From: Thermosipho sp. (in: thermotogales)
Lineage (GTDB): Bacteria > Thermotogota > Thermotogae > Thermotogales > Fervidobacteriaceae
Assembly (NCBI GenBank): GCA_017656335.1
Contig: JACDOA010000001.1
Span: 372,001-436,000, forward strand
Length of the DNA stretch: 64,000 nt
Direction of reading: 5' to 3'
Position 1 is the stretch's first letter; each line of letters starts with the position of its first letter. The position numbers and the translations under genes were made by a program. This document shows, piece by piece, positions 1 through 64,000 of the stretch. The notes under the pieces were generated by a model. That model did not search any database and was not told the origin of the DNA. It saw nothing but the letters and a program-made list of their open reading frames with translations.

Positions 1-10
1 AATCTTTTTC

Positions 11-15
11 CCCCA
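11..15 (-). promoter_or_regulatory. Possible ribosome binding site of a gene past the left edge
   Basis: On the minus strand a GGGGGA run lies just after the stop of the fluoride channel gene and is followed by AAAAG and then the window edge. This looks like a Shine-Dalgarno site for the next minus-strand gene. The first 33 bases hold no other feature. Confidence 0.35.
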
Positions 16-33
16 GATATATTCTAAGTAATT

Positions 34-411
34 TCAAAAAACCTTCCCCCTTCCAAGTAGCATTCCAAAATAAGCAGCAAAAAATCCTAGAACTGTATTG
101 GCTAAAAAATAAATAATTCCCCTCAAAGGGGTTTCGATATATAAAGCCAAAGCTTCATAGGTAAAAGTTGAAAAAGTGGTAAAAGCTCCTAAAAACCCTG
201 TTCCAAAAAACAATAAAAAATTTGAAGAAATCTCAAATCTTTCCAAAGAAATAAAAAGAAGAAAACTAAGGAAAAATGCACCTGTAATATTTACAATAAC
301 TGTTCCCCAGGGAATATAACTAAAAGAAAAAGTGGAATTTACAAACTTAGAAATATAGTACCTTAACAAAGCACCTAAAGCCCCTCCAAAAGCAATTAAA
401 AACACCTTCAT
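34..411 (-). CDS. crcB: Fluoride efflux channel CrcB/FluC
   Basis: This 125-residue protein matches the CrcB/Fluc family, small dual-topology membrane channels that export fluoride from the cytoplasm. Four hydrophobic segments are visible. Family marks are the GGALGALLRYY start (9-19), the conserved Asn41 with Gly44 in NITGAFF, and TTFSTF followed by Glu86 (78-86), which contains the pore-lining Phe box. Length is normal. The ATG follows AAGGAGGAAACTTA. It is the last gene seen of the minus-strand rdgB-rlmH-prmA group. Many bacteria carry two crcB genes side by side, so the gene past the left edge could be a partner, but that cannot be seen here. Confidence 0.93.
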   Translation of the reverse strand: MKVFLIAFGGALGALLRYYISKFVNSTFSFSYIPWGTVIVNITGAFFLSFLLFISLERFEISSNFLLFFGTGFLGAFTTFSTFTYEALALYIETPLRGIIYFLANTVLGFFAAYFGMLLGRGKVF

Positions 412-423
412 TAAGTTTCCTCC

Positions 424-1008
424 TTAAATTTCTCTAACCTTAAAAAGAATTGAAAATAGTTTTCTAAAAGCCCTACTTCTGTGACTAATTTTCCTTTTTA
501 CTTCTTCTCCAAGCTCTCCAAAAGTTTTATCATATCCTTCAGGTATAAATATAGGATCATATCCAAAACCACCATTTCCTTTAATTTCATCAGCAATTTT
601 TCCTTCTATTACTCCTTCTGCTGAGATTAAAACACCTTCTATTGGATCATAGAAACTGGCAACACAAACAAATCGCGCGCTTCTATCATTTGCACCATTT
701 AATTTTTTTAAAATTTCTTTCATTTTTTCTTCATAACTTTTCCCTTCCAAAAAGCGTGCACTCATTACACCAGGAAATCCACCTAGATAATCAATTACCA
801 AACCAGAATCATCCGCAATTACTGGAGCTCCAAGTGTATTTCCGTAATAATATGATTTTTTAACAGAATTTTCCATAAAGGTTTTTCCATCTTCTTCAAC
901 ATCAATTTTCTTTGGTGATTGTTCTATTTCGATTTTTAAATCTCCTAATATTCTTCTAATTTCTTCAATCTTGTGATTATTGGTGGTTGCAACAAATATT
1001 TTTTTCAT
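424..1008 (-). CDS. rdgB: RdgB/HAM1 XTP/dITP diphosphatase
   Basis: House-cleaning nucleotidase that hydrolyses non-canonical purine triphosphates (XTP, dITP) to the monophosphate and pyrophosphate. It has the family signature TTNNHK near the N-terminus, DDSGL followed by [10 protein letters not shown] in the middle, GFGYDPIF, and SHRSRAF near the C-terminus. I place the start at 1008 (194 residues, [11 protein letters not shown]), not at an in-frame start 30 bases upstream, because AGGAGG sits 7 bases before this ATG and the family begins here. It lies 10 bases downstream of rlmH. Confidence 0.93.
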
Positions 1009-1018
1009 GTAATACCTC

Positions 1019-1477
1019 CTAATAATGGTATTTTTCATTATTAATTATTTTAAAGCCTCTAAAGATCTGCTCTAAAACCAAAATTAAAGCCAACTCATGA
1101 GTAAATGTTAATTTTGAAAGTGAAATTCTATCTTTTGATTTATCAATTAATGTTTTATCTATTCCAAGAGGTCCACCAATTACTATATTTAATTCTCCTT
1201 TCAATTTTTGATTTTCTAGAAACATTGAAAATTCATAGCTATCTAATTTTTTACCATGTAAATCAATCAAATAAAACTCTTTCCCATTCAATTTTCTTAA
1301 TATTTCTTCGGCTTCTTTTTTAAGTATAACTTCCTTTGATATTCTGTTTAGATCTCCACCTAATTTAGTAAAATTTACTCTTATTTTTGCAAATCTTTTT
1401 ATTTTATCTAAATAAAAATCATATGCACCCAAAAGGTGCCTTGAAAGTTTACCGGGTATGTAAATTTCAATTTTCAT
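1019..1477 (-). CDS. rlmH: RlmH, 23S rRNA (pseudouridine1915-N3)-methyltransferase
   Basis: SPOUT-class methyltransferase of about 152 residues that methylates pseudouridine 1915 in helix 69 of 23S rRNA on the assembled 70S ribosome. The C-terminal family block is present: IGGPLG, then [12 protein letters not shown], then [10 protein letters not shown] and a terminal YHY. The usual Arg in the H-x-L-x-R segment is replaced (THELALIL), and the chain ends YHY rather than YHR, so it is somewhat diverged. The ATG at 1477 ([10 protein letters not shown]) follows GAGGAG; the frame stays open 27 bases further upstream. It overlaps the DUF501 gene by 11 bases. Confidence 0.85.
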
Positions 1478-2018
1478 GTCGAATCTCCTCAATAAATTTT
1501 GCACAATATTTATCTTTACAATTTAAATTTCCAATCAAATTCACAACTTCTTCCCCTATTGGATTATCAATTCCTGATAAATAATCTGCAACATGCAAAT
1601 GTAAACATTTTACTTTTGTCCAATCTTTAACTCCACCTGTACCAACATTAAGTAATTGTTTTCTCCATTGTTCAAAATTTTTAATTTCTTGAACTTCATC
1701 AAATAATTTATCTCTTTTAATAACTATTTCCTGATGTGCTTTGAAAACTTTTAATCTAAATTTTTCGTCATTTTTAATCTTTCCTTCAAAATATTTGATA
1801 TATCCCTTTTCTTCAAGTCTTGAAATTTCTTTAATCAAAAATGGGCAAGTTAAATAATGAATAGTTGGAAACGGCTTTCCTTCTTTTATGGGCAAGCTCT
1901 CTATAACTACTGGGAAATTATAAATACAAAAATAGGCAACTTTATAGAAATTTGTTGCCTTAGTTCCAAGTTGCTTATTTATTATCTTTTTTAAAACTTT
2001 ATCACTATTGAACTCCAT
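1467..2018 (-). CDS. DUF501 family protein
   Basis: A 183-residue soluble protein of the DUF501 family, whose function is unknown. The family mark is the segment [14 protein letters not shown] at about residues 46-59, followed by an [11 protein letters not shown] helix, and, near the C-terminus, [22 protein letters not shown]. The Cys and His residues (CLHLH and a late C-x4-C) could bind a metal, but that is a guess. It is coupled with prmA upstream (28-base overlap) and rlmH downstream, so it probably shares their transcript. Confidence 0.82.
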
Positions 2019-2788
2019 TCCCCTTTCCTCCGATGGTCAACAATATCAAAATCCTTAAACAGGTCGAGTTTTGAATTAATTATACCAGATAAAATGACCA
2101 ACCCATCTTTTTTTAAAAATTTTTCAATATCATTAAGTGCTTCAATTAAAACTTCAGCAATTATATTTGAAACAATTATATCGAATTTACCTTCAACTTT
2201 TTCTAATAAGTTAGATTCTCTTATTTCTACGTTATCAACTTCGTTTAATTCAAGATTTTCTTGAGCAACTTCCACTGCAATTTTGTCATTATCAACACCA
2301 AGTACATAAGAAGCTCCAAGTTTTCTTGATAATATACTTAAAATTCCACTTCCACACCCCAAATCTAGTACACTCATACCCGGTTTTAAATAATTCTTTA
2401 AAAATTCTGCAGCTAATTTTGTTGTCGCATGCAATCCCGTCCCAAAAGCAAGCCCAGGTATTATTCTAATAACATATTCAGCATCTATATTATGATGATC
2501 AGGATCTACATATACTCCATCAATAAATTCAAAAGGTTTTGTAATTATATTTTTTATCCAGTCATCCGAAGAAGTAGTTCTTTGTTCTATAAAACTTAAC
2601 TTAAAAGGAAGATTTTTTTCTATAAAAGCAATTTTTTTCAATTCATCAGAGACTAAAACCAAAAATTTTCCTTCGTCATTCTCCAAAAAATAAAAATTAT
2701 TAAAATTTAAATCATACAAAAAATCAGAAATTTCTTCAAAATTTTCTTCTGTCTTATAAACTTTTTCATAGAACAACTTGGACGGCAA
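1991..2788 (-). CDS. prmA: PrmA, ribosomal protein L11 methyltransferase
   Basis: SAM-dependent methyltransferase that trimethylates ribosomal protein L11. The 265-residue chain has a short N-terminal L11-binding region and then a class I methyltransferase domain: AFGTGLHATT (near 112), VLDLGCGSGILS (near 138), the acidic strand end VLGVDND, and SNIIAEVL in the place of the NPPF-type motif. The start is a TTG at 2788 (reading LPSKLF) after GGTGGTGAATAAAA. It sits 2 bases after the M23 peptidase gene. Confidence 0.93.
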   Translation of the reverse strand: MPSKLFYEKVYKTEENFEEISDFLYDLNFNNFYFLENDEGKFLVLVSDELKKIAFIEKNLPFKLSFIEQRTTSSDDWIKNIITKPFEFIDGVYVDPDHHNIDAEYVIRIIPGLAFGTGLHATTKLAAEFLKNYLKPGMSVLDLGCGSGILSILSRKLGASYVLGVDNDKIAVEVAQENLELNEVDNVEIRESNLLEKVEGKFDIIVSNIIAEVLIEALNDIEKFLKKDGLVILSGIINSKLDLFKDFDIVDHRRKGEWSSIVIKF

Positions 2789-2790
2789 TT

Positions 2791-3609
2791 TTATTCACCA
2801 CCAACATATATATTATCACTTTTTAAAACGTACATTCTATTATATGAAGGTAAAAAAGCCACCGGATTAGTATGATTTCCATTAATTCTGACTTCAAAAT
2901 GAAGATGAGGACCTGTACTTACACCCGTAGAACCGACTCTTCCAATTAACTCTCCTTTTGATAACGTTTGTCCTTTGTAGACACAAACTTTTGACATATG
3001 TCCATATACAATTTCATACTTTCCATAATCAACAATAACAGCTAAACCATAGCCACCGTATTGCCCTGCAAGTTCAACTACACCCTCAGTTGCGGAAAAA
3101 ATAGGAGTACCTTCCGGAGCTGCTAAATCAACGCCTGTATGAAAAGACATTTTATGATAAATAGGATGCTCTCTCCATCCATATGTAGAAGTTAATCTAC
3201 CAAAAACTGGCCAGATAAAATCCTTATCATATACATTAAATGCTAAACCAATTCTACTTGTAGGAACAAATAATTTCTGCCCAACATAAATATAATTATT
3301 ACTCAAATTATTTGCAGACTTAATTACTTCAATTGTAGTAAAAAATCTTAAGGAGATATCATATAATGTATCTCCTTGCTTCACTTCATACAATATCCCT
3401 TCGGGTTGAGGGATCTTTAAAACTTGACCAATTTTCAGATTGTAAGGTTCAATATCATTCCAATCAAGTATCGTAGAAGGGGACAATGAAAACTTTTTTG
3501 ATAGCATGTATAACGTATCACCGGGCTGAATATAATAATTAATTACATAGTAATTACCAAAATAAATAAAACTCACCAAAATAAAAAAGATAAAAAAGAT
3601 CTTTTTCAT
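2791..3609 (-). CDS. LysM/M23 cell-wall endopeptidase
   Basis: A 272-residue exported murein hydrolase. Residues 1-24 are a hydrophobic signal or anchor segment. Two LysM repeats follow (about 26-68 and 73-116, each starting with a QPGDTL/KQGDTL motif). The C-terminal LytM/M23 domain keeps its zinc residues: H157 and D161 in HTGVD, H204, and the HLH at 235-237. The domain order LysM-LysM-M23 is that of NlpD/EnvC-like or DL-endopeptidase proteins involved in wall growth and cell separation. All catalytic residues are present, so it is probably active rather than only an activator. It leads the minus-strand operon towards prmA. Confidence 0.92.
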   Translation of the reverse strand: MKKIFFIFFILVSFIYFGNYYVINYYIQPGDTLYMLSKKFSLSPSTILDWNDIEPYNLKIGQVLKIPQPEGILYEVKQGDTLYDISLRFFTTIEVIKSANNLSNNYIYVGQKLFVPTSRIGLAFNVYDKDFIWPVFGRLTSTYGWREHPIYHKMSFHTGVDLAAPEGTPIFSATEGVVELAGQYGGYGLAVIVDYGKYEIVYGHMSKVCVYKGQTLSKGELIGRVGSTGVSTGPHLHFEVRINGNHTNPVAFLPSYNRMYVLKSDNIYVGGE

Positions 3610-3678
3610 TTAAACACTCCTTAGAAAAAATTTGGCAAAATAATTTTACCATATTAAAATTAAGATATGCAAATTAAT

Positions 3679-3711
3679 TTATAACAAAATATTAAACTTT
3701 ATTTGTTATAA
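3679..3711. promoter_or_regulatory. Perfect dyad in divergent control region
   Basis: TTATAACAAA at 3679-3688 and its exact reverse complement TTTGTTATAA at 3702-3711 form a 10-bp inverted repeat with a 13-base spacer. The right arm contains TATAAT (3707-3712), which can serve as a -10 box for the plus-strand small gene, and the left arm contains a mirrored TATAAA facing the M23 gene. This could be an operator or simply two opposed -10 elements. The rest of 3610-3751 shows nothing else. Confidence 0.5.
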
Positions 3712-3751
3712 TTAACTTTAGGATGGATAAAATGCAATTGGAGGGATTCAA

Positions 3752-4072
3752 ATAAGAAAAATAATCATAATTGTATTCATTATCTCTCTTCTTACAACTA
3801 TTTTTTCTTTTAAACTTCCTTTTGACAAATATTTACATTTAAATGCAAGTTTAATCATCACTTCATTTTTTTCACCAATTTTAGGTGAATGCTCAAAGCC
3901 TTTCACTTTATCAATCGGCATTGGAAAAGAAATATATGATTATGTTTCTAAAAAAGGTACATGTGAATTTTACGACCTTTTAGCGGATATTTATGGGATT
4001 TTCTTAATAAATGAATTCAAGCTCGATTTTGAAAATTCAAAAATCGCTATAGCTTTTAGCTTGGTTTTTTAA
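3752..4072 (+). CDS. Small exported DUF2279/YfiM-like protein, probable ATA start
   Basis: An uninterrupted 106-codon frame with no ATG, GTG or usable TTG at its 5' end. A strong GGAGGG (3740-3745) lies 6 bases before ATA at 3752, and in-frame stops exclude anything earlier than 3731. The predicted protein begins IRKIIIIVFIISLLTTIFSFKL, a typical signal peptide, and then has a hydrophobic segment, SIGIGKEIYDYVSKKG and DLLADIYGIFL. The GIGKE-x2-D and DL-x-AD-x-G spacing resembles YfiM/DUF2279 outer-membrane-associated proteins. I infer the family from memory of this pattern. The 3' end overlaps the convergent MFS gene by 17 bases. Confidence 0.6.
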   Translation: MRKIIIIVFIISLLTTIFSFKLPFDKYLHLNASLIITSFFSPILGECSKPFTLSIGIGKEIYDYVSKKGTCEFYDLLADIYGIFLINEFKLDFENSKIAIAFSLVF

Positions 4073-5246
4073 AGAAATTATTTTCGTTTAGCTTTTTTAA
4101 AAATAGAATTTGAACCAAAAAAATTATAAGGCTCAAAATAATTCCCATTACTCCAAGTCCTATAATCCCTTCAAAAATATCTGAAAATACTCCCCCTATT
4201 AATGGGCCAAAACCAAATAACATCCCAATTGTGGCCTCATGAAATCCTCCTTGTTTCCCTTGATCATTTTCCTGAGTAGTCAAACCATAGTAAATCGCAA
4301 ATGTATAAGGTATAGCATAACACATTCCACCTAAAAATGAAATCAAAGCAAACAAAAATAAATTCATTTTCGCAAACATTAACATTGAAGTTAAAGGCAA
4401 AACAAATAGGAAAAGGAAAGAAATTTTAGGATTATTCACCCAAATTTTCAATTTTCCCATAATCAAAAAAGTTAAAAAAACTGATATATTAGCAAACACT
4501 ATAACAAATCCACTAATTTTCAAAGGAAATCCAGAAACATTTATCAATTTTGGAAACAACGAAAGTATTGCTGTATAAATTAAACCTGAAAAAAAGAGTG
4601 TTATTCTGTACACCAATCTATACAATTTTATGTTGCTATAATCAATATGAACCAATTCAGAATATAGAGTTTTTTTAGGTTGAAAAATAATTTTTTCACC
4701 ATGCTTTTTAAAATCACGAAAAACAAAAGAACTTGATAAAAGGTTTAGTACAAAACCAAAGATAAAAATCAACTGTGGCATCTTAACCGTTAAAAATGGT
4801 CCAAAAGCCATTCCAAAAATATTACCCAAACTCCATGACAAATTAAACCTTATAATAGTTTTAGAATGATCAATGTTCAATAAATTCTCATTTCTAGCAA
4901 TTAAACCTTCAATTTGAGGAAAAAAGCTTCCAAAAAATAAATTAGCAGCAATAGCAAAAACAAAAAGAAATGCAATTCCACCGAAATTTGAAAAAATCAA
5001 TATCAAAACTGAAAAAATCAACATTTCCAATATTAAAAATTTTTTATGACCAATTTTATCTCCAATATGACCAAAAGTTAAACTTCCAGTAATATAAGAA
5101 GCAGCCCCAAAGAAGTTTATCAAACCAATCATAGAGTATGAAAGTCCAAGTTTTGCAGCACTTGAATTAATAAAGGATGAAATTAAATACGCTAATATTG
5201 AATAAACAAAAGAAAAAAGATGATAAACATGAAACACTTTATTCAC
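4056..5246 (-). CDS. MFS transporter
   Basis: A 396-residue polytopic membrane protein with about 12 hydrophobic segments and a central basic loop (near residues 175-200), the layout of the major facilitator superfamily. The loop between segments 2 and 3 reads GHIGDKIGHKKFLI, a good match to MFS motif A (G-x3-D-x2-G-x-[RK]-[RK]). The second half keeps GGFHEATIGMLFGFGPLIGG. The substrate cannot be told from sequence. The start is a GTG at 5246, directly behind GAAAGG; a second GTG at 5237 has better spacing and could be the true start. It lies downstream of the tRNA terminator, so it needs its own promoter. Confidence 0.85.
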   Translation of the reverse strand: MNKVFHVYHLFSFVYSILAYLISSFINSSAAKLGLSYSMIGLINFFGAASYITGSLTFGHIGDKIGHKKFLILEMLIFSVLILIFSNFGGIAFLFVFAIAANLFFGSFFPQIEGLIARNENLLNIDHSKTIIRFNLSWSLGNIFGMAFGPFLTVKMPQLIFIFGFVLNLLSSSFVFRDFKKHGEKIIFQPKKTLYSELVHIDYSNIKLYRLVYRITLFFSGLIYTAILSLFPKLINVSGFPLKISGFVIVFANISVFLTFLIMGKLKIWVNNPKISFLFLFVLPLTSMLMFAKMNLFLFALISFLGGMCYAIPYTFAIYYGLTTQENDQGKQGGFHEATIGMLFGFGPLIGGVFSDIFEGIIGLGVMGIILSLIIFLVQILFLKKLNENNFFKKPS

Positions 5247-5265
5247 CCTTTCAATGCAGTTATAT

Positions 5266-5291
5266 AAAAAGGAGCGGAATTAATCCGCTCC
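5266..5291 (-). terminator. Rho-independent terminator of the tRNA pair
   Basis: GGAGCGGA (5271-5278) pairs with TCCGCTCC (5284-5291) around a 5-base loop. On the minus strand the stem is followed by a T5 run (5266-5270). It lies 7 bases past the CCA end of the initiator tRNA. Confidence 0.9.
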
Positions 5292-5297
5292 TACTTC

Positions 5298-5374
<77 letters not shown>

Positions 5375-5415
5375 CCGTATAATTCTATATAACCCTTAAA
5401 CTTATTATTTTCAAG

Positions 5416-5505
5416 TGGTGCCGGGGATCGGACTCGAACCGACACGGAGGTGTAACCCCCAGCGGATTTTAAGTCCGCTGCGTCTCCCAATTCCGCCACC
5501 CCGGC
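5416..5505 (-). tRNA. tRNA-Leu (UAA)
   Basis: A 90-base class II tRNA with a long variable arm, reading UUA codons. The anticodon stem GCGGA/TCCGC encloses CTTAAAA, so the anticodon is TAA. The acceptor stem GCCGGGG pairs with CCCCGGC, the discriminator is A73, and CCA is encoded. The variable arm is GGGGGTTACACCTCC. It is the first gene of the two-tRNA unit. Confidence 0.96.
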
Positions 5506-5518
5506 GCCATCGTTTTAA

Positions 5519-5546
5519 ATTCTACCATAAAATCCTATTTAGTCAA
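5519..5546 (-). promoter_or_regulatory. Promoter of the tRNA-Leu/tRNA-fMet unit
   Basis: On the minus strand TTGACT (5541-5546), a 16-base spacer and TAGAAT (5519-5524) give a near-consensus sigma-70-type promoter. The -10 box ends 13 bases before the first base of tRNA-Leu, which fits a short leader to be trimmed by RNase P. Confidence 0.8.
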
Positions 5547-5553
5547 TATCCTT

Positions 5554-6954
5554 TTACGAATATATTTTTAAAATTAGTTTTTTAATTTCCTCTTCACTCA
5601 AAATATTGTATAAATATTGTTTTTGAGAATATTTATAACTTTCAAAATGAAATTTCACTTTTTGAAGATTTGTTTTCATCCACTTAATTATGCTATTATA
5701 TTGCCTTGCATCAATAAAAGTTTTCCCATAAAAAGGAGTTCCTTTTTTTGGAATTAAGGGATTAACGCTCAATGAAATATTTGAATAACCCATCTTCTTT
5801 ACCTTTATGATAAAATTTCTCAATTCTTCGTAATCATCCCATTCTTCTTCATCAAAACCAACAATATAATAAAATTTAATGCTTTTAAATTCATTTTTTC
5901 TTCCAAGCTCCAAGGCATTAAATAAGTCTTCTTCAGAAATATCTTTATTTATTCTGTTTCTAATTTTTTGAGAAACCCCTTCAGGAGCTATTGTAAAAGT
6001 ATTTTGACCACTTTTCTTTATTAATTTTAAAAGTCTATTAGTTATTCCATCTGCCCTCATTGAAGAAACAGAAAAATTTATATTGTATTTTTCTAAAATT
6101 TCTAAAAGTTGATCTAACCATGGATAATCGGTAATTGTAGCACTAATAATACCTATTGAATTTTTTTCTTCTTTTAAAAAAGCTTCAATAACTGGAGGAG
6201 ATACAAATTTTACGGGTTTTTTAGTGTGTCCCATGACGCAAAAAGAACATCTTCTAATACAACCTCTACCAATCTCAATAAGTCTTTTATTCTTAAATTC
6301 AGAATAAGGAGTTATAAAGTGAGAAACAGGAAATTTTTGACTTATATCAAAATTTTTTAAATTCAATTTTGTCAATGACTTTTTTCTATTTGTTATTACA
6401 TTTTCTAATGTTTCAAAATACTCCATCCCTTTCTCTTTATCCTTTTTTAAAATTTTAATTCCTTCAGAGATAGCATCTACATTGTATTCTAGATCACCAA
6501 CAACTACTATATCTGCTATGGGTTTTACAAGTTCCAAATTGAAAAATGTTATTGGACCTCCAATGATTATTGTTGGATATTCATTTCCTCTTAATTCTCC
6601 TAGAGGAGGAATGCCCAATTTTTTAAGAATATTAATTATGTTTTCTAAATCTAATTCAAAATGGAATGAAAACATAAGCACTCTAAATTGATCCAATGGT
6701 GTAAAAGATTCAATTGAATAAAATTTTGTAAACCATTTCTCATAAAAGAACCTTTCGACTGCTAAATTCTGTTCCCAAAACAATTGTTGAACCCAACTCC
6801 ATGCTAAAGAAGCAGAAGCAACTTTATAATTATTCGGAAAAATTAAGGCAACCTCCTGGTTGCCTTTAAATTCCGAAAATCTCTTTTCAGAATCACTAAG
6901 TTTTTTAATATACGAAAATTCCTTAAAATCTCTGGTTCTACGTGGTCTTCTCAA
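5554..6954 (-). CDS. Radical SAM protein with N-terminal B12-binding-like region
   Basis: With the start at TTG 6954 this is a 466-residue protein. C232, C236 and C239 in GCIRRCSFC form the CxxxCxxC cluster that binds the [4Fe-4S] of radical SAM enzymes. The preceding 200 residues resemble a degenerate cobalamin-binding fold (VALIFPNNYKVAS, TIIIGGPITFFN, IVVVGDLE). The later part has FTIAPEGVSQKIRNRINKD and a YYIVGFDEEE strand typical of the YgiQ/TIGR03960-like group. The substrate is unknown. TTG 6954 lies 7 bases after AGGAGG and overlaps the upstream hotdog gene by 17 bases; an in-frame start 60 bases earlier has no ribosome binding site and would add residues without family support. Confidence 0.85.
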   Translation of the reverse strand: MRRPRRTRDFKEFSYIKKLSDSEKRFSEFKGNQEVALIFPNNYKVASASLAWSWVQQLFWEQNLAVERFFYEKWFTKFYSIESFTPLDQFRVLMFSFHFELDLENIINILKKLGIPPLGELRGNEYPTIIIGGPITFFNLELVKPIADIVVVGDLEYNVDAISEGIKILKKDKEKGMEYFETLENVITNRKKSLTKLNLKNFDISQKFPVSHFITPYSEFKNKRLIEIGRGCIRRCSFCVMGHTKKPVKFVSPPVIEAFLKEEKNSIGIISATITDYPWLDQLLEILEKYNINFSVSSMRADGITNRLLKLIKKSGQNTFTIAPEGVSQKIRNRINKDISEEDLFNALELGRKNEFKSIKFYYIVGFDEEEWDDYEELRNFIIKVKKMGYSNISLSVNPLIPKKGTPFYGKTFIDARQYNSIIKWMKTNLQKVKFHFESYKYSQKQYLYNILSEEEIKKLILKIYS

Positions 6955-7342
6955 TTGCTTTCCTCCTGAGATAATCTTTTGAAACAATAATCCTTGTAAA
7001 TTCAATCTCAGCAATCTTCTTATTTTCCCTTGTTATTAATCCATAAAATTTTATCTTATTTCCTTCAACTTTAGTTACTCTTACTCCAATAACAACGGTC
7101 TCTCCAATAACACATACATCAAGATGTCTTATTGATGCTTCAGTTATAACGGAAGTTAAATCATTTGGCAAAACATCTTCTAACATTTTTGAAGTAATTC
7201 TAAAAGTAATTTTCAGTAAGCCTGTTGTTGAAACAAAATGCAAAGGAAGCATTTCATCACTTTCATCCCATATTAATGTTTCATCTAAATAATAATCAAT
7301 CGTCTTGCTCAGACCTTCTATGTTCCTCCACATTACCTTCAT
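6938..7342 (-). CDS. Hotdog-fold thioesterase-like protein
   Basis: A 134-residue protein that looks like a single hotdog domain of the fluoroacetyl-CoA thioesterase (FlK)-like type: a short N-terminal strand, the helix region ITSKMLEDVLPNDLTSVITEASIRHLD, then strands GETVVIGVRVTKVEGNKIKFYGLITRENKKIAEIEFTRIIV. The substrate is not predictable. It overlaps the 3' end of ftsH by 47 bases, so translation is probably coupled. Two starts are possible, ATG 7342 and ATG 7333; the first has AAGGAG directly adjacent, so the second may be used. Confidence 0.75.
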   Translation of the reverse strand: MKVMWRNIEGLSKTIDYYLDETLIWDESDEMLPLHFVSTTGLLKITFRITSKMLEDVLPNDLTSVITEASIRHLDVCVIGETVVIGVRVTKVEGNKIKFYGLITRENKKIAEIEFTRIIVSKDYLRRKAIEKTT

Positions 7343-9149
7343 CTCCTTTAAGGAGTTCTCTTAATTCTTCACCACTTATTTCCTCTTTTTCCAGTAAAAT
7401 CTTCGCAAGTTCGTCTAATTTTTTACGTCTTTTTATTAAAATTTCTTTTGCTTTGTTGTAGCATGAATTAACAATATTTTGAACTTCACTATCGATTAAT
7501 TTGGCGATTTCTTCACTGTAATTTCTCATTCTTGTTATTTCTTTACCCAAGAAAATTTCTTGTTCTGATTTCCCCCAAGATAATGGTCCAAAATTATCAC
7601 TCATTCCAAGTTCACAAACCATTTTTCTAGCCATTTCAGTAGCTCTTTCAATATCGTTGGCTGCACCACTTGTTACGTCTCCAAATACTAATTCTTCCGC
7701 AGCTCTTCCACCAAGAAGTGCTGTTATATTATCTAATAATTCATTTTTACTAATTAAGTATTTATCTTCAACTGGCAAATGAAGAGTAAATCCTAATGCA
7801 CTATGACCCCTAGGAACAATAGATACCTTATGAACTGGATCCGAATTTGGAAGAGCAGTTCCTACAATGGCGTGTCCTAATTCGTGATATGCTACAATTT
7901 CTTTCTGCTTTTGTGATATAATTCTAGATTTTCTCGCTGGACCAGCAATTACCCTATCAATGGCTTCCTCAAAATCAGACATCTTCATTTTATCTCTACC
8001 ATCTTTTGCTGCTAAAAGTGCTGCTTCATTAATCAAATTTTCTAAATCAGCACCAACAAAACCTGTTGTCCTTTTTGCCAAAACTTTGACATCTACATCA
8101 TCATCAATTGGTTTACCTCTTAAATGAATCTTTAAAATTTCCTCTCTACCTTTCACATCTGGCGGATCTACAACAACTTTTTTATCAAAACGCCCAGGTC
8201 TCAAAAGAGCTGGATCTAATATATCAGGTCTATTTGTTGCTGCCATAACAATAATTCCTTCCCTTACATCAAATCCATCCATTTCTACCAATAATTGGTT
8301 TAACGTTTGTTCACGCTCATCATGACCGCCGCCAAGACCTGCACCTCTGTGTCTTCCTACAGCATCTATTTCATCAATAAATACGATACATGGTGCATTA
8401 GCTTTAGCCTGATTAAATAAATCTCTAACCCGGGCCGCACCAACACCAACGAACAATTCTACAAAATCGGAACCACTTATGTGGAAAAAAGGAACATTTG
8501 CTTCTCCTGCAACAGCTCTAGCAAGTAACGTTTTACCAGTACCAGGAGGCCCTACCAAAAGAACTCCTTTAGGCATTCTTGCGCCTATTTTATTAAATTT
8601 ACTAGGATTTTTTAAAAAGTCAACAATTTCTTGTAGCTCCTCTACAGCCTCATCAACACCCGCGACATCCTTAAATGTAACTCGTTTTTTTCCAGGTACT
8701 ACTTTTTCAGCTCTACTTTTTGTAAAACTAAAAGCCTGATTATTTCCACGACCAAGTCCTCTGATTAAAAAGCCAAACATGAAAAGCATTAAGACAAAAA
8801 ATAATAAGTTACCTACAATATTTACCCAGAAGGAGCTATCTACTCCTTTTTCTCCACCAACTCTAATACCTTTGTCAACCAAATTATTAATTAATTCCAT
8901 ATCATATTTTACCCAAGGTGCATAAACATTATATTTTCGACCTGAAATCGTCGTTAAAACAATATTTCCATCGTCTTTAATAGTAATTTCAGCTATATCA
9001 GACGTATCTGATTCTACTCTTTTTATAAAATCGCTATAATACATCGTGGTAGTAGTTGAATTGTTATTGAAAAAAACACTCTCAAAAATCCAAAAAAGTG
9101 ATAGGACGATTAAAAGTCCGATTATTATAGATCCAATTCCTTTATTCAA
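7296..9149 (-). CDS. ftsH: FtsH ATP-dependent membrane zinc protease
   Basis: Hexameric membrane-anchored AAA+ protease that degrades misassembled membrane proteins and short-lived regulators. In 617 residues: first membrane segment 5-24, extracytoplasmic domain to about 108, second membrane segment 109-130, AAA domain with Walker A GPPGTGKT (200-207), Walker [11 protein letters not shown] (256-264), second region of homology [18 protein letters not shown] (304-321), and the zinc motif HELGH (422-426). The start is TTG 9149 after AAAGGAGG. It overlaps the end of tilS by 4 bases, the common tilS-ftsH order. Confidence 0.98.
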
Positions 9150-10456
9150 AATGAAAAACCTCCTTTCAACTGGACATTAATACCTATAATATTATTTTTA
9201 TTATTAGGATTTTCACGTACGTAATTTTTGTTTAAATAAATTTTTGGTATATAAATTATCTCCTCCTTATCACAAAAAATAGGAATAATCCTTCTAATAA
9301 AAGAAGGAATTTTTTTATCAACAAAAATTTCTTTTAACTTTTTGCCATTGTAAATTCTATCACCATTTCTCCAATTTCTCAAAATTAAATCACCTTTCAG
9401 TTTATTCTTATTAATAATTATACCATTATTTTCTATTTTAACCACAAAAGGATCTAAGTTGATTGTCTCATCATTACGAATAATATATTCAAAGTTTTCA
9501 TTGGGGAGAAATTCTCCAAGCAATACTTTTCCATATGAAATTTCTACTCCAAAATTATCCCAAAAATTCACTTTAAAAGTGGATTTATTATTAATAACTT
9601 TTTTTATTCTATCTAATTTCTCCTTATCAGGTGCTTTACCCTTCAACTTTATTGTTAAGCGCCGTACTAATTCAATCAAAAGAAAAATATCTTTTGGAAT
9701 TTCAAAATAAAGCCGTCCTCTTAAATTGAAAATACGCACGTTTAATTGTTTTTCAATAAAGTTATCAAGCTCCCAAACATTTTCTACAAACCTCATCACA
9801 GAAGTCTCAAAATTTGGATTCAATCTTTTAAAAAGTGGAATAATTTTGTGCCGAATAAAATTTCTTGTATAAACAGTTTCTAAATTAGTTTCATCAACTA
9901 CATATTCAATATTGTTTTTTAACGCAAAATCCAATATTTGATCCTTTGAATAAAATAATAATGGGCGAATAATATTTCCATTTTTAGGTTTCATTCCCGG
10001 TAAGCCAAAAGGACCTGATCCTCTTGACAATCTGAACAAAACATTTTCAACTAAATCATTTAAATTATGAGCAACTGCTAATTTATTAAATCCGGTTCTT
10101 TTTAAAACCTTCTCTAAAAAGCGATATCTTAATATCCTTGCTGATTCTTCTATAGAAAGTTTATTTTCACTTGAATACTTTAAAGTATCAACTTTTCCAG
10201 TTATACACCTTATTCCAAGTTTTTTTGAAAAATCAATAACATGTTGTACATCTCTTTGGGCGTTTTCTCTGATTCCGTGATTTAAAGTCGCACTTATAAG
10301 TTCAATGTCCAATTCTCTTCTCAAAGAATACAAAAGATAAAGCAGTGTTAAAGAGTCAACACCGCCTGAAACAGCAACTACAATTTTATCTTTTTTTGAA
10401 ACCAAATTCCATTTTTTTAAATTTTCATAAAAACTTTCTAAGTTTAACATTTTCAT
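9146..10456 (-). CDS. tilS: TilS, tRNA(Ile)-lysidine synthase
   Basis: Modifies C34 of the CAU-anticodon tRNA-Ile to lysidine so that it reads AUA; essential in nearly all bacteria. The 436-residue chain has the N-type ATP pyrophosphatase loop SGGVDS (30-35), followed by NHGIRENAQRD and the AHNLNDLVENVLFRLSRGSG segment. The C-terminal part contains ILRNWRNGDRI and KLKEIFVDKKIPSFIRR, the TilS C-terminal domain. The family length is usual. It is the first gene of the tilS-ftsH-hotdog-radical SAM unit. Confidence 0.96.
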   Translation of the reverse strand: MKMLNLESFYENLKKWNLVSKKDKIVVAVSGGVDSLTLLYLLYSLRRELDIELISATLNHGIRENAQRDVQHVIDFSKKLGIRCITGKVDTLKYSSENKLSIEESARILRYRFLEKVLKRTGFNKLAVAHNLNDLVENVLFRLSRGSGPFGLPGMKPKNGNIIRPLLFYSKDQILDFALKNNIEYVVDETNLETVYTRNFIRHKIIPLFKRLNPNFETSVMRFVENVWELDNFIEKQLNVRIFNLRGRLYFEIPKDIFLLIELVRRLTIKLKGKAPDKEKLDRIKKVINNKSTFKVNFWDNFGVEISYGKVLLGEFLPNENFEYIIRNDETINLDPFVVKIENNGIIINKNKLKGDLILRNWRNGDRIYNGKKLKEIFVDKKIPSFIRRIIPIFCDKEEIIYIPKIYLNKNYVRENPNNKNNIIGINVQLKGGFSF

Positions 10457-10505
10457 TTCTTAATTATTATATCATTAAAAACTTAAAACTAACTTAAAAT
10501 CCTAT

Positions 10506-10535
10506 TTGCTAAAAAATTGTTTATTAGTGTATAAT
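10506..10535 (+). promoter_or_regulatory. Promoter of the M42 peptidase operon
   Basis: TTGCTA (10506-10511), an 18-base spacer and TATAAT (10530-10535), ending 33 bases before the ATG and followed by AAGGAGG. It faces away from tilS in a 112-base divergent gap. Confidence 0.65.
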
Positions 10536-10568
10536 TAGATTGAAAAACAACAAAAAGGAGGGTTTAAA

Positions 10569-11573
10569 ATGAGGGATTTAATTAAAAAACTTACCGAAAT
10601 TTCTAGCCCAAGCGGTCGTGAAGATACAATAAGACAAGCTATCTTGAAAGAACTGGAAAATCATATTGATGGATACGAAATTGATAAACTGGGAAATTTA
10701 ATAGTTTGGAAAAAAGGAAAAACAGAGAAAAAAGTACTTCTGGATGCCCATATGGATGAAATAGGGGTAGTTGTAACAAATATCGATGATAATGGATTTT
10801 TAAGAATAGATATGGTTGGTGGTGTTTCTCCTTATACTATTTTAAGCTCAAAAATAAGATTTGGTGATATAGTAGGTATAGTTGGTATGGAGGGAGAAAC
10901 TGTAAACGACATGAAAAATAATTTGAAAGAACTTTCTTTTGATAAATTATTTGTGGACATAGGGGTTAAAAGCAAGGAAGAAGCAGAAAAACTTTGTCCA
11001 ATAGGAACATTTGGCACCTACGATGGTTATTTTATAGAACAGGGAGACTTTTATATTTCAAAATCCATGGATGATAGAATTGGTTGCATAGCAATAATTG
11101 AAGTTTTCAAAAGACTTAAAAATCCAACAAATTCCATATACGGAGTTTTTGCAGTTCAAGAAGAAGTAGGTATCGTTGGGGCTCGTGTTGCTGGATACAA
11201 GATTGATCCCGATGTTGCAATTGCTATTGACGTTACTGGTGTGGGAGACACGCCCAAAGGAAATAAAAGAACTTCAATGAAACTTGGAAATGGAGCATGC
11301 ATAAAAGTTAAAGATGGTTATTCCATAAGTGACAGGAAAATAGTTGAAACACTTAAAGAAATTGCTAAAAAATATAATATTCCCTATCAAATGGAAGTTT
11401 TAATTTACGGGGGAACTGATGCTAGAGGATATCAAGGCACTAAATCAGGTATTCCAAGCGCAACAGTTTCAATTGCCACTAGATACATTCATACTCCAAA
11501 TGAAATGGTTCACAAAAAAGATGTTGAAGCAACAATTCAATTGTTGACCAAATATGTAGAGGAGGGAATTTAA
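10569..11573 (+). CDS. M42 family metallo-aminopeptidase
   Basis: A 334-residue cobalt/zinc aminopeptidase of the M42 (PepA/FrvX/TET) family, large cytoplasmic oligomers that trim short peptides. The two-metal site and catalytic residues are visible: DAHMDEIG (His and Asp of the site), KSMDDRIG (bridging Asp), VQEEVG (general base Glu plus metal Glu), AIDVT (Asp) and the late HTPNEM (His). Fold and length are normal. Some relatives are labelled endoglucanase, but the residues support peptidase. The ATG follows AAGGAGGGTTTAAA. Confidence 0.93.
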   Translation: MRDLIKKLTEISSPSGREDTIRQAILKELENHIDGYEIDKLGNLIVWKKGKTEKKVLLDAHMDEIGVVVTNIDDNGFLRIDMVGGVSPYTILSSKIRFGDIVGIVGMEGETVNDMKNNLKELSFDKLFVDIGVKSKEEAEKLCPIGTFGTYDGYFIEQGDFYISKSMDDRIGCIAIIEVFKRLKNPTNSIYGVFAVQEEVGIVGARVAGYKIDPDVAIAIDVTGVGDTPKGNKRTSMKLGNGACIKVKDGYSISDRKIVETLKEIAKKYNIPYQMEVLIYGGTDARGYQGTKSGIPSATVSIATRYIHTPNEMVHKKDVEATIQLLTKYVEEGI

Positions 11574-11574
11574 A

Positions 11575-12273
11575 CTGCCTAGAAGGTCTATAAAACCTTT
11601 TGAATTGAAAGTCCTTAGTTTTTTGATCTTTATTTTATCATTACTTTCACTTCTTTTACTAATTTCAACAATATATCTTTATTTAAAAAAAGCATCAGTT
11701 GATGTAGAGGTAGTTTATATCCCAAAACCTTTTGAGTTAAAAGTTCCTGAAATTTGTGAAAACAATTTACCAGATTTTACTGTAAATTCAACTGATACAA
11801 TGATAAAAATTGAAAAATTTGATTATGAATCTCTTCTGGTTTATTCAATGGACTATCTTGAAGCTTCTACTGAAGTGTCTACTTTTGTTTTAAAACCTGA
11901 AGACGCTTTAAAAATTGTCAAAGTTAATGAAAAATATCTTATTAATAAATTAAATGATAATAATTATTTTGTAGTAGTTTTAGGGGACAAAACATACCCA
12001 GGGCTAATTCCTGGAAAATCTGTTTACACTATCTTTTTAAAAACCAGTGGAAATTCTTCAAAACTATTTGAAGATATGGTAAATCTTCGTACACTTGGCT
12101 TTGAATCTTATGTCATTAGTTTTGAAAAAAATGGTAAAATGTACTATACATTATGCCTTGGTGCTTTTCCCGACAAAGATGCTGCTACAACTTCTTTTAA
12201 TGAAGTTAACTGGGATAAAATTAGGGAGCACGTTTATACTTACGGACCATACGTTGGAAGAGTTACACCATAG
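11575..12273 (+). CDS. Membrane-anchored SPOR-like protein, probable CTG start
   Basis: The chain has a basic N-terminus, one membrane segment (about residues 13-35), a low-complexity acidic linker, and a C-terminal region (about 150-232) that resembles a SPOR domain: VYTIFLKTSG, a helix, LGFESYVISFEKNGKMYYTLCLGAF and a second helix. SPOR domains bind denuded glycan in septal murein. The only standard start is TTG 11605, which has no ribosome binding site; GGAGGG at 11561-11566 points to CTG 11575, eight bases later, giving PRRSIKPFE before the membrane segment. No frame break is seen. The SPOR call is by eye. Confidence 0.65.
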   Translation: MPRRSIKPFELKVLSFLIFILSLLSLLLLISTIYLYLKKASVDVEVVYIPKPFELKVPEICENNLPDFTVNSTDTMIKIEKFDYESLLVYSMDYLEASTEVSTFVLKPEDALKIVKVNEKYLINKLNDNNYFVVVLGDKTYPGLIPGKSVYTIFLKTSGNSSKLFEDMVNLRTLGFESYVISFEKNGKMYYTLCLGAFPDKDAATTSFNEVNWDKIREHVYTYGPYVGRVTP

Positions 12274-12285
12274 GAGGTATTAACT

Positions 12286-13032
12286 GTGCAAGAAATAATA
12301 CTTGGTATAGTTCAAGGTGCCACTGAATTTTTGCCTGTTTCCAGCTCTGGACATCTTACACTGTTTTCAAAACTTTTTGGAATTGACCCAAATTTACCTT
12401 TGTTTTCTTTTCTTCATATTGCTACACTATTAGCTATTCTGATCTTTGTAGGAAAAGAAGTAATTGAGATTATAAATGGCCTTGTTAAATTTGACAAAAA
12501 ATATTGCACTTTAATTTTAAAATTAATAGTTTCTACTTTACCGGCTGGGATTTTTGGAATTCTTTTTAATTCTAAAATTGAAAATTCCTTCAATTCGCTA
12601 AAATTAGTTGCTTTTTTCTTTTTATTAACAAGTAGTGCTCTATTTTTATCCGATAAACTTGGCAATAATAAAAATTTCTTTGCTATAAGTTATTTAGATG
12701 CCCTTATAATAGGTATTTTTCAAATGCTAGCTATTTTTCCAGGTATTTCAAGAAGCGGTTTTACTCTTTTTGGGGCTCTTTTAGTTGGAATGCAAAGGGA
12801 AAAAGCTTTAAAGTATTCTTTTCTAATGAGTATACCAGTGATTTTTGGAGCAGGTGTTTTAGAGTCTAAAAATCTTCAATTTAATTCCTTAACCTTTTTT
12901 TCAGGTTTAATGGCATTCATTGTTGGGTTATTTAGCCTTTACATTCTTAAAAAAGTTACCGTTACAAAAAAATTGAAAATTTTCGGATACTATTGTCTTG
13001 TAATTGCAATGGTAGCCTTTTTCTTGGGGTGA
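12286..13032 (+). CDS. uppP: UppP/BacA undecaprenyl-diphosphatase
   Basis: Integral membrane phosphatase that recycles undecaprenyl diphosphate to the monophosphate carrier used for wall and surface polysaccharide synthesis. The 248-residue chain has about eight membrane segments. The conserved catalytic parts are GATEFLPVSSSGHL (10-23) and FPGISRSGFT (near 150). It starts with GTG 12286 after AGGAGGTATTAACT. It lies 12 bases after the SPOR-like gene, which fits an envelope theme. Confidence 0.96.
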   Translation: MQEIILGIVQGATEFLPVSSSGHLTLFSKLFGIDPNLPLFSFLHIATLLAILIFVGKEVIEIINGLVKFDKKYCTLILKLIVSTLPAGIFGILFNSKIENSFNSLKLVAFFFLLTSSALFLSDKLGNNKNFFAISYLDALIIGIFQMLAIFPGISRSGFTLFGALLVGMQREKALKYSFLMSIPVIFGAGVLESKNLQFNSLTFFSGLMAFIVGLFSLYILKKVTVTKKLKIFGYYCLVIAMVAFFLG

Positions 13033-13038
13033 CGTTTT

Positions 13039-14235
13039 ATGTTTAAAATACATGCTGATCATCTCCTAACTCCTAAGGGCAAAGCGCCAAAAAAAGGTAG
13101 CGAAATGAAAAAAATATATGAAGATTTTGATGTTGATATATACATTGATAATCAAAAAATAATAGATATAAAAAAACATTCCATTACTGATCATGTAACA
13201 TTCAAATGTAAGCTTGCAACCCCTGCTTTTTCTGATGCTCATACACATATACCATTTATTGGTAAAAGATCAAATGAATTTTACTTACGAAATAGTGGAA
13301 AGACTTATTCTGAAATCCACAAAGAAGGTGGAGGAATTTATAATACAGTAAATAAAGTAAGAAGTGCCTCAATAAACACACTTGTTAAACAAAATTTAAA
13401 ATTTTTGAATTTATTTGAAAAATCTGGAGTAACTTTGCTTGAAGGAAAAAGCGGCTATGGTTTAGACATCCAAACTGAACTAAAACAACTTAAAACTATA
13501 AAATATCTAAATGAATTAAGTGAAATAAAAATTGTTCCTACATTTTTAGGCCTACATGCAATTCCGCATGATAAAACAAAAGAAGAATATATAAATGAAA
13601 TTACAAATTACTTAGATACAATCAAAAAATATACAGAAATAATTGATGTTTTTTGTGATAGTGGAGTTTTTTTGCCAGATGATATTGAAAATTTCTTTAT
13701 TATTGCTAAAGAAAGTGGTTTTAAGATAAGATTTCACGCTGATGAAATTGAGAATGTTGGTGCTACAAAACTTGCAGTAAAACTTGGAGCAATATCTGCA
13801 GATCATTTATTAAAAATTTCGGATGAAGAGGTTAATCTTCTTTCAAATTCTTCAACTATTGCTACTTTAATGCCTGGAACAAGCTTTTATCTTGGAGAAT
13901 CTTTTGCGCCTGCCAGAAAATTGATTGATAGTGGAGCTGCAGTTGCATTGGGATCTGACTTTAATCCAGGTTCTTGCCCTATTTTCAAACCTTCTTTTAT
14001 TATGCATCTTGCTCTTAGGTTTCTAAAAATGGAACCTGAAGAAATATTAACTGCCTACACAATTAATTCATCATATATTTTAGGCATTGAAAATTGGACG
14101 ATAGAACCCGGAAATAAATGTGATATTGCATTATGGAATACAAACGATTTTATTGATCTTGCTTATATGTTTGATTCCAACTTTTTAGTAGGACTTGTTG
14201 TAAACGGTAAGGTGAAATTTTATGAAGCTGTTTAG
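13039..14235 (+). CDS. hutI: HutI, imidazolonepropionase
   Basis: Amidohydrolase that opens 4-imidazolone-5-propionate to formiminoglutamate in histidine breakdown. The 398-residue chain keeps the metal and substrate residues: DAHTHIPF (HxH), the GGGIYNTV loop, EGKSGYGL, GLHAIP, RFHADE (metal His) and GSDFNPGS (metal Asp). No other histidine-degradation gene (hutH, hutU, hutG) is in the window. It starts 6 bases after uppP, with GGGGTGACG before the ATG, and overlaps the NusG-II gene by 14 bases. A related amidohydrolase activity cannot be excluded. Confidence 0.88.
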   Translation: MFKIHADHLLTPKGKAPKKGSEMKKIYEDFDVDIYIDNQKIIDIKKHSITDHVTFKCKLATPAFSDAHTHIPFIGKRSNEFYLRNSGKTYSEIHKEGGGIYNTVNKVRSASINTLVKQNLKFLNLFEKSGVTLLEGKSGYGLDIQTELKQLKTIKYLNELSEIKIVPTFLGLHAIPHDKTKEEYINEITNYLDTIKKYTEIIDVFCDSGVFLPDDIENFFIIAKESGFKIRFHADEIENVGATKLAVKLGAISADHLLKISDEEVNLLSNSSTIATLMPGTSFYLGESFAPARKLIDSGAAVALGSDFNPGSCPIFKPSFIMHLALRFLKMEPEEILTAYTINSSYILGIENWTIEPGNKCDIALWNTNDFIDLAYMFDSNFLVGLVVNGKVKFYEAV

Positions 14236-14575
14236 AAAAAGTGATTTTTTAATAATTGCCTTTGTTTTCATGATTCTACTGGTTATATTTCTAATAATAA
14301 ACATAGGTAATAATGGAAGTAATTTTGTAGTCAAATTAGATGGAAAAGAAATTCTTGAATTGAAAAATCCTGGTTCATATGAAATTAAAAATACTGATGG
14401 TAAGCTTTTAACAATTGTGCATTTTGATGGAAAATTTGTATGGGTATCTGATTCATCTTGCCCATTAAAAATCTGTGAAAAAACTGGAAAAGTTTCAAAA
14501 GGGGGTAAAATAATCTGCGTTCCCAACAAAATAGTCATAGAAACGAAAAAGACTCAAGAATTACAAACGTGGTAA
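14222..14575 (+). CDS. NusG domain II-containing protein
   Basis: A 117-residue protein with one N-terminal membrane segment (about 9-28) and a small beta-rich domain of the NusG domain II type outside the membrane: VVKLDGKEILELKNPGSYEI, then LTIVHFDGKFVWVSDSSCPLKIC and GGKIICVPNKIVIE. The paired Cys in CPLKIC and the later Cys are typical of this family. Function is unknown, but such proteins are often found beside Gx-type membrane proteins or flavin/thiamine export genes, as here. The end overlaps the next gene. Confidence 0.82.
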   Translation: MKLFRKSDFLIIAFVFMILLVIFLIINIGNNGSNFVVKLDGKEILELKNPGSYEIKNTDGKLLTIVHFDGKFVWVSDSSCPLKICEKTGKVSKGGKIICVPNKIVIETKKTQELQTW

Positions 14576-15072
14576 CCTATTCACTTTTGATTTCAATTGC
14601 TTCAGTAATGTTTATAATTGAAAAATACATTCCATATCCTGTTCCAGCTGGAAAATGGGGATTTTCAAATTTTGTAGTATTATTTGCAGCAATAAACTTA
14701 GGAATTATACCCGCAGTAATTATTGGAGCTCTCAAATCATTAATAGGTTCAATATTCACTGGCGCAATATTTACTCCAACTTTTTTTATGGGTTTTTTCG
14801 GCATCATTGTAGCAGCAATAGTTGAGGGATTATTATCAAAAACTAAATTTTTGGGTTATATTGGCTTAAGTTTTCTTGGAATGTTTTTTAATAATTTAAC
14901 TCAGGTATACATTGGTTCTTTATTAATCTCAAGCAATGCTATTTTTTCTTTTTTGCCTCTTATGATTATCCTTGGAACAATTTCGTCAATTGCAAATGCT
15001 TATCTTGCAAAAAAAATGGAGGAAGTATTGTATGGAAATAATTTTGGCTTCAAGTTCTCCAAGAAGAATTGA
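14569..15072 (+). CDS. Gx transporter / heptaprenyl-diphosphate synthase component I-like membrane protein
   Basis: A 167-residue polytopic protein with five or six membrane segments, resembling the Hpre_diP_synt_I / Gx transporter family, whose fold is like ECF transporter S-components. The mark is GKWGFSNFVVLFAAINLGIIPAVIIGALKSLIGS near residues 27-60. GTG 14569 has no clear ribosome binding site. The frame is open upstream to CTG 14515, nine bases after GGGGG, so an 18-residue basic extension is possible. It follows the NusG-II gene with overlap, the usual pairing. Confidence 0.75.
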   Translation: MVTYSLLISIASVMFIIEKYIPYPVPAGKWGFSNFVVLFAAINLGIIPAVIIGALKSLIGSIFTGAIFTPTFFMGFFGIIVAAIVEGLLSKTKFLGYIGLSFLGMFFNNLTQVYIGSLLISSNAIFSFLPLMIILGTISSIANAYLAKKMEEVLYGNNFGFKFSKKN

Positions 15073-15625
15073 ACTTTTAAAAAAATTAAACTTAAAATTT
15101 AAAATCATTCCAACTAAAATAGATGAAAACATAGATGAACAGGAACCAGTCAAACATGTTTTAACACTTTCTGAATTAAAAGCTCGAGAAGTATTTAAAA
15201 ACAATAATGAAAATCAAATTATAATTGCCGCCGATACCATTGTTTACTATAAACAAATTTTAGGTAAACCAAAAAATTATAATGACGCTTTCAAAATGCT
15301 TAAAACTTTATCTGGAAAATGGCACAGTGTATACACAGGAGTTTTTGTTGTTTTTCCAAATGAGACAGTTTCTTTTTATGAAAAAACAGATGTAAAATTC
15401 AAAAAACTTTCTGATGAACTAATTGAATTTTATCTCTCCTCGGGTGAAGCCTTTGATAAAGCTGGCGCTTATGGTATTCAAGGATTAGGAAGCGTTCTTG
15501 TTGAAAAGATAAATGGTGATTTTTTCAATGTGATGGGATTACCAATTTCCAAGTTATGGGATTTACTTTGGTCTAGGGGGATAATAAATGAAGCCAAGAG
15601 AAAAATTGATGAAAAAAGGTCCTGA
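15032..15625 (+). CDS. maf: Maf/YhdE family nucleotide pyrophosphatase
   Basis: A 197-residue pyrophosphatase that hydrolyses dTTP/UTP or modified nucleotides and is linked to septum control. It has SSSPRRIELLK (7-17), the catalytic DTIV in AADTIV, KPKNYNDAFKMLKTLSGKWHSVYTGV and the late KAGAYGIQG. The start is ATG 15032 after GGAGGAAGTATTGT, with the Gx gene still running for 40 bases; an in-frame ATG 60 bases upstream lacks a ribosome binding site. It overlaps radC by 38 bases. Confidence 0.92.
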   Translation: MEIILASSSPRRIELLKKLNLKFKIIPTKIDENIDEQEPVKHVLTLSELKAREVFKNNNENQIIIAADTIVYYKQILGKPKNYNDAFKMLKTLSGKWHSVYTGVFVVFPNETVSFYEKTDVKFKKLSDELIEFYLSSGEAFDKAGAYGIQGLGSVLVEKINGDFFNVMGLPISKLWDLLWSRGIINEAKRKIDEKRS

Positions 15626-16229
15626 AAGTTTAAGTAATGAGGAACTTATTGCAATTCTTTTGAGAACAGGAAGTAAAGGTCAAGATGTTCTAAAAACCTC
15701 CAAACTTTTACTAGAAAATTTTGATAATAGTCTAGTTAAAATAAGTAAAGCTACAATAGATGACCTAAATAAAATAAAAGGTTTAGGTAAAGTAAAAGCT
15801 ACAACCATTTTTGCTGCGATGGAACTTGCAAAAAGATTTCTGAAAGAAAATCGAACAGGAAAAAAATTAAATTCTCCAGAAAAAATATATGAATATTGCC
15901 TTGATATGAAACATTTTGATCAAGAAGTTGTTAGAGTTATATCCTTAAATTCAAAACTTTATGAAATTTCAAGTAAGGATATATCGATAGGTTTAGCAGA
16001 CTCAAGCTTGGCACATCCTAGAGAAATTTACAAAGAAGCCATTAAAAATGGAGCTGTTTATATTATTCTTGTTCACAATCATCCTTCTGGAGATGTAATG
16101 CCAAGTAAAGATGATAAAATCATTACTCAAAAAGTGAAAGAAGCTGGCCAGATTATTGGAATTCGGCTTTTAGATCATTTGATAATTGGAAATGGTTTTT
16201 ATAGCTTTAAACATAATAAATTAATTTAG
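15588..16229 (+). CDS. radC: RadC/YeeS-type JAB domain protein
   Basis: A 213-residue protein with N-terminal helix-hairpin-helix (KIKGLGKVKATTI, about 62-74) and a C-terminal JAB/MPN metalloprotease-like domain. The metal motif is complete: HNHPSGDVMPSKDD (H-x-H-x7-S/x-D type). Named for DNA repair but the role is unsettled. The ATG at 15588 follows TAGGGGGATAA inside maf; maf-radC is a common pair, often followed by mreB, which is not found here. Confidence 0.93.
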   Translation: MKPREKLMKKGPESLSNEELIAILLRTGSKGQDVLKTSKLLLENFDNSLVKISKATIDDLNKIKGLGKVKATTIFAAMELAKRFLKENRTGKKLNSPEKIYEYCLDMKHFDQEVVRVISLNSKLYEISSKDISIGLADSSLAHPREIYKEAIKNGAVYIILVHNHPSGDVMPSKDDKIITQKVKEAGQIIGIRLLDHLIIGNGFYSFKHNKLI

Positions 16230-16242
16230 GAGGAAAGAAAAC

Positions 16243-17697
16243 ATGAAAAAAATAATTCTTTTTATATTTGTTTTGATATCTACAATAACTTTTTCAGAAT
16301 TTGTCTATAATTCTTATGTTTCACCTATACCAACAGAGTGGGTAAATGATAACCAGCCTGAAATTTATAAGGTTAAACTGAATTTTTCTCCGTGGGTTGC
16401 ATTTGGAAATTGGAATTCAACTTTTGTTACAAACTATCCTTGGGGTTGGGGAACTCCCACTAATCCTGCTGAAAATGTTTTTTATCTATACAATGAAATA
16501 CCACCATTAATGAATATCACATTTGAATTTTCTAAAAATGGATTTACATTATTTTCGAATGTAAACATCCAAAAAGAACCTATTACAAGAACAAAAAATT
16601 TTGAAAATAATATTATCATAAACGGATTTGACTTTAGTACTTTTTCGTTTGATATGAATTTCCCTGAGCATTTTTACATTTACTATGCAAATCAAAATTC
16701 ATTTATTTCTATTGGAAGATTTCCTTTAAAATGGGGAGTTTCTAAATATCCTATAACAATTTCAGATACAACTTATCAGGATAATCTAACATTTTCTACT
16801 AAAATAGATAACTTTAGATATACTTATCATTTGATTTCATCTAATCCTTTACTTTCTTCAGCAGAACAAACCATACAAAGCTCCTATTCTGAACAACATA
16901 CTCCAGGAGTTATATTTGATGAACCCTATAAATCCATTATTGCCCACAGGTTTGATTTTTCATTTGACAAACTCCGCTTTGGAATAGGAGAATTAAATGT
17001 TGTTGGGGGGAAATTTCCTGATATTATTGATTTAAACCCCCTTATGTTCTATCACAACACCTATGGCGAGGGATATTCAAACGTTTTAGCTTCAGTTGAT
17101 TTTAATTATTTAGTTAATGAAAACATTCAAATATATGGAGAATTTTCAATGGATGATTTTGAAGTTCCTTGGACCGAAGGTGGTTCAAACTATAAACCTG
17201 GGGCAAATGGATATAATTTTGGTGCTAGTGTTAAATTCAATAACTTTACTTTCTGGACTGAGTATGATCATACCAGTGAATGGATGTATATTACAAACTA
17301 CCTTCCATATTTAAGGATTAATGTAAGGCATTTTTATTTAGATAATTTAACTTCTCCAAAAAGAGCTTTGATGGATTTTCCATTGGGATTTACTTATGGA
17401 CCAGATGCAACAATGGTTTCAGCAGGTTTTAATTACAATAGTGAAGATTTTAATATTGAATTTGAATACAATCTTTTATTCAAAGGAACTGTCGTAGATG
17501 ATGGCGTACAAAGATGGAAATGGTTCTGGGACAGTTGGTATGGAAATGTAACACCTGAAGCCACATATGCAGTTGAAGATTCAACCGACTTAACATATAA
17601 TATTATAAGTATCGATGTGAATTATAAAAGAATATTCTTAAAATTCAAAACTATAAACTTTGAAAATTACCTGCTTGGAGTCTATTATAAATTCTAG
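16243..17697 (+). CDS. Wzi-like capsule-assembly outer-membrane barrel
   Basis: A 484-residue exported protein. Residues 1-18 are a signal peptide (MKKIILFIFVLISTITFS), the rest is rich in alternating aromatic/polar beta strands and the chain ends in Tyr-Tyr-Lys-Phe, the outer-membrane barrel mark. Segments such as GRFPLKWGVSKYP, HRFDFSFDKLRFGIGELNVVGG, DLNPLMFYHN and IYGEFSMDDF match my recollection of the Wzi family (PF14052), proteins that anchor surface polysaccharide. It sits 14 bases before two glycosyltransferases and a flippase-like gene, which supports a polysaccharide role. The family assignment is by eye. Confidence 0.7.
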   Translation: MKKIILFIFVLISTITFSEFVYNSYVSPIPTEWVNDNQPEIYKVKLNFSPWVAFGNWNSTFVTNYPWGWGTPTNPAENVFYLYNEIPPLMNITFEFSKNGFTLFSNVNIQKEPITRTKNFENNIIINGFDFSTFSFDMNFPEHFYIYYANQNSFISIGRFPLKWGVSKYPITISDTTYQDNLTFSTKIDNFRYTYHLISSNPLLSSAEQTIQSSYSEQHTPGVIFDEPYKSIIAHRFDFSFDKLRFGIGELNVVGGKFPDIIDLNPLMFYHNTYGEGYSNVLASVDFNYLVNENIQIYGEFSMDDFEVPWTEGGSNYKPGANGYNFGASVKFNNFTFWTEYDHTSEWMYITNYLPYLRINVRHFYLDNLTSPKRALMDFPLGFTYGPDATMVSAGFNYNSEDFNIEFEYNLLFKGTVVDDGVQRWKWFWDSWYGNVTPEATYAVEDSTDLTYNIISIDVNYKRIFLKFKTINFENYLLGVYYKF

Positions 17698-17711
17698 ATA
17701 AGGAGGAAAAA

Positions 17712-18854
17712 ATGTATTACTTTACTGGAACATTCTATATTGCTTCAATTATGATGGCTCTTATAATTATTCTTTATGGTAAGTATAAAAATGAAAAAAG
17801 GACAAATTATTTGCATGAAAATAGGAATCCTGATTATAATCCACTTGTTACTGTCATAATACCAACCTGGAACGAAGAAAACGTAATTGAAAATACAATC
17901 AGGACAGTCGAAAATAGCAGCTACAAAAACATAGAAATTATTGTGATTGATGATAATTCAGAAGACAACACCTATAAAATAGCCAAAAATCTTGAAAAAG
18001 AATTTACAAATTTAAGGGTTATATTAAAAAAAGGGAAAAGAGGCAAGCCTCAATCGATAAACGAAGCTATGGAAATTGCAAATGGTGAAATTATTTTGAT
18101 GATTGATGCTGATGCCAGAGTGCCTGAAAATTATATCTCATCACATATTTTTTGCTTTTCTAATAAAAATGTCAATATGATTTTTACCAATTTTGAAGCT
18201 TACAATTTTAAATTTAGACCAGTGTATATTATTCAAGAAATTTACTTTAACTTTGTAAAGGCTATATTTTATTCGAATATTTTTGTAAAAATGATATTTA
18301 TGGGAAATGGAGTTTTTTTCAGAAGAAGTTTATTAGAAAAACTATTACCTATTGATCCTGAAACATTGGTAGACGATTTTAGCATGGCAACAAAGCTTTC
18401 AAAAATGGGAGTTAAAGAATTTTATTCAACTTATCCATACATTGGCATCCAATTTGTTTCAAATTTTAAAGATCTATGGAAACAACATAAAAGATGGTAT
18501 GTTGGTGGTTTTAGAGAAATGTTTAAAAGAATCAAAGAGGGGCATTATTTCTATTTGTTTGTTTATTTAATAATTGGTCTTATAATTTTTTCACCAATTT
18601 ATACTTTTGTAATAGATTTAATATTTAATACCAGATCTTTTATATATTTATTTGGACTAATAATTAGTGTTTATATTTTAATGGCTGTAAGCTCTTTTGA
18701 TAGTAAAAAAATGGGTATTTTTTCATTACTATATTCTCTAGTTTTTACACCTTTGTTAATGTTATTCCAACTAGGCGTTTTAATTGAAAGTTATATTCTT
18801 GGACCATTAAATAGGGTAACCGAATGGTATAAAGTCAAACGCGAAAAAATGTGA
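17712..18854 (+). CDS. Membrane-bound processive-type family 2 glycosyltransferase
   Basis: A 380-residue GT2 enzyme. One membrane segment (5-22) precedes the GT-A domain: VTVIIPTWNEE, IVIDDNSEDNT, IDADARVP (DxD), VDDFSMA (acidic base) and QHKRW (the Q-x-x-RW motif of processive enzymes such as cellulose or poly-GlcNAc synthases). Two or three C-terminal membrane segments follow (from about 280). It may polymerise or start a glycan; the sugar is not known. The ATG follows AAGGAGGAAAAA. It is coupled with the next GT2 gene, 9 bases away. Confidence 0.9.
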   Translation: MYYFTGTFYIASIMMALIIILYGKYKNEKRTNYLHENRNPDYNPLVTVIIPTWNEENVIENTIRTVENSSYKNIEIIVIDDNSEDNTYKIAKNLEKEFTNLRVILKKGKRGKPQSINEAMEIANGEIILMIDADARVPENYISSHIFCFSNKNVNMIFTNFEAYNFKFRPVYIIQEIYFNFVKAIFYSNIFVKMIFMGNGVFFRRSLLEKLLPIDPETLVDDFSMATKLSKMGVKEFYSTYPYIGIQFVSNFKDLWKQHKRWYVGGFREMFKRIKEGHYFYLFVYLIIGLIIFSPIYTFVIDLIFNTRSFIYLFGLIISVYILMAVSSFDSKKMGIFSLLYSLVFTPLLMLFQLGVLIESYILGPLNRVTEWYKVKREKM

Positions 18855-18863
18855 GGGATTCTA

Positions 18864-19625
18864 ATGAATAAAAATCCATTGGTATCAATAATTGTACCAA
18901 TTTTAAATGAAGAAAAAATTCTTGAAAAAACTCTTAAAAACATTAAAAAACAAACATATAAAAATTATGAACTTATTGTTGTCGACAATGGAAGCACAGA
19001 TAACTCAGTAAAAATTGCTGAAAAATACGCTGACAAAGTTTTACATGAGGAGAAAAAAGGTTCAATATATGCGATGGTTAAGGGGTTTGAAAACGCAAAA
19101 GGAGAGATATTAGTTACTTGTGATGCTGATAGTTTATATCCTATAGATTATCTTGAAAGAATCATCAAAACATTCAATAAAAATAAAAATATCGTCGCTA
19201 TTTATGGCCCTTTCAAGTTTCTGGAAAGCGGTAAAGTTTCCAATTTTTTTACATGGCTTGGATACGTAATTTCCGACTTTCTTTCAAAAATATTTACAAA
19301 TACTTTTATTGTTGGGGCAGCTAATTTTGCTATTAAAAAAGATATATATATAAAAGTTGGTGGATATAACACAAAATCTAATCTTGCTTCTCAAGACTTT
19401 AGACTTGCAAAAAAACTTTCTAAATTTGGAAAAGTAAAATTTTTACCATCTCTTATAGTTTTAACTTCCAATAGAAGATTCAAAGAATATGGAACATTTT
19501 TTTCCTTACTTAATGCGTTTAAACTTTGGGCTGATGTTGCTTTTAATATCAACAAAATAAAATATGATTCATATTACACTGAAAAATACTATCAGAAAAA
19601 AGGAGTAGTTAAAAAAGATGAGTAA
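18864..19625 (+). CDS. Family 2 glycosyltransferase
   Basis: A 253-residue soluble or peripheral GT2 enzyme with VSIIVPILNEEKILEKTL (7-24), VVDNGSTDNSV, CDADSLYP (DxD) and SQDFRLAKKL (acceptor-site acidic motif). It lacks the QxxRW motif, so it probably adds single residues. It is in tandem with the membrane-bound GT2 and overlaps the flippase-like gene by 8 bases, consistent with one glycolipid or surface-glycan pathway. Confidence 0.9.
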   Translation: MNKNPLVSIIVPILNEEKILEKTLKNIKKQTYKNYELIVVDNGSTDNSVKIAEKYADKVLHEEKKGSIYAMVKGFENAKGEILVTCDADSLYPIDYLERIIKTFNKNKNIVAIYGPFKFLESGKVSNFFTWLGYVISDFLSKIFTNTFIVGAANFAIKKDIYIKVGGYNTKSNLASQDFRLAKKLSKFGKVKFLPSLIVLTSNRRFKEYGTFFSLLNAFKLWADVAFNINKIKYDSYYTEKYYQKKGVVKKDE

Positions 19626-20625
19626 AAAGATCTACATTGGAATACTTTTATCAGTTGTAATTTCAGGGTTAGTCCTTTTTGCTTACAGTGCTTCTCTAAA
19701 TAAAAATATCATTTTACACATATTGAATTCTGTATCTTTTTACGAATTTATAATAGCCATTTCTTTAACAATACTTTCTTTTGTTATTGATGGTATAAAA
19801 TATTTTATAGTTTTTAAAGTCCTTGGTCAAAAAATAAGCCCTATTGCTGCAATTAATTCTTGTTTTATCACTGGATACTTTTCTGCAGTTACTCCCTTCT
19901 CAATAGGTGGTCAACCTTTCCAAATACTTTATTTAAATAAAAAAGGAGTTAAATCTTCTTATGCAACTCAAGTTGTATTCTTAAGATTATTTGAAATGAT
20001 TTTTCTTATGTTTCTAATTGATCTTACTTACATTTTTGCATTCTCTAAAAATGTAGCAGGGATTTCAAAAAATCTCATTTCCTTAGGATTAATTTTAACT
20101 TTTCTAACCTCTCTTATCATTCTTTTAAGCATTATATTTCCAAAGTTAATTTCAAAAATCGTACTACTAACATCTAAAATTCCATTAATTAATAGATTTC
20201 TTCAAGCTGAAAAAATAGAATCTTGGTTTCATGAGCTTGATGAAGTCATTAAAAAAATTTTTAGAGAACACAAATTTTTGCTATTTCTAGATTTAATAAT
20301 GATGTTCTTTCTTTTGATGTTTCAAAGTTATGTTTTCTTTTATGCTTTAAATATTTTTGCACCTTTACGAATTAAATTTATTGAATTTTTTGCTACAGTA
20401 AACATTGTAAATGCAGTAGCTTTTCTTGTTCCTACACCTGGGGCAAGCGGAAGTTTTGAATTTGTATTCACAAATGCATTAGCTCCATTTGCAGCAGAAA
20501 AAGAGCTTATAATTAAAGGAGTTTTGTTCTTCAGATTCCTATCATATTATCTCGTTATTATAATTGGTACATTAATTTTGTTTTTGAATTTATTAAAACC
20601 TCAAAAAACATCTCCCAAAAAATAA
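19618..20625 (+). CDS. UPF0104 / lysylphosphatidylglycerol synthase-type membrane protein
   Basis: A 335-residue polytopic protein with about eight membrane segments. FSAVTPFSIGGQPFQILYL (about 92-110) and the late VPTPGASGSFEFVF (near 270) are the two conserved blocks of the LPG_synthase_TM (UPF0104) family, which includes the transmembrane half of MprF and putative glycolipid flippases. It has no catalytic lysyl-transferase domain. Its place behind two GT2 genes suggests lipid-linked glycan translocation; this is inference. Confidence 0.85.
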   Translation: MSKKIYIGILLSVVISGLVLFAYSASLNKNIILHILNSVSFYEFIIAISLTILSFVIDGIKYFIVFKVLGQKISPIAAINSCFITGYFSAVTPFSIGGQPFQILYLNKKGVKSSYATQVVFLRLFEMIFLMFLIDLTYIFAFSKNVAGISKNLISLGLILTFLTSLIILLSIIFPKLISKIVLLTSKIPLINRFLQAEKIESWFHELDEVIKKIFREHKFLLFLDLIMMFFLLMFQSYVFFYALNIFAPLRIKFIEFFATVNIVNAVAFLVPTPGASGSFEFVFTNALAPFAAEKELIIKGVLFFRFLSYYLVIIIGTLILFLNLLKPQKTSPKK

Positions 20626-20826
20626 TGTTTTTATGAACTTCTCCAATTACTCGGTACTTTTTGAATCCCAAAAAATTCCATAAAGTTTGCCTATAAGACT
20701 CATGAAATTAGAATTTGTGAGACTACTTAGGTGAAATATTTAAAGCCAAATTTGAGGAATTATCAGCAGCAAAAGCTTTGTTTTAATAGATAAGCTTTCA
20801 AAATAAAAAATGTAAGTAGATATTAA
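20626..20826. other. 201-base gap, possible gene remnant
   Basis: No intact gene is seen between the convergent flippase-like and MMPL genes. In one plus frame, 20726-20783 reads DYLGEIFKAKFEELSAAKALF before a stop, with several stops upstream, as would be left by a decayed gene. It may be chance. An AAAAACAT/ATGTTTTT pairing near 20605-20635 could be a weak plus-strand terminator. Confidence 0.3.
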
Positions 20827-20840
20827 CTATCTTACATGTT
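20802..20840 (-). terminator. Possible terminator after the MMPL gene
   Basis: TGTAAG (20811-20816) pairs with CTTACA (20831-20836), with partial pairing inside, and on the minus strand is followed by a T-rich run (20801-20810). It overlaps the MMPL stop codon at 20827. The stem is AT-rich and weak. Confidence 0.45.
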
Positions 20841-23154
20841 TTTGCTTTTGTAGTGAATTTAAATAAATAAATATACTCACAAACCATGTTATAACCAAAC
20901 CAATTGCCACTAAAATTCCAAATTCTTTAAGAAGTTGTCCTTGAGCAACCATAAAACTTCCAAATGCCATTATGGTTGTTAATACTGATACTGTAACAGC
21001 CTTTTCAGTTTTTACAATACTTTCCCTTCCATATTTAATACTGTGAGATAAATGAACCATACTATCCACACCCATACCTAAAAAGATTGGTACAACAAGT
21101 AAATTCAGGAAAGTTAAATCAATATTAAACACCACATAACCAAACCCAATTGTTGATAGAATAGATAAAATAACCAAAAAAGAGATTTTAAGCGCCTTGA
21201 AAATTCTCTTTTGATCAATTATTAAAATTATTAGAATAGATGCAAAAACGAAGTATACAGCTTTACTAACGGATGAAATTAAATACTTCATAACTTTGTA
21301 AAACAAAGCAGGATAACCAAATACGGTGTAATTTTTTAAGATATCTCCGTAAATTACTTTTAAATTATTATTTTTCCATAAATTTACTTTTTCTTTTGCA
21401 TAAATTAAGAAATATTTGTTTCCCTGCAAATCTGTAAAAAACAGTAGCGGAATATCTTTTTCAAGATTAGATAGCACATCATCAAAAGTTCTTGTGTTCC
21501 TTAACATTTTTAAAGTTTCAATTAAACTATCATATAGTCTGTATTTTTGGAAAATAACAACTAGTAAAGGTTCATTAACAACATCAAAAATTTCTTTATA
21601 AAATGTTGATTCAATTTCAGAAATCTTTTCAGGATTTTCAACAAAATTCAAAATTGAAAATGTATTTGAAAAGTAATTTGAATTTTCTAGGAATTTTTTT
21701 GTTTCTTTTAATTCATTGAAAGTTTTTGTGCCAACAACTACTTGACCAATCCCAAATTCCCCAAATTTTTCTATTGCTAAATTCAATGCCACAACTGATT
21801 CAGAACTTTCTGGAACTAGTCCTGGAGGAGTATAAGAAAAGTTCTTTACTGCAAGATATGTAAATGCACTTGAAACAATTAAAACAACCCATATTGCAAT
21901 TGTTAAAGGTCTAAATTTTCTCAATATTTCAATAAAACGTGAAAAATATTCCTTTTTTGGAATTGAAATTCTATTAAGAAAAATGTAATAAAAAGAAGGT
22001 ATGAGAAAGTTCATCACTAAATAAAATATAATTACACCAATGGCAGAAGAAATACCCATTTGTTTTAATGGAATTGAAGGACTTAATGCAAGTGCAAGTA
22101 AAGCTAAAGCTGTAGTAATAGCTGAAACTAAAGATGGAACAAAATTTTCTTTAATAGCTTCTACAATACTCTCACGCCTTTTTCCATAAAGACGCATATT
22201 TTCATGAATTTTAGCCGTAATATGAATACCATAATCAATACCTAATCCTAAAAGCATTGCGTTCACAAAAGAAGTAATAATATTGATTTCTTTAAAAGCC
22301 ATTACTATTATTCCCAAACTTATACCCATACTAAGCAGCATTGAATAAAAAAGAAACAACATAGCAGAAGTACTACCATACGAAACCAAAAGAATAAGAG
22401 AAATTCCTATTAATGAAATTATTGTTGTAGTTTGAAAATCTTTCCTTACTTGCTGATTTCCTAAATAATTATTCATTGCTGTTCCACTAAACAGTATTTC
22501 CACTTTCCATTTTTTTGAAATTTCATCTGAGATCTCTTTTAATTTTGGAATTGCTTCATTTATGAAGTCAACATCTGTAACAGGTTTAGCCATTGAAAAA
22601 TTCATCAACAAAACTTTCCCATCTTTTGAAAAAAGATAGAATTTCTTTATTCCACTTCTTGCAAAGAAATCGTTGGCATAATTAGAAACCAAACTAACGG
22701 CAACACCTAAATTTCTCCAAAATCTAAAATCTATCACAGTTCTTGGTTCAACATTTACAACTGCATTATAATAACCTAGTATATTCTTAAAATTATTTTC
22801 ATCTATTGAATAAATACCATATTTAATTAATGCTTCGGGATTATCAAATGCTTCTGCACTAGAAATATAAGGGGTTTTTTCAAAAATATTTTTTAAATCC
22901 TCTGCAAATTCAGGGATATTTTTTAATCCATTTACTTTTACTACAACTAATAAAGTATTGGATACAACCTTTTCTTCAGTAAATTTTATTAAATTATCAA
23001 ATTCAGGAATTCCTTTGGGGGCAAGATCAGTTAATTCTGCATTAACTTTCATATTCAAAAAACTATAAAATCCTAAAACAATTCCTAAAATTGTTAGAAT
23101 TAAAATCAATAGTTTTGAATTTTTCAAAATAAATTTTGCTACCAAATTTTCCAA
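20827..23154 (-). CDS. RND/MMPL-family exporter
   Basis: A 775-residue membrane protein with the duplicated MMPL/HpnN layout: a first membrane segment (about 14-32), a large extracytoplasmic loop, five clustered segments (about 225-400), and the same again (loop about 430-615, segments 625-765). GLGIDYGIH in the first half and FLGMGVDSMVHLSHS in the second are the usual RND motifs with the central Asp. Relatives move lipids, hopanoids or siderophores across the envelope. It is the last gene of a tightly coupled set (16-base overlap with the gene before it). Confidence 0.87.
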   Translation of the reverse strand: MENLVAKFILKNSKLLILILTILGIVLGFYSFLNMKVNAELTDLAPKGIPEFDNLIKFTEEKVVSNTLLVVVKVNGLKNIPEFAEDLKNIFEKTPYISSAEAFDNPEALIKYGIYSIDENNFKNILGYYNAVVNVEPRTVIDFRFWRNLGVAVSLVSNYANDFFARSGIKKFYLFSKDGKVLLMNFSMAKPVTDVDFINEAIPKLKEISDEISKKWKVEILFSGTAMNNYLGNQQVRKDFQTTTIISLIGISLILLVSYGSTSAMLFLFYSMLLSMGISLGIIVMAFKEINIITSFVNAMLLGLGIDYGIHITAKIHENMRLYGKRRESIVEAIKENFVPSLVSAITTALALLALALSPSIPLKQMGISSAIGVIIFYLVMNFLIPSFYYIFLNRISIPKKEYFSRFIEILRKFRPLTIAIWVVLIVSSAFTYLAVKNFSYTPPGLVPESSESVVALNLAIEKFGEFGIGQVVVGTKTFNELKETKKFLENSNYFSNTFSILNFVENPEKISEIESTFYKEIFDVVNEPLLVVIFQKYRLYDSLIETLKMLRNTRTFDDVLSNLEKDIPLLFFTDLQGNKYFLIYAKEKVNLWKNNNLKVIYGDILKNYTVFGYPALFYKVMKYLISSVSKAVYFVFASILIILIIDQKRIFKALKISFLVILSILSTIGFGYVVFNIDLTFLNLLVVPIFLGMGVDSMVHLSHSIKYGRESIVKTEKAVTVSVLTTIMAFGSFMVAQGQLLKEFGILVAIGLVITWFVSIFIYLNSLQKQKHVR

Positions 23155-23555
23155 TTCAATGACACCCCCAGAACAAAAATGAAAAATCCCAATGTTCTAA
23201 ATATTATTACTTCTTTTCGTTCTTTAAAGTTTGAATTATAAAAATTTGAAAATAAAAAGAATATTAAATATGCATACATTCTACTTATATTTACATGAAA
23301 AATTATACTTAAATTAAAGAAAACAAAAACTGTTATAGGGACAAAAGCATAAACCCAAAATCTATAAATTTCATCAAATAAAAAGAATTTTCCTTTTAAT
23401 GACGAAATCAAGCTAAGAACTAAAAAATAAAGGAAAAAATAACCTAATTGGAACCTTCCCATTGTAAAAAGTTCAACATTTAGTATTCTAGAGGTCCAGG
23501 TGTAGACAAATAAAGAAAAAACAAAAAGCAAAATCTTAAGATCGTACTTTTTCAT
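23139..23555 (-). CDS. Unknown polytopic membrane protein
   Basis: A 138-residue protein with four or five hydrophobic segments and aromatic-rich stretches (SLFVYTWTSRILN, FFLYFLVLSLISS, FWVYAFVPITVFVFFNLS). I do not recognise a family. MreD- or Yip1-like folds have this size, but no motif supports either. The ATG overlaps the stop of the gene before it by 4 bases and its own end overlaps the MMPL exporter, so it is probably made together with that exporter. Confidence 0.75.
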   Translation of the reverse strand: MKKYDLKILLFVFSLFVYTWTSRILNVELFTMGRFQLGYFFLYFLVLSLISSLKGKFFLFDEIYRFWVYAFVPITVFVFFNLSIIFHVNISRMYAYLIFFLFSNFYNSNFKERKEVIIFRTLGFFIFVLGVSLNWKIW

Positions 23556-24079
23556 TTTATAACAACTCCATACCTCTGTAATATTAGCATTTTCATCTTA
23601 TCTTTTATCACATCTTCAGGCAATATTGCTGATTTACCGGATAAAGCTTTAAATATGACTTTTCCAAAATTATCTTCACCAGCTTTATTCAAAACTACGT
23701 GAGGAAAGTAATAAAAAACCTTTCCATTGAATATAAGATAATATGCCTGCTTGTTTCCCCACCAATACGTTTCTTCAAATTTTTTTAAGTAATAATTAGC
23801 CTTTGTAATATCAAAATAATATTTAACATTAAAAAAATCATTTATACTTTCCAGCAAAAACGGCGAATTTCCATAAATGTTAGTCTCAGACAATACTTTT
23901 TGTAAAATAAATTGATTTTTAATTTCATGTAATTTCTCTGAAAATGGATTTCTGAAAACAAAAATGGGAGGAGATTGAATTTCTTCAATCTCAGCATTCC
24001 CTTGAATCATTACAAATATTATGATTAGAGCCAAAAAACTAAATATAATTAATAAAAATCCCGCAAAAAGCAATCTCAT
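23552..24079 (-). CDS. Unknown protein with one N-terminal membrane anchor
   Basis: A 175-residue protein with a hydrophobic anchor (about 4-25) and a probably extracytoplasmic domain of mixed alpha/beta character containing EETYWWGNKQAYYLIFNGKVF and YYFPHVVLNKAGEDNFGK. No family is recognised. It overlaps CtpA upstream and the polytopic protein downstream by 4 bases each (ATGA junctions), showing translational coupling. A periplasmic partner of the MMPL exporter is one possibility. Confidence 0.75.
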   Translation of the reverse strand: MRLLFAGFLLIIFSFLALIIIFVMIQGNAEIEEIQSPPIFVFRNPFSEKLHEIKNQFILQKVLSETNIYGNSPFLLESINDFFNVKYYFDITKANYYLKKFEETYWWGNKQAYYLIFNGKVFYYFPHVVLNKAGEDNFGKVIFKALSGKSAILPEDVIKDKMKMLILQRYGVVIK

Positions 24080-25281
24080 TTTTTCTCAATTATATATTGT
24101 AAAGCTCTTTTAATATAAGGATCATTAACGTCAACCTCTGTAAATTCTTTTGTATAATCCACAACCTCTTCTTCATGCTCCACCTTAGTAGCTTCTTCAG
24201 TTACCAAAATATCCGGTTCTATACCAATTTTATGTATATCTTTCCCGCTAGGAGTCTTATAATGTGCTATAGTAATATATGCAACTCCTCCATTACTCAG
24301 TGGAAATCCGCTTTGAACTGAACCCTTACCAAAAGTTTTCTGACCTATTATGACCGCTCTTTTGTTATCTTTCATAGCTCCGGTAATTATTTCAGATGCT
24401 GAGGCTGAACCTCCATTAACTAATACCACCAAAGGAACCTTAGGAAAGTTATTTCCTTTACTTTCATACCTTTCAACAGCACCTACTCGGGGTTCAACTG
24501 TCACAATCAATTGACCTGCATCCAGGAACATGCTCCCAATTTCAATAGCACTATCTAGATAACCACCGGGGTTATCTCTCAAATCAAATATTAAAGCTAC
24601 GACACCTTTATCATAAATTTTCTTTAAAATCTCCTCAAGCTTGGTAGCAGAAGGTTGATTAAAACGTGTAAGTCTTACATAGCCAATCCTACCTATTTCA
24701 CTATCAATAAAACCATATTTAACTGGTATAATCTTAATTACTTCTCTTACCAGCTCAAAATTCAATACTTCTTCACCTCTGAGAATGGTCAACTTTACCT
24801 TTGTTCCAGGTTCTCCTCTCATCATATTTACAGCTTCTATGTAAGAAACATTTTTAACAGGTGTGCTGTCAATTTGAACTATTAAATCTCCAGCTTTTAT
24901 TCCTGCTCTCCATGCAGGGGTACCATACATCGGACTAATTACCTTTATAGCCTTATAATCAGAATCATATGTTACTTCTATTCCCAACCCACCATATTCA
25001 CCTTGATTTTCAATTGTCTGCTCTTCATAAACTTCTTTATTGTAATAATAACTAAAATCATCCCCTAAACCTTTGATAAGACCATCAATTCCATAATCAA
25101 TTACCTTGTCAATATCAACATTTCCAATATCATAGTAATAATTTAAAATGTAATATAAAGTTTCAGCAAGTGGTGTCATTTTTTGCTGAAATTCTTTATC
25201 AGTTGCTCCTGTTAATATCATACTTCCAATGAGCACTAGTACTAAAAGTGAAGCAATTGTTATAAAGCGCTTTTTATTCAT
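24076..25281 (-). CDS. ctpA: S41 carboxy-terminal processing protease (CtpA/Prc)
   Basis: A 401-residue exported serine protease that cleaves envelope proteins near their C-termini. Residues 1-25 are a signal anchor, followed by a helical region, a PDZ domain (about 85-170: GGLGIEVTYD, GTPAWRAGIKAGDLIVQID) and the S41 core with FDLRDNPGGYLDSAIE, the Ser in GGSASASEIITGAM and the Lys in QKTFGKGSVQ, giving the Ser/Lys dyad. The start is ATG 25281 after GGAGGTGTTTTTG; an in-frame start 15 bases earlier is less likely. It overlaps the trmI end by 8 bases. Confidence 0.95.
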   Translation of the reverse strand: MNKKRFITIASLLVLVLIGSMILTGATDKEFQQKMTPLAETLYYILNYYYDIGNVDIDKVIDYGIDGLIKGLGDDFSYYYNKEVYEEQTIENQGEYGGLGIEVTYDSDYKAIKVISPMYGTPAWRAGIKAGDLIVQIDSTPVKNVSYIEAVNMMRGEPGTKVKLTILRGEEVLNFELVREVIKIIPVKYGFIDSEIGRIGYVRLTRFNQPSATKLEEILKKIYDKGVVALIFDLRDNPGGYLDSAIEIGSMFLDAGQLIVTVEPRVGAVERYESKGNNFPKVPLVVLVNGGSASASEIITGAMKDNKRAVIIGQKTFGKGSVQSGFPLSNGGVAYITIAHYKTPSGKDIHKIGIEPDILVTEEATKVEHEEEVVDYTKEFTEVDVNDPYIKRALQYIIEKK

Positions 25282-26065
25282 CAAAAACACCTCCAATTTT
25301 TCTCAAAACCTTTGTTGCGAAAACTAAATAAGTCGTATGCGCTACCATCCTATCAAATGGCCTTAACCTGTCAGGTACAGGCTTGTATCTTCGCATTAAA
25401 TTCTCCCATACCTCAATATCAATGAAAGGAAATTCATACAATTTTTCCAAAACTTCCTGCACTTGATTAGTGGTTGGACATATTATACCTATTTTTCCGC
25501 CACCTTTTAGTGCTGACCAGCATTGTTGAATATAATTATAAGGATCTGGTACATCCAACATCAAAGCATCGATTTCCGTTTCATCAAAACCATTTGCAAT
25601 ATCCCTCTGTTTCAATTCAACGTAATCAATTAATCCCCATTCTTCTAAGTTTTTCTTAGCTAAATTGTAAAAATCTTCTCTTCGTTCATAGCCATAAACT
25701 TTACCATCTTCTCCAACAATTCTAGCAAAGGCGCCACACATTGCACCACTACCAACACCGGTATCAATAACTCTATCGCCTGGTTTTACATCCAATTTAA
25801 AAAGTATATAAGAAGCATCCTTAGGATATATTATTTGTGTTCTTCTTTTCATATTAAAAATTAAATCAATATAAGTTGGTTTTAACAAATAAAAAACCCT
25901 TTTTTTCTTACCTAAAACAATTTGATCCCCATATTCTTTTCCGATTATTTCATTCATATCAACATGGCCAAGATGTGTTCCTTTCTTTTTATTAGCCTCT
26001 ATCGTTAGAATTATTTTACTTCCATCTTCTCCATACAATAAGACTTTATCTCCTTCTTTGATCAA
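25274..26065 (-). CDS. trmI: TrmI, tRNA (adenine58-N1)-methyltransferase
   Basis: Class I SAM methyltransferase making m1A58 in the T-loop, important for thermophile growth at high temperature. The N-terminal beta domain (IKEGDKVLLYGEDGSK) precedes IYPKDASYILFKLDVKPGDRVIDTGVGSGAMCG and LDVPDPYNYI (NPPY-like motif with Asp). The start is TTG 26065 (263 residues) nine bases after GGAGG; an in-frame start 48 bases upstream lacks a ribosome binding site and would overlap the preceding gene further. Members act as tetramers. Confidence 0.92.
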   Translation of the reverse strand: MIKEGDKVLLYGEDGSKIILTIEANKKKGTHLGHVDMNEIIGKEYGDQIVLGKKKRVFYLLKPTYIDLIFNMKRRTQIIYPKDASYILFKLDVKPGDRVIDTGVGSGAMCGAFARIVGEDGKVYGYERREDFYNLAKKNLEEWGLIDYVELKQRDIANGFDETEIDALMLDVPDPYNYIQQCWSALKGGGKIGIICPTTNQVQEVLEKLYEFPFIDIEVWENLMRRYKPVPDRLRPFDRMVAHTTYLVFATKVLRKIGGVFDE

Positions 26066-26078
26066 CTTATTTCCTCCT

Positions 26079-26540
26079 TTAGAAACTATAACCAAATTGA
26101 ACTGGAATAGCATCTATTTTAATATTATCGTATAAATAAATTACCTCATAAGAAAATCCAACAAAAAACTTTTGAAAATAATATCTTATTCCAGCAAAAA
26201 TTGCATATCCTATAGACGAAAACTGGAAATTTGCCGGAAAAATAGCCCCGCCTTTTCCGAATACAGAAAATATTCCTGAAGATGTTGGAGTATCGTATTT
26301 TCCGTACGTCATTAAAGAGAAAAAGAAATTGTCTTCATCTTTATTAATCGTTAATAAACTTAATGAAAAGCCAAATTGAGTGCCATTGTTGGTATTTAAA
26401 GGAAAATCAAAAGATGCATCAAAAAAACTATTAATTGTGCTTTCTGGGGTGAAAACATAGTTGTATCCACCATAAATATCAAATGAAAATGCAAAACTTA
26501 CAAAAAGAACTAATGAAATGAAAAACAGTAATTTTCTCAT
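26079..26540 (-). CDS. Small predicted outer-membrane barrel
   Basis: A 153-residue exported protein: signal peptide 1-19 (MRKLLFFISLVLFVSFAFS), then about eight aromatic-rich beta strands (IYGGYNYVF, TQFGFSLSLL, FFFSLMTYGKY, GYAIFAGIRYYF, FVGFSYEVIYLY) and a terminal Phe. This is the pattern of a small OmpX/OmpA-type barrel and would fit the toga of Thermotogales. No family is recognised. It lies between an LCP-like gene and trmI in one minus-strand run. Confidence 0.7.
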   Translation of the reverse strand: MRKLLFFISLVLFVSFAFSFDIYGGYNYVFTPESTINSFFDASFDFPLNTNNGTQFGFSLSLLTINKDEDNFFFSLMTYGKYDTPTSSGIFSVFGKGGAIFPANFQFSSIGYAIFAGIRYYFQKFFVGFSYEVIYLYDNIKIDAIPVQFGYSF

Positions 26541-26543
26541 GCT

Positions 26544-27245
26544 TCACCTCCTAATTTCCTCTTTCAATTGATTTAATTTATCTAAATCTATATACAATCT
26601 TTCAAAAGTCTTATTAAGTACAGTGATTTTCAAAGGTTTTTCAGTCATCGTAGTTAAATCTAACATTCTTACACTATAAGTACCAAATGAATAAAGCAAC
26701 TTTGCAAGACCTTCAGAAGTAAGAGTTGTATCTGGTCTCAGTTTTTTTACAACCCCAGCCAATCTAAAATAATCAAAGATTTTCAATCCTCGCTGCGCAA
26801 GTTGATTAAACAGATCTTCAAAATTATTTGCATTTACTCCAAATGAAGAGACAAAATTGTTAAAACTATTTTTATTATAAATTACATAATAATCATAAAT
26901 GGGTTTTACGCCAAGCATATCAGCTAGTAAACTTTCAGACAATTTTGGATTTTCAAAATCAATTTCCTGTTTTGTCTCAGAATTGTACGAATGGTTCTTT
27001 ACTCTTATAACATAAACACTTCTTTCACTACCTTCAACAATTATAAAATAACCTGACTCTTGTGTTTCTAAGTTAGCTTCTTCGTTTGCATTTATTAAAA
27101 AGTATACACTAATTGATGATGGATTAAACTCTGGAGAATTTTTAACTGAATATATTTTCCAGAAAAACAAGCCAAAAGCTATAACAATACCAATTACAAT
27201 CAATGATATCCATAAACCCAAGTGACTTTTTCGTCTTCTTCTCAT
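26544..27245 (-). CDS. Membrane-anchored LytR-CpsA-Psr-like protein, reduced
   Basis: A 233-residue protein with a basic start (MRRRRKSHLG), one membrane segment (about 11-31) and an outer domain. The segment LSESLLADMLGVKPIYDYYVIYNKNSFNNFVSSFGV resembles the part of LCP proteins around the lipid-binding core, but the chain is short and I cannot find the Arg/Asp residues that bind the pyrophosphate. In Firmicutes LCP genes often follow yqeK, and here it overlaps yqeK by 4 bases. It may be a non-catalytic relative; the call is tentative. Confidence 0.55.
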   Translation of the reverse strand: MRRRRKSHLGLWISLIVIGIVIAFGLFFWKIYSVKNSPEFNPSSISVYFLINANEEANLETQESGYFIIVEGSERSVYVIRVKNHSYNSETKQEIDFENPKLSESLLADMLGVKPIYDYYVIYNKNSFNNFVSSFGVNANNFEDLFNQLAQRGLKIFDYFRLAGVVKKLRPDTTLTSEGLAKLLYSFGTYSVRMLDLTTMTEKPLKITVLNKTFERLYIDLDKLNQLKEEIRR

Positions 27246-27829
27246 ATTACTCCTCCTTTTTTCTTCATAATCAAATTATTCCAACTTTCTACACTTTCAG
27301 GTAAAATCAATAAATCACGTGAAAGAGCATATATTATTTTATTTCTTAAAACTTCAAAATACGCAACTTCAATATCTTTAAAAGCTAACTCTCTAAGTTT
27401 ATTAACATTAGGATAAGTTCTCGTTTCTTCCAGCGAATCAGCTAAAAATAAAACCTTTCCGTAAATTCCAAGATCTTTATAACCAGACGTATGAAATGCA
27501 ATACCTGTAAGTATGTCACTGTCATTTATCTTAAACCTTCTTTTGACAAATTCAGCTGCTACTTTTCCATGCAAAAGTATTGGATTTGTAAGATCATGCG
27601 AAGTAATTTCTATAGAATAAACTTTTGAAATTTTAAAAAGCTTTTCATAGCTAATATCTCTGAAAAGATCATGGGCGTATGCCATAAATTCTGCAATTGT
27701 TTGATCAAGATTGTGAATCTTAGCCAAAGCTTTTGCAAATTTTGCTGTTCCTTCAACATGTGGGTACCTTTCATCTTTAACCAATATTTTAACCATTAGT
27801 TTAATTTCTGCAAGATCCTTATATATCAA
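27242..27829 (-). CDS. yqeK: YqeK-like HD phosphohydrolase (Ap4A hydrolase)
   Basis: A 195-residue HD-domain protein. Metal residues appear as HVEGT (His), AHDLFRDI (HD), HGKVAAEF (His), AFHTSG (His) and FLADSLEETRTYPNV (Asp), the YqeK pattern. Family members hydrolyse Ap4A to ADP with a di-iron site. The start is a TTG whose last bases form the stop of the DUF503 gene (TTGA overlap), so translation is coupled. Neighbours (HslV, DUF503, LCP-like) resemble the yqeK context of Gram-positive bacteria. Confidence 0.9.
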   Translation of the reverse strand: MIYKDLAEIKLMVKILVKDERYPHVEGTAKFAKALAKIHNLDQTIAEFMAYAHDLFRDISYEKLFKISKVYSIEITSHDLTNPILLHGKVAAEFVKRRFKINDSDILTGIAFHTSGYKDLGIYGKVLFLADSLEETRTYPNVNKLRELAFKDIEVAYFEVLRNKIIYALSRDLLILPESVESWNNLIMKKKGGVI

Positions 27830-28104
27830 TCATACACCTCCTTAATTACATTTTCAACGTTATATAAACTTTCTATATAGTTTTCCAAACTTTCCATTGT
27901 CTTATATGCCGAGCTTTTATTAATACTAACAAATGAAATAGCCAGATTTATATATTGCTTAGAATCTTGCAGATCATTTTCTATCACAGAAATGTTGAAT
28001 CTTTTTTTTAAATCAGAAATTAATCTTTTTACAATTGAACGTTTCTCTTTCAAAGAATTTATTCCAAAAAGTTTTATATTAAATTCCATATAACTTAAGG
28101 GCAT
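27826..28104 (-). CDS. DUF503 family protein
   Basis: A 92-residue protein with the DUF503 signature IKLFGINSLKEKRSIVKRLISDLKKRFNISVIE, a ferredoxin-like fold of unknown role that is often found beside rbfA in other phyla. Here rbfA is not seen. I place the start at ATG 28104 (MPLSYMEFN), two bases after the hslV stop, with GAGGAG upstream; the frame stays open further upstream only inside hslV. Confidence 0.88.
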   Translation of the reverse strand: MPLSYMEFNIKLFGINSLKEKRSIVKRLISDLKKRFNISVIENDLQDSKQYINLAISFVSINKSSAYKTMESLENYIESLYNVENVIKEVYD

Positions 28105-28105
28105 T

Positions 28106-28642
28106 TTACAACTCCTCAATTGTGAAATTATCATTAGTATAAATACATATTTCACTTGCAATTTTGATAGCTTCAAGTGCTATTTCTTTTGCAGTTAAAT
28201 CAGTATATCTCAATAAAGCTCTTCCGGCAGCTATTGCATATGGTGAACCAGAACCAATTGAAGCAATATCATCCTCAGGCTGAATTACTTCACCTGTTCC
28301 CGATACTATCAAAGTATAGTCCTTATCGGCTACAAGCAACATTGCTTCAAGTCTCCTTAATATCCTATCGGTTCTCCAATCTTTTGCTAATTCTACTGCT
28401 GCCTTCAAAAGATTTCCACCCCATTCTCTGTATTTTGCTTCAAATCTATCAAAAAGGGCCATTGCATCTGCAACAGAACCTGCAAATCCTGCTAAAACTT
28501 TTCCATCTCCCATCTTTCTAACTTTTTTTGCATTTCCTTTCAAAACCGTATTTCCATATGTAACCTGACCATCAGATATCATTACAACTGAATTACCTTT
28601 TCTAACACAAACTACTGTTGTGGATTTCCAATTGTTTTCCAC
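28106..28642 (-). CDS. hslV: HslV (ClpQ) proteasome-like protease subunit
   Basis: A 178-residue threonine protease forming double hexamers that work with the HslU ATPase. The N-terminus MENNWKS is followed by TTVVCVRKG, so Thr8 should become the catalytic N-terminal residue after processing. [20 protein letters not shown] and [17 protein letters not shown] are the conserved blocks. hslU normally follows hslV directly, but here DUF503 and yqeK follow, so the ATPase must be elsewhere or absent. Confidence 0.95.
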
Positions 28643-28646
28643 AATT

Positions 28647-29651
28647 TCACCTCCATAACTTTGCCGCTTTTTTTAATCTATTCATCACTGAAAATAGTAT
28701 ACCACTTTCCTGAAAACCCTCTATAAAACCAACATCAAATTTAGTTTTATCAAAATCTCTCAAAATTTTAAACAAATTTTGAGCAATTGAATAAGGTTTT
28801 TCAAATTCACCAAGAATCATTATTCTATTTTTTGGATAAAATCTTGAATGTTCCTTTGGAATGATCACAACTGCATTTTCTTTTTCTAAAATCTTCAATA
28901 TTTTTTCCCGATCTTTTTCATAAAACATATACAGTGGTTTTTCTGGAGCATAATGTCTATACTTCATTCCCGGTGCTTTTGGATTTTCAACTTCTTTAGA
29001 TGCTTTTATAAAATCAGGAATTTCTATTCTACCAAATATGTTTTTTAACTCTTCCACAGTAATTGGACCAGGTCTTAAAACAACTGGAATATCTGATGAC
29101 AAATCAATTATTGTCGATTCTAAGCCAAATGGTGTTCTTCCTGAATCAATAATACATTCAATTTTTCCATATAGATCGTCAATAACTGCACTTGCATCAG
29201 TCGGACTTGGTCTACCTGAAAGATTTGCACTTGGAGCTGCAATAGGACCAGAAGCTTTACACAACATTTGGGCAACAGGATGGGCTGGTATTCTTATTCC
29301 TACAGTTTCCAACCCAGCAGTTACTATTTCAGGAATTTCTTTTCTTTTCTTTAGAACAAACGTAATTGGTCCTGGTGTGAGTTTTTGAATCACATTTTCA
29401 AAATTTTCAGGAACTTTGGCTATCATTTTCATTTCTTCTAAGCTTGAAACATGCACAATAAGCGGATTGTCCTGCGCTCTTCCTTTAACCTTAAAAATCC
29501 TTTGAACAGCATCTGAATTAAAGGCATTTGCGCCTAATCCATAAACTGTTTCTGTAGGAAAAGCCACCAAGCCTCCACTTTTCAAAACTTTAGCTGGTAT
29601 TTCAACATCTATTTTTCCTAATGGATCAATTTTTAATATAAGCGTCTCCAA
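28647..29651 (-). CDS. tsaC2: Sua5/YwlC threonylcarbamoyl-AMP synthase
   Basis: Makes L-threonylcarbamoyladenylate for t6A37 of ANN-reading tRNAs. The 334-residue chain is the long Sua5 form: a YrdC domain ([49 protein letters not shown]) and a C-terminal Sua5 domain after the [10 protein letters not shown] linker. The start is TTG 29651 after GGGGGTTTTAAG; a start 24 bases earlier would lie before the ribosome binding site. It is followed by hslV after 4 bases. Confidence 0.94.
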
Positions 29652-29652
29652 C

Positions 29653-30504
29653 TTAAAACCCCCAAAGAAAATCAAAAATGTCCAAATAGTTTTCCAGATA
29701 TTCTTCAGTTATATAAACTATTTCAAAATTTTTATTTAAACCGTTTAATGTAAAATTGGCAGATCCCAATACTACTTTGTCGTCAACAATCATAAATTTA
29801 TGATGAAGCATAGGCCTTTCAATAATTTTCAAATTTCTAATTGGAACCCTATTTAATCTGGAATTAAAAAACCATGAATCAGTAATTATTTTTATATCAA
29901 GTCCTTTTGATTCTTTATATTTCAAAAGTGCGAAAATCTTTTCGTTAGTGAATGCAAAAATTGATAAATAAATTCTTTTCTTTGCGTTATATAAAAGTTC
30001 CAGAATTTTCTTTTCTACATCATCATAACCAACTACCAAAAAAGGAAAGCAACTAGTAATTTTTCCGTTTTCCCAAAGACTTAAAAATAAATTTTTAAAT
30101 TGCTCAACATAATCGTTAAAAATTATAAAATCATTAAATCCAGTTTCAAGACCACTTTCAGTAAAATTTGCAGAACCAAACAAAATTCCACTATCATTAA
30201 CTATAAACTTTGCATGATGTAAAGACTTTTCATAATCTATTTTCACAAGGTTCCCAAGTTCTGGACAAGGATTTTCAAGTATTACCTTCACATCAACACC
30301 CGAATTACTCAATTTCAAAATCTCATTTATTATTTCCTCTTTATCTAAACTATAAGACGAAATATAGAGAAAGCTCTTTGAATTATTTAAGAATTCAACT
30401 ACTACATTTGTTAAATTCCCATACTCAGTAAAATAAGCTTGTGAAATAACTAAAGCTGATGGAATTAAAAGAAAAAAGAAAAATATCTTTTTACTTGTTT
30501 TCAT
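29653..30504 (-). CDS. Exported phospholipase D-family protein
   Basis: A 283-residue protein with an N-terminal signal segment and two complete HKD motifs: HHAKFIVNDSGILFGSANFTESG in the first half and HHKFMIVDDKVVLGSANFTLNG near the C-terminus. The two motifs form one active site with a phosphohistidine intermediate. Substrates could be phospholipid or nucleic acid (Nuc/Endo-like); the signal sequence favours an envelope role. I prefer ATG 30504 with TAAGGG nine bases upstream; a TTG nine bases earlier is possible. It overlaps lepA by 14 bases. Confidence 0.85.
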   Translation of the reverse strand: MKTSKKIFFFFLLIPSALVISQAYFTEYGNLTNVVVEFLNNSKSFLYISSYSLDKEEIINEILKLSNSGVDVKVILENPCPELGNLVKIDYEKSLHHAKFIVNDSGILFGSANFTESGLETGFNDFIIFNDYVEQFKNLFLSLWENGKITSCFPFLVVGYDDVEKKILELLYNAKKRIYLSIFAFTNEKIFALLKYKESKGLDIKIITDSWFFNSRLNRVPIRNLKIIERPMLHHKFMIVDDKVVLGSANFTLNGLNKNFEIVYITEEYLENYLDIFDFLWGF

Positions 30505-32302
30505 CTTCTCCAACCCTTAGAAGCGCTAAGAATGCTTCTTGTGGAATATTTACGTTCCCAATATTCCTTAATTTTTTCTTACCTTCTTTTTGTTTCTCAA
30601 GTAATTTCATTTTTCTTGTAACATCTCCTCCATAACATTTTGCAAGTACATCTTTCCTTAGAGCCTTTACTGTCGATCTGGCAATTATTCTTCCACCAGC
30701 TTTAGCTTGAATGGGTATTTCAAATTGATGCTGTGGAATAAGTTCAGCAAGTTTATCAACTAGTTTTCTAGCCATAGTATAGGCTTTGTCCCTATGAGCT
30801 ATTATAGAAAGTGCATCAACAGGTTCTTTATTTACTAAAATTGAAACTTTTACCAAATCACTTTTTCTATATCCAATTAATTCATAATCCATTGACGCAT
30901 ATCCTCTGCTTAAAGCTTTCATCCTATCGAAAAAGTCAAAAATTATCTCTGCAAGCGGAACCTCAAAATTTAATACAACCCTTTCAAAACCGGCATTTTC
31001 AGTAGAAATCATTGTTCCCCTTTTTTCGTTTTGCACTAAATTCATTAACTTTCCAAGGTACTCCGGAGGAGTAATAATTGAAAGTTTCACATATGGTTCA
31101 TAAACTTCCATTATTTCACTTTCACTGGGAAATTTTGCAGGATCATTAATAAATAATTCTTCATCATTTTTCAAAACTACCTTATACTCAACATTAGGAG
31201 CAGTTAAAATAACGGACATTTCAAATTCTCTTTCCAGTCTTTCTTTCACAACATCCATATGTAAAAGCCCTAAAAATCCACATCGAAAACCAAAACCAAG
31301 TGCAGGTGAATGATCAGGTTTAAAAACTAAAGCAGAATCATTTAATTTCAATTTTTCTAAAGCTTTTCTGAGTTCTTCATAATATTCAGGAACTCCTGGA
31401 TACATTCCTGCAAAAACCATTGGTTTAACTTCTTTATATCCAGGCAAAGGTTTCTCTACAGGATTGTTTGCGCCAGTAATTATATCGCCTATTCTTGCCA
31501 ATGAAACATCTTTGATGCCAGCAATAATGTAGCCTATATCACCGGCATTTAAAGAATCTATTTGTTTCATTTCTGGCGTAAAAGCACCAACTTCTATTAC
31601 TTCATAAACCTGTTTATTTGAAAAAGTCATTATTTTATTCCCTGGTTTTACAGTACCGTCAAAGACTCTAACATATACAATAACACCTCTATATTTATCA
31701 TACTTGGCATCAAAAATTAATGCTTTAAGTTTATCTTCATCTCTTCCTTTTGGTGCTGGTATTTTTTCTATAATTGCTTCTAGTAATTCTCCAACACCTG
31801 TTCCTTCTTTGGCGCTTATTTTATAAATTTCTTCACCTGAAATTCCAATTAAATCTTCTATTTCAAGTTCAGTCTCAGCTATATTAGCATTTGGTAAATC
31901 AATTTTATTGATCACTGGTATGATTTCAAGGTCATGCTCAATAGCCTTGTATGTATTTGCAACAGTTTGTGCCTGAACTCCTTGAGTTGCATCAACTAAA
32001 AGAATGGCGCCCTCAACAGCAGCCAAACTTCTATCCACTTCATAAGTGAAATCCACATGTCCAGGTGTATCAACAATATTTATCTCATAAGTTTGACCAT
32101 CTTTTTTTGATTTATAAAAAACCCTAAGAGGGTGAGATTTTATTGTAATCCCTCTTTCTCTTTCTATGTCCATACTATCAAGATATTGTTCTCTCATTTT
32201 TCTTGGTTCAATTGCCCCTGTTATCTCAAGAATTCTGTCACTAAGGGTCGTTTTTCCGTGATCTATATGCGCTATAATGCTTATATTTCGAATATTTTTC
32301 AA
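30491..32302 (-). CDS. lepA: LepA (EF4) translation GTPase
   Basis: A 603-residue GTPase related to EF-G that acts in initiation or subunit assembly under stress. G1 AHIDHGKTT, switch I through ERERGITIK, DTPGHVDF and NKIDLPNA are all present. The LepA-specific C-terminal domain is visible (DKLAELIPQHQFEIPIQAKAGGRIIARSTVKALRKDVLAKCYGGDVTRKMKLLEKQKEGKK region, positively charged). The start is TTG 32302 after GGAGGG. It overlaps murD by 4 bases. Confidence 0.98.
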   Translation of the reverse strand: MKNIRNISIIAHIDHGKTTLSDRILEITGAIEPRKMREQYLDSMDIERERGITIKSHPLRVFYKSKKDGQTYEINIVDTPGHVDFTYEVDRSLAAVEGAILLVDATQGVQAQTVANTYKAIEHDLEIIPVINKIDLPNANIAETELEIEDLIGISGEEIYKISAKEGTGVGELLEAIIEKIPAPKGRDEDKLKALIFDAKYDKYRGVIVYVRVFDGTVKPGNKIMTFSNKQVYEVIEVGAFTPEMKQIDSLNAGDIGYIIAGIKDVSLARIGDIITGANNPVEKPLPGYKEVKPMVFAGMYPGVPEYYEELRKALEKLKLNDSALVFKPDHSPALGFGFRCGFLGLLHMDVVKERLEREFEMSVILTAPNVEYKVVLKNDEELFINDPAKFPSESEIMEVYEPYVKLSIITPPEYLGKLMNLVQNEKRGTMISTENAGFERVVLNFEVPLAEIIFDFFDRMKALSRGYASMDYELIGYRKSDLVKVSILVNKEPVDALSIIAHRDKAYTMARKLVDKLAELIPQHQFEIPIQAKAGGRIIARSTVKALRKDVLAKCYGGDVTRKMKLLEKQKEGKKKLRNIGNVNIPQEAFLALLRVGEDENK

Positions 32303-33576
32303 CTTTTTCCCTCCTTAAGTTGCATTACAACTTGTTTGAAATATTCACCTCTTTCTTCAAAATTTTTATATGCATCAAAACTAGCTCCTCCAGGACTTAA
32401 CATAATTACATCACCTTTTTCTGCAATTGAAAACAAATTTTCTACAGCTTCACTTATGCTCTTGAACTCAAAAAACTTTATATTTTTGTTCACTAAATAA
32501 GGTTTTAAGTCATCTAATATAGGTCCAACAATTGCAAGAGATTTAGCGTGTTTTTTCAATACTTTCACGAGTTCATTATAATCTTCTTTTTTTCCAATTC
32601 CAGCCATAATTAAATGAAGATTTTCATCAAAATTTTCTACGGCCTTTATAACAGCAATTGCATTGGTAGCTTTTGAATCGTTAAAAAACTTTATTCCATT
32701 TACTTCGGCTACAAACTCCATTCTATGTGGTAATTTTTGAAAATCCCGTAAATAATCTAGTCTAAATTCATATCCCAATGCCTCTATAACAGTTCGTGTT
32801 GCTGCCACATTTTCCAAAGTCTGTTTGTATCTTAGATGTTCTGGCAGTTCCTCTAATACTAGTGATTTAATAAATGGTACCTTTTTAGATTTTACATGTT
32901 TCAAGTTTTTAATAATATGCAGATCATCAGGATTGTAAATAAAAATATCATCTTTTTCTTGAAACTTTGCTATTTTAAATTTTGAATTCACATAATGCTC
33001 CATGTTTGGATGCCAATTTAAATGATTTGGATAAATGTTCAAAATCATAGAAAGATTCGGTTTAAAGTTCCTTGACCAGAAAAGCTGAAAACTACTAACC
33101 TCTAAAATTAAGTAATCTGCTCTTAAGTTATCATTCAAAAGCTTTGCAACAGGTATTCCAATGTTCCCAGCTAGTAAAGATCTGGAATATTTATTTAAAA
33201 CATGATGAATCATTGATACAGTTGTACTTTTACCTACAGAACCAGTAACAGCAATTATGTACGGTTCCCAACCAAGATTTTTAAATTCGTTAGTACAAAA
33301 GGATATTTCTGTATCAATAGTAATTCCTTTTTCTCTTGCTTCCTTAATTAATGGATTATCAAAATGTATACCAGGACTTACTAAAATTACATCACTTTCC
33401 AAAACCTTTTTTGTATGGCCCAACTCTTCAAATTCCACATTATTTCTAATTAAAAATTTCCTATCATTTTCGTTCAACCTATTCTGATCACTTACAAAAA
33501 CACTTTCTCCTTTTTTCAGGAGATATTTTAAAATTTCTTTGTTACTTATACCCAAACCTAATAATGTATATTTCAA
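32299..33576 (-). CDS. murD: MurD, UDP-N-acetylmuramoylalanine-D-glutamate ligase
   Basis: Adds D-glutamate to UDP-MurNAc-L-Ala in peptidoglycan precursor synthesis. It has an N-terminal Rossmann domain (YTLLGLGISNKEIL), the ATP loop VTGSVGKSTT (Ser where many have Thr/Asn), LEVSSFQL, and the ligase C-domain with FFNDSKATN and LSPGGASFDAYKNFEERG. The start is TTG 33576 after GGAGTGATAAAG; the frame is open 60 bases further upstream but lies in trmFO. It is 425 residues long and not linked to other mur genes here. Confidence 0.94.
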   Translation of the reverse strand: MKYTLLGLGISNKEILKYLLKKGESVFVSDQNRLNENDRKFLIRNNVEFEELGHTKKVLESDVILVSPGIHFDNPLIKEAREKGITIDTEISFCTNEFKNLGWEPYIIAVTGSVGKSTTVSMIHHVLNKYSRSLLAGNIGIPVAKLLNDNLRADYLILEVSSFQLFWSRNFKPNLSMILNIYPNHLNWHPNMEHYVNSKFKIAKFQEKDDIFIYNPDDLHIIKNLKHVKSKKVPFIKSLVLEELPEHLRYKQTLENVAATRTVIEALGYEFRLDYLRDFQKLPHRMEFVAEVNGIKFFNDSKATNAIAVIKAVENFDENLHLIMAGIGKKEDYNELVKVLKKHAKSLAIVGPILDDLKPYLVNKNIKFFEFKSISEAVENLFSIAEKGDVIMLSPGGASFDAYKNFEERGEYFKQVVMQLKEGKS

Positions 33577-33593
33577 CTTTATCACTCCTAAAT

Positions 33594-34898
33594 TTATTTT
33601 AGCATAACTACAAATTTTTGCGTTTCTTCTATACAAACATTTGCTAAATATCTTCTTCTTTCTCTTTTATTCTTTATTTTGTTATCTATCTTTATTAACC
33701 CAAAATTAGCATACATTGGTTTTAACTCTTTGGCTGTTGTCACATATTTCATGAGAGCCCCTATCATGGTGTTTTCAGGAAATTTAATTAATTCTCTTCC
33801 TTTCAATAATCTTTCTATATTCAATCCTACATATATCCCACTTGCAGCTGATTCAAGGTATCCTTCTACACCTATAATTTGCCCGGCAAAAAATAAATTT
33901 TTGTATTTTTTATGTCTTAAAAATTCATCTAATATTTTTGGGGTATTGATATAAGTATTTCTATGCATTACACCATATCTCAATATTTCTGCATTCTCAA
34001 GTCCTGGTATTAACCTGATAATCCTTTCTTGCTTTTTCCATTTCAATCTCGTTTGAAATCCCACTAAATTATACATACTTCCTTCTTTATCCTCTTTCCT
34101 TAACTGAACAACTGCATATGGCATTTTCCCCGTTCTCGGATCAATAAAACCTACTGGTCTAAGCGGCCCAAAGGCAAGCGACTTTTCACCGCTTCTTGCA
34201 ATTTCCTCTATTGGCTGACAACGTTCAAATAAAAGCTTTTTATCAAAGTCTTTCATTTCTATCTTTTCTGCGTTTATAAGTTCATAATAAAACCTCTCAT
34301 ACTCCTCTTTTGTCATAGGACAATTTATATAATCACCTTCACCTTCTTCACCATATCTATTCCCGGGAAAACAAATCTCAAAATTTATACTTTCACCAGA
34401 TATTATAGGCGCCACTGCATCAAAAAAATTAAGAAATCCATCGGTTATTTCAGCTAACCATCTGGCAAAATCCCCATCTGTAGTTGGACCTGTCGCCACT
34501 ACCCAGATTTCATCATTATTCAAATCTATTGATTTTACTTCCTCATTTACAATCTCCACATTAGGAAGTGATTGAATTTTTTTTGTTACACATTCAGAAA
34601 ATTTCTCCCTTTCAACAGCAAGAGCTTTACCTGCTGGCACTCTATTTTTTTCTGCACAATTCAAAATTAAAGAATTTAATAATTTCATTTCTTTTTTCAA
34701 TACACCTTCAGCATTTTCTATGCTTTCTGATTTTAAAGAATTACTGCAAACAAGCTCTGCAAAATATTTAGATTTATGAACTGGTGAAAATTTTCTTGGC
34801 TTTTGCTCAAACAATCTGATAGGAATTCCAAGGTTTGAGAGCTTCCATACTACTTCAGTTCCTGCAAGTCCTGCACCTACGATGTTAACTCTTACCAA
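33594..34898 (-). CDS. trmFO: TrmFO, folate-dependent tRNA (uracil54-C5)-methyltransferase
   Basis: FAD/NAD(P)H enzyme that forms ribothymidine 54 in the tRNA T-loop using methylenetetrahydrofolate. It starts with the FAD-binding VNIVGAGLAGTEVVWKL; GPLRPVGFIDPRTGKMPYAVVQLR, FFAGQIIGVEGYLESAASG and the terminal MYANFGLI region are typical. C residue ELVCSNSLKS near 50 is the conserved Cys motif. The likely start is TTG 34898 (434 residues), since AAGG lies 7-8 bases upstream; a GTG three codons earlier is directly on the Shine-Dalgarno site. It overlaps fmt by 14 bases. Confidence 0.95.
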   Translation of the reverse strand: MVRVNIVGAGLAGTEVVWKLSNLGIPIRLFEQKPRKFSPVHKSKYFAELVCSNSLKSESIENAEGVLKKEMKLLNSLILNCAEKNRVPAGKALAVEREKFSECVTKKIQSLPNVEIVNEEVKSIDLNNDEIWVVATGPTTDGDFARWLAEITDGFLNFFDAVAPIISGESINFEICFPGNRYGEEGEGDYINCPMTKEEYERFYYELINAEKIEMKDFDKKLLFERCQPIEEIARSGEKSLAFGPLRPVGFIDPRTGKMPYAVVQLRKEDKEGSMYNLVGFQTRLKWKKQERIIRLIPGLENAEILRYGVMHRNTYINTPKILDEFLRHKKYKNLFFAGQIIGVEGYLESAASGIYVGLNIERLLKGRELIKFPENTMIGALMKYVTTAKELKPMYANFGLIKIDNKIKNKRERRRYLANVCIEETQKFVVMLK

Positions 34899-35799
34899 GA
34901 AAATCACCTTCTTTTACCAATTTCCCGTTTTTCGCATCTAAAAATGCAATTTTTCTCTTTCCAGGAAATTGAATGTATTTAACACCTATAACTCCATTCT
35001 TGCAGCTAATAAATGCACCATCCTTTGTAATTTCTAAAACCTTTCCTGGAGAATTATGATTAGATTTTCCAGCAAAAAATACTCCAAACAGTTTTACAAC
35101 ATTGCCTTTAAAATCCGTTCTAGCACCTGGCACAGGATCGTACGCTCGAATTTTATTTTTTACTACAATAAAATCATAAGTGAAATCAATATTTAAATCA
35201 TCACTTGTTATTTTTGGAGCATATGTTGGCTCCCCTATCTGAGAAACAAGCTTCATAGGATATTTATTTAAAAATTCTACAAGAGCTTCTTTTCCCAAAT
35301 TCAATAATTTTTTATACAAATCACCAAATGTCTCATACTCACCGATTTCTATTTCTTTTTGAAGAGCTATTGGCCCATCGTCCATTCCAATATCTATCTT
35401 AAAGATTGTAATTCCAGTTTTTTTCTCACCGTTTTCTAAAGTTCTTTGGATTGGTGCTGCCCCTCTATATTTTGGAAGTAGCGATGCATGAACGTTATAA
35501 AATGGAAGGGCATCTAAAAATGGAGGTTTTAATAATTTCCCATATGCAACTACAACTGCTATATCGGGTTTGAATTTTTCAATTATTTCTAAACCTTCCT
35601 TATTAACTTTTTTTGGTTGAAAAACTGGAATATTATATTCCATGGCTACTTTTTTAACAGGTGTTGGTAAAAGTTTTTTCCCTCGACCTTTAGGTTTATC
35701 AGGTTGAGAAATAACAGCAACAACATCAAATTTATTTTCAATCAAATATTTCAAGTGCTCACTAGCAAAATCTGGTGTACCTAAAAACAAAATTTTCAT
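34885..35799 (-). CDS. fmt: Fmt, methionyl-tRNA formyltransferase
   Basis: Formylates Met on the initiator tRNA. The 304-residue chain has the N-terminal formyltransferase domain with LFLGTPDFA, the catalytic NVHASLLPKYRGAAPIQ (Asn and His) and IDIGMDDGPI (Asp), and a C-terminal OB-like domain from about 205. The ATG follows AGGAGGGTCTAG. It lies in a translation-linked group with ksgA and trmFO. The initiator tRNA it serves is also in this window (5298-5374). Confidence 0.97.
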   Translation of the reverse strand: MKILFLGTPDFASEHLKYLIENKFDVVAVISQPDKPKGRGKKLLPTPVKKVAMEYNIPVFQPKKVNKEGLEIIEKFKPDIAVVVAYGKLLKPPFLDALPFYNVHASLLPKYRGAAPIQRTLENGEKKTGITIFKIDIGMDDGPIALQKEIEIGEYETFGDLYKKLLNLGKEALVEFLNKYPMKLVSQIGEPTYAPKITSDDLNIDFTYDFIVVKNKIRAYDPVPGARTDFKGNVVKLFGVFFAGKSNHNSPGKVLEITKDGAFISCKNGVIGVKYIQFPGKRKIAFLDAKNGKLVKEGDFLGKS

Positions 35800-35828
35800 C
35801 TAGACCCTCCTTTTTAAAATTTAAGCCC

Positions 35829-36626
35829 CTATTTGGGGCCATTTATATCCATAAATATTTTTAAAAACATCATCTCATCAATTTGTTCAGGCCTTAAACT
35901 CAAATTATATTTTTCTTTAATTATTCCTATGTTGGGAACAAAATTTTTCAAATTGTTATATATAGTTTTTCTTTTTTGCTCAAAACATTTGGATACAAAT
36001 GTCCAGTACTCTTTTATATCATAATTTTTATATATATTTTCATTTTTTTTAATTTTTAAAACCACACTATCAACCTGTGGATTAGGCACAAAATTACCTT
36101 TAGAAACAGTCAAAAGCTTTTCAATAGTACAAAAAGTTTGAACTACAACTGTTAAAAAACCTCTGTTTGAATCTCCTACAGGAGCCAATAACCTTTCACC
36201 AACTTCTTTCTGAACCATTAAATAAGCTTCGGAAAAGTCAGAAAACAAAATTTTTTTAAGTATTGGACCAGTAATTGAGTAAGGAATATTAGAAACTACT
36301 TTAAAATCTTTTGGTAAAAATGAAATATCTAATTTTAAAAAGTCTTCAAAAATCAAAGTAAAATTTTCATATGTTTCCAATCTTTCAAGGATAACATTCA
36401 GCCTTTTATCTATTTCAACCGCAAAAATTTTTGCCCCTTTTTTTAAAAGTTCTTCAGTTAATGTTCCTGCCCCTGGACCTATTTCTAAAATCACATCTTC
36501 ATTACTTACATTGGCAAGTTCAACTATTTTTTTGGCAATTGATGAATTTGATAGAAAATTTTGACCCAATTTTTTATTTAAACGAATTCCATATTTTTTC
36601 AATAGATCAGAAGTTTTCACTCTCAA
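35829..36626 (-). CDS. rsmA: KsgA/RsmA, 16S rRNA dimethyladenosine transferase
   Basis: Dimethylates A1518 and A1519 in helix 45 of 16S rRNA. The 265-residue chain shows KKLGQNFL, ILEIGPGAGTLTEELLKKG (SAM site), FAVEIDK, and the NIPYSITGPIL catalytic motif (NLPY type), then the helical C-domain with FVPNPQVDSVVLKIK and KRKTIYNNLK. The first codon is TTG 36626, with GTG 36620 as an alternative behind GGAGCTGG. It overlaps the upstream hypothetical gene by 20 bases. Confidence 0.96.
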   Translation of the reverse strand: MRVKTSDLLKKYGIRLNKKLGQNFLSNSSIAKKIVELANVSNEDVILEIGPGAGTLTEELLKKGAKIFAVEIDKRLNVILERLETYENFTLIFEDFLKLDISFLPKDFKVVSNIPYSITGPILKKILFSDFSEAYLMVQKEVGERLLAPVGDSNRGFLTVVVQTFCTIEKLLTVSKGNFVPNPQVDSVVLKIKKNENIYKNYDIKEYWTFVSKCFEQKRKTIYNNLKNFVPNIGIIKEKYNLSLRPEQIDEMMFLKIFMDINGPK

Positions 36627-37224
36627 CCAGCTCCAAGGTTATTGAAGATTCAGGATACTCCACCTTGTAAATTTTACCTTCTTTAACAGTAATTAAAATT
36701 TTTTCTCCTTGATACGTTATTTCAAAAGTGTCTCCAGTCTTTTTTAAGGAAGCTTTTCCAACTGCATATTCTGTTTTTGCAGGATTAAATAATAACTGAG
36801 GAATAACCACCTCAAATGTTGGAGATGGATATTCTATTATTTTAATAAAATGAGAAAGAATAAAGTTGTTATCTAAAATTATTAGTTTTTTCTTATTCAA
36901 CGATACTGTACTTGATCCAGTCTGAGACTCAAAAATAAAATTAGCTACGTTCCCATCATAATTTCCTATAAGCTCACCCGTATAGGTTCCATCTACACTA
37001 AAAGTAGCTATGTAATCTTTGAAATAAGGGCCCTCAAATGTTGTGGTTGAATCAATTACAAATGTTGTTCCATAATCAATGGTAGTAACAACCTGATAAA
37101 CATCTGTCAATATTTCATTTAAAACTGATGTTCCCAGGCAAGTTTCTCCCATCATTATTGAATACACATTTGAAAAACCGAAAACTGAAATTACTAAAAA
37201 AAGCAATAATAAAGTCTTTTTCAT
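36607..37224 (-). CDS. Exported protein of unknown function
   Basis: A 205-residue protein with a signal peptide (about 1-18) and a beta-rich mature part with a repeated strand-turn pattern, for example TTIDYGTTFVIDSTTTFEG, FSVDGTYTGELIGNYDGNVANFIFE and FEITYQGEKILITVKEGKIYKVEYP. It resembles small periplasmic proteins that read like a DUF3108-type lipoyl/beta sandwich, but I do not recognise it firmly. There is no lipobox. It sits between ispF and rsmA and overlaps rsmA, so it is probably co-transcribed with both. Confidence 0.7.
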   Translation of the reverse strand: MKKTLLLLFLVISVFGFSNVYSIMMGETCLGTSVLNEILTDVYQVVTTIDYGTTFVIDSTTTFEGPYFKDYIATFSVDGTYTGELIGNYDGNVANFIFESQTGSSTVSLNKKKLIILDNNFILSHFIKIIEYPSPTFEVVIPQLLFNPAKTEYAVGKASLKKTGDTFEITYQGEKILITVKEGKIYKVEYPESSITLELVESENF

Positions 37225-37239
37225 GCTACCACCTCTTCT

Positions 37240-38244
37240 TCAAATAACTATTAGATTGCTTACACATGTAGAAGTAATCCCAATACCTCTTGATTCAGGA
37301 TAAACATCATTCCCGGTTTTAAATTTCAGACTTACATCACAGTTTAAAACCTTAGAAAGATTTTCAGAAATTTTTTCTCTATATTGACCAAGTCTGTATT
37401 TAGAAATCACAACACAATCAACATTTGTAGGAAAATACCCTTTTTCTTTAATCATTTTTAAAGATTCTTTCAACATTTCTATGCTACTTATTCCTTTAGG
37501 TACCACATTTTCAGGAAATACCTTCCCAATATCCACCTTTAACGAGACACCAAGTAAAGAATCGATAATACTATGCACTATAACATCTGCATCGGAATGA
37601 CCTTTTAAACCAAAATCATATGGAATTTCTACACCACCTAATATCAATTTTCCGTTTTCTTCAATAGCATGTGTATCCCAGCCAATACCACTAATGGTTT
37701 TATAAGTCATCTTTTTATGCATTCTAACTATTCTTTCATTAAAAACCTGACTTTTAATAAACCCAAGCGTTTCATACTTGTCAAGTACATTTTTTGGAAC
37801 ATCAGTTATTATTCTCGAATAATCATAAGAAGTTATAAAACGATAAAGTAATTCATATTCAACATCTAAAGATTTACCTGAATTAGAAATGAGGTACACA
37901 TCTTCAAGTGTAAAATTGATGAGTATTTGACCAATTATTGATGATAACTTTAATCCAGTTCCAAAAACTTTAAACCCAAGTATTTTAAACCATTTTTCGT
38001 ATCCATGTCTAAAAACACTTTTAGGAGCAAACAATAATACCCCCAAAGGTTCTCCACTATCATTTTCTAAAACAATTGAATTCTCCGGTAGAAATGGAGG
38101 AATAGATTTGGAAATTGCCTTTTCTAAAATTTTCTTGGGATTTTTAAAAAGAAAATCAAAGTATTCTTTTTTTTCAAGATAAATTAAATTCACACAATCT
38201 TTATAGTTTTTTTCGTTTATTTTAGTAATCTTCACATTGGACAC
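37240..38244 (-). CDS. ispF: GNAT-like domain fused to IspF (MECDP synthase)
   Basis: A 334-residue two-domain protein. Residues 183-334 are IspF, which cyclises CDP-ME 2-phosphate in the MEP pathway: zinc ligands D190, H192 (GIGWDTHA) and H224 (ADVIVHS), H216-S217-D218, DIG at 238-240 and R319 are kept. In my ungapped comparison with E. coli, T310 matches T133, but the metal-binding E135 is N312, and FPD is FPE. Residues 1-180 look like an acetyltransferase (GNAT) fold: NSIVLENDSGEPLGVLLFA, DVYLISNS, LDKYETLGFI, but lack a clear Q/R-x-x-G-x-G/A acetyl-CoA loop. Single IspF is about 155 residues, so the extension is unusual. ATG after GGTGTCC. Confidence 0.85.
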   Translation of the reverse strand: MSNVKITKINEKNYKDCVNLIYLEKKEYFDFLFKNPKKILEKAISKSIPPFLPENSIVLENDSGEPLGVLLFAPKSVFRHGYEKWFKILGFKVFGTGLKLSSIIGQILINFTLEDVYLISNSGKSLDVEYELLYRFITSYDYSRIITDVPKNVLDKYETLGFIKSQVFNERIVRMHKKMTYKTISGIGWDTHAIEENGKLILGGVEIPYDFGLKGHSDADVIVHSIIDSLLGVSLKVDIGKVFPENVVPKGISSIEMLKESLKMIKEKGYFPTNVDCVVISKYRLGQYREKISENLSKVLNCDVSLKFKTGNDVYPESRGIGITSTCVSNLIVI

Positions 38245-38259
38245 CTCATCAAAATTTAG

Positions 38260-39504
38260 CTAAATAAATTCACCAGAATTTAACTTCGAATTTGAATGTA
38301 ACACTTTATCAATTCCAATCACACAATTTTTTTCAATGGTTACATTATCTTCAATTATACTATCCATGCCAATCACAGTTATTTCACTATTATACACATC
38401 GCTATTCAATTTGCTTTTTGCAAATTGACCAACACCAATTTTTACAGAATTCCCAATTACAACATTTTCAGCTACAATTGCATTTTCTATATAACAATTT
38501 TCTCCTATTTTTACCTTTGACATAATGACTGAATTTTTAACCACCGTGCCTTTTCCTATTTCGACTCCCTGCGATATCACAGAGTTCTCAATATTTCCAT
38601 AAATTTCACAACCCTCACTTATTAGGGCATTCTTTATTTTTGATTCATATGAAATATATGCTGGAGGCATTTCCTCAGAATGTGTATAAATTCTCCAGTT
38701 TTCATCATATAAATTAAATGCAGGAATTGGTCTTGTTAATTCCAAATTAGCTTCCCAATATGAATGAATAGTGCCAACGTCTTTCCAATATCCCTCGAAA
38801 GGAAATGCAAAAACTCTTTGTGTTTCAATAATTTTAGGAATTACATCTTTTCCAAAATCATGAGAACTCTCAAGATTTTTGGCATCTTCCATTAAAACTT
38901 CCCTGATAAAATTCCATTGGAAAACATAGATACCAAGAGAAGCTAAGTTAGATTTAGGTTCACTTGGTTTTTCCTGAAATTCGACAATCCTATTTTCTAA
39001 ATCTGTTACCATAATTCCAAACCTATTCGCTTCAGATAAAGGAACTTCCAAACAAGCTACAGTTGCCAAAGCACTTTTTGATATGTGATAATCAATTAAT
39101 TCATTATAATCCATTGAATAAACATGATCTCCTGACAATACCACAACATATTCAGGAGAACATTCATCAACGAATTCAATATTCTGGTAAACTGCATCAG
39201 CGGTACCACTAAACCAAACTTTTTCTTTTTCAGTAAAATATGGTTGTAATATTGTAACGCCACCATCTTTCCTATCTAAATCCCATGGTTTTCCAATTCC
39301 TATATGCTTATTCAAAAGATGAGGTTTATATTGAGTCAAAACACCTACTTTGTAAATACCTGAATTCACACAGTTACTCAAAGTAAAATCTATCAAACGA
39401 TATTTTCCACCAAATTGTACCGCAGGTTTTGCTATTCTTTCTGTTAAAACACCAAGTCTGGTTCCTTGTCCACCAGCGAGAATTAGAGCTACAACATTCC
39501 TCAT
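38260..39504 (-). CDS. glgC: GlgC, glucose-1-phosphate adenylyltransferase
   Basis: Makes ADP-glucose for glycogen synthesis. The catalytic nucleotidyltransferase domain has [47 protein letters not shown] and FQEKP, all with catalytic residues; the C-terminal left-handed beta helix is made of hexapeptide repeats ([16 protein letters not shown] and similar). About 414 residues. ATG 39504 follows TAGGAGCTGATAGTG. It is the downstream partner of glgD, 9 bases away, the subunit pair that forms a heterotetramer in Firmicutes and Thermotogales. Confidence 0.96.
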
Positions 39505-39516
39505 CACTATCAGCTC

Positions 39517-40632
39517 CTAAATAATCATTCTTTTTTCTAAAACTACGGGGTCAAAATCACCGATAAGTGTTTGTCCTTCACGTACTACACAATCTTTATC
39601 GATAATTGCATTTTTCACCACTGCACCTTCTTCAATTAACGTGCCTTGCATTATAATTGAATTCTCGATTTTAGCACCAGCTTTTATAATAACACCACGG
39701 AAGAGTACAGAATTTTTTACCGAACCTGAAATTATACAACCATCGGCAATTATAGAATTTTCAATATTTGAAGTCGAACCAAATTTAGCTGGAGGAAAAT
39801 CTTTCAATTTGGTAAAAACCTTACCATTTCTAAAGAACAATTCATCACGAATATCTCTATTTTCAATAATTTCCATATTTATCTTATAGTATTCATCTAT
39901 TCCCTTCTTCACATTTCTCCAGTATCCTTTGAAATCATATGCATATACTTTAAGTTCATTAATTCGAGGTAAAATAACATCCAAAAGAAGATCATTTCCA
40001 CCATTAGGAACTGTTGAGTACAAAAGTTCCATTAATAAATGTTTATTGATAAAATAGATCCCTAAAAATGCACGTCTTGTAGGGGGATTTTCTATTTTTT
40101 CATAAAATTCAGTAATTCTCATATTATTATCTACAACTACTGTACCATAATCTTTAATATCATAACTTTCATCAAGTTCTTTGGTTAATAAAGTTATATC
40201 TGCACCTTTAGAAAAATGGAACATGTAAAGGTCATTATAAAGCATTTTGTAAATGTGGTCTCCTGAACCAATTAAAACGTAATCTTCATCACCTCTTCTT
40301 AAAATGGTCATGTTCTGAAAAATTGCGTCAGCGGTTCCTTTATACCAATATTGACCATCCATGCCAACATATGGCTGCAAAATGAACAAACCACCTTTTT
40401 TTCTATCTAAATTCCATTCTTTTCCCGAACCAAGATGATCCATCAAACTTCGAGGATTATACTGTGTTAAAACTCCAACCTTTATAATTTCAGAGTTGAC
40501 CATGTTGCTTAAAGTGAAATCAATTGCTCTATATTTACCCGCAATTGGTAAAGCAGCACTAGCTCTTTTATAAACCAATTTTCCAAGCTTTTCACTTTTC
40601 CCCCCTGCTAGTATTAATCCCAAAACTTTCAA
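39517..40632 (-). CDS. glgD: GlgD, non-catalytic ADP-glucose pyrophosphorylase subunit
   Basis: A 371-residue GlgC paralogue in which the pyrophosphorylase loop is altered to LAGGKSEKLGKLVYKRA instead of GGxGTRL. It keeps ADAIFQN, IGSGDHIYKM and the beta-helix C-domain, and is shorter than GlgC. GlgD works as a regulatory partner of GlgC. The start is a TTG at 40632 after AGGTGATACT. Both genes are in one unit with deoC. Confidence 0.94.
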   Translation of the reverse strand: MKVLGLILAGGKSEKLGKLVYKRASAALPIAGKYRAIDFTLSNMVNSEIIKVGVLTQYNPRSLMDHLGSGKEWNLDRKKGGLFILQPYVGMDGQYWYKGTADAIFQNMTILRRGDEDYVLIGSGDHIYKMLYNDLYMFHFSKGADITLLTKELDESYDIKDYGTVVVDNNMRITEFYEKIENPPTRRAFLGIYFINKHLLMELLYSTVPNGGNDLLLDVILPRINELKVYAYDFKGYWRNVKKGIDEYYKINMEIIENRDIRDELFFRNGKVFTKLKDFPPAKFGSTSNIENSIIADGCIISGSVKNSVLFRGVIIKAGAKIENSIIMQGTLIEEGAVVKNAIIDKDCVVREGQTLIGDFDPVVLEKRMII

Positions 40633-40636
40633 AGTA

Positions 40637-41356
40637 TCACCTCTTCACAATGGAAATTCCTGAACTTGTTCCCAGACTATTAGCACCAGCTTTAATCATA
40701 TTAATTGCATCTTCATACGTTCTAATACCACCAGAAGCTTTTACTCCAAGTTTTTCTCCAACAACCCACCTCATTAAATTTACATCCTCAACTTTTGCTC
40801 CATGTGTTCCAAAACCTGTTGATGTTTTAACAAATGCTGCACCCGCTTCTTTTGCAATAAGACATGCGGCTATCTTTTCTTCATCAGTTAAATAGCAAGT
40901 TTCAATAATTACTTTAACAGGCACTTTTGCAGCATTAACAACTGAAGAAATATCTTCAAACACATAATCATAATCACCTGATTTCAAAAAACCAATATGA
41001 ATTACCATATCAACTTCATCCGCACCATCTTCAACTGCCTTTTTAGCTTCAAATGCTTTAACTTCGGATGGATTTGCACCAAGGGGAAATCCTATGACCG
41101 TAACTACTTTAACATCTGTTCCTTCAAGATGATTTTTAACAAGAGATACAAAAGAAGGATTTACACAAACACCTCTAAAATTATATTCTTTGGCTTCATT
41201 ACATAGTTTAATAATATCTTCTTCAGTAGTGGTTGGCTTAAGATTGGTATGTTCGATATATTTATTTACTTCAATATCAGATACTTCAATAAATTGTGGT
41301 TTATAACTTTCTCTAAATTCTTTTATTTTTTCTTCAACTTTTTCAGTTAAATTCAT
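40637..41356 (-). CDS. deoC: DeoC, deoxyribose-phosphate aldolase
   Basis: Cleaves 2-deoxyribose 5-phosphate to glyceraldehyde 3-phosphate and acetaldehyde. The 239-residue chain has [15 protein letters not shown], the [14 protein letters not shown] segment, the Schiff-base [13 protein letters not shown] (Lys in VKTSTGF) and [12 protein letters not shown] (second Lys). It carries an N-terminal extension of about 25 residues compared with short mesophilic forms. It lies with smpB upstream and glgD downstream. Confidence 0.96.
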
Positions 41357-41369
41357 GCTTTCATCCTCC

Positions 41370-41819
41370 TTATCTGGATCTTTTCATATATTCACTAATT
41401 TTCTTATTAATTTCTCTTTTTTTAATATCTTCCCTTTTATCATATTGCTTCTTACCTTTTGCTACAGCTATCTCAACTTTTACACGACCTTTACCATTAA
41501 AATAAATCTTAGTTGGAATAATTGTTAACCCTTGCTCTTTTACTTTTCCAAGAAGTCTGTGAATTTCTTTTTTGTGTAAAAGTAATCTTCTTGGCCTTTC
41601 AGGGTCATGATTATATATATTTCCATTTTTATACGGTGGTATATTCAAATTTAATAAAAAGACTTCTCCGCCTTTTATTCTACAAAAACTATCTTTAAAA
41701 TTAGCACCCATTTCACGTAAAGACTTCACCTCAGTACCTTTTAATTCAATTCCAGCTTCGTATGTTTCAAGCAAAGTATAATCAGTAAACGCCTTTTTAT
41801 TTGTTGATATTACTTTCAT
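41370..41819 (-). CDS. smpB: SmpB, tmRNA-binding protein
   Basis: Guides tmRNA to stalled ribosomes. The 149-residue chain shows [30 protein letters not shown]-type [30 protein letters not shown], a [27 protein letters not shown] stretch and a basic C-terminal tail, all family marks. No tmRNA gene (ssrA) was found in the window. ATG after TAGGAGGTATTT. Confidence 0.97.
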
Positions 41820-41828
41820 AAATACCTC

Positions 41829-42110
41829 CTATTTATGAATTCCAGGTATTTTTAAATAATTTCCTTCTTTGCTTGGAAAAATTTTACGAATTTCTTCTAT
41901 ATCCTCAAAATTCCTGGCATCTTTCTTACGTAATTTTACATTATTCTCTATAGGAGTATACATTGGCTCAACTCCTTCTGTTTCAACTTCTTCCAGAACT
42001 TGAAAATAATCAACTATTTTCTGCATTTCTTTTATAAACTTTTCTTTATCATCAATTTTTAACCTTGCTAGCATAGCAACATCCTCTACCAACTTTTCAT
42101 CTATTTTCAT
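41829..42110 (-). CDS. gatC: GatC, amidotransferase subunit C
   Basis: The small 93-residue subunit of the GatCAB amidotransferase that makes Gln-tRNA or Asn-tRNA. It starts MKIDEKLVEDVAMLARLKI, followed by VDYFQVLEEV and PEGVEPMYTP-type EGVEPMYTPIENNVKLRKKDA and the C-terminal FPSKEGNYLKIPGIHK, the conserved GatC end. The ATG at 42110 follows GGAGGTGAATTCA. The frame stays open upstream inside the lipase gene. gatA and gatB are not adjacent. Confidence 0.93.
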   Translation of the reverse strand: MKIDEKLVEDVAMLARLKIDDKEKFIKEMQKIVDYFQVLEEVETEGVEPMYTPIENNVKLRKKDARNFEDIEEIRKIFPSKEGNYLKIPGIHK

Positions 42111-42885
42111 TGAATTCACCTCCAAAACTCTCATACCATTCAAATATATCTTGATAAAATTTTTGTTGGTGCTCAGGATCTTCAAATATTTCATGGAAAG
42201 CTCCTTCATACTTCTTCAGAACTTTTTTGTCATCAGGAACACCTAATTTTTCAAAAAATGAATATGAACCAATAGGTGGAGTAACTTTATCTTCGGTTCC
42301 AACTAATATCATTGTTGGTTTGGTAAGAACTTTTGCTTTTTGATGAGCAAGTTGAATATTTTGTAGCAAACTCTTTCCAAGTTTAATACTTATTCTATCG
42401 TGAACTAAATTGTCATTTATGTATTTCTCAACAGCCTCTTTATTTCGCGAAAGAAGATATGGATCTATACCGTTTTTAATTGTAAGTGATGGATATATCA
42501 CATTAAAAATATTCATCAACAATTTTTGGGCAAAAGATGGTTTTAAATACAAAGCAGGAGAAGAAACAACCAATGTTTTTATTCTACTTATATTTTCCTG
42601 TGCATATCTTATAGCTATCAATCCACCTAAACTGTGCCCAAAGATATGGAATTCTTCTAAATCTTTTGTCAAACTATTTATAATTTCAATGACTTCCTCG
42701 ATACTGGCATGACCCCTTTTTCTTTCACTGTTTCCATGCCCGGGAAGATCAAAACCAATAACACCAAAATCTCCATTAATAAGATTATTCATCAACTTTT
42801 CATATCTTCCTATGTGTTCCCCAAGCCCATGAGAAATCACAATCCATCCTTTTTTTCCACTACCTTTTCTGAATGAATGAATCAT
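42097..42885 (-). CDS. Alpha/beta hydrolase, monoacylglycerol lipase type
   Basis: A 262-residue hydrolase: oxyanion strand VISHGLGEHIGRYEKL, nucleophile elbow GHSLGG, a small cap and the acid and base in GTEDKVTPP (Asp) and GAFHEIF (His). The pattern fits bacterial lysophospholipases or monoacylglycerol lipases. There is no signal peptide. Its start shares one base with the stop of the RseC-like gene and its end overlaps gatC by 14 bases. Confidence 0.9.
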   Translation of the reverse strand: MIHSFRKGSGKKGWIVISHGLGEHIGRYEKLMNNLINGDFGVIGFDLPGHGNSERKRGHASIEEVIEIINSLTKDLEEFHIFGHSLGGLIAIRYAQENISRIKTLVVSSPALYLKPSFAQKLLMNIFNVIYPSLTIKNGIDPYLLSRNKEAVEKYINDNLVHDRISIKLGKSLLQNIQLAHQKAKVLTKPTMILVGTEDKVTPPIGSYSFFEKLGVPDDKKVLKKYEGAFHEIFEDPEHQQKFYQDIFEWYESFGGEFNENR

Positions 42886-43295
42886 TAAATTCCCCCCTGG
42901 TTGTGCTTTACATCAACAATCTCTGGCTTATATCTTTTGTCAATGAAATAGTTTATTATAAAAGAAACACTCATAAAAATTATTCCAAAAGCAAAACTTA
43001 CATAATCTGAAAAATCCAAATATGTACCTAATCCAATTCCAAATATTAAAAATATAACAGGTATTCCATAGAGTAAAAATGCAATCAAAGCAGGTCTTAA
43101 TTTCATATCAACAATTACAAAATCTCCAGGAAAAATTTCTAAATCTTTTTTCCTTTCAATTTTCATTTCATTAACCTTTTGAATATTGCAATTACCTGCA
43201 AGAGAACATGTACCACACGCTGTAGTATCTCTTTCAAGATAAATAAATTTATTATCAAGTCTTGAAACTTTAAATACTTCTTTCAAAATTCTCAC
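42885..43295 (-). CDS. RseC/MucC-like membrane protein (SoxR-reducing system type)
   Basis: A 136-residue protein with an N-terminal Cys-rich part (about 27-36: CGTCSLAGNC) and two membrane segments (about 67-88, 93-115). That layout is typical of the RseC_MucC family, where the Cys may bind an iron-sulfur site. The role is unclear in Thermotogales. A start at GTG 43295 or TTG 43286 is possible; the latter has better spacing to AGGTGA. It follows the FakA-like gene without a gap. Confidence 0.82.
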   Translation of the reverse strand: MRILKEVFKVSRLDNKFIYLERDTTACGTCSLAGNCNIQKVNEMKIERKKDLEIFPGDFVIVDMKLRPALIAFLLYGIPVIFLIFGIGLGTYLDFSDYVSFAFGIIFMSVSFIINYFIDKRYKPEIVDVKHNQGGI

Positions 43296-44918
43296 CTACT
43301 CAATCAATATCAAAAAAGGATAGTGAACTTGTTCACCTTCATATTTTTCAATTTCTAAGCCAGGATATTTTTCTTTAACAATTTTTTCGAGAATGTTCAT
43401 TTCAATTGGAGTTGCATCATTCCCAACTAAAATAGTTATAATTTCCCTTTCTTCCAAATCTTTTATTTTCAAAAAAGCCTCTTCTAAAGCCCTGTGGAAA
43501 TCTAAATCGTGAACCTCAAGAGAATTATTAATAAAAACTAAATATTCATTTTTCTTTATCTTCTCTTTGTCTATTTTTGCGTTTCTAACAGCTCTAGTAA
43601 TTGATAGTGTTACAACTTCTGAAATAGCTTCTTCAAAAATGGAAAGCAAGTTTCCCGGTTCTTCATCAGGTACATATCTTATCAAAGCAGCTATACATTC
43701 TTGAACATTTTTTGTATTAACAACATAAACATTTTTTCCTTCGACGGTTTCAGAAACCTGCCGCGCAGCTAATATTATATTGGAATTGTTGGGGAAAATA
43801 AAAACATTATCAGCATTTAACGCTTCAACTGCAACTTTAATATCAGCAGTACTTGGATTCATAGTTTGTCCACCCAAAACAATAATATCAGCACCAAGAT
43901 CGCGTAAAATCCTTGAAACACCTTCACTAGGAGAAACAGCTACTATCGTGTTTTTCTTGTTCGGAACATTTTCCTTAAACCCGGTTTCAATAAAATGCTC
44001 GTGCTGTTCCTTCATATTATCAATCTTTACCCTTAATAATTCTCCAATTTCTAAAAGTTTTTCAATGACACGTCCTGGATTATTTGTGTGCACGTGAAGT
44101 TTTACAACATTATCCTGTACAAAAAATACTACCGAATCTCCTATTTCATGTAAAAAGCTCCTTACTTCTTCTTCCTGCCCATTATTTAAAATATCTTTGG
44201 TTCTAACTATTAATTCCGTGCAGTACTGGTACTTTAAATCTTCTGGAACAAATTGTATTTCTTCAACTGGTAAACTGGTAGTTTTAACATCTAAATTAAT
44301 TGTTTCATCACCCTGTAAATATTTGTAAAATCCTTCGGCTATATAATAAAGGCCTTTTGCTCCGGCATCAACAACGCCAGCATCCTTAAGCTTTTTTAAT
44401 AAGTTTGGCGTATCTTTTACAGCCTTTTCCAAAATTTTAAGCATTTTTTTAAAAAATTCATCAAAATCATTTGAAGTAGCCAAATCACCAACGTTTTCTG
44501 CCAGATATCTAACAGCGGTCAAAATAGTACCTTCAACCGGTCTCATGACAGCTCCGTAAGCAACCTCTTTTGCTGACTTTAAAGCAAAAGCAAAATTAGA
44601 TATTGAAATTTCTTTTTTACCCTTTAAATAATCGCAAAATCCTCTGAAGATCTGTGAAAGTATAACTCCAGAATTTCCTCTGGCTCCCATTAATGTTCCA
44701 TCTTTTATTGCAGTTAAAACCTTATCCATTGTAACTCTATCATTAATACTTTCAAGATATTTACAACCTTCCAGCATCGTCGCTGACATATTAGAACCAG
44801 TATCGCCATCAGGAACTGGGAAAACATTCAATGCATTTATTTCATCTTTGTGCTTGAGCAGATTTTCCGTACCTTTCATAAAACAAAATTTCAGCTTTTC
44901 AGCTGTTAATTTTTTCAA
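43296..44918 (-). CDS. DAK2-domain protein, FakA/YloV family
   Basis: A 540-residue protein with an N-terminal DhaL/DAK2 nucleotide-binding domain (NVFPVPDGDTGSNM near 31-44, GARGNSGVILSQIFRG near 80-95), a middle domain, and a C-terminal DegV-like region (EEREIITILVGNDATPIE). This is the FakA fatty-acid kinase layout, which phosphorylates fatty acids bound by FakB; a FakB partner is not seen here. It lies 13 bases after the Asp23 gene, a pairing also found in Firmicutes. Confidence 0.93.
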   Translation of the reverse strand: MKKLTAEKLKFCFMKGTENLLKHKDEINALNVFPVPDGDTGSNMSATMLEGCKYLESINDRVTMDKVLTAIKDGTLMGARGNSGVILSQIFRGFCDYLKGKKEISISNFAFALKSAKEVAYGAVMRPVEGTILTAVRYLAENVGDLATSNDFDEFFKKMLKILEKAVKDTPNLLKKLKDAGVVDAGAKGLYYIAEGFYKYLQGDETINLDVKTTSLPVEEIQFVPEDLKYQYCTELIVRTKDILNNGQEEEVRSFLHEIGDSVVFFVQDNVVKLHVHTNNPGRVIEKLLEIGELLRVKIDNMKEQHEHFIETGFKENVPNKKNTIVAVSPSEGVSRILRDLGADIIVLGGQTMNPSTADIKVAVEALNADNVFIFPNNSNIILAARQVSETVEGKNVYVVNTKNVQECIAALIRYVPDEEPGNLLSIFEEAISEVVTLSITRAVRNAKIDKEKIKKNEYLVFINNSLEVHDLDFHRALEEAFLKIKDLEEREIITILVGNDATPIEMNILEKIVKEKYPGLEIEKYEGEQVHYPFLILIE

Positions 44919-44931
44919 GGTTTTTACCTCC

Positions 44932-45261
44932 TTATTTTACATCTATTACATGAACATTAACTTCAACATTTTCACAACCAGCAAATTCCCTTAATTTATG
45001 TTTAACATTTTCAATTATATTCCTTCCCACTTCAGAAATTTTAGTACCATATTCAATTTCAACATATGTATCAACTTTTACATGACCAAACTCATCTTCT
45101 TGAATTTTCACCCTGCTTTCCTCGCTACCAACTATTTTTGAAAGCCAATTTTCAGTTGATATACTAACAGGACCATATGTTTCTAATATTGCCAAATATA
45201 CCAATTTTCTAATTGCATTTAACGTAATATCAAGTTCACCAAATTCAGTCTGTATTTTCAT
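44932..45261 (-). CDS. Asp23/Gls24 family protein
   Basis: A 109-residue Asp23 protein, cytoplasmic and often membrane-linked, of unknown role in envelope stress or fatty-acid kinase control. It has KIQTEFGELDITLNAIRKLVYLAI, the VKVDTYVEIEYGTKISEVGRNIIENVKHKL helix and VNVHVIDVK. I start at ATG 45261 after GGAGGAGTATTT; a start nine codons earlier is out of place inside the ribosome binding site. It overlaps dxs by 17 bases and precedes the FakA-like gene. Confidence 0.88.
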   Translation of the reverse strand: MKIQTEFGELDITLNAIRKLVYLAILETYGPVSISTENWLSKIVGSEESRVKIQEDEFGHVKVDTYVEIEYGTKISEVGRNIIENVKHKLREFAGCENVEVNVHVIDVK

Positions 45262-47077
45262 AAATACTCCTCCTTTCAATTCTTTCAAAAATTTGTTTTT
45301 CTATTCCATTCTCATCAAGACCTACAAGTTTCAAAAGTTCTTTTCGGCTGCCGTGCACAATAAATTCATCGGGAACACCTATGTTTTCAATACTACCATA
45401 CTTATTTAATGACTCACCAAATCCACCTTCTATAGATCCTTCTTCCACAGTAAAAATATATTCGTGATTCTTTAAAACCCATTTTAAAGTTTCAAGATCT
45501 AATGGTTTAATATTTCTGGCAAAAACTAGAGTCCATCCATTTCTAATGGCAATATTTATTGCGTTTTTTGTTATTGTTCCTGTTGTAATAATTGCCACTT
45601 TTTTACCATCATTCAAAATTTCCCATTTAGAAAGATCTACCATTTTAATTTTATCATAAATTTCCTCAAAATTTCCGAATTCAGAATCTCTTGGATATCT
45701 AATTGCCACAGGCCCTTCTAACGGAAATTTAAATATTGTCCACAAAGTATCTGCTAAATCCTGTACATCTTTCGGAGCATATATTTTCATATTAGGAATT
45801 ATTCTTAAATAAGAAATATCAAATACTCCATGATGGGTAGGACCATCTTCGCCAACAAGTCCTGCTCTGTCAATTGCAAAAATCACTGGTATATTTTGAA
45901 GTGCAATATCGTGAATTAATTGATCAAATCCTCTCTGAAGAAAAGTAGAATAAACGGCAAAAACCGGTTTAAATCCTGCTCTTGCCAAACCACCGGCAAA
46001 TGTCACACATGCTTGTTCTGTAATTCCCAAATCAAAAAACCTTTCAGGAAATTTTTCAGCAAATTCACTTAAACCGGTCCCTTTAACCATAGCAGCCGTT
46101 ATTGCTACAATTTTTTCATCTTTTTCAGCTAATTTAGAGAGTGTCTTTCCAAATGCTTTGCTGTAGGAAATAAAACCAGGTGTTTTTAAAAACTCTCCAG
46201 AATTAGTATCAAATTTTCCAGCACTATGAAAATCCTCAGGATTTCCCTCTGATGAATGGAATCCCTTACCTTTGATAGTATTAACAGTCACAGCCACTGG
46301 ATAATTGTAATCTTTTATTCTTTTAAAAACTTCTTCTAATTCTCTTAGATTATGCCCATCAACAGGTCCAAAATGTTTTATTGAAAGAGACTCAAAAAAA
46401 TCATCGCCAGAAATAGAAACTTTTAAAGCTTCTTTTAACCTTTTTAATTCTTCTTCAAGGCCACCTCGAACAGTTTTTTTCATAATCTGTTTCATTTCTA
46501 GGTAAATTTTGCTTGTTCTAAGTCGATCAAAAAAATGAGATAGAGCTCCAACATTTTTTGAAATTGACATTGAATTATTATTTATAACTATCTTTATCTT
46601 CGAATTAAGTGTTTTTATTTGATTAATAGCTTCTAACGCTTCGCCCGAAGTAAGTGCACCATCTCCAATAACTACAATAACGTTAGCTTCTTTTCCTTGC
46701 AATTTTAATCCTTGTTCGATTCCCAGAGCTGCAGCTATCGAAGTTCCAACATGTCCAGCCCCAAATCTATCAGCCTGCGATTCAAAAATATTCGTATATC
46801 CACTTATCCCATTGAATTTCCTGATTGTAGGAAATAATTCCCATCTTCCTGTAAGCAACTTATGAGTGTATGTTTGGTGCCCAGTATCCCAGATAATATA
46901 ATCTTCAAAAGGATCAAATACCCTATATAAAGCAAGCGTTAATTCAACTGTACCTAGGTTTGAAGCAAGATGTCCACCATTTTTTGAAATAACATCAATT
47001 ATGTATTCCCTAATTTGCTTTGCAAACTTTTCAAGCTCTTTGTAGCTCATTTTTCTAATTTTTGATAAATAATCCAC
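45245..47077 (-). CDS. dxs: Dxs, 1-deoxy-D-xylulose-5-phosphate synthase
   Basis: First enzyme of the MEP isoprenoid pathway, a thiamine-diphosphate enzyme joining pyruvate and glyceraldehyde 3-phosphate. In 610 residues: GGHLASNLGTVELTLALY, GHQTYTHKLLTGR, the thiamine loop GDGALTSGEALEAIN with NNNSMSIS, the catalytic His in GPTHHGVFD, and IRYPRDSE. Dxs, IspF and IspG of the same pathway lie in this window but in separate units. The start is GTG 47077 after AAGAAGG. Confidence 0.97.
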   Translation of the reverse strand: MDYLSKIRKMSYKELEKFAKQIREYIIDVISKNGGHLASNLGTVELTLALYRVFDPFEDYIIWDTGHQTYTHKLLTGRWELFPTIRKFNGISGYTNIFESQADRFGAGHVGTSIAAALGIEQGLKLQGKEANVIVVIGDGALTSGEALEAINQIKTLNSKIKIVINNNSMSISKNVGALSHFFDRLRTSKIYLEMKQIMKKTVRGGLEEELKRLKEALKVSISGDDFFESLSIKHFGPVDGHNLRELEEVFKRIKDYNYPVAVTVNTIKGKGFHSSEGNPEDFHSAGKFDTNSGEFLKTPGFISYSKAFGKTLSKLAEKDEKIVAITAAMVKGTGLSEFAEKFPERFFDLGITEQACVTFAGGLARAGFKPVFAVYSTFLQRGFDQLIHDIALQNIPVIFAIDRAGLVGEDGPTHHGVFDISYLRIIPNMKIYAPKDVQDLADTLWTIFKFPLEGPVAIRYPRDSEFGNFEEIYDKIKMVDLSKWEILNDGKKVAIITTGTITKNAINIAIRNGWTLVFARNIKPLDLETLKWVLKNHEYIFTVEEGSIEGGFGESLNKYGSIENIGVPDEFIVHGSRKELLKLVGLDENGIEKQIFERIERRSIYENTD

Positions 47078-47133
47078 ATTTTCACCTTCTTAGGCTCTCA
47101 TTTATTTTTATTATCATTCATATTTTAACACAC

Positions 47134-47169
47134 AAAGAAAAAGTACGCACAGCTTTTTGCTGTGCGTAC
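47134..47169 (-). terminator. Rho-independent terminator after serS
   Basis: An 11-bp stem GTACGCACAGC (47143-47153) / GCTGTGCGTAC (47159-47169) with a TTTTT loop on the plus strand (AAAAA on the minus strand). The minus-strand exit is a T-rich run (47134-47142). It starts 4 bases after the serS stop. Confidence 0.95.
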
Positions 47170-47172
47170 CTA

Positions 47173-48447
<1,275 letters not shown>

Positions 48448-48452
48448 TTAAA

Positions 48453-49493
48453 TCACTCCTCCAAGAGTTTTTTCAAATTCTCCTCATATGGTGGATATAC
48501 AATTCCTTTTTCTGTAATAATTGCAGTTACCAGTTCTGCATCTGTAACATCAAAAGCAGGATTAAACACTCTTACATTATCAGGTGCAATTTGAGTTCCA
48601 CCACAATGAGTTACCTCGGTATGTCTCCTTTCCTCTATTGGGATATCCTTTCCTGTTTTTGTATTTAAATCTATTGTGCTAGTTGGGGCAGCTACATAAA
48701 ATGGTATACCGTGCCTTTTTGCTAAAACTGCAACCATATATGTTCCAATTTTATTCGCAACATCTCCATTGGCAGCTACTCTATCGGCTCCAACGATGAC
48801 TGCATCTATTTTACCTAATTTCATGGCCCAACCCGACATGTTATCGCTTATTAATGTCACATCTATGCCGTCTTTCATAAGCTCCCAAGCAGTAAGCCTT
48901 GCACCCTGCAAATATGGTCTTGTCTCATCAGCAAAAACTTTAATTTTTTTCCCTTCTTCAACAGCCGCCCTTATAATTCCTAAAGCCGTACCGTAATCTA
49001 CAGTTGCAAGTGCACCTGCATTACAATGTGTAAGAACTGTGTAACCATCCTTTAAAAGTTGAGCACCAAATTTTCCCATTCTTTTATTGGCTTCTATGTC
49101 TTCATTGGCAATTGCCATTGCTTCTTCTTCAAGCCTTTCAACAACACCTTCTAATTTTCCGTATTCGTTAAATGCTTTTTCCATTCTTTCCAGTGCCCAA
49201 AACAAATTGACCGCAGTTGGTCTTGTATTTGCAAGAACTTTTTTAACCTGAGACATTTTTTCCTTTAACTCCTCAAAAGAATTAGCTTTTATCTCTTTTG
49301 CACCTAAAACATATCCAAACGCTGCAGAAGCACCAATTGCAGGAGCGCCCCTAACGACCATTTCCTTAATTGCAACTGCAACATCTTCATAAGTTTTACA
49401 AGTCATATATTCCTCTTTTAAAGGAATTTTTCTTTGATCAATTAAAATAAGCTCATCACCTGTCCATTCCATCGTCATAGTTTTTAGGTTCAT
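48453..49493 (-). CDS. mtnA: MtnA, methylthioribose-1-phosphate isomerase
   Basis: Isomerises 5-methylthioribose-1-phosphate to the ribulose in methionine salvage; eIF2B-like fold. 346 residues: MVVRGAPAIGASAAFG, HCNAGALATVDYGTALG (catalytic Cys), DETRPYLQGARLTAWEL, DNMSGWAM and GADRVAANGDVANKIGTY (Asp). ATG 49493 follows AAAGGAGGATGTATTA. A TATAAT lies at 49531-49536 on the minus strand, so a promoter probably starts here. No other mtn gene is present. Confidence 0.96.
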   Translation of the reverse strand: MNLKTMTMEWTGDELILIDQRKIPLKEEYMTCKTYEDVAVAIKEMVVRGAPAIGASAAFGYVLGAKEIKANSFEELKEKMSQVKKVLANTRPTAVNLFWALERMEKAFNEYGKLEGVVERLEEEAMAIANEDIEANKRMGKFGAQLLKDGYTVLTHCNAGALATVDYGTALGIIRAAVEEGKKIKVFADETRPYLQGARLTAWELMKDGIDVTLISDNMSGWAMKLGKIDAVIVGADRVAANGDVANKIGTYMVAVLAKRHGIPFYVAAPTSTIDLNTKTGKDIPIEERRHTEVTHCGGTQIAPDNVRVFNPAFDVTDAELVTAIITEKGIVYPPYEENLKKLLEE

Positions 49494-49564
49494 TAATACA
49501 TCCTCCTTTAATTTTAATTTGATCACAATAATTATATCATATTAAAACTTTTACAAATGTTTTT

Positions 49565-49595
49565 ATAAAAAAAGGGGGGAGTTAAATTCTCCCCC
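49565..49595 (-). terminator. Rho-independent terminator after the SurA-like gene
   Basis: GGGGGAG (49575-49581) and CTCCCCC (49589-49595) form a strong stem with a 7-base loop, followed on the minus strand by C-T7 (49567-49574). It ends the leuS-surA unit, 27 bases after the stop codon at 49622. Confidence 0.92.
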
Positions 49596-49621
49596 ATTTT
49601 TAATCTCTAATTTTGTTTATT

Positions 49622-50626
49622 TCATTCAACATTATAGAATATTTGAATGTCGCTTTCTTTTTTGAATTTTTCAAATTCTTCGTCTATAAACTTTGACCAG
49701 AGATCTGATTTTTTATTATTCAATAATTCATTTTCAATTTCTTCCTTAACTTCTTCTAAGGCTTTTACTTGTGGTGGAACTTTATTAACTACCTTTACAA
49801 GATAATAAGTGTTATCAATATTGACAGGTCCTAAAATAGCACCTGTTATTGTATTTTCAATATAATCCCACAATTTAGATGGGAAAGTTTCACCTTTTGC
49901 TAACCCTTGAAATCTAAAATCATTTAAATTAAATTCCTCTGCAACTGATTCAAAATCTATCCCGGATATAACTTTATCTTTTGCTGCTTTTGCTTGAGTT
50001 TCATTATTAAAAGTTAGAACATATAAATCATAGGTTGTTGGGGTTGAAAAGGCATCAATATTATTATTGTAATATGATTTAATTTCCTCTTCTGTAACGG
50101 TTGCATCTTTAGAAATATAATTAAATAAATTTTGAACAGACATATTTACCAATGTATTAAAAAATAACTTTTTCTTGAAATCTTCTAAAGTTCCCATATT
50201 TGCGTATTGTAAATACATATCAAAAGTCTTTTCATCAATTCCTTGAGAAGCTAAATAATCAGAGATTTGTTGGTCTACAAAAGCCATAACTTCTTCTTCA
50301 GATGGCCTTTGACCATACTTTTCAGCAAACTGAATAATTAAAAGTTTGTCAATAATTTGCTCCAATACTGCACGTTTGTATCTCATAAGAAGTTTTACAC
50401 CTTCATCGGTATTTGAAAGAACATCAAAAAACGTTTGATCCACCTCGGAAATCTTCACAAGTAAACCATTAATATCAGCCTCAGAATTCAATAACTCAAG
50501 AGTAATTTCCTCGCCATTTACAACTGCAACAACACTTGTTGATGGAAGACTAGTAGATGTTGCATCTTCTGCAAAAACCAAAAAAATGGAAAATACTACT
50601 AAAAGTGTAACTAACAATTTTCTCAT
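49622..50626 (-). CDS. Exported SurA/PrsA-like peptidyl-prolyl isomerase chaperone
   Basis: A 334-residue exported protein: signal peptide (about 1-19, MRKLLVTLLVVFSIFLVFA), a helical SurA N-terminal-like domain (VNGEEITLELLNSE, AVLEQIIDKLLIIQFAEKYG), then a PpiC-like parvulin region (EEIKSYYNNNIDAF, YDLYVLTFNNETQAKAAKDKV, DNTYYLVKVVNKVP). The parvulin core appears diverged. No lipobox Cys. ATG 50626 follows GGAGGAGAGTTT and overlaps the leuS end by 14 bases in the operon order leuS-surA. Confidence 0.82.
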   Translation of the reverse strand: MRKLLVTLLVVFSIFLVFAEDATSTSLPSTSVVAVVNGEEITLELLNSEADINGLLVKISEVDQTFFDVLSNTDEGVKLLMRYKRAVLEQIIDKLLIIQFAEKYGQRPSEEEVMAFVDQQISDYLASQGIDEKTFDMYLQYANMGTLEDFKKKLFFNTLVNMSVQNLFNYISKDATVTEEEIKSYYNNNIDAFSTPTTYDLYVLTFNNETQAKAAKDKVISGIDFESVAEEFNLNDFRFQGLAKGETFPSKLWDYIENTITGAILGPVNIDNTYYLVKVVNKVPPQVKALEEVKEEIENELLNNKKSDLWSKFIDEEFEKFKKESDIQIFYNVE

Positions 50627-50639
50627 AAACTCTCCTCCT

Positions 50640-53117
50640 TTATTTAACGACAATGTTTAAAAGCTTATTCCTGACATATATAATTTTCACAATTTCTTTT
50701 CCTTTCACGTATGATGCAATTTTTGGTTCATTCAAAGCAATTTCTTTAATTTTCTTTTCATCTTCATCTACAGATACATTAATTTTACCTCTTACCTTTC
50801 CATTTATCTGGATTATAATGATTACTTCATCAACCTTCAATGCTTCTTCATCATATTTTGGCCAGGCTTCATTAACTATAAGTGTTTCTTTTTCAAGATC
50901 TTGCCACATCTCTTCTGCCATATGTGGAGCAAATGGAGAAAGAATTAAAATTAGATTTTCGGCAAGTTCCCTAAGTAATGGGAGATTTAACTCCTCCTCA
51001 CTGGTAGAATTTAAGTAATCACTTAAGCTGTTGTTAAGTTCCATAAGACCTGCAATAGCTGTGTTAAACTTAAATCCTCCTTCAATATCCTCTGTGATTT
51101 TCTTTATTGTTCGATGAAGCTTTCTTCTTAAATCTTTTTCTTTCTTGTTCTTCAAACTTATATTTTCAATTTCAACATTTTTGATAAGTGGTAATATACT
51201 GTAGAAGTTATTCCATAATCTTTTCAAAAATCTATTAACACCTTCTATACCAGCATCGCTCCATTCAGCATCCTTCTCAGGTGGGGCCATAAATAAAATA
51301 TACGTTCTCAATGTATCTGCTCCATATTTTTCTATCATTTCATCTGGAGATACTACATTTCCTTTTGATTTACTCATTTTCCAACCATCTTTGTAAATCA
51401 TTCCCTGTGTAAAGAGGTTGGTAAATGGCTCATCAAAATCTACATATCCAAGGTCATGTAAAACTTTAGTAATAAATCTTGAATAAAGTAAATGTAAAAT
51501 TGCGTGCTCCACACCACCAATATACTGATCAACTGGGAGCCAATAATTTACATCTTTTGAATCAAAGGGCTTGTCATTTAAATAGGGGTTTACATACCTC
51601 AAATAATACCAGGAACTATCAACAAATGTATCCATTGTATCTGCATCTCTCCTAGCCGGTCCACCACATTTTGGACATGTGGTATTCAAAAATTGTTCAT
51701 TTAAAGAAAGTGGGGATTGTCCAGTTGGTAAAAATTCAACATCTTTTGGTAGTTTTACTGGTAAGTCTTTTTCTGGTACAGGAACAACTCCACATTTTTC
51801 ACAGTAAACTACCGGAATAGGTGCTCCCCAATATCTCTGCCTTGAAATAAGCCAATCTCTTAATTTATATTGAACGCTTCTTTTTCCAATTCCTTTCTCT
51901 TCAAGATATTCAATAACTTTGTTTATAGCTTCACGACTATTCATACCACTAAATGGACCTGAATTTACCATAATTCCTTCATCTTCATAGGCCTTTTCCA
52001 TTGTATCAGGATTTAAAGAATTTTCAGGATTATCAATGACAACCCTAATGGGCAAATTATACTTCCTAGCAAAGGAAAAATCCCTTTGATCGTGTGCAGG
52101 AACCGCCATTATTGCACCTGTTCCATATTCATACAAAATGTAATTTGCAACATAAATTGGAATTTTTTCACCGTTCACAGGATTAATAGCATATCTTCCA
52201 ATGAAAAAGCCTTCTTTTTCAGCATCTATACTTGTTCTTTTAAATCTATCCTCAAGAGAAACTTTTTGCAAAAATTTGTATAACTCTTCTTTTCTTTCTT
52301 CAGTTACCAATTGCTCTACAAGGGGCGATTCTGGTGCAATTGCCATAAATGTTACACCCCACAGAGTATCAGGTCTTGTTGTAAAAATTCTAATTTTCAT
52401 ATCAAGACCCACGACAGGAAAATCAACTTCAGCACCAGTACTTTTTCCAATCCAATTTCTCTGCATAGTTTTTACATTCTCTGGCCATCCAGTCAATTTA
52501 TCTAAATCGTTTAAGAGTTTCTCTGCATAATCTGTTATTTTAAAGTACCATTGTTCAAGATGCTTTATGGTAACTTCAGTTCCACATCTTTCACATTTTC
52601 CATCTACAACCTGCTCATTTGCAAGAACAGTTTGACAATTTGGACACCAATTGACTGCACCTTTTTTCTTGTAAGCAAGACCATTTTCATATAATTTTAA
52701 AAACAACCATTGAGTCCATTTGTAATAATCTTCTTTACAAGTGGCTATCTCTCTGGTCCAATCATAACTAATTCCAATTTTTTTGATCTGATTTCTTATT
52801 GTTTCAATGTTTTTAAATGTCCAATCTTCAGGATGAATCTTGTTCTTTATTGCCGCATTTTCAGCAGGAAGTCCAAAAGCATCGTACCCAAAAGGATGCA
52901 ATACATTAAAACCTTTCATCCTCTTATATCTAGCAACAATGTCCCCAATAACATAATTTTTAACATGACCTACATGTAATGTCCCCGAAGGATATGGAAA
53001 CATAACAAGATCATAAAATTTTGGCTTTTTAGAATATTGAGGTGTTTCAAATACTTTCTTTTCAGCCCATATTTTTTGCCACTTTCCTTCAAATTCTTGA
53101 GGTTTATACTCCCTCAT
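50640..53117 (-). CDS. leuS: LeuS, leucyl-tRNA synthetase
   Basis: Class I synthetase of 825 residues. HIGH motif PYPSGTLHVGH (near 40-51), an editing CP1 domain with TTRPDTLWGVTF and GTGAIMAVPAHDQRD, zinc-type Cys pairs (CPKCGGPAR and an earlier CEKCG), and KMSKSKGNVVSP. The anticodon-binding domain and C-terminal VRGKINVSVDEDEKKIKE follow. ATG 53117 after AGGAGGG. Its tRNA-Leu(UAA) is at 5416-5505. Confidence 0.98.
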   Translation of the reverse strand: MREYKPQEFEGKWQKIWAEKKVFETPQYSKKPKFYDLVMFPYPSGTLHVGHVKNYVIGDIVARYKRMKGFNVLHPFGYDAFGLPAENAAIKNKIHPEDWTFKNIETIRNQIKKIGISYDWTREIATCKEDYYKWTQWLFLKLYENGLAYKKKGAVNWCPNCQTVLANEQVVDGKCERCGTEVTIKHLEQWYFKITDYAEKLLNDLDKLTGWPENVKTMQRNWIGKSTGAEVDFPVVGLDMKIRIFTTRPDTLWGVTFMAIAPESPLVEQLVTEERKEELYKFLQKVSLEDRFKRTSIDAEKEGFFIGRYAINPVNGEKIPIYVANYILYEYGTGAIMAVPAHDQRDFSFARKYNLPIRVVIDNPENSLNPDTMEKAYEDEGIMVNSGPFSGMNSREAINKVIEYLEEKGIGKRSVQYKLRDWLISRQRYWGAPIPVVYCEKCGVVPVPEKDLPVKLPKDVEFLPTGQSPLSLNEQFLNTTCPKCGGPARRDADTMDTFVDSSWYYLRYVNPYLNDKPFDSKDVNYWLPVDQYIGGVEHAILHLLYSRFITKVLHDLGYVDFDEPFTNLFTQGMIYKDGWKMSKSKGNVVSPDEMIEKYGADTLRTYILFMAPPEKDAEWSDAGIEGVNRFLKRLWNNFYSILPLIKNVEIENISLKNKKEKDLRRKLHRTIKKITEDIEGGFKFNTAIAGLMELNNSLSDYLNSTSEEELNLPLLRELAENLILILSPFAPHMAEEMWQDLEKETLIVNEAWPKYDEEALKVDEVIIIIQINGKVRGKINVSVDEDEKKIKEIALNEPKIASYVKGKEIVKIIYVRNKLLNIVVK

Positions 53118-53150
53118 ATAATCCCTCCTGTATTTTCATCTCTTTAAGAA

Positions 53151-53179
53151 ATTATACTATAAATGTTAAAATTCAACAA
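53151..53179 (-). promoter_or_regulatory. Promoter of leuS
   Basis: On the minus strand TTGTTG (53174-53179), 17 bases, then TATAAT (53151-53156). The leader to the ATG at 53117 is only about 28 bases and leaves no room for a T-box riboswitch. Confidence 0.6.
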
Positions 53180-53193
53180 ATGTATTGTATAAT
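53166..53193 (+). promoter_or_regulatory. Promoter of rsmE
   Basis: On the plus strand TTAAAA (53166-53171), 16 bases, then TATAAT (53188-53193), followed by GAGGTG and the ATG at 53211. The -35 regions of this promoter and leuS overlap in a 93-base divergent gap. Confidence 0.55.
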
Positions 53194-53210
53194 GATAATG
53201 AGGTGATTTA

Positions 53211-53891
53211 ATGCCTAATATTTTTTACTGTACCACAGAAGATAAAACAGCAAATTTTGATGAACACGAAACAAACCATCTTAAAGTTGTTAGAAAAAAC
53301 GTTGGTGATGAAGTTTTCTGCACGGATGGGAAAGGATATAAATACACTGTAAAACTTAACAAAATAGGAAAAAAAAGATCTTTTGGGCGAATTCTTGAGT
53401 CTAAATATATAGAAGATAGAGATCCATTTAAATTAATTCTATTTGCACCATCTGGAAAGTGGGAAAGATTACGATGGCTTTTGGAAAAATCCGTTGAACT
53501 CGGCGTTGATAAGGTTTTTATTACTAAAACAGCGTTTTCAAATAGAAATTATACTAATAAAAAAGAAAAAATTGAACTAGTAATTAGGGATAGTTGCAAA
53601 CAATGTATTAGATACAATTTTCCAGAATTTGAAATTATAGATTTTGCAAATATTTTTAAATTTACACCTAAAAACACATTTTTCCTTGATTTCAATGGTG
53701 AAAACTTTCCAGAAAATATTGAAAGCGATGTCGCACTTATTGTTGGCCCAGAAGGTGGTTTTACGGAAGATGAAATTAACTTACTTAGAAAAAATTTTAA
53801 AAGTTTAACTTTAGGCAAAAAAATCTTACGCTTTGAAACTGCCGCCCTTGTTAGTTTAAGTTATTTTGCAATAAAGTTATCGAAAATTTGA
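53211..53891 (+). CDS. rsmE: RsmE, 16S rRNA (uracil1498-N3)-methyltransferase
   Basis: SPOUT methyltransferase of 226 residues. An N-terminal PUA-like domain (NHLKVVRKNVGDEV, CTDGKG) precedes the knot: EKSVELGVDKVFI, RDSCKQCIRYNFPE, LIVGPEGGFTEDEI and LGKKILRFETAALVSL, which are the typical blocks. ATG after GAGGTGATTTA. The next gene follows after 13 bases. Confidence 0.95.
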   Translation: MPNIFYCTTEDKTANFDEHETNHLKVVRKNVGDEVFCTDGKGYKYTVKLNKIGKKRSFGRILESKYIEDRDPFKLILFAPSGKWERLRWLLEKSVELGVDKVFITKTAFSNRNYTNKKEKIELVIRDSCKQCIRYNFPEFEIIDFANIFKFTPKNTFFLDFNGENFPENIESDVALIVGPEGGFTEDEINLLRKNFKSLTLGKKILRFETAALVSLSYFAIKLSKI

Positions 53892-53904
53892 AAGGGGTGA
53901 TGTA

Positions 53905-54261
53905 ATGATTAAGGGCGAAAAAATGTTATCATATGTGAAATATTATCACGAAATTGAAGCTGAATACCGTGAAAAACTTGCTGAGGCGAAGAGAAAATCA
54001 GATGTCAGAGAAGTTTTTATTAATATTCTATTAAAACTTTTTTCAAAAATTGATAGTTCAATTGATCAATCATATGCTGAGTATATTAAATTCGATGGAA
54101 ATTTATATACTTTTGAATCACCTTTAAAAGAAAAAATTGAAAAACTTGCTGAAAAAAGTGATTTACTTGCAATTATTGAAAGAATTTTTGAAACTGCAAA
54201 AAATAGATATCTAAAATTAAAAAATGACGACAATACTGATTACTTTAATCTTAAAAAATAA
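53905..54261 (+). CDS. Small unknown protein
   Basis: A 118-residue highly charged, mostly helical soluble protein (EIEAEYREKLAEAKRKSD, EKIEKLAEKSDLLAII). No motif or family is recognised. It lacks signal and membrane segments. The ATG has GAAAGGGGTGATGTA upstream. It is transcribed after rsmE and ends at a bidirectional terminator. Codon usage looks like its neighbours. Confidence 0.75.
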   Translation: MIKGEKMLSYVKYYHEIEAEYREKLAEAKRKSDVREVFINILLKLFSKIDSSIDQSYAEYIKFDGNLYTFESPLKEKIEKLAEKSDLLAIIERIFETAKNRYLKLKNDDNTDYFNLKK

Positions 54262-54295
54262 GAAAGAGCGGGTTATCCCGCTCTTTCTTCTTTTA
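54261..54295. terminator. Bidirectional Rho-independent terminator
   Basis: A perfect 12-bp stem AGAAAGAGCGGG (54261-54272) / CCCGCTCTTTCT (54277-54288) with a TTAT loop, followed by a T-rich run on the plus strand and, on the minus strand, by TATTTTTT. It separates the convergent unknown gene and GNAT gene. The GNAT stop codon (54273-54275) lies in the loop. Confidence 0.95.
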
Positions 54296-54710
54296 ACAAT
54301 CCATATATCAAAATATCATAGTAATTTCCGTTATGGTATTTTCCTTTCCTGATTCTTCCCTCAAGTTTAAATCCAAATTTTTCCAATATCTTTATAGATC
54401 TTTCGTTATACTCGTATACTTCTGCTGTAATTCTTTCCAAATTCAATTCATTAAAAGCAAAATCAATAGCTAATTGAAGTATTTCTTTTCCTTTTCCTTT
54501 TCCTCTTTCATGGGGGATCAGGTAATAAGTAATATATGCATTTTTATTAAAATATCTCATATTAAATGCCACAAAAGCTACTGTTTTTTCTCCTTCAATA
54601 TAATTTAAAACAATTTTTCTTGGAAGATCAACCATCTTGATTTCGGAAAAATTACTTAAATCCTCAAAAGGAATTTCTACAAGCTCTTTATCAGTGATTT
54701 TTATTTTCAT
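54273..54710 (-). CDS. GNAT acetyltransferase, RimJ/RimL type
   Basis: A 145-residue GNAT enzyme. The acetyl-CoA loop reads LIPHERGKGKGKEILQLAIDFAF (R-x-x-G-x-G/K), and NERSIKILEKFGFKLEGRIRKG is the motif B typical of RimJ/RimL or SpeG-like members that acetylate N-terminal amines or polyamines. Its substrate is unknown. It is the last gene after rseP, 12 bases apart. Confidence 0.9.
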   Translation of the reverse strand: MKIKITDKELVEIPFEDLSNFSEIKMVDLPRKIVLNYIEGEKTVAFVAFNMRYFNKNAYITYYLIPHERGKGKGKEILQLAIDFAFNELNLERITAEVYEYNERSIKILEKFGFKLEGRIRKGKYHNGNYYDILIYGLLKEERAG

Positions 54711-54722
54711 TTACTCAGCTCC

Positions 54723-56216
54723 CTAAAAGAATCTTGTTATATCAGCAAACATGAAATAAAATACAAGTCCCATTAAGATAAAAAAACCAATTGTGTGAAT
54801 AATTGCTTCAATTCTTCTATCAATTTTACGTCTGAGAATGATTTCTAACAACGAGAAAACTATTCTTCCACCATCAAGTGCCGGGAGAGGTAATAAATTG
54901 AAAATCCCCAAATTCAGTGTAAAGAATGCTACTACTGTAAACATCATCTCCCATCCTGCTTTTGCTGCATTACCAATAATAACGGCAATACCAATTGGCC
55001 CCGCTACGTTTTGAGCACCCTGACCAGTAAAAAACAACCTTTGAAATGCCTTCCATATTAAGACAGCCGCAGAATTGCATCTATGAACAGCAAGTGAAAC
55101 AGTTTCAGCCAAATTTTGAGGCTTTAATACAAAACTTTCGTTTTCAAAAAAACCAGGTTCAGATATGATTTTAGAAAACTCGTCTTTTGACATTTCAAAA
55201 GTTTTTAATTTACTATCACGGATTATTTGTATCTTTAAAGAGCCTTCAAATGGTGATATAAAATCATTTAATTTGTCTCCCCAAATATCAATATATACCT
55301 GTTTTTCTGAAAGTCCAATTGCAGTAGCAAGTTTCACTATTGATAAATAATCATCTATTTTTAATTCATTGACTTTTACTAGTTTATCACCCTTTTCAAA
55401 TGGTGGTATATTTTTTGCAATCACAGGTTTTAAACCGGCATAATAAAAACCAATAGTATATCTTTCAGGTACAAATGAATAGTTTACAACTACTCCGGAT
55501 AACGTATTACCAAATTCATCAACAATTTCTACAAAACCTCCTAACTTCAGTTCCAGATCAGAACCGGGCAAAAAACCATTTATCTTACTAATTTTTCCTT
55601 CAATCTTTCCTGAAACGTCGTCCAAAACTAATACATATTCTGCGGGAGACAATTTAGGAGTTATTATTAAATCTAATTTCTTTTCTCCTCTTAATATTGT
55701 TAAATTCACAGTATTTCCCTTCGAAATAATCTCACTTACTTCCGATGAATCAAAAACTCTTTTTCCGTTGACTTTTAAAATAACGTCGCCATTTTGAAGA
55801 CCAACAATTTGAGCTGGAGTATTTTCAATAACCTTTCCAACTGTAACGGCAGGTACACCCCATATGGAAACAATTGGAATAAACAGAATATATGCTGCAA
55901 GAATAGAAAACAAGGGTCCAGCAAAAGAGATTAATAATCTTTGCCATGCTGGCTTTGAATAAAGGGAACTTTCTCCTTCTTCGTCAAGTTGTTCTCCTTT
56001 AAGCCTAACATATCCTCCAAAAGGAATAATATTAATTCTTAATAACGTTTTTCCAATTTTTCTTTTGTAAATAACAGGTCCAAAACCTATTGCGAATTCT
56101 AAAACATCAACACCAAAAATCTTTGCAAATAAAAAATGCCCAAATTCATGAACTATAACTACAAACATGAATACTGCAATAAATGCTAAAACGTAAATTA
56201 TCTCAATCACCTCCAA
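54723..56216 (-). CDS. rseP: RseP, M50 site-2 metalloprotease
   Basis: A 497-residue intramembrane zinc protease that cleaves anti-sigma factors and signal peptide remnants. The first membrane segment contains VIVHEFGHFLFA (HExxH); two PDZ-like regions occupy about 115-200 and 230-330, each with a PDZ-like GDVILKVNGKRV or GDKLVKVNELKI; the last segments contain NLGIFNLLPLPALDGGRI (the LDG motif). It is longer than the one-PDZ form. ATG 56216 overlaps the upstream gene by 14 bases. Confidence 0.95.
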   Translation of the reverse strand: MEVIEIIYVLAFIAVFMFVVIVHEFGHFLFAKIFGVDVLEFAIGFGPVIYKRKIGKTLLRINIIPFGGYVRLKGEQLDEEGESSLYSKPAWQRLLISFAGPLFSILAAYILFIPIVSIWGVPAVTVGKVIENTPAQIVGLQNGDVILKVNGKRVFDSSEVSEIISKGNTVNLTILRGEKKLDLIITPKLSPAEYVLVLDDVSGKIEGKISKINGFLPGSDLELKLGGFVEIVDEFGNTLSGVVVNYSFVPERYTIGFYYAGLKPVIAKNIPPFEKGDKLVKVNELKIDDYLSIVKLATAIGLSEKQVYIDIWGDKLNDFISPFEGSLKIQIIRDSKLKTFEMSKDEFSKIISEPGFFENESFVLKPQNLAETVSLAVHRCNSAAVLIWKAFQRLFFTGQGAQNVAGPIGIAVIIGNAAKAGWEMMFTVVAFFTLNLGIFNLLPLPALDGGRIVFSLLEIILRRKIDRRIEAIIHTIGFFILMGLVFYFMFADITRFF

Positions 56217-57597
56217 CTACCTTGTTTTTACCACTTTTCTTAGCTTTGTATAAATTTTGGTCAGCTCTATCTATTATATCAGTTACACTACCCTTAACAT
56301 TACTTGTTACACCTGCACTAAAAGTTAATTTATCAATTCCATATTTTTGCCAATTATAATTCCTTACTTTTTCTAAAACTCTTTGTAAAACTTCTTTTGC
56401 ATTTTCAGCAGGTGTTCCAGGAAAAATTACTAAGAATTCTTCCCCACCAAATCTTCCTACTAAATCACTTTCCCTTAAATTGTTTTTTATTATTCTTGCA
56501 AATTCTTTCAAAACTTCATCACCAACAGTATGTCCATATTTATCATTAACTCTTTTAAAATCATCTATATCTATCATCGCAACAGAGAGAGGAATATCCT
56601 GCCTTTGGGCTAATTTTGAATATTCTTCTAATTTATTGGTTATTACTCGTTTATTACTTACATTAGATAAAAAGTCTATTTCAGAATTGTCTTTATATTC
56701 GTTATAATTATTAATCACATTAAACAACATTGATAAAGCATTATTGGCTATAGAAACTATCTGAAACATTAAATCCTTATCAGTTACATTCTCAAATAGT
56801 ATCACTCCATGTTCATTATTATTCCTTTCAATTAAAAATATCTCAAAATCTTCTAATGTTTCTCCATTTGAATTATAATTACCTCTATATATCCATTTTG
56901 AAGGAGTAATCGGTCTTTTAAGATGTGCATACATTTTATTAAGTAAAAAATCATCATTATAAACAACTTCTTTCTTTGAAAATGAATACAATCTACCCGT
57001 TGTCGTAGATAGCAACAACAAATGCATTGAATCAAATATAAATAATTGCTTAAACAATTCATAGAGTTTTTTTAGTAAATGAAATTCATCTTCAATAAAT
57101 TCTGTAAGTTCAAGAATTTTCAATCTTATAGTTTCAAATTTTAAAGTTTCATCAAGTATATCAACAAGTTCTCCAAAAGGTTGTTTCCTTATCTTATACA
57201 CTTCTCTTGACCATGAAATTATATAAGGACCTTTTAAAAAAGAAATCAATTTTTTAATTAATTCTTCCCTTCGCAAACCTTTAGAAAGAAATAAATCAGC
57301 CCCACTTGCTTCAGCCCAAAATTTATTTATTGATTCATCAATTCCGGTCAATATAACTACACCTACTTTTTGAAATGAGGTATATGCTTTGATTATTCTA
57401 CAAACATGAATTCCATTCATTTTAGGCATAACAAAATCTGTCACAACAGCATCAGGCATAAATTCAAAAAATTTATTAAGTCCTTCTAACCCATCTTCTG
57501 CTGTATTCACTGTAAATCCCTCTTTTTCTAACTCTTTTCTTAAAAATTCTCGCCATAATTTACTGTCTTCTATAACAAGAACTTTTTTACCATCCAT
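56203..57597 (-). CDS. Response regulator-diguanylate cyclase
   Basis: A 464-residue protein with an N-terminal receiver domain (VLVIEDSKLWREFL; phospho-acceptor D54 in VVTDFVMPKMNG), a middle region of about 170 residues without a recognised fold, and a C-terminal GGDEF domain. GRFGGEEFL (GGEEF 384-388) is the active signature, and RESD (375-378) five residues upstream is the inhibitory I-site, so c-di-GMP feedback is expected. No histidine kinase is in the window. The order regulator-rseP suggests a link, but cause is unknown. Confidence 0.93.
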   Translation of the reverse strand: MDGKKVLVIEDSKLWREFLRKELEKEGFTVNTAEDGLEGLNKFFEFMPDAVVTDFVMPKMNGIHVCRIIKAYTSFQKVGVVILTGIDESINKFWAEASGADLFLSKGLRREELIKKLISFLKGPYIISWSREVYKIRKQPFGELVDILDETLKFETIRLKILELTEFIEDEFHLLKKLYELFKQLFIFDSMHLLLLSTTTGRLYSFSKKEVVYNDDFLLNKMYAHLKRPITPSKWIYRGNYNSNGETLEDFEIFLIERNNNEHGVILFENVTDKDLMFQIVSIANNALSMLFNVINNYNEYKDNSEIDFLSNVSNKRVITNKLEEYSKLAQRQDIPLSVAMIDIDDFKRVNDKYGHTVGDEVLKEFARIIKNNLRESDLVGRFGGEEFLVIFPGTPAENAKEVLQRVLEKVRNYNWQKYGIDKLTFSAGVTSNVKGSVTDIIDRADQNLYKAKKSGKNKVVGGD

Positions 57598-57669
57598 TAC
57601 TCACACCTCGCTTAAATACACATTATATATTTTAATTTTATCAAAATCCCAAATAAATTACAAATAACT

Positions 57670-57698
57670 TTGACAAATGTATAAATACGCGTTATATT
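57670..57698 (+). promoter_or_regulatory. Consensus promoter of ispG
   Basis: TTGACA (57670-57675), 17 bases, TATATT (57693-57698). The -35 is exact and the spacer ideal. A start point near 57705 would leave a leader of about 14 bases with GAGGAG at its very start (57705-57710). Confidence 0.85.
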
Positions 57699-57718
57699 AT
57701 TTTCGAGGAGTTGAAAAC

Positions 57719-58753
57719 ATGACTAAAGAAATTTTGATTGGCAATGTAAAAATAGGCGGAAATAATCATGTTGTAATTCAATCAATGACTAATACTAAAA
57801 CCGAAGATCATAACTCCACTTTAAACCAGATAAACAAGCTTTATGAAGTTGGTTGTGAACTTGTTAGGGTATCTGTTCCAAATAATGATGCAGCTGAAAG
57901 TTTAAAAATTATTACAGAAAATTCGCCTGTACCTATAATAGCAGATATTCACTTTGATTACAAACTTGCAATTAAAAGTATTCAAAATGGTGCTAAAAAG
58001 GTTAGGATTAATCCTGGAAATATTGGAAGCGAAGATAAAGTTTTAGAAGTTGTTAGAGTAGCTCAAGAATATAAAGTACCTATAAGAGTCGGGGCAAATT
58101 CTGGTTCAATCCCAAAAGAATTTGAACATTTACCAAAAGTGGATGCCCTTTGCGAAGCAGCCTTAAAAGAAGTTAGAATATTAGAAAAATATGGATTTGA
58201 AGATATAGTTATATCAGTAAAAAGTTCAGATGTAAAAGAAACTATAAAGGCATATGAAAAAATCTCAAAACTTACAAATTACCCTTTACATATTGGTGTA
58301 ACGGAAGCCGGAACATATGAATGGTCCATAGTAAAGTCTTCTGTTGCCCTAGGATATTTGTTATATAAACACATTGGGGATACAATCAGAGTTTCTATTG
58401 CTGGTGATCCTATTGAAGAGGTAAGAATTGCAAAAAAAATCCTTATTTCATTAGGTTTACGCCAAGGTTTAGAAGTTATCGCTTGCCCTACATGTTCTAG
58501 AACAGAAATAAACGTTGAAAAATGGGCAAAAAAAGTGGAAGAAAAATTTTCATACATTAATAAAAACTTAAAAATTGCAATTTTAGGTTGCGTCGTTAAT
58601 GGAATAGGTGAGGGAAAAGACGCTGATATTGGTATTGCAGGGGTGAAAAACGGCTTTGTTTTGTTTTATAAAGGAAAAATAGTAGATGAATATAAAGAAG
58701 AAGAAATTTTAAATGAAATAGAAAAGCTTATTGAACTAGAGGAAGAAGAATGA
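57719..58753 (+). CDS. ispG: IspG (GcpE), HMBPP synthase
   Basis: [4Fe-4S] enzyme of the MEP pathway converting MECDP to HMBPP. The 344-residue chain has [26 protein letters not shown], the [11 protein letters not shown] motif, the cluster ligands CPTC and ILGCVVNG, and the terminal DADIGIAG. The start is ATG 57719 after GAGGAG; a frame-open ATG 42 bases upstream overlaps the promoter and is excluded. The 3' end overlaps the convergent DnaN-like gene by 26 bases. Confidence 0.97.
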
Positions 58754-59768
58754 ATCTTTTTCTTTGAATTGTTGAAATTATTAAATGCTTCTTTCCCAAC
58801 GATATCTGTAAATTTTCTCCTCCTATCCTATTTAAAGCACTTCTTAAAAAATATGCATTTACAATTGTTGTAAATCGTTCTTGAATACTTGTTTCAAGAA
58901 CCCCTTTATATTCCATTCCTTTTGTAAAAGTGTAAAAGAAAATTCCTTTCCTTGTGCCACTAATTTTTACCTGAGAATTTCTTCCAAGTATCATTGATCT
59001 TCTTAAGTAATGCTTTAAATGACTTGCTCCTATTTTAGCAATAATTTCCCCGGCATTTATTTCTTCTTCTATCAAAAACAACTTGTTATTTTTGATTTCT
59101 TCGCCACATAAGTTATACAAAAATTCTCCTTTAAAAATAAGATGATTAAGCCCTCGACCCACAACTAATTCTCGTGATGAATCGTCTTTAAGTGATTTTA
59201 CTATATGTCTTGATGAATAGTATGGAATACTCCAGAAAGCTGAGTCATAACTTTCGATAGAATCCCTTGAGGTATAGCAGATTATATCCCTTGACTGAGC
59301 GGCTATTTTTGTTTTATCTCCGAAAAATAAATCAACCATACTACCTTCCTCTAAATGTGAAGAAGCAAAATCTAAATCTTTAACAAAAAATGTTTTATTG
59401 AGTTTCGAAATATTATCAAACCTATCTTCAAATTTTTCAAATCTAAACTTTCCAACCCTGAGTTTCAGATTTTCTTCTTTAACTTTAAAAGTAACAAAAT
59501 TTCCATCAGAATAAATTAAAACATTTCCTTTAAGTTCAGATATAAAATATTTGAGAATATCTAAGGAAGTTGAAAATTTTAGCGATGTAGGATTCATCTC
59601 AGAAACCGTCGCTTTTACTGAAAAACACCCATCTCCACCATAAAAGACAAGTTTTCCATTATCATACGATACTCCTACCAATCTATTAATTGGCTCGACA
59701 GTCCCACAAACCTTATCAATATGTAATATGATCCGTTTTAATTTTTCAGCACCAACGACAACCTTCAT
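58728..59768 (-). CDS. Diverged beta-clamp (DnaN-like) paralogue
   Basis: A 346-residue protein. Three repeating segments suggest the three-domain sliding-clamp fold: an N-terminal [36 protein letters not shown] (like the ATDLE part), and a C-terminal [45 protein letters not shown], which parallels the FNPKYLLDVLK ... YVVMPMRL end of bacterial DnaN. It is not the standard dnaN: it is shorter, strongly diverged and not beside dnaA or gyr genes. Its promoter (TATAAT at 59798-59803, minus) sits between two terminators. I judge the fold by eye. Confidence 0.65.
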
Positions 59769-59811
59769 ATTTCACCTCATACATACTCCTTACAAATATT
59801 ATATCAACTAA

Positions 59812-59851
59812 ACAAAAATAAAACCACCCCTTGATTAATTCAAGGGGTGGT
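59812..59851 (-). terminator. Rho-independent terminator of the binding-protein gene
   Basis: A 12-bp stem ACCACCCCTTGA (59823-59834) / TCAAGGGGTGGT (59840-59851) with a 5-base loop, followed on the minus strand by TTTTATTTTT (59813-59822). It ends the UgpB-like gene transcript. Confidence 0.95.
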
Positions 59852-59869
59852 AAATGAAATTCTTTAATA

Positions 59870-61135
59870 TTATTGATTTCCGTATTCTTCGGCAAGATAC
59901 TTGTTAATCTGGTCATTTGCTGTCTTAATCGCAGTTTCCATATCAACTTTTCCATTTACGAAATCAGAGAACATATTCCCAACAACAGTTCTAATTTCAT
60001 ACCATACACCTATCTGTGGATCAAAGACTGCATTATCAATTTGAGAAAGAGGAATTTCTGCTAATGGATCTGTTTTTACGTATTCTTTCCAAATATTTGT
60101 TTCAAGTGCGCTTTTTCTAACAGGAATGTATCCAGTATTGATTGACCAGAATGCTGTAACTTCTGGAGAAACAAGATATTTCATGAATTCCCATGCAGCT
60201 TTCTTTTCATCTTCAGAGGCACTGGCAAACATAATAATATCTGTTCCTGCAAATGGAACTTTTCTTGTTTTCCATACTGGAACTGGTGCCCATGCCCATG
60301 TAAATTTTCCTGCTGTACTTTTATTTACATATGGTTTACTTGCAATTGTTTCAATAAACATAGCTATTTTCTGTTGGCCAAATGGACCATCCATGTATCC
60401 ACCTTGATAATAAGCAATTCCATCATCAATCATTTTCTTTACAAATGATAGAACTTCCCTTGTTTCAGGACTGTCAATGTTTGAAACCCATTTTCCATTT
60501 TCAAATCTTAAAATTGAACCGCCTCTTAAAGTAAGAAGAATATTGAAGAAATCAACAGTTGTTCTAAAACCAAGTCCATATTGATCAACTTTTCCATCAC
60601 CATCAATATCTTCGGTTAAAACCTTTGCATTGTAATAAAGTTCATTTATTGATTTTGGAACATCTAAACCGTATAATGAGAAAAGATCTGCGTTATAGTA
60701 AAGAACATACAAACTTTTATTAAATGGAACTGCGTATACTGTATCTCCCCACATACAATTTTCTCTCAAAGGTCTGAAAACATCTTCCCATTCTTCCTTA
60801 GTTAGACCAATTTTGGAATCGTTTAAAAATTCATTTAAAGATTGAACAACACCACTTTGAATAAGTTTAGCAGTCCAGTTAGAATAAGCTTGTGAAATTG
60901 TTGGAAGTTCCCCTGCTTGTGCACCAGCAAGTAATTTTTGACTTAATGCACCGTAGTTTCCAACATACACAGCTTCAACTTCAATATCTTGATGAGTATC
61001 ATTGAAATTTTGAACTATCTGTTCAAGTGTTTTTCCATGGCCTCCACCCATAGCATGCCAAAATACTACTTTTGTTTTTGGGAAGGCAAAAATAGCCAAA
61101 CTTAACACGAGAAGCACTACCAAAAGTTTCTTCAT
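59870..61135 (-). CDS. UgpB-like ABC transporter substrate-binding protein
   Basis: A 421-residue exported solute-binding protein of the extracellular family 1 type. Residues 1-19 are a signal peptide without a lipobox Cys. VVFWHAMGGGHGKTLEQIVQNFN, VEAVYVGNYGALSQKL and VPFNKSLYVLYYNADLF resemble glycerol-3-phosphate or sugar binding proteins (UgpB group). No permease or ATPase gene is adjacent and a terminator follows directly, so it is an orphan. ATG 61135 follows GGAGGGGAAAAGTT; a -10 (TATAAT) at 61178-61183 may give it its own promoter. Confidence 0.9.
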   Translation of the reverse strand: MKKLLVVLLVLSLAIFAFPKTKVVFWHAMGGGHGKTLEQIVQNFNDTHQDIEVEAVYVGNYGALSQKLLAGAQAGELPTISQAYSNWTAKLIQSGVVQSLNEFLNDSKIGLTKEEWEDVFRPLRENCMWGDTVYAVPFNKSLYVLYYNADLFSLYGLDVPKSINELYYNAKVLTEDIDGDGKVDQYGLGFRTTVDFFNILLTLRGGSILRFENGKWVSNIDSPETREVLSFVKKMIDDGIAYYQGGYMDGPFGQQKIAMFIETIASKPYVNKSTAGKFTWAWAPVPVWKTRKVPFAGTDIIMFASASEDEKKAAWEFMKYLVSPEVTAFWSINTGYIPVRKSALETNIWKEYVKTDPLAEIPLSQIDNAVFDPQIGVWYEIRTVVGNMFSDFVNGKVDMETAIKTANDQINKYLAEEYGNQ

Positions 61136-61190
61136 AACTTTTCCCCTCCTTATTAAGAGATTATCCAAGCACTTTATATTATACCATAAT

Positions 61191-62327
61191 TTACACTACA
61201 TTTTTCTCTTGAATTATACCTTTTTTAAACCTTTCTTTATCTAAATATGATATATCACTATGTAAAGTTTTACCAAAAACTATCATTTCAGCAATAGCCT
61301 CACCCACAGCAGGCGCAAGCATAAAACCATGCCCGGAAAAGCCGATTGCATAGTAAAAGTTTTCAATTTCACTTGATTTTCCCAGTATAGGTTGGGCATC
61401 TGGTGACATATTATACTCACCCGACCAGTGCCTTAAAATCCTTAAATTATTTAAAAACGGAAAAATTTTTACCATCTTTTTGGCCATTTCTTTTTCAAAC
61501 TTAAAAGTAACATTTTCATTTATTCCAGGTTTTTCATCTTTATCACCCTGACCCATAATAAATTGTCCGTGAAGCGCTTGCCTGATATAAAAATTCCCTG
61601 AAAAACTAATTGCCATAAAAGGAAAGAAATATTTAAGTGGTTCAGTTACAAAAATTTGGTGTCTGTAGCTTTCGGTTGGAAAATCTATTCCTGCCATTTT
61701 TCCAATTTCTTTTGACCAGGCACCTGCTGCATTCACAAGCACATCACATTCAAAATATCCCCTTGAAGTTTGTATCCCCTTTATTTTTCCATTTTCAATA
61801 TCTATTCCATTCACTTCAGTATGAGTATAAATATTAATTCCCTTACTTTCTGCAGCCTTTGCATATCCAAAAGTTGTTTTATGAGGGTTTGCATGTCCAT
61901 CAGTAGGACAAAATGTTGCAAGAACTACTCCATCAGTGTTTATATAAGGATATCTTTCTTTTACCATTTTTGGGCTGAGAATTTCAACCTCAAGACCCTG
62001 CTCTCTTTGCATTTTTACGTTTTTTTCAAACTGCTCTGCTTCTTCTTCTGAATACGACAAAAGTAAATATCCACCCTGTTTGTATTCTATATCCATACCA
62101 ACTTCTTCTTTAAATTTTTTAAAGAATTCAACACTTCTCATAGCAAGTTTAACATTTGCTTCTGTACTCCACTGTTGTCTAATTCCACCACCACATCTAC
62201 CGGTAGCACCCGATGAAAGATATCTTTTTTCAAAGATTGCAACAGAAGTTTCACCCATTTTTCCCAAAAAATATGCTATCGCAGTTCCAATTACTCCTCC
62301 TCCAATTATGCAAACTTTATATTTCAT
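61191..62327 (-). CDS. FAD-dependent oxidoreductase, DadA / proline dehydrogenase beta type
   Basis: A 378-residue flavoprotein with the FAD fingerprint KVCIIGGGVIGTAIAYFLGK, GGGIRQQWSTEANVKLAMRSVEFFKKF, and the terminal GFSGHGFMLAPAVGEAIAEM. These features match sarcosine oxidase beta and the beta subunit of dye-linked L-proline dehydrogenases; the substrate is an amine or amino acid but not certain. ATG 62327 has GGAG nine bases upstream; it overlaps the next gene by 11 bases, so the pair forms one complex, as known for such enzymes. Confidence 0.85.
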   Translation of the reverse strand: MKYKVCIIGGGVIGTAIAYFLGKMGETSVAIFEKRYLSSGATGRCGGGIRQQWSTEANVKLAMRSVEFFKKFKEEVGMDIEYKQGGYLLLSYSEEEAEQFEKNVKMQREQGLEVEILSPKMVKERYPYINTDGVVLATFCPTDGHANPHKTTFGYAKAAESKGINIYTHTEVNGIDIENGKIKGIQTSRGYFECDVLVNAAGAWSKEIGKMAGIDFPTESYRHQIFVTEPLKYFFPFMAISFSGNFYIRQALHGQFIMGQGDKDEKPGINENVTFKFEKEMAKKMVKIFPFLNNLRILRHWSGEYNMSPDAQPILGKSSEIENFYYAIGFSGHGFMLAPAVGEAIAEMIVFGKTLHSDISYLDKERFKKGIIQEKNVV

Positions 62328-64000
62328 TTTCTTCATCTCCTTTTATTATAGCTTTAAACGGGATAGGAATAGTTGGAGGCCTAAATCTACCAGGTTCAAG
62401 TTCAGAAATAGGAATTCCAGTTTTCATAGAAATTATTGATAAAGTTTGAAGTCTACACACTCTTCCTCCACATGGACCCATAGAAATTCTTAAATATCGC
62501 CTAAGCTCTTCAAAATCAGTAAAACCATTATCAATGGCTTCCTCAATTTTGCTTCTTGTAACCTCTTCACATCTACAAACAATTTCTTCATCTTCAAGTG
62601 AAATTTTTGAAAAATGCCTTACCTCATTTTCAAGGCCTTTAGGAATTTTTAAAAATACAATATGGGTCTTTCCTCTATTGTTTCTAACAACTTTTTCTAC
62701 TTCACCTTCTCCAACTATCTCTCCATTTTTATTTTGCAATAAGACTTTTTCATTAATTTCGGGAAGTTCAAATTCATATGGAATACCAATTATAGAATAT
62801 TTTTCTTGTTCTTGAATTAAGAAAATTGCAAGCCCTGGACACTTCATAACACAGACTCCGCAACCAATACATTTTTCATAATCAACATGTGGAATACCAT
62901 TAATATTACCGCCAACTGAAATTGCACCTGTGGGGCAGGATGTCTCACAGGGATTACATGGGATATTCTGTGGACATTCGATTTTCACTCTAAGTTTTCC
63001 AGTTGGACCAGTATTTTCCTGTTTTTCAGTTCTAAATCCTCCTTCAGGAAAATTAACTCCAAACTTTTTAAGTCCATTTCTAACTTTGGTAGAAAATGGT
63101 CCTTTTCTAAATTCTTCCAATTCCTTTTTCATCTTATTTATCTTTTCACTTAAGTCTTTTCCTGTTATTTTTTGTGCTATATTATAACCGGCAATATAGC
63201 CTTCTATCATTGCTGTTGAAGCTTCTTCAATACTTGCAAGATCACCGGCGATATAGACGTTATCAACACTTGTTTTCATATTCTCATCTCTAAATGGAAC
63301 GTATCCTCCAAGTTCCGGAATATATTCTATTTTTGCTCCTGCCTGCGCTGCAAGTTCAACACTTGGTTGAAGGCCAACTGCCAAGCAAATGGTATCCACA
63401 ACTAATTCCTTTTCAGTTCCCTTAATTGGTTTGAATCTTTCATCAACTTCACTAATAACTGCTCCTCTTACTTTTTCTTCACCTATTGCTTCAACAATTG
63501 TATGTTTAAGAAGAATAGGAACTCCCATTCTTTTCACCTTATTAGCATGGACAAGATATCCGCCAACTTTATCACTAGCTTCAACTATTGCTTTAACATT
63601 TGCTCCTGCCTGTAATAATTGATATGCAACAATAAGACCTATATTTCCTGCACCTACTATTAAAAAATCCTGCCCGGGAAGCACCCTATACTGATTCATA
63701 AGCGTTTGAACGGCACCTGCTCCATATACACCTGGAAGGAAATTTTTCTTAAAAGAAATAAATCTTTCTGAAGCGCCAGTTGCTATTAGCAAAAAATCTG
63801 CATTTATATCATACGCTTTCTCATTGTCCCTTTCATATACAACAATTCCATCTTCATAAATTCCACTAACAGTTGTTTTCATTTGAAACTTTACACCTAA
63901 ATCAATTGCCTTTTGGTAAAGTATTTCACCAATTTCAAACCCTCTGGTTGATGCAAAAAAACCTTCATGACCAAAAAATTTATGAGTTTGTTTTGGTAGT
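62317..64000 (-). CDS. NAD(P)/FAD oxidoreductase with 4Fe-4S and BFD-type 2Fe-2S domains, partial
   Basis: The gene is open to the right edge, so its start is outside. The seen part (about 560 residues) begins KFFGHEGFFASTRGFEI, then a Rossmann NAD/FAD domain (LIATGASERF, FLIVGAGNIGLIVAYQLLQAG, VYIAGDLASIEEAST). Next come Cys-rich [4Fe-4S]-type motifs (CPQNIPCNPCETSCP, then CIGCGVCVMKCPG) and a BFD-like end (VCRCEEVTRSKIEEA, GPCGGRVCRLQ). It resembles the alpha subunit of proline-dehydrogenase or HcnB-like oxidases. The next gene forms its FAD partner. Confidence 0.85.
   Translation of the reverse strand, partial: LPKQTHKFFGHEGFFASTRGFEIGEILYQKAIDLGVKFQMKTTVSGIYEDGIVVYERDNEKAYDINADFLLIATGASERFISFKKNFLPGVYGAGAVQTLMNQYRVLPGQDFLIVGAGNIGLIVAYQLLQAGANVKAIVEASDKVGGYLVHANKVKRMGVPILLKHTIVEAIGEEKVRGAVISEVDERFKPIKGTEKELVVDTICLAVGLQPSVELAAQAGAKIEYIPELGGYVPFRDENMKTSVDNVYIAGDLASIEEASTAMIEGYIAGYNIAQKITGKDLSEKINKMKKELEEFRKGPFSTKVRNGLKKFGVNFPEGGFRTEKQENTGPTGKLRVKIECPQNIPCNPCETSCPTGAISVGGNINGIPHVDYEKCIGCGVCVMKCPGLAIFLIQEQEKYSIIGIPYEFELPEINEKVLLQNKNGEIVGEGEVEKVVRNNRGKTHIVFLKIPKGLENEVRHFSKISLEDEEIVCRCEEVTRSKIEEAIDNGFTDFEELRRYLRISMGPCGGRVCRLQTLSIISMKTGIPISELEPGRFRPPTIPIPFKAIIKGDEENEI

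Follow-up and report, generated by a model that had tools for sequence, protein, structure and literature searches.

Bacteria are described in textbooks as having one sliding clamp; where a second one is known, it is either a duplicate that resembles the first or a gene carried by a phage. A gene that lies tail to tail with ispG in the 64,000-nucleotide stretch of Thermosipho DNA analysed here (the window) raises the question of whether its product is a further clamp and, if so, what such a protein would do beside the ordinary clamp, DnaN. A preliminary description, which saw three clamp-like segments in the product, had suggested that it may be a second clamp or a clamp-derived regulator. It proposed a profile search against DnaN, a comparison of the predicted structure with the E. 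coli clamp, a check for a standard dnaN elsewhere in the genome and an inspection of the clamp peptide-binding pocket. By its named relatives, the window belongs to a Thermosipho-like member of Thermotogota. The locus is organised as follows.

57677..58753, plus strand: ispG, convergent to the clamp-like gene (TIGR00612, 377 bits)
58728..59768, minus strand: gene for the clamp-like protein, a DnaN paralogue; open reading frame of 346 amino acids with an ATG start
59773..59778, minus strand: Shine-Dalgarno-like GAGGTG 5' of the clamp-like start codon, read from the sequence
59823..59851, minus strand: intrinsic-terminator-like hairpin of 12 pairs with a T tail, 3' of the upstream sugar-binding-protein gene

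The 346-residue frame on the opposite strand and the 26 bases that it shares with ispG (58728-58753) were described correctly, and the frame has both an ATG and a Shine-Dalgarno-like sequence. Because the strong hairpin at 59823-59851 closes the sugar-binding-protein gene, the clamp-like gene in the window is probably transcribed alone. The further suggestion that RNA from the overlap might affect ispG messages found no support. Convergent partners change from lineage to lineage (ispG, hslO, an rluD-like gene, or a gene in a flagellar neighbourhood) and may be missing altogether, which is what compact genomes would lead one to expect, so regulation of ispG through the overlap is not supported. 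Antisense control of ispG was set aside on this ground and because no Rfam family was found at the overlap. Elsewhere in the window (54723-57597), the RseP gene (TIGR00054) and the same-strand gene before it, which encodes a receiver-GGDEF-like protein, overlap by 14 bases, as if the two were cotranscribed.

An AlphaFold2 model of the clamp-like protein, computed from seven sequences only (pLDDT 88.7, pTM 0.87), contains three clamp domains, in agreement with the three segments noted previously.

59430..59768, minus strand: clamp domain 1, residues 1-113, from AlphaFold2 elements; matches the DnaN domain 1 profile at E=1.2e-9
59055..59429, minus strand: clamp domain 2, residues 114-238, from AlphaFold2; best on DnaN domain 2, a match that is weak alone (E=1.4e-4)
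58731..59054, minus strand: clamp domain 3, residues 239-346, from AlphaFold2; matches the DnaN domain 3 profile at E=2.8e-8

Each domain profile is thus best on its colinear DnaN counterpart, domain 1 by a small margin, and a circular shift of the domain order, in which domain 1 would resemble DnaN domain 2, was rejected. Foldseek places E. coli beta clamps at the top of its PDB matches (TM ~0.82, E=4e-21), which answers the structural comparison proposed earlier. A second model, of a Fervidobacterium orthologue that is 29% identical, was built from the same seven sequences and has the same fold. The protein is therefore predicted to have the three-domain sliding-clamp fold, and it is not a PCNA, which has two clamp domains per chain instead of three.

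Homology to DnaN becomes visible only at the level of the family. As a single sequence, the protein has a Pfam match below threshold (14.3 bits against a cut-off of 24.4, E=0.047), no NCBIfam match and no clamp match at sequence level in the PDB. None of the curated DnaN cut-offs (TIGR00663, PF00712, PF02767, PF02768) is reached, and BLASTP finds no meaningful similarity to the DnaN of the same genome. The profile search, when run with a 51-member family profile, aligns end to end with the DnaN profile at E=3.9e-15 in local mode and E=6e-21 in global mode, each a single comparison; a 28-member profile has the beta clamp as its sole PDB match (E=4e-6). With the single-sequence match below threshold, it is only through the family profile that the resemblance lies far beyond chance. 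Judged by these profiles, the protein is homologous to DnaN, and a chance resemblance is ruled out by the predicted fold, the Foldseek matches and the profile alignment.

How widely the gene occurs was examined with two family profiles (A1 and A4). It is present in 98 of 103 Thermotogota genomes, nearly always as a single gene (one fragment and one broken copy are among them), and a family-level survey found one copy in each of 20 family genomes. Outside the phylum, nothing in 287 genomes scored above 44 bits, compared with at least 247 for intact family members, and the seven outside loci that were retrieved all proved to be ordinary DnaN, which scores at that level. The five Thermotogota genomes that lack the gene are G029, G031, G032, G047 and G048; the two genomes of family f6 and the two of genus g10 are among them, and the weak profile matches in G029 and G047 are their DnaN. 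The gene may thus not be strictly needed, although these assemblies are incomplete or fragmented. Its absence is not coupled to loss of polC, as these genomes retain PolC. Comparisons with congeners by the Nei-Gojobori method (dN ~0.08-0.22, dS ~1.2-1.7) show a coding sequence under purifying selection. In one genome (G023:C1, L166:3553-5101), a nearly exact partial copy comprising domains 2-3 follows the clamp-like gene in tandem, and the first copy has an altered end; this is a recent duplication.

A maximum-likelihood tree sets the clamp-like family apart from all sampled DnaN with support of 100/100, on branches so long that the tree accommodates an early duplication within the phylum and an older origin alike. 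On the strength of this separate clade and the lack of BLASTP similarity, a recent duplicate of the genome's own DnaN was rejected. Phage cargo was rejected as well, since the family has no sequence match in phages and no confirmed match in viral contigs, and the gene is fixed in the chromosomes of the phylum. Homology and distribution together make the protein a paralogue of the beta sliding clamp of bacteria, one that is specific to Thermotogota.

It is not the only clamp of its genome. A standard dnaN, the one that the preliminary description thought worth looking for, lies at C3:42099-43190 (TIGR00663, 243 bits), which rules out that the clamp-like gene is the genome's only dnaN or has replaced it. 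Across the phylum, DnaN was found in 100 of 103 genomes, as was PolC. The first half of the earlier proposal, a second clamp or clamp-derived protein, is therefore borne out by fold, homology and phylum-wide conservation, while nothing speaks for "regulator"; the neighbouring genes, in those genomes where they are informative, point to replication (ruvC-polC). Additional DnaN-like genes were encountered during the survey. In one genome a second DnaN, also complete, clusters with DnaN from outside Thermotogota (L063, G002:C23:20508-21593) and is either bin contamination or a mobile element. Another genome has an open frame of 502 aa with an additional DnaN-like stretch that scores 125 bits with TIGR00663, below the cut-off (L132, G055:C55:30330-31463).

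The most informative context is that of polC. In 30 genomes from 12 genera and two families, coordinates place the clamp-like gene directly 3' of polC on the same strand: 16 of 17 genomes in family f9 and 14 of 21 in f10, where genus g32 is the exception. The order at the linked loci is ruvC-polC-clamp-like, with the identities of PolC and RuvC checked, and the gap between polC and the clamp-like gene is -11 to +11 bases at the 11 loci measured. Linkage is limited to f9 and part of f10; elsewhere the contexts are unrelated and include alaS/hslO, tsaD, ddl, ftsY, ychF and, as in the window, ispG. Because the linkage is strong where present and absent elsewhere, we regard the connection to PolC as suggestive. 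Thermotogota PolC retains the QxxLF clamp-binding motif at its C-terminal end, so DnaN can remain the clamp of PolC. A separate observation concerns G081:C1:1815500-1834500 (L165), where a stop-interrupted second DnaN and a second PolC-like frame, shorter at 971 aa, are ~11 kb apart. Only the part of this frame from about position 380 onwards fits the family model, and the pair is possibly a mobile replicon. Similar short PolC-like frames occur in G080, G082, G091-G096, G098 and G099.

The clamp-like protein appears poorly equipped to recognise the QxxLF motif of PolC. In Thermotogota DnaN, the partner pocket is among the most conserved positions. The pocket inspection gave a negative answer for the clamp-like family: the residues of the domain 2/3 pocket (D173, G174, R176, P242, V247, P363 and R365 of DnaN) are not conserved. 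It is thus unlikely that the protein substitutes for DnaN at PolC through the clamp motif. The family has conserved residues of its own.

59625..59633, minus strand: conserved turn D46-G47-C48 (alignment A4), placed by secondary-structure equivalence
59106..59108, minus strand: C221, present in 48 of 51 family members; absent, like C48, from family f11
59196..59210, minus strand: R187-H188-x-x-K191 in the domain 2 pore helix; all 51 sequences have R187 and K191

Several members have no cysteines other than C48 and C221, whose joint loss in f11 represents one evolutionary event. The model would place the D46-G47-C48 turn and C221 at the domain 1/2 junction, and we infer from this placement that they form the counterpart of the DnaN pocket.

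Loss of the pocket and a conserved junction with a cysteine pair might also be expected if the fold had been reused as a protein platform, a scaffold or regulator that does not bind DNA, and the dispersed gene contexts in Thermotogales, which give no replication signal, would agree with this. However, conservation in the family is concentrated in two kinds of element, the alpha1-beta2 loops and the six helices of the pore (Mann-Whitney p=8e-16), and residues that line the pore and contact DNA are not what a mere scaffold needs. We consider the scaffold reading improbable. The equivalents of two such loops, named I and II, touch the DNA in E. coli beta (PMC5042465). Residue counts, made over 51 family sequences with DnaN positions mapped through the profile alignment, show that position 188 is H or R in every sequence. 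An acidic residue is kept (E141, 48 of 51) at the position of E. coli D150, which is reported as needed for viability (PMC5042465). Many pore and loop residues themselves differ between the family and DnaN, R152-Y154 of E. coli beta are deleted, and loop II is shortened.

The dimer interface is altered in a mixed manner. Its ionic residues in E. coli beta (R103, R105, E301 and E304) are not kept, while the hydrophobic ones largely are, with leucine at the F106 position in 44 of 51 sequences and mostly hydrophobic residues at the L108 position. With the ionic residues lost and loop II shortened, ring closure and loading are uncertain. Moreover, the family has net charges of -4 to +19 (median pI 8.8), compared with -6 to -28 (median pI 4.8) for DnaN of the same phylum; the window protein stands at +13 (pI 9.4), with values close to neutral in Fervidobacterium and Thermotoga. 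The herpesvirus processivity factor UL42, a PCNA-like two-domain viral monomer, combines the clamp fold with a basic surface. An open monomeric processivity or repair factor of this kind, binding DNA through basic surfaces without ring closure, would fit the raised charge and the lost salt bridges, but the retained hydrophobics suggest a dimer contact and some members are neutral. This reading appears unlikely. Alternatively, the protein might pair with DnaN in a mixed ring with one canonical pocket, an arrangement that would restrict how many partners can bind. Nearly every genome has both proteins, and the partly conserved hydrophobic interface would permit such pairing. Nevertheless, the positions of R103/R105 and E301/E304 offer no charge complementarity to DnaN, and the clamp-like gene adjoins dnaN in none of the loci examined, so that a heterodimer seems quite unlikely.

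The interpretation that we favour, with a probability of roughly 0.55, is an accessory DNA-holding clamp paralogue with rewired partners, which would serve the PolC replisome, or repair linked to ruvC and polC, beside DnaN. It draws on the kept pore and loops, the lost canonical pocket, the raised charge, the retention of DnaN and of the PolC QxxLF motif, and the polC operon linkage. In this reading the protein retains the three-domain, DNA-facing architecture of a clamp and would hold DNA through its pore-facing basic surface, in all probability as a dimer with the shape of a ring or a crescent. Partner recognition would have been rewired, with the domain 2/3 pocket for clamp motifs gone and partners bound instead at the conserved D46-G47-C48/C221 site. 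The protein would work beside DnaN rather than in its place. A bolder proposal, tentative and in our view doubtful, is that throughout the phylum it is a second clamp of the PolC replisome that encircles DNA and is essential or nearly so, its partner pocket having moved from the domain 2/3 to the domain 1/2 junction (D46-G47-C48/C221).

These findings suggest an extra, undescribed part of the DNA replication or repair machinery of Thermotogota. This deep-branching phylum as a whole appears to have retained, beside the ordinary clamp, a much changed second one that the curated families used here do not recognise. A literature search of limited reach returned nothing relevant on a second clamp in Thermotoga, nor any phylum-wide, pocket-less, polC-linked clamp paralogue. 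If the protein acts on DNA, the picture of the Thermotogota replisome changes, and the family becomes a natural experiment for separating the clamp features needed to hold DNA from those needed to bind partners. If the two-clamp reading is true, these bacteria use two clamps, each with clients of its own. Given its thermophile origin, the protein should be easily produced and crystallised.

Among known systems, phage-encoded beta clamps (BFVD predicted structures) are an equally good structural match (TM 0.83), but they differ in that the clamp-like gene is chromosomal and without sequence match in phages or confirmed match in viral contigs. UL42 resembles the protein by its clamp fold and basic surface, and by analogy the two might share direct DNA binding. 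Many Bacillus species have a second dnaN whose product, DnaN-2, shares ~40% with DnaN-1 and can join replication (PMC3290774). That gene is likewise a second clamp gene beside dnaN in the genome's complement, whereas the clamp-like family is far more diverged, phylum-wide and a clade apart from all sampled DnaN. The closest comparison is with DnaN itself (TIGR00663; PF00712/PF02767/PF02768), with which the protein shares three colinear clamp domains, conserved basic pore-helix residues, two DNA-contact loops and a similar length. It differs from DnaN in having ~14% identity, below all curated cut-offs, in the loss of the TDGHRL-type turn and the PMR-type C-terminus of the peptide pocket, in a net positive or neutral charge where DnaN is strongly acidic, and in a shortened loop II and a new DGC/C221 site.
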